Part shown: in pieces, positions 1-23,316 of the stretch
How positions within the stretch are numbered: position 1 is the first letter of the stretch
How the letters are laid out: each line of letters begins with the position of its first letter
Source of the DNA: a virus
Reading direction: 5' to 3' (one strand)
Virus record (IMG/VR): IMGVR_UViG_3300007708_000026
Coordinates: 1 to 23,316 of that record
Length of the DNA stretch: 23,316 bases
Position numbers and translations under genes: made by a program
The notes under the pieces: model-generated
The model's input: the letters and a program-made list of their open reading frames with translations, nothing else
What the model was told of the DNA's origin: nothing
The model's database searches: none

Positions 1-187
1 CATGTGCTGAAGCAGTTGCAGAAGATTTTGTGGGGAAAATCTTCACAGCGACATAGCCCAAGCCTTTATCAAAATCAGATTTGATCATCCATCCCTCTTT
101 TAGAGTGGTAATCTTTTGAATTGAAATGCTATCACTTGCTCCTACTGAAGACCTGAATAATGCTGGCACTTGCTTCTCTCCTTCCAT
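1..187 (-). CDS. Hypothetical phage protein, N-terminal part
   Basis: This is the first 62 codons of a gene that runs off the left edge of the window. It reads from an ATG at 185-187 with no stop. The protein begins MEGEKQVPALFRSSVGASD and continues with a mixed polar sequence containing KEGWMIKSDFDKGLGYVAV. A GAGG Shine-Dalgarno lies about 7 bases upstream of the ATG, which supports the start. It follows the membrane-protein gene after a gap of about 48 bases that contains a perfect TATAAT. I do not recognise the family, and no transmembrane segment or catalytic motif is visible in the part present. Confidence 0.7.
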   Translation of the reverse strand, partial: MEGEKQVPALFRSSVGASDSISIQKITTLKEGWMIKSDFDKGLGYVAVKIFPTKSSATASAH

Positions 188-216
188 TGTAAACCTCACA
201 GTGTTGTTGATAATCA

Positions 217-222
217 ATTATA
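217..222 (-). promoter_or_regulatory. Candidate sigma70-type -10 box (TATAAT)
   Basis: On the minus strand the gap between the membrane-protein gene and the next gene contains GTGTATAATTG, a perfect TATAAT about 30 bases upstream of the ATG at 187. No good TTGACA-like -35 sits at the usual distance, so it may be an activator-dependent or weak early promoter, or chance in AT-rich DNA. Confidence 0.3.
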
Positions 223-235
223 CACTAAAAAAGAA

Positions 236-1195
236 TTAAATTTTTTCTATTTTGAACTCGTCTGCAGGTGTTATAGACTCTGCCATCTTAAGATGATTTT
301 TTGGTACTGGCTGAACGCTCTCAACAACAGGCTCTTCTTCAACTTCTGGTGTTGGTGGTTCTATTGACGGAACAAGAGTAGGTTCAGCCACTACTTTCTC
401 TTGTTCTTTTTTGGCTATCGTTTGATTCAAGGCTATAAACATTAAAACTGCAAGGGGATCAAACACTCCCACGATCATTAATATTACTATGCGGACGGCT
501 TTCTCGAGGAAACTGGTTTCTTCGGCTTGTTCGCCGTAGATGAGTTTTGCGATGTATTTGATTGGACCGACTTCGGCTTCGACTTGTCTGACTTCACTGG
601 CGTACGGTGCACGGGCTTCGCTGAGCTTGGTGAGCTCTTCTTGGCTGGCACTGGTTGATTTTGCAAGATCGGCTCGCTCTTTGGCTTGACTTCTTCTAAT
701 GGCAATGGAGCGATTGATGCCGGAGTCTCCACTGCCTGAGGAGGCTGTACTGGAGTTGGCGGCTGAACTGCCACCGGTTCTGGAGATCGTTTCAGTAACT
801 TGAAGATCCAATTGATTAAGTGTTCTACGCGACTCATTTATAATATCCTTATGAAATTTAATTTTTTCATCAATGGCAGCAAGTTTATATTGAGCTTCAC
901 CTACAACCAATGACTGGTCTCCGTGAGCTTTAGATAAGAAGCCAAAGATGCCCATGCTCGTTAAACTCATCAATACAACTATCGCTATTAGAAAATAGCT
1001 CTTAAGAAGTAATGAAGTGCTTTCCCAGTTTCTATATAGCCACGAAGTAACTACAAGCTTTGATACTTCAAGTGCGACACCCATTATTGCAATAGATACA
1101 GCAGCACCTGAAAATATCGCCATTAATCCCATTATAGCGTAATACGCTGCAATAGATGATAAAGAAAATGCTGATAGGAAAAGTAAATACGTCAT
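236..1195 (-). CDS. Four-helix phage membrane protein with central coiled region
   Basis: This is a 319-aa inner-membrane protein of unknown function. Hydrophobic segments lie near residues 2-28, 32-55, 67-88 and 232-255. The last one carries the sequence VFDPLAVLMFIALNQ, which I recall from membrane proteins of T4-like marine phages. Between helices 3 and 4 is a polar, partly coiled stretch with a low-complexity Ser/Gly/Ala patch (about residues 138-160). The C-terminus is a Pro/Glu-rich cytoplasm-like tail. The ATG overlaps the stop of the GIY-YIG gene as ATGA, so translation is probably coupled. From about 487 to 837 its codons shift strongly to third-position C (GCC, ACC, TCC, GTC), unlike neighbouring genes, because a second reading frame runs through that stretch. 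The function is not known; a role in host-membrane takeover or lysis timing is only a guess. Confidence 0.8.
   Translation of the reverse strand: MTYLLFLSAFSLSSIAAYYAIMGLMAIFSGAAVSIAIMGVALEVSKLVVTSWLYRNWESTSLLLKSYFLIAIVVLMSLTSMGIFGFLSKAHGDQSLVVGEAQYKLAAIDEKIKFHKDIINESRRTLNQLDLQVTETISRTGGSSAANSSTASSGSGDSGINRSIAIRRSQAKERADLAKSTSASQEELTKLSEARAPYASEVRQVEAEVGPIKYIAKLIYGEQAEETSFLEKAVRIVILMIVGVFDPLAVLMFIALNQTIAKKEQEKVVAEPTLVPSIEPPTPEVEEEPVVESVQPVPKNHLKMAESITPADEFKIEKI
487..837 (-). CDS. Nested out-of-frame gene, Pro/Lys/Ser-rich protein
   Basis: This 116-aa reading frame lies entirely inside the membrane-protein gene in another frame of the same strand. It starts MSRVEHLINWIFKLLKRSPEP, an amphipathic helix, followed by a TonB-like proline-rich part (PTPVQPPQAVETP) and a very basic Lys/Ser/Pro tail ending SSRKPSA. 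It has no Cys, no lipobox and no clear transmembrane helix. Its ATG is preceded by AAGGA at 846-850 with an 8-base spacer, as good as any ribosome site in the window. Its Pro codons (CCN) fall on positions 2 and 3 of the host-frame codons, which explains why the outer gene uses C in third position only here. The arrangement recalls embedded phage genes such as Rz1, but the sequence is not a lipoprotein. Function unknown; existence inferred from the ribosome site, composition and codon bias. Confidence 0.62.
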   Translation of the reverse strand: MSRVEHLINWIFKLLKRSPEPVAVQPPTPVQPPQAVETPASIAPLPLEEVKPKSEPILQNQPVPAKKSSPSSAKPVHRTPVKSDKSKPKSVQSNTSQNSSTANKPKKPVSSRKPSA

Positions 1196-1590
1196 AACTT
1201 TACATGAGTTCTATGAATTTTACAAGCGATGATTCCATTGTACCATTGGTCTTGTTTTTCTAAGACTTCGTATTGAAACTGAAGCTTAGCCTCTAAATAA
1301 GACATTGTACCTTTATTGCCACACATGTGCAATATTTCACGCGTAAAATTATGTTCACCTAACTCAGCAACGTCTTTTGTTAATTCATCCGAAGATGACC
1401 AGTATACTTTCCAATCAGAAGGTACCTTTACTCTTTTCTTTTTTCCTTTAAGCATCTTAGTTTTTGAAAACCAAAACAATTTCTTACCAATGTATCTTCT
1501 ACCATTAGTAAGATTAGTAATTAAATATACGTACCCGATATTTTTATCGATCAGATCTTCATTAAATTCTATGCCCTGATATGTCCACAT
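1192..1590 (-). CDS. GIY-YIG family protein, SegE-like
   Basis: This 132-aa protein carries an N-terminal GIY-YIG nuclease core: GYVYLITNLTNGRRYIGKK at about residues 19-37 gives the paired GxY and YIG strands. It continues with DWKVYWSSSDEL and HNFTREIL, the pattern I associate with SegE-type GIY-YIG domains of T4-like phages. A Glu (E99) in SYLEAKLQFQYEVL is a plausible metal ligand. Homing Seg endonucleases are usually longer with a DNA-binding C-terminus; this short form has little beyond the catalytic domain, so it may be a resident nuclease rather than a mobile one. GGA lies about 6 bases before the ATG, and the stop overlaps the next gene as ATGA. The active-site Arg is not certain by eye. 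Confidence 0.8.
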   Translation of the reverse strand: MWTYQGIEFNEDLIDKNIGYVYLITNLTNGRRYIGKKLFWFSKTKMLKGKKKRVKVPSDWKVYWSSSDELTKDVAELGEHNFTREILHMCGNKGTMSYLEAKLQFQYEVLEKQDQWYNGIIACKIHRTHVKL

Positions 1591-1610
1591 ACTTTATCCA
1601 TGTTGAATAA

Positions 1611-1620
1611 AGTATTTATT
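1611..1620 (-). promoter_or_regulatory. Candidate late promoter (AATAAATACT)
   Basis: The minus strand reads AATAAATACT about 20 bases upstream of the GIY-YIG start. It differs from the T4 late consensus TATAAATA only at the first base. It lies just beyond the stop of the preceding small frame. The octamer is easy to meet by chance in AT-rich DNA. Confidence 0.3.
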
Positions 1621-1623
1621 GAT

Positions 1624-1716
1624 TTAATTAAAGTAACCAAGTCTTCTCATAGTATTTCTAAGCTGGCGTATACGCTCACAGATCAACAATACTCTATTAG
1701 ACCTATTCGTCGGCAT
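1624..1716 (-). CDS. Possible small basic peptide (30 aa)
   Basis: This short frame bridges the gap between the zinc-ribbon gene and the GIY-YIG gene. It starts at an ATG inside the last codons of the zinc-ribbon gene and ends at TAA just before the late-promoter-like motif. The product contains CERIRQLRNTMRRLGYFN and is strongly basic. The upstream ribosome site is weak (GATGAG further up), so coupling to the preceding gene would be needed. An internal ATG (MRRLGYFN) would give only 8 residues. The alternative is that 1591-1702 is simply non-coding leader. Confidence 0.3.
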   Translation of the reverse strand: MPTNRSNRVLLICERIRQLRNTMRRLGYFN

Positions 1717-1858
1717 CGTCGTATTTCTCATCTTCGGTAATATCAGCTGCGCATACCGGGCAGCACACAATAGAAGACTTTTCGTGATCATCGCTCTTTA
1801 ATATAATTTTGCCGAATGCTCCACAATCTGGACATTCGAATAATCTACTTGCAGCCAT
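1703..1858 (-). CDS. Small zinc-ribbon protein
   Basis: This 51-aa protein has two Cys knuckles, CPDCG at residues 9-13 and CCPVC at 32-36, separated by about 20 residues as in rubredoxin-like zinc ribbons. The C-terminus is a short acidic tail (EDEKYDDADE). AAAGGA lies about 6 bases before the ATG, a strong ribosome site. It sits directly downstream of nrdB within the nucleotide-metabolism operon. Small zinc ribbons in T4-like phages are usually of unknown function; binding to host RNA polymerase or another nucleic-acid enzyme is possible but unproven. Confidence 0.85.
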   Translation of the reverse strand: MAASRLFECPDCGAFGKIILKSDDHEKSSIVCCPVCAADITEDEKYDDADE

Positions 1859-1886
1859 TATATATCCTTTTCGATTTTTTCATACA

Positions 1887-2870
1887 TTATGCCCAAACAC
1901 TTTCCCAAGTACCAGCAGTAGCACCCTTTGCGTAATCTGTTACTCTGTTTTCAAAGAAGTTACCATGAATTGGCGCGTTAATCATTTCTTCAACCCAAGG
2001 CAATGGATTCTTTTTAACTTTAAAGATACCTTTCATGCCTAGGCCAATTAGACGACGATCAGCAATATAACGAATGTATTGCTTGACATCTTCTTTTGTT
2101 AAGTTCTGGCTATCATTAACACCAAAGGCTAGCTCAATAAATTTATCTTCTAGCTCAACCATCTTTTCGCAAATAGTATAGATCGAACTCTTAAGTTCGT
2201 CATTCCAGATTTCTGGATTTTCTTTGATAAACTCTTTAAAGATACGCATCATGTTTTCAGCGTGTTGTGTTTCATCAACAATAGACCATGTAACAATTTG
2301 ACCCATGCCCTTCATTTTGCCATGACGTGGAAAGTTTAACAACATAATGAACGAACTAAACAACTGCATGCCTTCAGTAAATGCTGAAAATACCGCGATG
2401 TGCTTTGCTGTATTTTCTTTAGTACTATTTTGAGCAGATAGATTCAAAACATAGTCATGTTTTTCTCGCATCTCGGCGTATTCTAAGAATTCAGAGTATG
2501 TAGTTTCAGGCAAACCAAGGGTTTCAATAAGGTGACTATAGGCAGCAATGTGCAGTGCTTCGCGGGCAGCAAAGCCTAACAACATCATTCGTACTTCTGG
2601 TTGAGGGAAGTAAGGGAGATAGTTGTTAATATAACCACCAGCAACGTCAATGTCGCCTTGAGTAAAGAATCTAAAGATGTGAGTAAGGAACTGCTTTTCT
2701 TCTTCAGTTAATTTCTTTTTCCAGTCCTTCACATCTTCCGACATAGGAACTTCGGTATGAAGCCAATGGCTTTGCTCATGCTTTAACCATGCATCATACG
2801 CCCAAGGATAGTTAAATGGCTTAAAGCTACTTCTTTCGTCCATTAATGTGGAAGTTTTCTTTTTAATCAT
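1887..2870 (-). CDS. nrdB: Class I ribonucleotide reductase, small (beta) subunit
   Basis: This 327-aa protein is the radical-generating R2 subunit that works with NrdA to reduce ribonucleotides. The ferritin-like metal site is complete: an early Asp in TQGDIDVA (D73 or D75), E104 and H107 in EALH, E166 in FTEGMQLF, and E200/H203 in DETQH. The radical tyrosine position is occupied by Y111 (E-x2-H-x3-Y spacing as in E. coli E115/H118/Y122), so a tyrosyl radical enzyme is expected rather than a Phe-type class Ic. Length is slightly short of E. coli NrdB (about 375 aa). The start overlaps the thioredoxin stop by 8 bases, with AAGAG upstream. It lies in the same operon as nrdA and the thioredoxin that re-reduces the enzyme. 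Confidence 0.97.
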   Translation of the reverse strand: MIKKKTSTLMDERSSFKPFNYPWAYDAWLKHEQSHWLHTEVPMSEDVKDWKKKLTEEEKQFLTHIFRFFTQGDIDVAGGYINNYLPYFPQPEVRMMLLGFAAREALHIAAYSHLIETLGLPETTYSEFLEYAEMREKHDYVLNLSAQNSTKENTAKHIAVFSAFTEGMQLFSSFIMLLNFPRHGKMKGMGQIVTWSIVDETQHAENMMRIFKEFIKENPEIWNDELKSSIYTICEKMVELEDKFIELAFGVNDSQNLTKEDVKQYIRYIADRRLIGLGMKGIFKVKKNPLPWVEEMINAPIHGNFFENRVTDYAKGATAGTWESVWA

Positions 2871-3111
2871 TGATAAACTCTTTTAATTGTGTTTTGTTTA
2901 ATGCACCGCTTTTGCGTCTTACTTCGGCGCCGTTTTGCAGTACTACCAATGTAGGCACTGATCTAATATTATATGTTGCAGCCAAATCTAATTGGTCATC
3001 AATATCAATTTCTTTTACCACAACATCAAGGTCGTCAATATCTTTAAGTGTCATTGATAACGCTTGGCAAGGGCCACACCAAGCTGCTGAAAATTTTAGT
3101 ACTTCTTTCAT
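2863..3111 (-). CDS. Thioredoxin
   Basis: This 82-aa minimal thioredoxin carries the WCGPC active site at residues 11-15, the cis-proline loop SVPTLVV at about 51-57, and a closing helix. It lacks the first strand of a full-length thioredoxin (about 105 aa), as is common in phage versions. It is placed between nrdA and nrdB, with its start overlapping the preceding gene as ATGA and its end overlapping nrdB. This strongly suggests that it delivers electrons to the C-terminal Cys pair of this phage's NrdA. T4 uses its NrdC glutaredoxin for the same task. Confidence 0.95.
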   Translation of the reverse strand: MKEVLKFSAAWCGPCQALSMTLKDIDDLDVVVKEIDIDDQLDLAATYNIRSVPTLVVLQNGAEVRRKSGALNKTQLKEFIND

Positions 3112-3302
3112 TCTTTATCCAATTCTAATTCTATAAATTTTAACTTGTCATTGTAGTGTACATTGGTAACTTCTTTATATCCTTCGGAAGTCCAAACACA
3201 TACTCTAATACTATCTTTTGATTTTTCTAATAGACCACTGTCTTTGTTAACATGTTCAGCCCAAAGGTGCTTAATAAGATGATAGATATTATATGCGTCC
3301 AT
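3108..3302 (-). CDS. Conserved small hypothetical protein (RNR operon)
   Basis: This 64-aa protein begins MDAYNIYHLIKHLWAEHV and ends in an acidic strand-rich part (KFIELELDKE). It has no transmembrane segment and a single Cys. GGAGG lies 9 bases before the ATG. The ATG immediately follows the stop of the 38-aa gene (TAAATG), and its stop overlaps thioredoxin as ATGA. Its tight position between nrdA and trx suggests a link to nucleotide reduction, but I do not recognise the family. Confidence 0.8.
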   Translation of the reverse strand: MDAYNIYHLIKHLWAEHVNKDSGLLEKSKDSIRVCVWTSEGYKEVTNVHYNDKLKFIELELDKE

Positions 3303-3419
3303 TTACCAGTGCCTCCATACGCCTGCTATAATATGTGCGCAGGTTACCATTTCTACAATTCTCATAGTCCACCAAACAAGAGGACTATGAGATTCTTGTT
3401 TCTTTGACTCTTCTTCCAT
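3303..3419 (-). CDS. Tiny hypothetical protein downstream of nrdA (38 aa)
   Basis: The frame fits exactly between nrdA and the 64-aa gene: its ATG directly follows the nrdA stop (TAAATG) and its TAA directly precedes the next ATG. GAGGGG lies a few bases upstream of the start. The product is MEEESKKQESHSPL followed by a Trp-rich, mildly hydrophobic stretch (WWTMRIVEMVTCAHIIAGVW) that could associate with membrane. The perfect tiling and ribosome site make it more likely real than not. An 11-bp inverted repeat lies inside it, so part of this stretch may act as RNA structure instead. Confidence 0.6.
   Translation of the reverse strand: MEEESKKQESHSPLVWWTMRIVEMVTCAHIIAGVWRHW
3360..3392 (-). repeat. 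Perfect 11-bp inverted repeat (mRNA hairpin)
   Basis: On the minus strand TCTCATAGTCC and GGACTATGAGA are separated by an 11-base loop (3371-3381). The hairpin lies inside the 38-aa frame, between nrdA and the thioredoxin/nrdB half of the operon. No T-run follows, so it is not a normal terminator. Attenuation, mRNA processing or stabilisation are possible. Confidence 0.7.
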
Positions 3420-5216
3420 TTACCCCTCACATGCAATACAATCATTACCTTGGGCAATAGCAGTCATGTCAATTTCTTTAATAATTTCGCGTTCAATCTT
3501 TTTATGAACTTTATCAGCTTTACCAATCTTTTCAGAACGGCAGTAGTACATGGTCTTAAGCTTCTTTTTCCATGCTAGAAAGTGAACACTGTGGATATAT
3601 TTAATGTGGCTATCAGGACGGAAGAATACATTTAAGCTTTGTGCTTGATCGATATACTCTTGTCTGTCAGCGGCGTGCTCGATAACCCAGCGCTGATCGA
3701 TTTCCATAGATGTCTTAAACACTTCTTTATCGTGTTCATCCATCCAATCTAAATGTTGAACTGAACCATCATTTGCAATGATTGAACGCCACACTTCATC
3801 AGCCCATCCTTCATTGTGGCTTTGAGCTTCTTTTTGAATGACTACATCAAGAAATTTATTCTTATTTAGGTGAGAGCCCGATAAAGTGTCTTGGCGATAA
3901 GCATTGGCGCGATAAGGTTCAATGCTAGGACTAGTATTGCCCATGAGAATGGAAGAAGAAGCATTGGGAGCAATAGCCATAAGATGACTAAAGCGATTGC
4001 CAGTACCATAAGCATCAGGCGCTTGACCTTTTTCAGATCCCAATATTTGATTTGCTTTATCAAGTTCATTTCTAATATGTTTAAAAATACGAATGTTTAA
4101 AGATTTTGCTAATGGAGATTCCCATGCTATGTTTTTCTTTTGTAGAAGAGCATGAAAACCGAGAGCGCCAACACCGATGCTCCGTTCACGGCTAGCACTA
4201 TATCTTGCACGTGATATGCTATCAGGAGCATTATCAATGAAATATTGAAGGACGTTATCGAGCATCTCCGCAACGTCCCGAAGAAATAGTTTGTCATCTT
4301 TCCAATCATCATAGTACTCCAAGTTCAAAGAAGATAAGCAACACACTGCTGTACGTTCTTCATTTGTGGGAAGAATGATTTCAGAACAAAGGTTTGATTG
4401 ATGAACTTTAAGTCCAAGATCTTTTAAGTGTTGTGGTAGCTTGCGATTGGATTCATCAATAAAGTGGAGGTAAGGTTCACCAGTTTGCATGCGTAAGTCA
4501 AGAATCTTTTCCCATAACATCTTTGCAGATACAACTTCACGAATTTCACAGCTGGCAGGATCAACTAGTTGCCAATCATCATTTGCATCTTTATCAAGCA
4601 TACAGCGCTCGATGATTTCCATAAACGAATCTGGAATATTAATGCCGTGGTGTAAATTCAAACAACGTAAGTTTTGGTCGCCTGTACCTTTACGCATTTC
4701 TAGAAAACTAATAACGTCTGGATGACTAATATCAAGGTAAGCAGCATAAGAACCACGGCGAGTGCGTCCTTGACGATACGCCAAAGAAGAGGCATCGTAC
4801 ATTTTAAGGTGAGGCATAACACCAGTACTCTTATCATCCGCTGAACGTATGCCAAAACCGATGCCAACACCACCACCAAGCATACTAAGCCAATTAGTTT
4901 CAGAAAGATTATCAACTAGACCCTCCGCGCTATCTTCGATGTAGTTAAGGAAGCAGGAAATAGGCAAACCACGCTTGCTGCGGCCAAAAGATAGAATTGG
5001 AGTAGAGTAACTAAGCCAATGCTTGCTACTATACTCATACAAACGTTGAGCGTGATCAGCATTAGATCCAAAAGTGCTGCTAACATATGCAAACCTTTCT
5101 TGAGGTGAAACCTCGTCTTCTTTCATATACGATTCTTTAAGCCTAGTCAACCCCAATTGATCGAATAGAGAATCTCTGGAATAGTCTACATTTATTCCAT
5201 GCGCAGTGTGGTTCAT
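3420..5216 (-). CDS. nrdA: Class I ribonucleotide reductase, large (alpha) subunit
   Basis: This 598-aa catalytic subunit reduces ribonucleoside diphosphates. The active-site set is intact: C88 (PISCFL), N275/C277/E279 in NLCSE, C292 in VCCLSSLNL, radical-path tyrosines Y557/Y558 in TMYYC, and the C-terminal redox pair C593/C596 (CIAC). It is about 160 residues shorter than E. coli NrdA. It starts close to the catalytic barrel and has no N-terminal ATP-cone, so dATP activity inhibition should be absent, as in several marine phage enzymes. AAGGA lies 8 bases before the ATG. thyX ends 5 bases upstream, and the nrdA stop abuts the 38-aa gene. Confidence 0.97.
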   Translation of the reverse strand: MNHTAHGINVDYSRDSLFDQLGLTRLKESYMKEDEVSPQERFAYVSSTFGSNADHAQRLYEYSSKHWLSYSTPILSFGRSKRGLPISCFLNYIEDSAEGLVDNLSETNWLSMLGGGVGIGFGIRSADDKSTGVMPHLKMYDASSLAYRQGRTRRGSYAAYLDISHPDVISFLEMRKGTGDQNLRCLNLHHGINIPDSFMEIIERCMLDKDANDDWQLVDPASCEIREVVSAKMLWEKILDLRMQTGEPYLHFIDESNRKLPQHLKDLGLKVHQSNLCSEIILPTNEERTAVCCLSSLNLEYYDDWKDDKLFLRDVAEMLDNVLQYFIDNAPDSISRARYSASRERSIGVGALGFHALLQKKNIAWESPLAKSLNIRIFKHIRNELDKANQILGSEKGQAPDAYGTGNRFSHLMAIAPNASSSILMGNTSPSIEPYRANAYRQDTLSGSHLNKNKFLDVVIQKEAQSHNEGWADEVWRSIIANDGSVQHLDWMDEHDKEVFKTSMEIDQRWVIEHAADRQEYIDQAQSLNVFFRPDSHIKYIHSVHFLAWKKKLKTMYYCRSEKIGKADKVHKKIEREIIKEIDMTAIAQGNDCIACEG

Positions 5217-5221
5217 ATTTT

Positions 5222-5911
5222 TTATCCTTGTTGTGTAAATTCAGCTGCAAGTGGAAAGATTTCAGCAATCACTACAGCACAAGCTTTTGCGATTTCCATA
5301 TGTTCCAATTGCGTACCATTTGATGCTCTCAATTGAATGTAATGAATCCAACTACGGATGGTGCCATTCATGTAGACTCGGGTTTTAGTGAGACCTTCAG
5401 GTAGAACTACTCGAGCTTGTTCTTTTGCAATTCCAGATTTGATTGCCCACTCATAAGCTTCTTTAGCAGCTTCGATAACTTTACGCTGCTGCGTGTCCCA
5501 CATCTGTGCAAGTTTTAAACCTTCAGCCGAGTTAATATCTATATGAATTGAGTTTTGGCGGTTCTTAGTATCTTGAAGACGGCATTCCCGCAAGGTGAAC
5601 ATATCACCAAGTTCTTTTGGATCGGCGTAGCGTTGGGAGAATTCTTGAAAAGCAAATGATCGATGACGTACAATTTGGTGAGCAATGTCACGTGTAGTAT
5701 CAATCTCTAAACATGCACTTGCCATTTCTAGTGGAGACCAGTGGGCGTGTTTAATAAGATATTTGATTAGCTTTTCGGATGTTTCAGTGTTATACTGATT
5801 TGCTGGATTTGATACACGGGCACAGAAAGCTACAAGCTCCTGCACATCATATAGACCCTCATCGACCAGTTGACGAGAAGGCTTCGAATAAGAAATTAAT
5901 TTTACCTGCAC
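5222..5911 (-). CDS. thyX: Flavin-dependent thymidylate synthase
   Basis: This 229-aa ThyX makes dTMP from dUMP with FAD, NADPH and methylene-tetrahydrofolate. The signature RHRx7S is present at residues 82-92 (RHRSFAFQEFS, followed by QRY). HWSPLEM lies at about 57-63, and the C-terminal RSWIHYIQLR...TQLEHMEIA supplies the remaining substrate and flavin contacts. The start is GTG: the only upstream in-frame ATG is followed at once by a stop, and GGAG lies 6 bases before the GTG. It is the first gene of the nucleotide operon, behind a promoter with a perfect TATAAT. Because it already supplies dTMP, the thymidylate-synthase-like protein at 22513-23196 probably does something else. Confidence 0.97.
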   Translation of the reverse strand: MQVKLISYSKPSRQLVDEGLYDVQELVAFCARVSNPANQYNTETSEKLIKYLIKHAHWSPLEMASACLEIDTTRDIAHQIVRHRSFAFQEFSQRYADPKELGDMFTLRECRLQDTKNRQNSIHIDINSAEGLKLAQMWDTQQRKVIEAAKEAYEWAIKSGIAKEQARVVLPEGLTKTRVYMNGTIRSWIHYIQLRASNGTQLEHMEIAKACAVVIAEIFPLAAEFTQQG

Positions 5912-5942
5912 AGATCACTCCATAATATTTCATTGATGTACC

Positions 5943-5972
5943 ATTATATATCATAATCTAATATTTGTACAA
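5943..5972 (-). promoter_or_regulatory. Sigma70-like promoter of the thyX-nrd operon
   Basis: The minus strand reads TTGTAC, 18 bases, then TATAAT (5943-5948), with the GTG of thyX about 32 bases beyond the -10. The -10 is perfect and the -35 is weak (3 of 6). The position in the only real gap (5912-5990) between the lysis region and the nucleotide operon fits an early or middle promoter. Confidence 0.45.
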
Positions 5973-5990
5973 AGGTGTTGTTACAAATTC

Positions 5991-6422
5991 TTAAAAGATT
6001 TTTGGAATGACTGTGTGTAAGATATAACCAATTACTGCGGCGCCACCAAGCACATACCATTTCCATTGTTCTAGACTTGTTAGTCTATTTTCAATTTGCT
6101 TGATGTCGTTCTGAATTTCTTTTTTGATATCATTATGTTGAGCAGTCGACTGCTCTGCGGCCGACTTCATTCGGTCGTCAATTTTTGCTCCCATAGTCTC
6201 TAACTTATCCATGATTTCGCGTGTCTGAGTAGTGATACGAGAATGAAGTTCATCAATTTCTCTGTCTTTTTTGTCACTTACTTTTTCCAATGAATTCAAT
6301 CTTTCGTCATGCACTGCTAAGAGCTTTCCGATAGAGTTGCTTACCTCGGATATTTTTTCAAGAGAAGAGTCTAGCTTGTTAACTACGCTCTTAAGTACTT
6401 CAATTTCTGTATCAAACGCCAT
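5991..6422 (-). CDS. Coiled-coil protein with C-terminal membrane anchor
   Basis: This 143-aa protein consists of a long heptad-rich helix (about residues 5-118, with ERLNSLEKVSDKKDREIDEL and similar) and one C-terminal transmembrane segment (about 121-140, WYVLGGAAVIGYILHTVI). The architecture resembles XhlA-type haemolysin/holin-accessory proteins of phages, and the setting at the end of the lysis region fits. AGGA precedes the ATG by 7 bases. The assignment rests on topology only; no family signature is certain. Confidence 0.75.
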   Translation of the reverse strand: MAFDTEIEVLKSVVNKLDSSLEKISEVSNSIGKLLAVHDERLNSLEKVSDKKDREIDELHSRITTQTREIMDKLETMGAKIDDRMKSAAEQSTAQHNDIKKEIQNDIKQIENRLTSLEQWKWYVLGGAAVIGYILHTVIPKIF

Positions 6423-6434
6423 GATACTTCCTAC

Positions 6435-6644
6435 TTATTTAGCTGGAACTTTAGTTCCCTCTAATTTATTGTGTATCTTCATCATTTTACAATCTTGAAG
6501 AACTTTACCATCTTTACCTAGCACAGGCTTTCCATCTTTAGTCATCTTATCAATACAAACTTTTTGCTTTTCAGCTGGGGCTGTATCACCAGCATATGAT
6601 AACATAGAAAGCGATGCAATTAAAGCGATTAGAACATTTTTCAT
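6435..6644 (-). CDS. Small secreted protein with two cysteines
   Basis: This 69-aa protein has a clear Sec signal peptide (MKNVLIALIASLSMLSYAG, likely cleavage after SYA or SYAG). The mature part has about 50 residues with two Cys (C30, C52) able to form one periplasmic disulfide around DGKPVLGKDGKVLQ. There is no lipobox. Its ATG overlaps the preceding gene's stop as ATGA. Placement in the lysis region suggests a periplasmic role, for example regulating lysis or superinfection as T4 RI does, but there is no visible similarity to RI. Confidence 0.75.
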   Translation of the reverse strand: MKNVLIALIASLSMLSYAGDTAPAEKQKVCIDKMTKDGKPVLGKDGKVLQDCKMMKIHNKLEGTKVPAK

Positions 6645-6919
6645 AATAGTTTATCCTCTTGATGTGGCAATGGTTTGCCGTAAAATTTGTGTTGTGGATT
6701 ATTTATAAGTGGCTTAGAAGAAAACTTTTCAGCCACAGTTACACCCAATCCAGCCATGACAATATATGACATGCTCTCGTAAATAAAAGAGTCTATCGTA
6801 TATCCAAAAAATAGATTAGCTAAGAACGCAGTGGCACACATTAAGAAAGCAAGAAAAGTTATAACTCTCTTGCTACTTAAACTGCCATTGTGTCCATCTT
6901 GTAGCATAGACTTTAGCAC
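6641..6919 (-). CDS. Two-helix membrane protein, holin candidate
   Basis: This 92-aa protein has two transmembrane segments (about residues 19-40 and 47-63) separated by a short turn, and a polar, charged C-terminus (HQEDKLL). This is the shape of a class II holin with both ends in the cytoplasm. The start is probably GTG at 6917-6919, just past the stop of the upstream gene and with GGA 8 bases before it. An ATG four codons later (6905-6907) has no ribosome site. It lies three genes after the endolysin. Holins are too variable to assign by sequence alone. Confidence 0.6.
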   Translation of the reverse strand: MLKSMLQDGHNGSLSSKRVITFLAFLMCATAFLANLFFGYTIDSFIYESMSYIVMAGLGVTVAEKFSSKPLINNPQHKFYGKPLPHQEDKLL

Positions 6920-6920
6920 A

Positions 6921-7370
6921 TTAAATTTCCGGTTGAGGCGCTGGAGGTGGAGCTAACTTGCCGCCGTATCCCACAGTTATCTGACCTTCACTTGTTGTGA
7001 CAGTAAACGTTGGATCTTTTTTCGCTGGTACATTTTGAGTCTTAGCAAACTCTACTGTATTCTTAGCTGCAGATGTAGCATTTTCTTGTGCTACTTTCAT
7101 CATAGCAAGTTTAGCTTCATTCTCTTCTTTAGTACCACCTGCTAACATAATGCCCGATAATGTACCAGTTAAAAATGTAGCAATAGGCACAATCAACTCA
7201 AAGAACTTTTGGTCAATTGGAGAAATAGCATTAAGAGGTTGTGTCACAAATATTAGTGAATACAATACAACAAATATAATACCAACTAAAGTTAAAGCTA
7301 AACAGACGCCAATAAAAAACTTAAGGCGCGCCATTAATTGGTCATCGGTATACATAAAATTATTTTCCAC
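6921..7370 (-). CDS. Two-helix membrane protein with Pro-rich tail
   Basis: This 149-aa protein has transmembrane segments at about residues 17-43 and 57-78. A polar helix follows (NEAKLAMMKVAQENATSAAK), and the tail is proline-rich (LAPPPAPQPEI). The start is GTG at 7368-7370, with GGAG 6 bases before it. An ATG five codons later lacks as good a site. It overlaps the upstream gene by 11 bases. It is an alternative holin or antiholin candidate beside the 92-aa gene. I do not recognise the family. Confidence 0.7.
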   Translation of the reverse strand: MENNFMYTDDQLMARLKFFIGVCLALTLVGIIFVVLYSLIFVTQPLNAISPIDQKFFELIVPIATFLTGTLSGIMLAGGTKEENEAKLAMMKVAQENATSAAKNTVEFAKTQNVPAKKDPTFTVTTSEGQITVGYGGKLAPPPAPQPEI

Positions 7371-7635
7371 AGTTTACTCCTTTTGCTAATTCTTGTTGAG
7401 CTAAAACATTTTGTGCTTCAGGCGCTGGTCCAAGTCTTGGATCACGCTGACCTTTAAATATATGTTCAGGACAAGTTCTTGTAACGTCACATGTTGGCAT
7501 TTTGCAAATTGATTTATCCCAGTTTTCTGGATCTTGACATGGATATCTAAAACGATCTCCGCCGAATAAAGCAATAACTAATGGAACTAAAACAATTATT
7601 GCTAACCATTTAAAAAGTTTGATATCGCTATTCAT
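7360..7635 (-). CDS. Single-pass membrane protein with Cys-rich ectodomain
   Basis: This 91-aa protein has one N-terminal transmembrane helix (about residues 8-25). Four Cys follow in a short stretch (C33, C44, C49, C55, in YPCQDPENWDKSICKMPTC and DVTRTCPEHIF), with one more at C89. The Cys pattern fits disulfides in the periplasm. The start overlaps the endolysin stop region (TGATG), with AGGAG upstream. The position directly after the endolysin suggests a lysis-associated role. Function unknown. Confidence 0.72.
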   Translation of the reverse strand: MNSDIKLFKWLAIIVLVPLVIALFGGDRFRYPCQDPENWDKSICKMPTCDVTRTCPEHIFKGQRDPRLGPAPEAQNVLAQQELAKGVNCGK

Positions 7636-8255
7636 CAGTGAGCTCCTAGGACGTGAAGAGCGTGTTCATAATGCTTAATTCTATCGTCAAGACCAATAGT
7701 ACCACCATTGATTCTTTTTGTAAGAGTAACAATATCACCTGCATCAGCCCACTGGTTTAGGTTATTAGTTTCCCAGAACCAGCATGCTGACTGAGCAGCA
7801 CCTTCGAATGTTTGAAGATATTCAGAAGCTTCTTCAACGCTGATGTTAAGTGAAGCCGCGAACCAAGAATAGTTTTGCTTGCCAGTAAGTTGAATTAATC
7901 CACGACCACAATATCTAAATCCGTCACCAGATTCTTCTGGACCATTGCCCATTCTATTAGCATAAACCTTATTAGCAATTGCTTCTTGCTTATTTGGCAT
8001 AGATGCGTATCGATTTGCAATTTCGTCTGTTGGAAAATACTTTGGAAAGATTTTACGTAGTGTTGCGGCTTTGTAGTTTAAGTTCTCTTTAAGAGCAGTG
8101 AATCCACCTGACTCATGAGCACATTGAGCAATGAATGCCGCGATGCGTTGAGGAGTATTAATCTCGTAGTCTGGTAGCAGAACTGATAGAGCATCATACC
8201 AATTGTCAACATATGGATTTTTTGGAAGTAATTGTTTTAGTTGTTGTTTATTCAT
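7635..8255 (-). CDS. Endolysin, glycoside hydrolase family 19 (chitinase-like)
   Basis: This 206-aa single-domain lysozyme of the GH19 fold cleaves peptidoglycan at the end of infection. The catalytic Glu lies in AHESGGF (E48). The second acidic residue is in GNGPEESGDG (about E107/E108), and the substrate-groove motif YCGRGLIQLTGKQNY follows at about 115-129. There is no signal peptide or SAR helix, so release depends on a holin. AAAGGA precedes the ATG. It is flanked by spanins upstream and small membrane proteins downstream, which together form the lysis region. Confidence 0.93.
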   Translation of the reverse strand: MNKQQLKQLLPKNPYVDNWYDALSVLLPDYEINTPQRIAAFIAQCAHESGGFTALKENLNYKAATLRKIFPKYFPTDEIANRYASMPNKQEAIANKVYANRMGNGPEESGDGFRYCGRGLIQLTGKQNYSWFAASLNISVEEASEYLQTFEGAAQSACWFWETNNLNQWADAGDIVTLTKRINGGTIGLDDRIKHYEHALHVLGAH

Positions 8256-8264
8256 GTTATTCCT

Positions 8265-8759
8265 TTATCTGCCGCACCCAACGGCTTTACAATACACTAC
8301 AATTTCGTATAATCCCCAGATAGAAAATATAAAAATAAAAACAAGAAAAATAACTGCTAAAATAATTTCCATCATTTCATCGTTTTGCTTTTTCTTATTA
8401 GCAGCAGCAGTTTTAATTCTTTTAGCCTGTTGTGCAGCTTCAACATCTAAAGCCGCTGCTCTTGCTTTTACTTTGTTCCATACATCAATTTTACCTGAAG
8501 CCATAAACAGCATTTGCAATTCTTTTTCAAATTGTATTGCTTTATCTAGTGCCATTTCGATTTCAATCGCTATAGCCATGCTAGACTTGTTACCACCGCC
8601 TTTAGCAACAGTAACTGCTTTTACTGCGTTATTCTTAGCATCAAAATATTTTCCAAGAACCGGGCCCAACGATGAAACATCATCGACAGTCTTTGAAACT
8701 TTTTTAATTAGCGCAACAGCTGATTGTATTCCCGCTAGTGCCGTTATTGGATCTATCAT
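8265..8759 (-). CDS. Tail-anchored helical protein in lysis region
   Basis: This 164-aa protein is mostly helical and Ala/Lys-rich, with one strong hydrophobic segment near the C-terminus (about residues 131-153) and a short Cys-containing end (CKAVGCGR). The cytoplasmic part includes MAIAIEIEMALDKAIQFEKEL. AAGGA precedes the ATG by about 6 bases. It sits between the o-spanin and the endolysin. Topology would suit a membrane-associated lysis or assembly factor, but I do not recognise the family. Confidence 0.72.
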   Translation of the reverse strand: MIDPITALAGIQSAVALIKKVSKTVDDVSSLGPVLGKYFDAKNNAVKAVTVAKGGGNKSSMAIAIEIEMALDKAIQFEKELQMLFMASGKIDVWNKVKARAAALDVEAAQQAKRIKTAAANKKKQNDEMMEIILAVIFLVFIFIFSIWGLYEIVVYCKAVGCGR

Positions 8760-8795
8760 TAAATTTCCTTACTACAGATTTTTCATGATATTGTG

Positions 8796-9062
8796 TCATT
8801 TTATACCCTCGTATATTTTCTTTTGTATTTCATACCATTCAATCCATGCATCATGCTTTACAGCGCATTCATAGTAAGCAGTATAATTTTCACTGACAGT
8901 TTTTGCTATTTCACTTATGTTATCGGATTCTTTTAACTTTTTTAAGTTAGGACACGGTGTTTTAAAACTTTGAGGTGCTTCTGGAAACTTAGCAACAATA
9001 GGCACTGTTGTAGAACAACCTGTTAGTAATATAACACTCAATAAAATTATTTCTTTAACCAT
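8796..9062 (-). CDS. o-spanin, outer-membrane lipoprotein (Rz1-like)
   Basis: This 88-aa protein has a short signal peptide ending in the lipobox LLTGC (Cys at residue 16), so the mature protein should be a lipid-anchored outer-membrane subunit. The mature part contains CPNLKKL, NYTAYYECAVKHDAWIEWY and QKKIYEG, a pattern I associate with Rz1-like lysis proteins. Its first bases overlap the end of the i-spanin gene by 16 bases, the classic overlapping spanin arrangement. GAGG lies 7 bases before the ATG. It would join the i-spanin across the periplasm to fuse the membranes during lysis. Confidence 0.85.
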   Translation of the reverse strand: MVKEIILLSVILLTGCSTTVPIVAKFPEAPQSFKTPCPNLKKLKESDNISEIAKTVSENYTAYYECAVKHDAWIEWYEIQKKIYEGIK

Positions 9063-9511
9063 TCGGGAGCCTCAGCTGCATCATTCAAAGCTTTATAAAA
9101 TTCTTTAGGTAGTTCACATTGACCGCCCGTGGCAAACTTAGTATCATACTTTACGATTTCACGATCAATGTATTTTACAACTTGATCTCCCTTAACTTTA
9201 ACTACTTGAGTTTTAGTTACTACCTTCTCAACTATCTTAACATTTTCTTGGCTAGACTTTACTTCAGCTTCTGCAACTTTCTGTTTAAGTTCAGTTACTT
9301 TAGCTTGCCAAGATTCTTCATTCGATATAGCGCCAGACATGTAAACACCGATGACAATTAGAACTATGGAGACTAACTGTATCGGTGTTTTGTAAACGTA
9401 TATTACCGGAATGGGAATATACTTAAGTAAGTAAGTTACTGCAAATCCTGCAACACCAATTAAGAGTATTGCATAAAAAATCCAATCAGGAAGGAATTGC
9501 AGTATCCACAT
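9047..9511 (-). CDS. i-spanin, inner-membrane subunit (Rz-like)
   Basis: This 154-aa protein has two N-terminal hydrophobic segments (about residues 5-28 and 42-62). A charged coiled-coil periplasmic domain follows (ESWQAKVTELKQKVAEAEVK and the repeating IVEKVVTKTQVVKVKGDQVV), then a C-terminal tail. A standard i-spanin has one N-terminal helix; the second helix here would leave both termini on the periplasmic side. It overlaps the lipoprotein gene by 16 bases, which is the main reason for the assignment. The ATG overlaps the preceding gene's stop by one base. Confidence 0.78.
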   Translation of the reverse strand: MWILQFLPDWIFYAILLIGVAGFAVTYLLKYIPIPVIYVYKTPIQLVSIVLIVIGVYMSGAISNEESWQAKVTELKQKVAEAEVKSSQENVKIVEKVVTKTQVVKVKGDQVVKYIDREIVKYDTKFATGGQCELPKEFYKALNDAAEAPEWLKK

Positions 9512-10560
9512 TATCTTTTAGAGTCTTTTGTAAATCGTTTAAAGCTTTTTCTCTTACCAGTTTCTACCATTTGTGTGTGGCTATCGCATTGGCATGGAGT
9601 ATCTCCACATGACATACAACTTAGGTTGCCCGCGATAACTTCTTTAATAGGCTTTTTAAATACAGATTTAACTGCAACGTAAGGCTCAGCAAGACGTTCT
9701 TTACGTTCACGATCAGCTTTAATTTTTTCTAAAGCTTTTTGCATTCTTACTGCTGCTGATGTTGCTTCATCTAACTCTTCTTTAACAGTCATTGCAGAAT
9801 GGTACTCTGCATCATGAACATGATAACCTTGTTTAGTATAAAACTTCTTAGCTCTTGCAACTGCTTCATCTTTACTGTCAGCAGATACAACAACACGCTT
9901 CTGTTGCTTTTCTGAACGCTTAGATACCATAGGGTGATCTTTTTCTGAAACAGTAACAGAAACTTTATGTTTGCTTTCAGACAATGCTTCTTCTTTCATA
10001 GCAGATTCATTCTTTGCGCCAACTGTTTTGCTGTTGTCTGGCTTAAGACTCTTTTCATGGTGCTCTTCTGACTTAGCATACTCGCGGTCTGCAGCAGAAT
10101 GACGACCTTTAGACTCATGCCACTGACCCATAGACTCATGATGGTTTGACATATGGGTGTGATATGACTTCATATCGCTAGTCTCTAGTGCCTTAGATGC
10201 TTTGTCTTTATGAGCCATTGCCATTTCATGTGTATCAAGAGATTCGGTTACAATTTCTTCGCCTAGTTCTTCTTTTGATTGCAAATAATCTCTAACACTT
10301 GTAATGTAGTCTTGGGCTAAAGTAATCTTTGACTGAACCCACTCTGGCATGTTATCATCATCTTTAAGCATTGCAATCATGTCTCTACAATTACGCATTG
10401 TAGTTTGTAGTTGAGTGCGAGCCATCTGACCTTCATAATCATATTCACCTTTGTCAACTGCTTCAGCAACAAATCCATGACTATCATCGCAGATACATGG
10501 ATCAACTTCGCATCTTGAGCACAGACGTGACTCAAACATGTATTGATTAAATTTTAGCAT
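9511..10560 (-). CDS. Putative virion protein with paired terminal Cys clusters
   Basis: This 349-aa hydrophilic protein has identically spaced zinc-binding-like clusters at its two ends: C14-x2-C17-x4-C22-x-C24 (CSRCEVDPCICD) and C315-x2-C318-x4-C323-x-C325 (CMSCGDTPCQCD). Between them is a His/Glu/Lys-rich helical stretch (about residues 112-170, with SYHTHMSNHHESMGQWHE). The C-terminus is strongly basic (GKRKSFKRFTKDSKR), suggesting DNA contact. It overlaps the preceding gene by 14 bases. The position between a likely structural block and the lysis genes suggests a late protein, possibly inside the head, but no family is certain. Confidence 0.75.
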   Translation of the reverse strand: MLKFNQYMFESRLCSRCEVDPCICDDSHGFVAEAVDKGEYDYEGQMARTQLQTTMRNCRDMIAMLKDDDNMPEWVQSKITLAQDYITSVRDYLQSKEELGEEIVTESLDTHEMAMAHKDKASKALETSDMKSYHTHMSNHHESMGQWHESKGRHSAADREYAKSEEHHEKSLKPDNSKTVGAKNESAMKEEALSESKHKVSVTVSEKDHPMVSKRSEKQQKRVVVSADSKDEAVARAKKFYTKQGYHVHDAEYHSAMTVKEELDEATSAAVRMQKALEKIKADRERKERLAEPYVAVKSVFKKPIKEVIAGNLSCMSCGDTPCQCDSHTQMVETGKRKSFKRFTKDSKR

Positions 10561-11053
10561 CTTCTACCTTTTTTCTTTTAAACATCTTAGGAGTTTTCTT
10601 TATTACTGCTTGATCTGTAGAAACAGCAGCACCAGTAACATTAGTAATTCCGTCTTCACCAATCTGCTTTAGAAATTTTTCGATTAGAATTTCTTCTTCA
10701 ACAAAGGTAATATTCTTAGTCTCAATGGTATCAATAAGATCGTTTAGCTGTTGCTCATTGATAGTACTATATGATTGGTGTGATTCTTTGATTAACCAGT
10801 ATGCAGCAATCAAAGAAGCCAATTGGCTTTTTCCACCAGGAACTTTTGCAAGCAATCTTTTCAAATTGAAGACTAAGCGATCTAGTGCAGAGTATGATTC
10901 TTTTTCTTGAGACGTAGTTAGATCTTTAACTTTCTTAAGTGCCTTACCATCTTTATCAATGATGCCGAATTTAAACGCGTCACTTTTCTCGAATGGAGTA
11001 ACAAGCATGCTTAGTACTTTAAATGCAATCAGATTGTCTAGTGTGTTAGACAT
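10547..11053 (-). CDS. Conserved phage protein of unknown function
   Basis: This 168-aa protein begins MSNTLDNLIAFKVLSMLVTP and contains a well-ordered helical core (DRLVFNLKRLLAKVPGGKSQ, LASLIAAYWLIKESH), then a basic C-terminus (KKTPKMFKRKKVEDAKI). I recall similar proteins from T4-like and other lytic phages, annotated as internal or hypothetical virion proteins, without an established function. AAGGA precedes the ATG. It overlaps the downstream gene by 14 bases and abuts the upstream gene. Confidence 0.75.
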   Translation of the reverse strand: MSNTLDNLIAFKVLSMLVTPFEKSDAFKFGIIDKDGKALKKVKDLTTSQEKESYSALDRLVFNLKRLLAKVPGGKSQLASLIAAYWLIKESHQSYSTINEQQLNDLIDTIETKNITFVEEEILIEKFLKQIGEDGITNVTGAAVSTDQAVIKKTPKMFKRKKVEDAKI

Positions 11054-11410
11054 TTATATTTTCCTTAAAGCTTCTACTACATTAGAATCTAATCCTATAT
11101 CAGATTCTTCTTCAGACATTCTTCCGATGTATATTAAAAATGGCTTTAGCAAGTCCCAGTATTCTTCTTCCATTTTATGGAAGAGCATTTGAGTAGATGC
11201 TTCACCGAACAAGTTATACAATACAATTATATGGTTTAGAATAAGTCTTTCTCTTAACTCACCTTTTTCTTTGTATCTAACAAAAAGTTTTTTAAGATAA
11301 AGAAATCTCTTTAGGTCTTCATCAAATTCATCTACGCTATGGCACTGTGGATTATCATAGTTGCGCATAGCGTAGAGAACAAAATTATCAGCAGTCAATT
11401 TTTCAATCAT
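11054..11410 (-). CDS. Conserved short phage protein (T4-like type)
   Basis: This 118-aa protein contains LTADNFVLYAMRNYDNPQC near the N-terminus and RERLILNHIIVLYNLFGEAS in the middle, a sequence pattern I recall from short proteins widespread in T4-like marine phages. No catalytic motif is visible, and the function is unknown. The start is odd: the bases before the ATG (TTCCCGCTTTATTC) carry no Shine-Dalgarno. They form the end of a GC-rich hairpin that also closes the upstream Ig-protein gene, so expression is probably low or structure-controlled. Confidence 0.78.
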   Translation of the reverse strand: MIEKLTADNFVLYAMRNYDNPQCHSVDEFDEDLKRFLYLKKLFVRYKEKGELRERLILNHIIVLYNLFGEASTQMLFHKMEEEYWDLLKPFLIYIGRMSEEESDIGLDSNVVEALRKI

Positions 11411-11417
11411 GAATAAA

Positions 11418-11435
11418 GCGGGAACTTAATCCCGC
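11418..11435 (-). terminator. Hairpin terminator after the Ig-domain gene
   Basis: On the minus strand GCGGGA-TTAAGT-TCCCGC forms a 6-bp GC-rich stem with a 6-base loop, followed by TTTATT. It begins 6 bases after the stop of the Ig-protein gene and ends 7 bases before the next ATG. The U-tract is imperfect, so partial readthrough into the downstream genes is likely. Confidence 0.6.
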
Positions 11436-11441
11436 ATTAAA

Positions 11442-11972
11442 TTATGCAGTAACTGTCAACGTTGCTGCGTCAGAAGTAACTGGTGTTGCTCCATCAGTAG
11501 AAACTACTGCGCGGAATAAGTAACCATTTTCTGCAGTTGCTACTGTCTTTGTATAAGCAGCAGAAGTTGCTCCTGTAATATCTGCATAAGCACTGCCTGT
11601 ATTGACTTGCCACTGATATGCTAGTGTAGAAGATGTAGCGGGTGATACTGATGCTGTCACTGAGAATGTCACCGATGCTGCGTTTGCACGTGAAGCACTT
11701 TGTGGTTGAGCACTAATAGTGATTGTACGAGTTTGAGTAGCAATACCAGCATCGCCGTCGGTCGACATAGATTTCATTGCCACTAAAGTTTCGTATGTAG
11801 TGCGGCCTGAGCGCGCACCAGTACCTACAGTACGTAGCACCCAACCAGCGTGGGCGATTCCTGCAGTTGCTGTAGTTTCAGCAATGTCTGCACCGTATGT
11901 CGATGTTTTTTCGTCTGACGTCAAGTATTGTGGTTTACCTGCTGATTCGTCTTTGTCTGTCCATAATGCCAT
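11442..11972 (-). CDS. Virion surface protein with C-terminal Ig-like domain
   Basis: This 176-aa protein has an N-terminal segment (residues 1-75) resembling small structural proteins of T4-like marine phages (MALWTDKDESAGKPQYL, HAGWVLRTVGTGARSGRTTYETLVAM). An Ig-like beta-sandwich follows at about 84-175 (ISAQPQSAS, YQWQVNTGSAYADITGA, YLFRAVVST). Such Ig domains decorate capsids or tails, as in T4 Hoc. AGGAG lies 6 bases before the ATG, a late-promoter-like octamer lies just upstream, and a hairpin terminator follows. The gene therefore looks like its own strongly expressed unit. I infer a decoration or head-fibre role. Confidence 0.82.
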   Translation of the reverse strand: MALWTDKDESAGKPQYLTSDEKTSTYGADIAETTATAGIAHAGWVLRTVGTGARSGRTTYETLVAMKSMSTDGDAGIATQTRTITISAQPQSASRANAASVTFSVTASVSPATSSTLAYQWQVNTGSAYADITGATSAAYTKTVATAENGYLFRAVVSTDGATPVTSDAATLTVTA

Positions 11973-11999
11973 GTTGTTCTCCTAGTGTGGATTATTAGT

Positions 12000-12007
12000 T
12001 ATTTATT
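12000..12007 (-). promoter_or_regulatory. Candidate late promoter (AATAAATA)
   Basis: The minus strand reads AATAAATA, one mismatch to T4 TATAAATA, overlapping the last codons of the 580-aa gene and about 28 bases upstream of the Ig-protein ATG. The strong ribosome site and downstream hairpin support a separate late transcript. Confidence 0.4.
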
Positions 12008-13745
12008 TGCTACGTGGCTCTGATTTGCCCGCGGCAGGATTGCCCAACGACTGACGCATAGCTTTTTGTTTAGCTTTATTAGCATCAATCTTTTTCTTCA
12101 ATTCAGGATCGGCTTTAATCATCCAACCTGGTGCATAGCCTGTTTTACCTTCTTCAAGGAACGACTCGACAAACGAATCAAAACCTTCTTCAACGACAGT
12201 ATCAAATTGTTCTTCTGTAAGGTCCATTAGAAACTCTACAGCTTCTGCAAACTTGTCTTTCTTTGGACGACCACGACCACGTTTTTCAGCTCCAACTGCT
12301 TTCTTAGCAGCATCATCGCCAGTACCCTTTGATGTACCGTCTTTATCGAACTGCTTTGTGTAAACAGTACCAGTAGAGATTTTCTTTACGTCGTGGTAAG
12401 TAGAAGTAGTATTTTTGTCTTTAGTTTGCATTGGACTATTTCTCCAGTCAAATACAGACTCATTAGTTTTTTTCATCTTATCTGCTTTTTCCTTTGCCAT
12501 CATAGCACGGATTTTATCTACTGTAGCAGAGTCCTTAGGACCAACAGCGGCACGAGCTTCGCGTTCAGCTTTAGCTTCTTGATCTTTGCGCCATGACTCT
12601 GAAGACTCTTTCATTGTATTTTCAGCACGATCTTTACCATACTTCTCTACGAAAGATTTGAAATTCTTTTTCATGCCAGTGACACCGTTTTCCATTTCAA
12701 CTTCTTCTTTGTTTAGACGAGCATCAGCACGATGCATTCCTTGATTTCTAACTTTCATCTTATGTTTAAATGGCGCTCTAGCTGCGGTCACTGCATCAGC
12801 GGCTGTCTTTAAACCTGCTTGTACTGCATCATCTTTACGTAAAGGATTTTTATTTCTACCTTTTAATGGGTTAAAACCTCCCGTACCAGAGTTGGTTTTT
12901 GCCATTGCTGTTCTTAAAGCAGAATGTACACCCGTGAAGTTTTGGTCATGCTGAAAGTTTTTCGAAAAATCTTTATGAGCAGCATCTGAGTAACTATTGA
13001 GTGTCTTTTTGCTTAGTTCATCTAATTCTTCAACTTCTTCTTTCATCTTCTTCTTCATCTTTTTGATCTTATCCAGCTTTTCAGCAGCTGTGCCAATATG
13101 ATCAGCACGTCTATCCATCTTATCTGCCATCTTTTGAGTGTAGTAATCACTTGGGTCTCTATTAAAAGCAGTCATAACCTGAGAGGTTGCTTTTTTCTTA
13201 TAAGATTTTAAAGTACTCTTTGACAGTTCATCTAATTGTTCATATTCTTCAGTTTGCATAAAGTTTTCGATATCTTCTACAGTAAATTCGATCTGTTCAA
13301 CTTCTTCTTGGGTAACTCCACGTGGACCGCGATCATCCTTAACTTTACCAGCTTTCATTAATGCAGCACGATCGGCATAGCTAGTAGGTTTAACAAGTTT
13401 GGCTGCAGCCTTGATGTCAGGAGTTTGATTTTTCTTGTCAATGAATTTCAATGCATCAAACTTTGCTTCATCTACCTCTTCTTCTTTACGAAGAAGTTTA
13501 AAGTCATGAGCATCTACTTTGCCATTCTTATTCTTGTCAATCTTATGTTGACTACCCTTAAGCTCTTCGCCAATTTGCTTGCCATCGTCTTCGCCTTTAT
13601 TGAAGACAAGCTTACTTGCTTTGTGCTTTTTACCGTTTTTGTCTAATTTATAGTCGTCAGTATCGAGCTCATCGACGCTTTTATCAGCTTCTGCCATTTT
13701 TGACTTGTGGGCTTTTTCTTCTAAATATTTTTTAACTAAACTCAT
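12003..13745 (-). CDS. Large basic, modular virion-type protein with EF-hand loop and AT-hook
   Basis: This 580-aa, extremely Lys/Glu-rich protein has no hydrophobic core segments. Visible modules, in order: a dockerin-like EF-hand loop DKNKNGKVDAHD at 70-81 (ligand positions D, N, N, D, D); two copies of a LDELSK-x-TL-x-SY motif at 171-182 and 241-252; and an AT-hook (RGRGRPKK) at about 489-496, then an acidic stretch. AGGA precedes the ATG. Proteins with repeated DELSKxTL motifs are common in T4-like marine phages, and I associate them with the prohead interior. I infer an internal head or scaffold-type DNA-binding protein; prohead-protease cleavage is possible but cannot be shown here. Confidence 0.78.
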   Translation of the reverse strand: MSLVKKYLEEKAHKSKMAEADKSVDELDTDDYKLDKNGKKHKASKLVFNKGEDDGKQIGEELKGSQHKIDKNKNGKVDAHDFKLLRKEEEVDEAKFDALKFIDKKNQTPDIKAAAKLVKPTSYADRAALMKAGKVKDDRGPRGVTQEEVEQIEFTVEDIENFMQTEEYEQLDELSKSTLKSYKKKATSQVMTAFNRDPSDYYTQKMADKMDRRADHIGTAAEKLDKIKKMKKKMKEEVEELDELSKKTLNSYSDAAHKDFSKNFQHDQNFTGVHSALRTAMAKTNSGTGGFNPLKGRNKNPLRKDDAVQAGLKTAADAVTAARAPFKHKMKVRNQGMHRADARLNKEEVEMENGVTGMKKNFKSFVEKYGKDRAENTMKESSESWRKDQEAKAEREARAAVGPKDSATVDKIRAMMAKEKADKMKKTNESVFDWRNSPMQTKDKNTTSTYHDVKKISTGTVYTKQFDKDGTSKGTGDDAAKKAVGAEKRGRGRPKKDKFAEAVEFLMDLTEEQFDTVVEEGFDSFVESFLEEGKTGYAPGWMIKADPELKKKIDANKAKQKAMRQSLGNPAAGKSEPRSK

Positions 13746-13746
13746 T

Positions 13747-14190
13747 TTACATTCCTTTAAGTGAAGAGGTTAACATCCATTGGTGCTTGTCATGAGCATC
13801 GATTCTTCCTGCTAGGAAATCTGCAATGCCTTGTTTGTTTTGATTAGATGCAATCTTAAACGCACTGTTTAAACTTTGTAAAACAATTTGGTTTGAAGAC
13901 AACAGCAATTGTACTCTAGAACGAACATCCGTTGGCATAACAACGTCTTCCTCTATTGTACTATATTTGTAAATTTGTGTTAAACTAATTGGTGCATAAA
14001 CATCTAATGCTCGAATCTTTTCCGCGATACTATCAACTGAACTGTATACTTCTTCATAGATATCGCCAAAGAAATCATGATATTGGCTAAAATGTACTCC
14101 TTCTACATTCCAATGATAGGAATGAGCTTGGAAATACATAACAAATGTATTGCCTAATGCTACCTTTAATGCTGAACTTAATTCATCCAT
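13747..14190 (-). CDS. dps: Dps-family ferritin-like protein
   Basis: This 147-aa four-helix protein has the Dps signature: HSYHWNVEG at 23-31, HDFFGDIYEEVY at 38-49 and DSIAEKIRALD at 53-63. The ferroxidase ligands H26, H38, D53 and E57 keep exactly the spacing of E. coli Dps (H51, H63, D78, E82). So it should form a 12-mer shell that oxidises and stores iron and limits Fenton damage. The DNA-binding N-terminal extension of E. coli Dps is missing: the protein starts close to helix A. It sits between structural-type genes, with a sigma70-like promoter just upstream. It could protect DNA or be carried in the virion; which is unknown. Confidence 0.9.
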   Translation of the reverse strand: MDELSSALKVALGNTFVMYFQAHSYHWNVEGVHFSQYHDFFGDIYEEVYSSVDSIAEKIRALDVYAPISLTQIYKYSTIEEDVVMPTDVRSRVQLLLSSNQIVLQSLNSAFKIASNQNKQGIADFLAGRIDAHDKHQWMLTSSLKGM

Positions 14191-14207
14191 AGTGTTCTCT
14201 TTTGTAA

Positions 14208-14236
14208 AATATAAATTGTACAGGTTGTTCTGTCAG
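14208..14236 (-). promoter_or_regulatory. Sigma70-like promoter before the Dps gene
   Basis: The minus strand reads CTGACA (14231-14236), a 17-base spacer and TATATT (14208-14213). Both hexamers match the consensus at 5 of 6 positions, about 20 bases upstream of the dps ATG. It lies in the 72-base gap after the nucleotidyltransferase gene. The spacing is ideal, but chance cannot be excluded. Confidence 0.4.
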
Positions 14237-14262
14237 TGGTATAATGTATCTCTGGATACTAA

Positions 14263-16275
14263 TTATTTAGTAAAAGCTTTATGAGTTAGTCTATCATTCT
14301 CGATTCTACGAATCTTAGGCACCATGCGCATAGCAATACGATTCAATGAAGACTTTCTCTGCTGAACAATACGTTCAATTCTTTCCTTTTCACTTACTGA
14401 CAATGTATCTAAAGGCTTTCTAGCTAGTCTTTGTTTCAATACCTTTACAGCCATTCTACGAGCTCTTGAATTAATCTTACTTGTAGATGAACGAGTTCTT
14501 AACGCGATCTGAAGTCTTCTATCTCTCTTAGATTGTGATCTAGCAAAACGTACCTTTGCTCTGATTCTTTCTGCTCTGGATAGTACTTCATCAAGTTGTT
14601 CTGTTTCTTCTTTGATGTTGCCTACTTCTTCACCAGTATCAGAATCAACGATTGCTAGTTCATCATCGTCATATGCATGCCAGAATTCTTCTTCATCCAT
14701 ACCATCAATGTGTTTTTGGATTTCATCATCCGACATGTCATCTTCTTTTTCACCTGGCTCGTCATCTTCTTCGCCAAGGTGATGCATGATTTTCATTCTG
14801 CGCAGCGTAGGATTATCATTAGCTCCCTCTATAGAAGCACCAACAAGAGCTTCTGTTACTTGAGTTGGAATTAGCTTTTCATCAAACTTGATGCCAGCTT
14901 CTTTAACGGTATTAATCATATTGCTAATGATTGAATATGAAGCCTTTGAGAAAGTCTTATTTTTAATCTTACGTAAAGCCATGTTAACTAGATTTGTAGG
15001 ACTAGATTGTTTATCGACCTCTTCAACTCCCATCGCGGTTGCTATAACTCTAGCAACTTTAATTTTATCTGCGTCTGTGAATTTCATTTCTTGTAGTCCT
15101 TCTGAAAACTGGTCTGCCATGTCTGCCATCTGAGGATAATCACTATTTAAATCTTGGAACTCATGTTCATGTGTATGCCAATAGTCTTGATGGTGAGCAA
15201 ATTCGCCAATCTTTTGTAGATATTCTCTTGCTGTCTTATGAGCATCATTCCATTGCGTGCGTTCTTTATCAGTAAGTTCTTCGCCTGCAATGTGGCGATC
15301 ATTGATACCCATATACTCATCAGTTGCTTTAATAGCATTTAGAATAGCAACAGGATCTTGTGCTCTTTGAATAGACATAGTAAATGCTGCAGATGCATCG
15401 TTACTACGTTTAAAATTCTTGGTTGTGTAACCCTTGTATGTAATCTCATCTGGTGGAGTAATACTTGGAACATCTTCTTGAATATCTACAACTGGAGTTA
15501 CAGCATTCAACCACTTCTTGCTAATAACGCCTGACTCATTTACAACACTAATGTAGTTAGCGCCACGGTCAACGATCTCATATTGACCATTAGTATCTTG
15601 TACCTTATCTCCAACATTGAAGATTGAGCCTTTTAGGTACGCTTCGCGAATATCGGTAGTTTCAAACTTGATGTCTTCTTTGATAGACTCCATGCCCATA
15701 CCAACACGAAGCTCATTCATCAGACGCTTACCATCTAGTTCAGTTAGTGCTTGAGGTAGACCTTTTTTAAATGATGCAAAGTCGCCTTTCTTGGCGGCTT
15801 CTCTCATTTTAGTACCCGACATTCCCGCCGCGGTGTCTGAGTCTGGATCACGCTCACCTGCAGATACTACTTCAACGGTATCAAAATTAAACAAGGTGCC
15901 ATTGTACTTGTCGAGTAGTTTTTTATATTCTGGAACTCTATCTGATCCAGCAATCATGACAAGATTCTTGTACTTTTTAGAAAGCATGGCCGCTGCTTCC
16001 ATGAATGTGCGCACTTCTGCGTTTGCTGCCACGAAATTTACACGCGGAAACATACGCTTAAGGTAATACACCTTGCGATCTACTGGAAGCGGATTTGACT
16101 TTTTGTCGTTTGAACGAGAAGCATAGATGACATGATCCGCGCCTTGCGCGCGGGCCAGCTTTGTCACTGCTTGTACTAACAGTGCGTGTCCGTTCGTTGG
16201 AGGTTGAAATCTGCCAAAGGCAAAGATGACCTTCTTTGAAGGCAATTCTTTTACGAGTTGCTTATATCTTTTCAT
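14263..16275 (-). CDS. Nucleotidyltransferase domain fused to long structural-type basic tail
   Basis: This is a 670-aa composite protein. Residues about 14-180 form a HIGH-type nucleotidyltransferase (cytidylyltransferase/NMNAT-like): GRFQPPTNGH at 21-30 holds the T/HxGH motif, MIAGSDRVPEY at 107-117 lies in the core, and MSGTKMREA at 152-160 is the (I/S)SxTxxR motif. The middle (200-520) is polar, with an acidic stretch (EEDDEPGEKEDDMSDDE). The last 100 residues are very Arg/Lys-rich, with many RAR/RRM runs, typical of a DNA-binding segment. A perfect late-promoter motif precedes it. Such cytidylyltransferase-like genes occur in T4-like marine phages, but their substrate is not established. 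Confidence 0.85.
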   Translation of the reverse strand: MKRYKQLVKELPSKKVIFAFGRFQPPTNGHALLVQAVTKLARAQGADHVIYASRSNDKKSNPLPVDRKVYYLKRMFPRVNFVAANAEVRTFMEAAAMLSKKYKNLVMIAGSDRVPEYKKLLDKYNGTLFNFDTVEVVSAGERDPDSDTAAGMSGTKMREAAKKGDFASFKKGLPQALTELDGKRLMNELRVGMGMESIKEDIKFETTDIREAYLKGSIFNVGDKVQDTNGQYEIVDRGANYISVVNESGVISKKWLNAVTPVVDIQEDVPSITPPDEITYKGYTTKNFKRSNDASAAFTMSIQRAQDPVAILNAIKATDEYMGINDRHIAGEELTDKERTQWNDAHKTAREYLQKIGEFAHHQDYWHTHEHEFQDLNSDYPQMADMADQFSEGLQEMKFTDADKIKVARVIATAMGVEEVDKQSSPTNLVNMALRKIKNKTFSKASYSIISNMINTVKEAGIKFDEKLIPTQVTEALVGASIEGANDNPTLRRMKIMHHLGEEDDEPGEKEDDMSDDEIQKHIDGMDEEEFWHAYDDDELAIVDSDTGEEVGNIKEETEQLDEVLSRAERIRAKVRFARSQSKRDRRLQIALRTRSSTSKINSRARRMAVKVLKQRLARKPLDTLSVSEKERIERIVQQRKSSLNRIAMRMVPKIRRIENDRLTHKAFTK

Positions 16276-16303
16276 TTAAGTCCATCTACAATTGTAATAT
16301 ACT

Positions 16304-16313
16304 AGTATTTATA
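16304..16313 (-). promoter_or_regulatory. Late promoter (TATAAATACT)
   Basis: The minus strand carries TATAAATACT, a full match to the T4 late core TATAAATA with the common following CT, about 29 bases upstream of the 670-aa gene. It lies in a 71-base non-coding gap. This is the best late-promoter match in the window. Confidence 0.65.
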
Positions 16314-16346
16314 AAAATAAAATTTTAGCTATTGTAAAACTCGTTA

Positions 16347-17000
16347 TCAAATTTTTGTAATAGTTAATATCGCACTTGGAAGTGCTGGTCGAGCGTATGG
16401 TGCAGTCTGTGCTGCTGTATATTCTAATTTCATGAGGTCGATTCTACTAAGAGCAAATTTCAATTCCAGGTAATCATTTACAGCAATGTCGTGTACTAAC
16501 CATTGCTTACTAATGTATTCATACACTGGATTATTTAATCCACCACCTTTCACTTCAACTTTAACACCAGATTCTGCCACATCACTATTATTTTTTGACA
16601 ACCATAAAAACACATCACGAGCTGCGTTGCCTTCGGTCTTAACAAGCATTTCTACTGTTAGCAAATAACTGCCTGCTGAACTGATAGCTACTCGAGTAGG
16701 ATTACTAGATACTACTGCAACACCTTGTGTATTGACGTGTGCTGTTGTATTATTAAACCAGTCGAAAGAGAATGCTGCATTTGCTTCTGTTGCTACCACA
16801 TCAGCTACTTTGTGGAAACAACCATATACTGGAGTACTTCCACCAGTAGAAATTGATGTTCCACCTGGTGTAACACCATCAGATATACGCAGTGGAGTTG
16901 CGCCAGTTGGATCGTAAAAAACTTCTCCAACAGTGCCAATATAATTGGTTGCTGGAGTGCCACCCATTTTATCCGCGAATAGTTTAAATGTAGTTGTCAT
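16347..17000 (-). CDS. Putative fibre or adhesin protein
   Basis: This 217-aa protein has an N-terminal fibre-type motif GTVGEVFYDPTGATPLRISD followed by GVTPGG (22-47). That motif recurs in tail or head fibres and structural proteins of marine phages, where it forms a short attachment repeat. The C-terminal 150 residues are beta-rich with alternating hydrophobics (AISSAGSYLLTVEMLVK, DVFLWLSKNNSDV, DYLELKFALSRIDL), like a C1q/TNF-type jelly roll. AGGA precedes the ATG by 6 bases. It is probably displayed on the virion and may bind receptor. The fold assignment is by pattern only. Confidence 0.75.
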   Translation of the reverse strand: MTTTFKLFADKMGGTPATNYIGTVGEVFYDPTGATPLRISDGVTPGGTSISTGGSTPVYGCFHKVADVVATEANAAFSFDWFNNTTAHVNTQGVAVVSSNPTRVAISSAGSYLLTVEMLVKTEGNAARDVFLWLSKNNSDVAESGVKVEVKGGGLNNPVYEYISKQWLVHDIAVNDYLELKFALSRIDLMKLEYTAAQTAPYARPALPSAILTITKI

Positions 17001-17028
17001 ATTGTTTCCTAGTTTTTAAAAAATAAAA

Positions 17029-17784
17029 TTAACAATTCCACTTTCTAAGAGCCAACGCTTTACGTGTTGGTTCGCCGTTTGGTTTCTTCATTGCACCTTC
17101 CATGCCACCCATGCGAGCACAAAATGACTTACGACGATTAGCAGCTTTACTTCCAGGCTTTAACTTAGAAGGTGGTGTTGTAACTGCTGTCTGTAAGTTA
17201 CCACCAGTCTTGGCATTGTAAGCATCAACACCTTTTTGGGTTAGACCACCAGTTGAAGACTTATGTCCTTTTTTATCGATAGCATATTCAAGCAATTCTT
17301 CATCAGTAACAAGCGTTAATGTTTCCCAAACAAATTCAGAATCAAGTCCTTCAGCAAGAGCAAGTTCTTCAATGACCTCTTCAATAAGATCAAATTGCTC
17401 ATCAGCTGATAATTCTTCATTCTCAAGTTGCTCGTGCACTATATTATATACAGTCTTTTTCTTTGCAGCAAAAGCTTCTTTAGCTCGCTTTTCAGTTTCT
17501 TCTTTGCCACCACTATGTGTTGTTTTAAATATAGCCTCATATCTTCTATGTGGATCGCCCTCTTTATGATAACTGACACGAACTGTATGATGTTTTAACG
17601 GGGCTTCGCCTTCTACTACAACTTCTTCATTTGCTGCTTTAAAGTCTGCGTCAGTTGGAGCACCTTTGCTTCCAGGTTTACGCATCTTCTCGCCTGAACC
17701 TGCTTTAATTCGTTTACGCTTGGCGTGGATATTATCCCATAGGCCTCGGCTGCCTTCGTCTAAATATTCTTTGAAATTAATCAT
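17029..17784 (-). CDS. Basic phage protein with conserved C-terminal Cys/Arg motif
   Basis: This 251-aa protein begins MINFKEYLDEGSRGLWDNI and has a basic segment (AKRKRIKAGSGEKMRKPGSK), a central acidic helix (QFDLIEEVIEELALAEGLD), and a C-terminal module SKAANRRKSFCARMGGMEG continuing to RKALALRKWNC. I recall the SFCARM...LRKW ending from uncharacterised proteins of T4-like marine phages. The stop-start overlap with the upstream gene is ATGA. The charge pattern and late neighbourhood suggest a DNA-binding virion protein. Function unknown. Confidence 0.75.
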   Translation of the reverse strand: MINFKEYLDEGSRGLWDNIHAKRKRIKAGSGEKMRKPGSKGAPTDADFKAANEEVVVEGEAPLKHHTVRVSYHKEGDPHRRYEAIFKTTHSGGKEETEKRAKEAFAAKKKTVYNIVHEQLENEELSADEQFDLIEEVIEELALAEGLDSEFVWETLTLVTDEELLEYAIDKKGHKSSTGGLTQKGVDAYNAKTGGNLQTAVTTPPSKLKPGSKAANRRKSFCARMGGMEGAMKKPNGEPTRKALALRKWNC

Positions 17785-18062
17785 TTTAGTGTGTCCTTAT
17801 GTTTTCCATCAACATATAAATTATGTTTTATGTTACTCTTTGGATTTAGTTCAACTAAATTTTTGTGGTGGCGCTGGGCATCTTCTTCAGACTTAAACAT
17901 TTTTGTAGAGTCATGCATACCAGATTCGCTGCCATCTTTCTTAAGTCTAACTAATTTTACTGAGCTATTTTCTGTAGATGACTTAGCACGAATCTTCATA
18001 AGATCGCTGTGCGCATTCTTCCAGCCTTTAATTGCTTCTTGTAATTCTGTATAAGTTTTCAT
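17781..18062 (-). CDS. Small basic hypothetical protein
   Basis: This 93-aa protein (MKTYTELQEAIKGWKNAHSD...) is Lys/Ser/His-rich with no hydrophobic segment. I chose the ATG at 18060-18062 rather than the in-frame ATG three codons earlier. AAAGGA lies 8 bases before the later ATG, but would overlap the earlier one. The later ATG also gives the ATGA overlap with the ligase-fold gene that is common in this window. Its stop overlaps the 251-aa gene as ATGA. A possible compact domain lies at residues 35-93 (VKLVRLKKDGSESGMHD). Function unknown. Confidence 0.7.
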   Translation of the reverse strand: MKTYTELQEAIKGWKNAHSDLMKIRAKSSTENSSVKLVRLKKDGSESGMHDSTKMFKSEEDAQRHHKNLVELNPKSNIKHNLYVDGKHKDTLK

Positions 18063-19291
18063 CGTTGCCATCCTTTGATGATATCTGCCGAAAAGTTAGC
18101 CTTGCTGAACTCCATTCGATCTACGATCTTAACTGCGCCACCTGTTAAATGGTCAATAGCAACAAAACCTTCTACACCAGTTGTCTTAAATCCATTTGCT
18201 GTTCTAAGGAATGTGCTAATATGTCCTGCACTATTCATCTTATTGATGATCATTTCTTTAGCTTCTACAATAATATTTGCTAAATCGAATATAGCTACGA
18301 TCTGAGCTTTATCATGATGTGCAAAGAACTGTAGAATTTTTGTTCTTACATCTTCTTGTTTCTTTTTTCCAGCAGGTGTCGATCTACGATCCATCATATC
18401 TTGATATTTATCATAGATGTAATGATATAAGCCTGCAACGTGAGCTTGGGTATCACTGATCTTTTCAGCATTACGCACTTTGGTGTTATTATAAGTCTTT
18501 ACTGCCATTAGTAAGTCTGCATCATTAGAGATTGCATTTAATGTGGAAGCGCTTATTGACTTAAATAGTGTACCTGCACGTGACAAGACTTTTGTGACTT
18601 CTTCTGTTTCAGCTTTAGTAAACGTAGCAGTACCAGAATAGTCTTTGTAATTAGCATCATCCATCCATATTGACGGACTTTTATTTAGTTTGTCTACAAT
18701 TGTCTTGCCGAAACTAGCTTTCATAGTTTCAAACGATTTGCCAGTATATGTTGTATGCCAAACTACTCCGATCTTAGCGCTTCTAATTTGTTTACCAAGG
18801 GCGGCGTTGTATGGAACAGCATAAACGATTGTGTTGGGGTGAAATGTTATATATGTCTGTCCATCTATAGTTTCCTTTTTAAGGTCACTGCCTGTGAACA
18901 TTAGGTCTCCTTGGTACACCCCTTCTTTTATACCAAGCTTCTTGAATTCTGCTAGAGCAATCTTTAATTTAGTTGCTAGATCGCCGGAAGTATCAGCATC
19001 TACTTCCGCGGGTGTCTTGTATACCTTAGGCTCTTTGTTGAAGACGCCTTTCTTTGCAACAAAGAACTTACCATCACGTGGATCAACACCAACGAAAATA
19101 GCAGGAGCTCCGTCCCACTTAACTGTTGCTGTAATCTTTGATGTAGAACTACCTGCAAGCATGTTGCGTAGGTCCTGTAGGAAGTTGATAGCTCTACGAG
19201 TACCAGCAACACCTTCATTGAAGATTAAATCCTCAATGTGCTCCATGTGCGTATTCTTTTCTTCCGCGATAAACGATTTTAATGTTTTCAT
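18059..19291 (-). CDS. Nucleotidyltransferase/ligase-fold protein
   Basis: This 410-aa protein carries motifs of the covalent nucleotidyltransferase (DNA/RNA ligase, mRNA capping) superfamily in the right order: motif I KWDGAPA at 58-64 (K58 would be the AMP-linked lysine), a motif III-like EGVYQGDLMF at 123-132, motif IV EGFVAID at 374-380, and motif V-like GGAVKIVDR at 384-392. A helical insert of about 150 residues (220-370) separates III and IV, unlike standard ligases. Similar proteins occur in T4-like marine phages without known function. Its ATG overlaps the preceding stop by one base. Placement among late genes argues against a pure replication enzyme. The motif assignment is by eye. 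Confidence 0.75.
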   Translation of the reverse strand: MKTLKSFIAEEKNTHMEHIEDLIFNEGVAGTRRAINFLQDLRNMLAGSSTSKITATVKWDGAPAIFVGVDPRDGKFFVAKKGVFNKEPKVYKTPAEVDADTSGDLATKLKIALAEFKKLGIKEGVYQGDLMFTGSDLKKETIDGQTYITFHPNTIVYAVPYNAALGKQIRSAKIGVVWHTTYTGKSFETMKASFGKTIVDKLNKSPSIWMDDANYKDYSGTATFTKAETEEVTKVLSRAGTLFKSISASTLNAISNDADLLMAVKTYNNTKVRNAEKISDTQAHVAGLYHYIYDKYQDMMDRRSTPAGKKKQEDVRTKILQFFAHHDKAQIVAIFDLANIIVEAKEMIINKMNSAGHISTFLRTANGFKTTGVEGFVAIDHLTGGAVKIVDRMEFSKANFSADIIKGWQR

Positions 19292-20022
19292 TATAGATTC
19301 ACCATAACACCAGTAGAAGATACTTTATCTGTAACTACAATTCTTCCAGCAGAATCTCCACGTGAAGGACTGACTCCATATATCTTAGGAACTCCTTGCT
19401 TATCAACTGCGATAGGATCAAACCTTTGATCTTCTCTTCTAGCTCTAAGTCTAAAATATAAATCATGTTCATCAGCATATTTTTTAGCTGGAATCATTTC
19501 ACCGTTTGTAATAGTCAAGATATTTTTAGCTTTGTCATAAGAATGACTAACATCCATCTTTCCAATGTACATGTAATCAATAGGACCACCCATCGCGACA
19601 TTACCAATAACAATTTTAAGCTTATTGCTAGAACCTATTTTACCAAATACGTCCGGAACCTTATCACCAGCATTGATAGTCTTACTTAATTTTTCATGGG
19701 CTAACTTTAAGAACTTTGAAGCAATTCCAGGCACTGCTAATTCTAGTCCTCTTAATCCACCACCTGCTAGTGAAGGAGCTGCTTCACCTTTTAATGAAAG
19801 ATTTATAGGCTTAACTTTTTTATCATAAGAAAATAGTTGCACGTCAGTATATGGTTCAGAACCACTCTCTTGGCGTCCTGTAAATTTATCTGCGTTAATT
19901 ACTCCGGTGATTTTAGTCTTTCCGGCTATTACAGTAATAGGATTACCTTTGTTTGCTCTGACTGCTGCTTTAATAGCATTCACCAATCCAGTTTCCTGTC
20001 TTTCTGCTGCTGCTCCTGCCAT
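19291..20022 (-). CDS. Conserved phage protein, possible nuclease-like fold
   Basis: This 243-aa protein has a compact alpha/beta N-terminal half. D60 in EPYTDVQLFSYD is followed by S76-x-K78-x-E80 in NLSLKGEAAPS; the D...(S)xK arrangement recalls PD-(D/E)XK nucleases, but only loosely. The C-terminal half contains MGGPIDYMYIGKMDVSH and a basic, polar end. GGAG lies 5 bases before the ATG, and a late-promoter octamer lies about 30 bases upstream. It is translationally coupled to the ligase-fold gene (TAATG). The two may act together, but no function is established. Confidence 0.7.
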   Translation of the reverse strand: MAGAAAERQETGLVNAIKAAVRANKGNPITVIAGKTKITGVINADKFTGRQESGSEPYTDVQLFSYDKKVKPINLSLKGEAAPSLAGGGLRGLELAVPGIASKFLKLAHEKLSKTINAGDKVPDVFGKIGSSNKLKIVIGNVAMGGPIDYMYIGKMDVSHSYDKAKNILTITNGEMIPAKKYADEHDLYFRLRARREDQRFDPIAVDKQGVPKIYGVSPSRGDSAGRIVVTDKVSSTGVMVNL

Positions 20023-20051
20023 AGTATCTCCATCTATAAAAACTTATTTTA

Positions 20052-20059
20052 TATTTATA
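20052..20059 (-). promoter_or_regulatory. Late promoter (TATAAATA)
   Basis: The minus strand carries a perfect TATAAATA about 30 bases upstream of the 243-aa gene and just after the UUCG terminator. It is well placed to begin a late transcript reading the block down to the fibre gene. Confidence 0.6.
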
Positions 20060-20066
20060 AAACTAC

Positions 20067-20086
20067 AAAAGCCCCGAAGGGCTTTT
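20067..20086 (-). terminator. UUCG-capped intrinsic terminator
   Basis: The minus strand reads AAAAGCCC-TTCG-GGGCTTTT, an 8-bp perfect stem with a stabilising UUCG tetraloop and a 3' T-run. It begins one base after the methyltransferase stop. It separates the base-modification cassette from the late block. Confidence 0.88.
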
Positions 20087-20087
20087 C

Positions 20088-21257
20088 TTAGATGAATTCT
20101 AATAAATTAGAACTTATATCCTCGCTAATTTTGTTGTCTTGGATATGAAAGTCTGTGTTTATATAGTCCAACTTACCATCAAGATACAGCTTAATGTTTT
20201 CCGCCATATCTTGCGCTGTGGTAACAGGCACGTTCTGGCAGATATGATTGAGGTTCTTAAGACCTCCAAGCAACTCAAAGTCTCTTGGAAGCTTCATGAT
20301 CTCCATACATTCACGAATGGTAAGATACCGATCTTCATCTGGATGAGTTAACTGAGTAGGTAGATGGCCAACAAAAGCACCAATGTAATCCTTAGGAATG
20401 GTAGTACCCTTACGCATGATGTTCATGCCAGTCTTAAGCTTTTCGTATCGGCGTTCACACTTAGGAACTTCACGATCATAACCATTTGCTGCCATCCAAG
20501 CGCCAACCTGCTTATAGTCATGTCCACACTCTTCAATGTAAGTAAGAACTTCTGTGGTCTTGGTAAGCTTATCAGAAAACTGCTTGTGAGTAATTCCACC
20601 CTCGATGACTTCAAGGATATAACGATAGTAAGGATCGTGACTTGGAGTTTTACTATTAGTAATCTCGTTCATCTTGTCGGATGCGATATATGGTACTCCA
20701 CGAATAGTGTCTTCAATCTTTGCATGCTCGCGTAGGTAAGACTTAAACACTGGAACTTTAGAGTCTTTCCAAAAGAAGTAGAATGTACGATCACGCACTT
20801 GACTCAATCCATGCAAGATAGACTTAGTCTTATAAATCGACATAGTGTAACCATTCTTCTTGCCGATAGCACGAAGCTTATCAACAACAGGAATTCCCAT
20901 CTTAGAAGCTAGTCTTGGAGCGTTCTCACCCCAGAATACCTTGGGCTTCATTTCACCCAGCACGTATTCAGCTGTAGTAGACATCCAATCGTTAGTAGCA
21001 GACTCTGAATTAGCCTGAGGAGAAAGAGATGACAGACCAGCGCATGGACAGACAGTGTTGACTACATCTACGTAGTAAGGATGGTAACCACCCTTATCTA
21101 GTACAATGTATGGAACTGGAAAACGGTTTACAGCATGAGCATCGTTGTCAGCAAAAGCTTCATAACTTAAAATATATTCAGGATCAGAACCAAATGCTTG
21201 AACTTGAGCAATTGTTTCTCCTCCAATCAATGGGACAATAGATGCATGTTTAGTCAA
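20088..21257 (-). CDS. DNA (cytosine-5-)methyltransferase
   Basis: This 389-aa C5-MTase transfers methyl from SAM to cytosine in DNA. Motif IV CPCAGLS (catalytic C72), motif VI ENAPRL (E111, N112), motif VIII QVRDR (153-157), motif IX RYLTIREC (310-317) and motif X QNVPVTTAQDMAENI (341-355) are all present. VPLIGG near the N-terminus fits motif I. I start it at TTG 21255-21257. GGAG lies 7 bases upstream, homology-like sequence begins there, and an ATG further up (to 21374) would overlap 125 bases of the glycosyltransferase with non-family sequence. It overlaps that gene by 8 bases. The target site cannot be read from sequence. Confidence 0.9.
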   Translation of the reverse strand: MTKHASIVPLIGGETIAQVQAFGSDPEYILSYEAFADNDAHAVNRFPVPYIVLDKGGYHPYYVDVVNTVCPCAGLSSLSPQANSESATNDWMSTTAEYVLGEMKPKVFWGENAPRLASKMGIPVVDKLRAIGKKNGYTMSIYKTKSILHGLSQVRDRTFYFFWKDSKVPVFKSYLREHAKIEDTIRGVPYIASDKMNEITNSKTPSHDPYYRYILEVIEGGITHKQFSDKLTKTTEVLTYIEECGHDYKQVGAWMAANGYDREVPKCERRYEKLKTGMNIMRKGTTIPKDYIGAFVGHLPTQLTHPDEDRYLTIRECMEIMKLPRDFELLGGLKNLNHICQNVPVTTAQDMAENIKLYLDGKLDYINTDFHIQDNKISEDISSNLLEFI

Positions 21258-22071
21258 AGAAACTCTCCAATGAATTGTCCGGTTTTTGAGAAGACATATA
21301 CGCTTTCTTATGTTGAATCGTAGTTGCCAACTTAATCTGTCCCTTCCAAGGACCAGACGGAACTGTCTTCTCACGGACAGTAATAAAATCAGGCCACAAT
21401 TCTGCTAGCTTACGCTGAGCTTCATTATGTACTTCAAGTGTACGCCATGTAGAACATCCGCCAGCAGCATTTGTTTCTGAACAGGTTACCATGTATTTAG
21501 CACTAATTCTATTCTTAAATCCGCGAGTCAATAGTTGCAGGTTAACATCGAAGTCTTCCGCGGCAGCAACTCGGCTCCATTGAATGTCACGTGGAATCTT
21601 CGATGCAGAATAATATACGTTAGTCATGATTCGCTGATTTTCGCGCACTGGCCATTGGGTAACATCAGGGATAACCCAAGCAGGTAGAAAGCCACCGTAA
21701 TAAATGCCCTCATCAATCCAAGAATTCAATAAACCAAAAGCATCATCAAAGTCTTGATCGGTGAATTTACGACTCAGCCACTTTGTACCTTCACCAGGAT
21801 TAGGTTCCTTTACAACAAAGTCTAGATCATCGTCAAACACCATGAAATCATACTCTTTAAACTTATCAAATATCCATTCACGAGTTGGAGCAATACGATT
21901 TATATGATGCGGCAGGGATAATACTTTACCGGGATACCGAACATTCATGTCATCATATTCATGATGCTGCACTACAAAGAAAGTCATACTCTTATATTTT
22001 GCGGGTAGACTATTGTAAGTGGTTTGCTTGTCCATTCTGCCAAGCGTGGGAATAATAATAAGTTCAATCAT
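21250..22071 (-). CDS. GT-A glycosyltransferase, TET/JBP-associated type
   Basis: This 273-aa enzyme is a probable sugar transferase. It has an N-terminal Rossmann-like strand IIIPTLGR, a DxD-type metal motif FDDDLDF at about 79-85, an acidic AAEDFD at about 170-175, and the conserved GGCSTWRTLEVHNEAQRKL at about 204-222. The last pattern resembles the TET/JBP-associated glycosyltransferases that decorate modified bases in phage DNA. I start at ATG 22069-22071, which forms ATGA with the deaminase stop and has GGA 7 bases upstream. An ATG four codons earlier has a poorer site. Lying between a deaminase and a C5-MTase, its likely acceptor is a hydroxymethylated pyrimidine in DNA. The sugar is unknown. 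Confidence 0.82.
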   Translation of the reverse strand: MIELIIIPTLGRMDKQTTYNSLPAKYKSMTFFVVQHHEYDDMNVRYPGKVLSLPHHINRIAPTREWIFDKFKEYDFMVFDDDLDFVVKEPNPGEGTKWLSRKFTDQDFDDAFGLLNSWIDEGIYYGGFLPAWVIPDVTQWPVRENQRIMTNVYYSASKIPRDIQWSRVAAAEDFDVNLQLLTRGFKNRISAKYMVTCSETNAAGGCSTWRTLEVHNEAQRKLAELWPDFITVREKTVPSGPWKGQIKLATTIQHKKAYMSSQKPDNSLESFFD

Positions 22072-22511
22072 TTTGTAATCCATTCAAATTTGACACCAGC
22101 CTCTTCAAACATACCACGGGTTTGCTCCCATGATTCTACCCAAATTGGAGGAATGTCTTGTTCAACAAACAAAAATACTTTCTTTATGCCTACTTGAATA
22201 ATACCTTTTGCGCATTCAGAACAAACTGGTAATCCATAAACATAAAGATCAGCACCATCTAGTGACACGCCATTCAATGAAGCATTAAAGATAACATTCA
22301 TTTCAGCGTGGACGACGTATTTATACTTCGTAGGACGGTCATTATATCGATCAGCACTATCAAGAATTCCACGAGGAAACCCGTTGTACCCTTGTGCAAG
22401 AATCTGGCCTTTTTTACCAACCGCGACAGCGCCAATTTTTCTACTTGGATCTTTACTCCAAGTAGAAATTTCTTTAGCTAGATTCAAATACCGATCTTGC
22501 CAAGAACTCAT
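22068..22511 (-). CDS. dCMP deaminase
   Basis: This 147-aa zinc-dependent deaminase converts dCMP to dUMP. The zinc and proton-shuttle motif HAEMN lies at 68-72 (H68, E70) and the second half PVCSECAKGI at 95-104 (C97, C100). SKDPSRKIGAVAV at 19-31 and GYNGFPRGI at 41-49 match the family's substrate loops. T4 uses its Cd protein the same way to raise dUMP. The gene starts one base after the stop of the thymidylate-synthase-like gene and overlaps the glycosyltransferase. This ties pyrimidine supply to the modification cassette. Confidence 0.94.
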   Translation of the reverse strand: MSSWQDRYLNLAKEISTWSKDPSRKIGAVAVGKKGQILAQGYNGFPRGILDSADRYNDRPTKYKYVVHAEMNVIFNASLNGVSLDGADLYVYGLPVCSECAKGIIQVGIKKVFLFVEQDIPPIWVESWEQTRGMFEEAGVKFEWITK

Positions 22512-22512
22512 G

Positions 22513-23196
22513 TTACACCCAAGCGCTTTCTTTTACAGCAACGATATCAAAGTGGCGTTCATATACGTGTAGCGATCCTACGTTCCAAAGCATAGTGCCT
22601 AGTCCATATGCTGTAGCCAAACGATTGTTGATACCTATTAACAATTGCTCTTGAACATGTCGTTGCCATGCATAATCATTTTTATAACCAAACACTGCAT
22701 CATTAGATCGCATAAAGACGCATGCATGCAATTGGCCTTCACGGATAAAGTACTGCACATTGTTAGTACAAATAAAGTCTGACATGCCGTCCTTATTAAA
22801 ATCAGTGTGCATGCTTGGTCGTGTGTAAATCATGTTAGCACGACGAGAGAATGGGTTGCTCACGAGTTCTTCAAGAACATTTTTAAACTGATATCCATTG
22901 TCTTCTGAATAGATACACCATCCATAGTTAGAGTTAATCATTCCATCTTTAGATGCAACCTGTTTCCAGATTTGAGGAGTTCCACCGGGAATATCGTTAA
23001 CACTAAGCGACATGGATTTATACCATTGAAGTTCGCGTTCAACGTATTCTTTATTGACATTGCCAAAGATGCTGTCTTCATTTGCATGAAAGACTGCGTT
23101 GATCAGTTCAATAGTCTTTACACCAGACTTATCAATAACAAAGTCTTCATCATGTAAGCACTTAACAAATTGCTCACGGATATATTCTACGTTCAT
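22513..23196 (-). CDS. Thymidylate synthase-family enzyme, candidate dNMP hydroxymethylase
   Basis: This 227-aa protein has the thymidylate synthase/dCMP hydroxymethylase fold. The nucleophile C143 is in FICTNNVQYF, with R118/R119 before it (SRRANMIYTRP). RSNDAVFGYKNDYAWQ at 163-178 replaces the usual RSxDxxxGxPFN. GSLHVYERH at 207-215 holds H210 and Y212. The residue aligned with the base-recognising Asn of ThyA is D174, as in T4 dCMP hydroxymethylase. I start at the ATG with GGAG 6 bases upstream (23194-23196). A longer frame to 23232 overlaps the previous gene and lacks that site. Neighbours are a deaminase, a glycosyltransferase and a methyltransferase. Confidence 0.82.
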   Translation of the reverse strand: MNVEYIREQFVKCLHDEDFVIDKSGVKTIELINAVFHANEDSIFGNVNKEYVERELQWYKSMSLSVNDIPGGTPQIWKQVASKDGMINSNYGWCIYSEDNGYQFKNVLEELVSNPFSRRANMIYTRPSMHTDFNKDGMSDFICTNNVQYFIREGQLHACVFMRSNDAVFGYKNDYAWQRHVQEQLLIGINNRLATAYGLGTMLWNVGSLHVYERHFDIVAVKESAWV

Positions 23197-23197
23197 G

Positions 23198-23316
23198 TTA
23201 TTCTCCAAATTTGCCCACAGCCAGAGCAGCACCTGGCGAAGTTAAATATGTATCAGAGTACGAAGTAGTACTTGACACCGTTACAGTATTAGTGTTCTTA
23301 AATTTAGTTGGCGTGA
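23198..23316 (-). CDS. C-terminal end of an unidentified protein
   Basis: This is the last 38 codons of a gene that enters from the right edge, ending at TAA 23198-23200. The tail is Thr/Ser-rich and beta-like (KNTNTVTVSSTTSYSDTYL followed by TSPGAALAVGKFGE), typical of a virion protein end. Its stop is one base before the thymidylate-synthase-like ATG, and that gene's ribosome site lies within its final codons. No family can be assigned from this fragment. Confidence 0.65.
   Translation of the reverse strand, partial: TPTKFKNTNTVTVSSTTSYSDTYLTSPGAALAVGKFGE

Follow-up and report, generated by a model that had tools for sequence, protein, structure and literature searches.

Positions 487..837 of a 23.3-kb virus record, the whole of which is referred to here as the window, almost certainly hold a protein-coding gene that overlaps a phage membrane-protein gene in the +1 frame and is under purifying selection at the amino-acid level. 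The inner ORF lies wholly within the outer one (236..1195), on the same strand (Table 1). Sequence comparison shows that a large group of environmental, T4-like phages share the inner gene. The initial annotation of the window had described this second frame of 116 codons, with AAGGA 8 nt ahead of its ATG, as an overprinted phage gene. Both the frame and its ribosome site were confirmed on the minus strand, and the interpretation is supported by the start signals, by the open frame and by a constraint that is limited to the overlap.

Table 1. Coordinates, within the window, of the nested gene, its start signals and the genes around it.
Feature	Position	Strand	Basis
Upstream gene, 132-aa GIY-YIG protein (Pfam SegE_GIY-YIG)	1192..1590	-	PF19835, E 4e-39
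Outer gene, 319-aa phage membrane protein	236..1195	-	ORF; 193 distinct homologues
Inner Shine-Dalgarno AAGGA, 8 nt before the ATG, within the outer frame	846..850	-	Sequence; GG core conserved
Inner start codon ATG	835..837	-	In all 83 P-type homologues
Inner nested gene, 116 aa, +1 frame (probable)	487..837	-	ORF; open frame in homologues; synonymous constraint

Homologues of the outer gene

A first scan with the outer protein as query returned 32 loci. Profile scans with the outer protein added 80 more loci, and those of prokaryote genome assemblies 47; a profile scan with the inner protein gave 80 loci out of 182 encoding a relative. Removal of near-copies left 193 distinct outer genes. 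Homologues were classed as P-type (n = 83) when they carried an inner ORF that started at the homologous ATG and was rich in Pro, Ser and Lys. Three sequences that narrowly missed the automatic composition cut-off (L062, L129 and L195) were added to this class by hand, and two were kept out of it: L222, a GC-rich and far relative, and L028, which falls within the sister clade. The sister clade (n = 59) was divided into 26 W-type sequences, which have an ATG-started +1 ORF of at least 60 codons, and 33 N-type sequences, which do not. Three homologues near P-type that lack the gene (L023, L056 and L054) were treated as losses, less certainly so for L054, which sits on a long branch. As the ATG belongs to the definition of P-type, the independent evidence for the gene comes from the ribosome site, the stop codons and the synonymous rates.

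The inner frame keeps its ribosome site and is free of early stops

The GG core of the Shine-Dalgarno sequence, 9-10 nt upstream of the inner ATG, was kept in 83 of 83 P-type sequences. The outer codon bearing this core was AAG in 81 of them and AGG in two; AAG makes up 30% of the lysine codons elsewhere in the same genes. The core therefore persists even where the outer lysine has been replaced by arginine. All 83 sequences were free of stops over the first 75 inner codons (one contig runs out at codon 73), as compared with 4.2 stops expected per sequence when synonymous codons were drawn from the outer-only parts of the same genes. For the window itself, the same draws predicted 3.9 stops where none was present (P = 0.0025). 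The initial annotation had looked to homologues for an open inner frame, and in the P-type sequences the ATG, the GG core and freedom from early stops were found together. Its observation that outer third positions turn to C over the inner frame also held, with 39% C inside the overlap in this window as compared with 13% upstream.

Homologues without the inner frame, which it had held would speak against a gene, do exist: they comprise L023, L056, L054 and much of the sister clade. L023, L056 and L054 act instead as negative controls, since start, ribosome site and open frame are missing together in these three. In L023 the ATG is missing, the Shine-Dalgarno codon reads AAA and the first 75 codons contain four stops; its third-position C over the inner region was 10%, as compared with a P-type average of 33%. 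There were two stops in the inner frame of L056 and four in that of L054. No relocated intact copy of the inner gene was found in the loss lineages, whose partial contigs contain only the decayed copy with stops.

Synonymous variation in the outer gene is suppressed over the overlap

Synonymous differences were counted in 34 phylogenetically independent P-type pairs, the expectation being calibrated for each pair outside the overlap. Over outer codons 121-235 there were 517 differences as compared with 952.6 expected (ratio 0.54, z = -18.8), while the ratio was 0.95 upstream of the overlap and 1.08 downstream. The drop began at the ribosome site (0.36 over codons 115-121) and finished near codon 235. 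Both P subgroups were constrained when taken separately, with ratios of 0.57 and 0.50 over outer codons 122-197, and the sister clade, used as a control, gave 0.96 over codons 121-235. The suppression of synonymous variation that was to be looked for in the outer frame is therefore present and confined to the overlap.

These data bear on two explanations that dispense with a gene product. The open frame might be a by-product of the amino-acid make-up of the outer protein and of local codon bias. Part of the openness may indeed stem from outer composition, since an ATG-started +1 frame 60 or more codons long is found here in 26 of the 59 sister-clade sequences too, without clear constraint. Yet the codon draws predict stops that not one of the 83 P-type sequences contains, the strong constraint of P-type sequences is absent from the sister clade, and start, ribosome site and open frame disappear jointly in L023, L056 and L054. 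A chance open frame was rejected on the strength of the codon draws and the synonymous constraint, and we consider it extremely improbable. The constraint might otherwise be due to RNA structure or to another nucleotide-level element of the mRNA, because synonymous suppression by itself does not separate RNA from protein; moreover, folding of the region was slightly better than that of shuffled sequences (z -1.49). The kinds of change that were tolerated, however, depended on the inner frame. In P-type sequences, outer-silent changes that alter the inner protein occurred at 0.197 per site inside the overlap as compared with 0.350 upstream, and those creating an inner stop at 0.035 as compared with 0.546. 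Changes silent in both frames were not suppressed: they ran at 0.58 per site inside and 0.343 upstream, although this class is small, with 19 changes over 33 site equivalents. Their freedom speaks against an RNA element, as does the way in which the constraint tracks the ORF from ribosome site to stop. With doubly silent changes free and a folding z of only -1.49, an RNA element is disfavoured and seems to us very improbable. Comparison of inner fourfold sites with other third positions, and of dNN with dNS, did not discriminate, because the outer constraint dominates the sites concerned.

Properties of the two products

The AlphaFold2 model of the outer protein (mean pLDDT 79) has helices at residues 2-27 and 29-55, a long helical hairpin (62-142/157-225) and a last, membrane-like helix at 227-270, followed by an acidic, proline-containing C-terminal tail that is disordered in the model. 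Four membrane-like helices are predicted around the hairpin, rather than a single N-terminal transmembrane segment. The initial annotation had regarded the outer protein as a low-complexity Ser/Gly patch under the inner gene and hence tolerant of overlap. A patch of this kind is present, but it is short, covering about residues 142-159 (window about 719..772) at the tip of the hairpin. Most of the overlap falls on the hairpin itself, which is conserved and carries invariant residues (Q128, D130, R167, Q170, R174 and E206-A-E-x-G-P), so the outer protein is not simply of low complexity there. The Ser/Gly stretch is an insertion in the close relatives of the window; it is shorter in L004 and L005 and absent from most homologues.

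Of 34 outer homologues, 18 matched the Pfam domain DUF4407 (PF14362) weakly at E <= 0.01, the best with E 2.4e-5, and the window's own outer protein gave no match to it at E 0.01. To our knowledge, DUF4407 is a domain without known function. A structure search of the PDB with the outer model returned generic coiled-coil matches alone, at E 0.05 or worse, and a search of BFVD returned uncharacterised phage proteins. Outer homologues vary in length: four from the sister clade (L027, L028, L068 and L075) have long C-terminal extensions, for totals of 469-563 aa, that are absent from the window's protein. In one Methylophilaceae assembly (L213, 3940..5513) the outer homologue is split across two overlapping frames, through a frameshift or a sequencing error.

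The inner product begins with MSRVEHLINWIFKLLKRSPEP and has no cysteine, signal peptide, lipobox or hydrophobic signal. The initial description of its architecture, an N-terminal amphipathic helix followed by a Pro-rich linker and a basic Lys/Ser/Pro tail, was accurate; the net charge is +12, and structure prediction gave one helix, at residues 3-16, with the remainder disordered. P-type inner ORFs span 73-116 codons, and their products have a mean hydrophobic moment of 0.43 and a mean net charge of +12. The N-terminus is strongly conserved, with V4 in 83 of 83 sequences, W10 in 66, P17 in 77, and L/F at position 7, N/S at 9 and I/M at 11. The tail is simple in composition, so that, beyond the N-terminal helix and the KSKPKS region, homology at the amino-acid level is weak when taken by itself. 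The inner protein matched no family in Pfam, PHROGs or PADLOC. Its HMM had no hit outside an outer ORF, and hence to a stand-alone inner gene, except at the window's own duplicate locus (L033). Nor did tblastn find a match in 50,697 records of cultured phages, a search whose sensitivity the low-complexity filter may reduce.

Gene order and phage context

Genes for nrdA and nrdB and for thioredoxin- and thyX-like proteins, the latter two assigned by eye from their translations, lie near the nested pair in the window. The GIY-YIG gene lies immediately upstream and shares an ATGA overlap with the start of the outer gene. A GIY-YIG homologue was found in all 80 P-type loci with enough upstream sequence, being adjacent in 75 and overlapping by ATGA in 66, as compared with only 4 of 57 sister-clade loci. 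This linkage amounts to conservation of gene order, with which phylogeny is confounded. In one T4-like contig (L257, 6136..8279), nrdB is separated from the GIY-YIG/outer pair by two extra genes, whose products, judged by eye, resemble ATP-pyrophosphatase (asparagine-synthase-like) enzymes. A T4 Gp23-type capsid protein was encoded on 6 of 8 long contigs carrying homologues, and among cultured phages Methylophilales phage Melnitz is the closest relative of one of these contigs (67%). Elsewhere in the window, a gene for an o-spanin-like lipoprotein (LysC/Rz1-like, PF23793; 8796..9062, minus strand) overlaps by a few bases an i-spanin-like gene (9047..9511, minus strand), and a putative endolysin gene, read by eye, lies nearby at 7635..8255.

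Age of the inner gene and its relatives in the sister clade

More distant outer homologues lacked any comparable inner ORF with a ribosome site. These were found in Pelagibacter phage Mosig, Stenotrophomonas phage RAS14, Xanthomonas phage XacN1 and Salicola phage SCTP-2, and likewise in Flavobacterium phage immuto, Microcystis phage Mel-JY01 and two huge-phage assemblies. Phylogenetic distribution is the usual criterion for identifying the younger gene of an overlapping pair (PMC8227390), and by this criterion the inner gene is younger than the outer, which points to an origin by overprinting. The outer gene thus appears to be older and widespread, and the inner gene to have been overprinted on it and later lost in some lineages, where its frame decayed. 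In a tree built without the overlap columns, P-type sequences did not form one clade in the best topology; a single clade of P-type sequences and losses was not rejected (p-AU 0.349).

Within the sister clade, the GG core was present in 20 of 26 W-type sequences as compared with 7 of 33 N-type sequences, and the synonymous ratio was 0.86 for W-type (z -3.3) as compared with 0.99 for N-type. In a sign test on independent pairs, the W-type constraint was not significant (median p 0.22). The data are suggestive only of W-type ORFs being genes; such an ORF may be a proto-gene or a decayed form. Several W-type ORFs (L064, L068, L075, L085 and L090) encode 64-102 aa, often with a Trp-rich helix, and lack the Pro-rich linker. 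Possibly, though we would not count on it, the locus preserves, as a natural series, the birth and death of a de novo gene in a large dsDNA phage, from the weakly constrained W-type frame through the strongly constrained P-type gene to the decayed copies in L023 and L056.

A possible role for the inner protein

From the conserved arrangement of AAGGA, 8 nt and ATG, we infer that the inner protein would be translated by internal initiation at its own ATG, on the mRNA shared with the outer gene. Predicted structure and composition form the basis of a tentative proposal for what it does. The amphipathic N-terminal helix would place the product on the inner face of the cytoplasmic membrane, where its basic, disordered Pro/Ser/Lys tail could bind nucleic acid or an acidic partner, and it would work there with the coiled-coil membrane protein that the outer gene encodes on the shared mRNA. 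We put forward this role, as a membrane-peripheral partner of the outer protein, as one that may well prove wrong.

Other roles were weighed against the same features. A nested +1 arrangement with a coiled-coil membrane protein outside and a Pro-rich protein inside recalls an embedded spanin pair of the lambda Rz/Rz1 kind, acting in lysis. This was rejected, and is very unlikely, because the lipoprotein signal and topology that define spanins are absent: the inner protein has neither signal peptide nor lipobox cysteine, and the outer one has four membrane-like helices, not one. In addition, an i-spanin/o-spanin-like pair is encoded separately in the window, at 8796..9511. Alternatively, the GIY-YIG, outer and inner proteins could form a module that works at the membrane and targets host DNA or DNA entering the cell, superinfection exclusion being one example. 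The invariable presence of the upstream GIY-YIG gene in P-type loci, mostly with the ATGA overlap, is consistent with such a module, as are the inner protein's basic tail and its membrane-type helix, and the existence of overlapping phage genes with exclusion activity in phage Fc02 (PMC9936078). However, gene order here is confounded with phylogeny, no activity is known, and neither the outer nor the inner protein has a match in PADLOC, so that we regard the module as unlikely. Somewhat less unlikely, but still doubtful, is that the inner gene encodes a small cationic peptide, active on membranes, which acts without a partner on the host membrane or another target in the host. The amphipathic helix and net charge of +12 would suit such a peptide, but simple membrane disruption would not need a long conserved linker and tail (the KPKS region), and no toxicity is known. 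Partnership with the outer protein at the membrane is the role that we favour, at the tentative level given above.

Comparison with known overlapping genes

Nested same-strand genes are best known in small viruses and spanins. Common gene callers are biased against them (PMC6139136). The locus described here provides a statistically strong case of a nested gene in large T4-like phages, and suggests that scans of phage gene families for local synonymous constraint will reveal more. Outgroups without the gene and lineages that have lost it are both available, so that the locus allows direct study of how an overprinted gene arises, is maintained and disappears.

In phage lambda, Rz1 is embedded in the +1 frame of Rz and has a Pro-rich region (PMC6139136). 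The present pair is similar in that a gene for a membrane coiled-coil protein has a small Pro-rich protein encoded within it, in the +1 frame. It differs from Rz/Rz1 in its inner protein, which has no lipoprotein signal or cysteine, in the four membrane-like helices of its outer protein, and in its neighbourhood of nrdA, nrdB and thyX, the spanin-like pair of the window being located elsewhere. Like gene E of phiX174 and other overprinted viral genes (PMC8227390), the inner gene would encode an accessory protein in the second frame of an older gene and is phylogenetically restricted; unlike phiX174 E, it resides in the genome of a large T4-like dsDNA phage, and the sequences are unrelated. A further resemblance lies in disorder-promoting residues and enrichment in P, S and R, which are reported to typify the overlapping genes of small eukaryotic viruses (PMC6195259). 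Phage Fc02 carries two alternate-frame overlapping genes, olg1 and olg2, one of which was tested and acts in superinfection exclusion (PMC9936078); unlike the pair described here, their start codons lie 25 nt apart and they are not nested in a membrane coiled-coil gene. The initial annotation knew of no described example at this locus, and we likewise found no description of it in the open-access literature. Adding a family that is missing from Pfam and PHROGs, the locus combines a known arrangement, that of an overprinted nested gene, with a protein family that is new.
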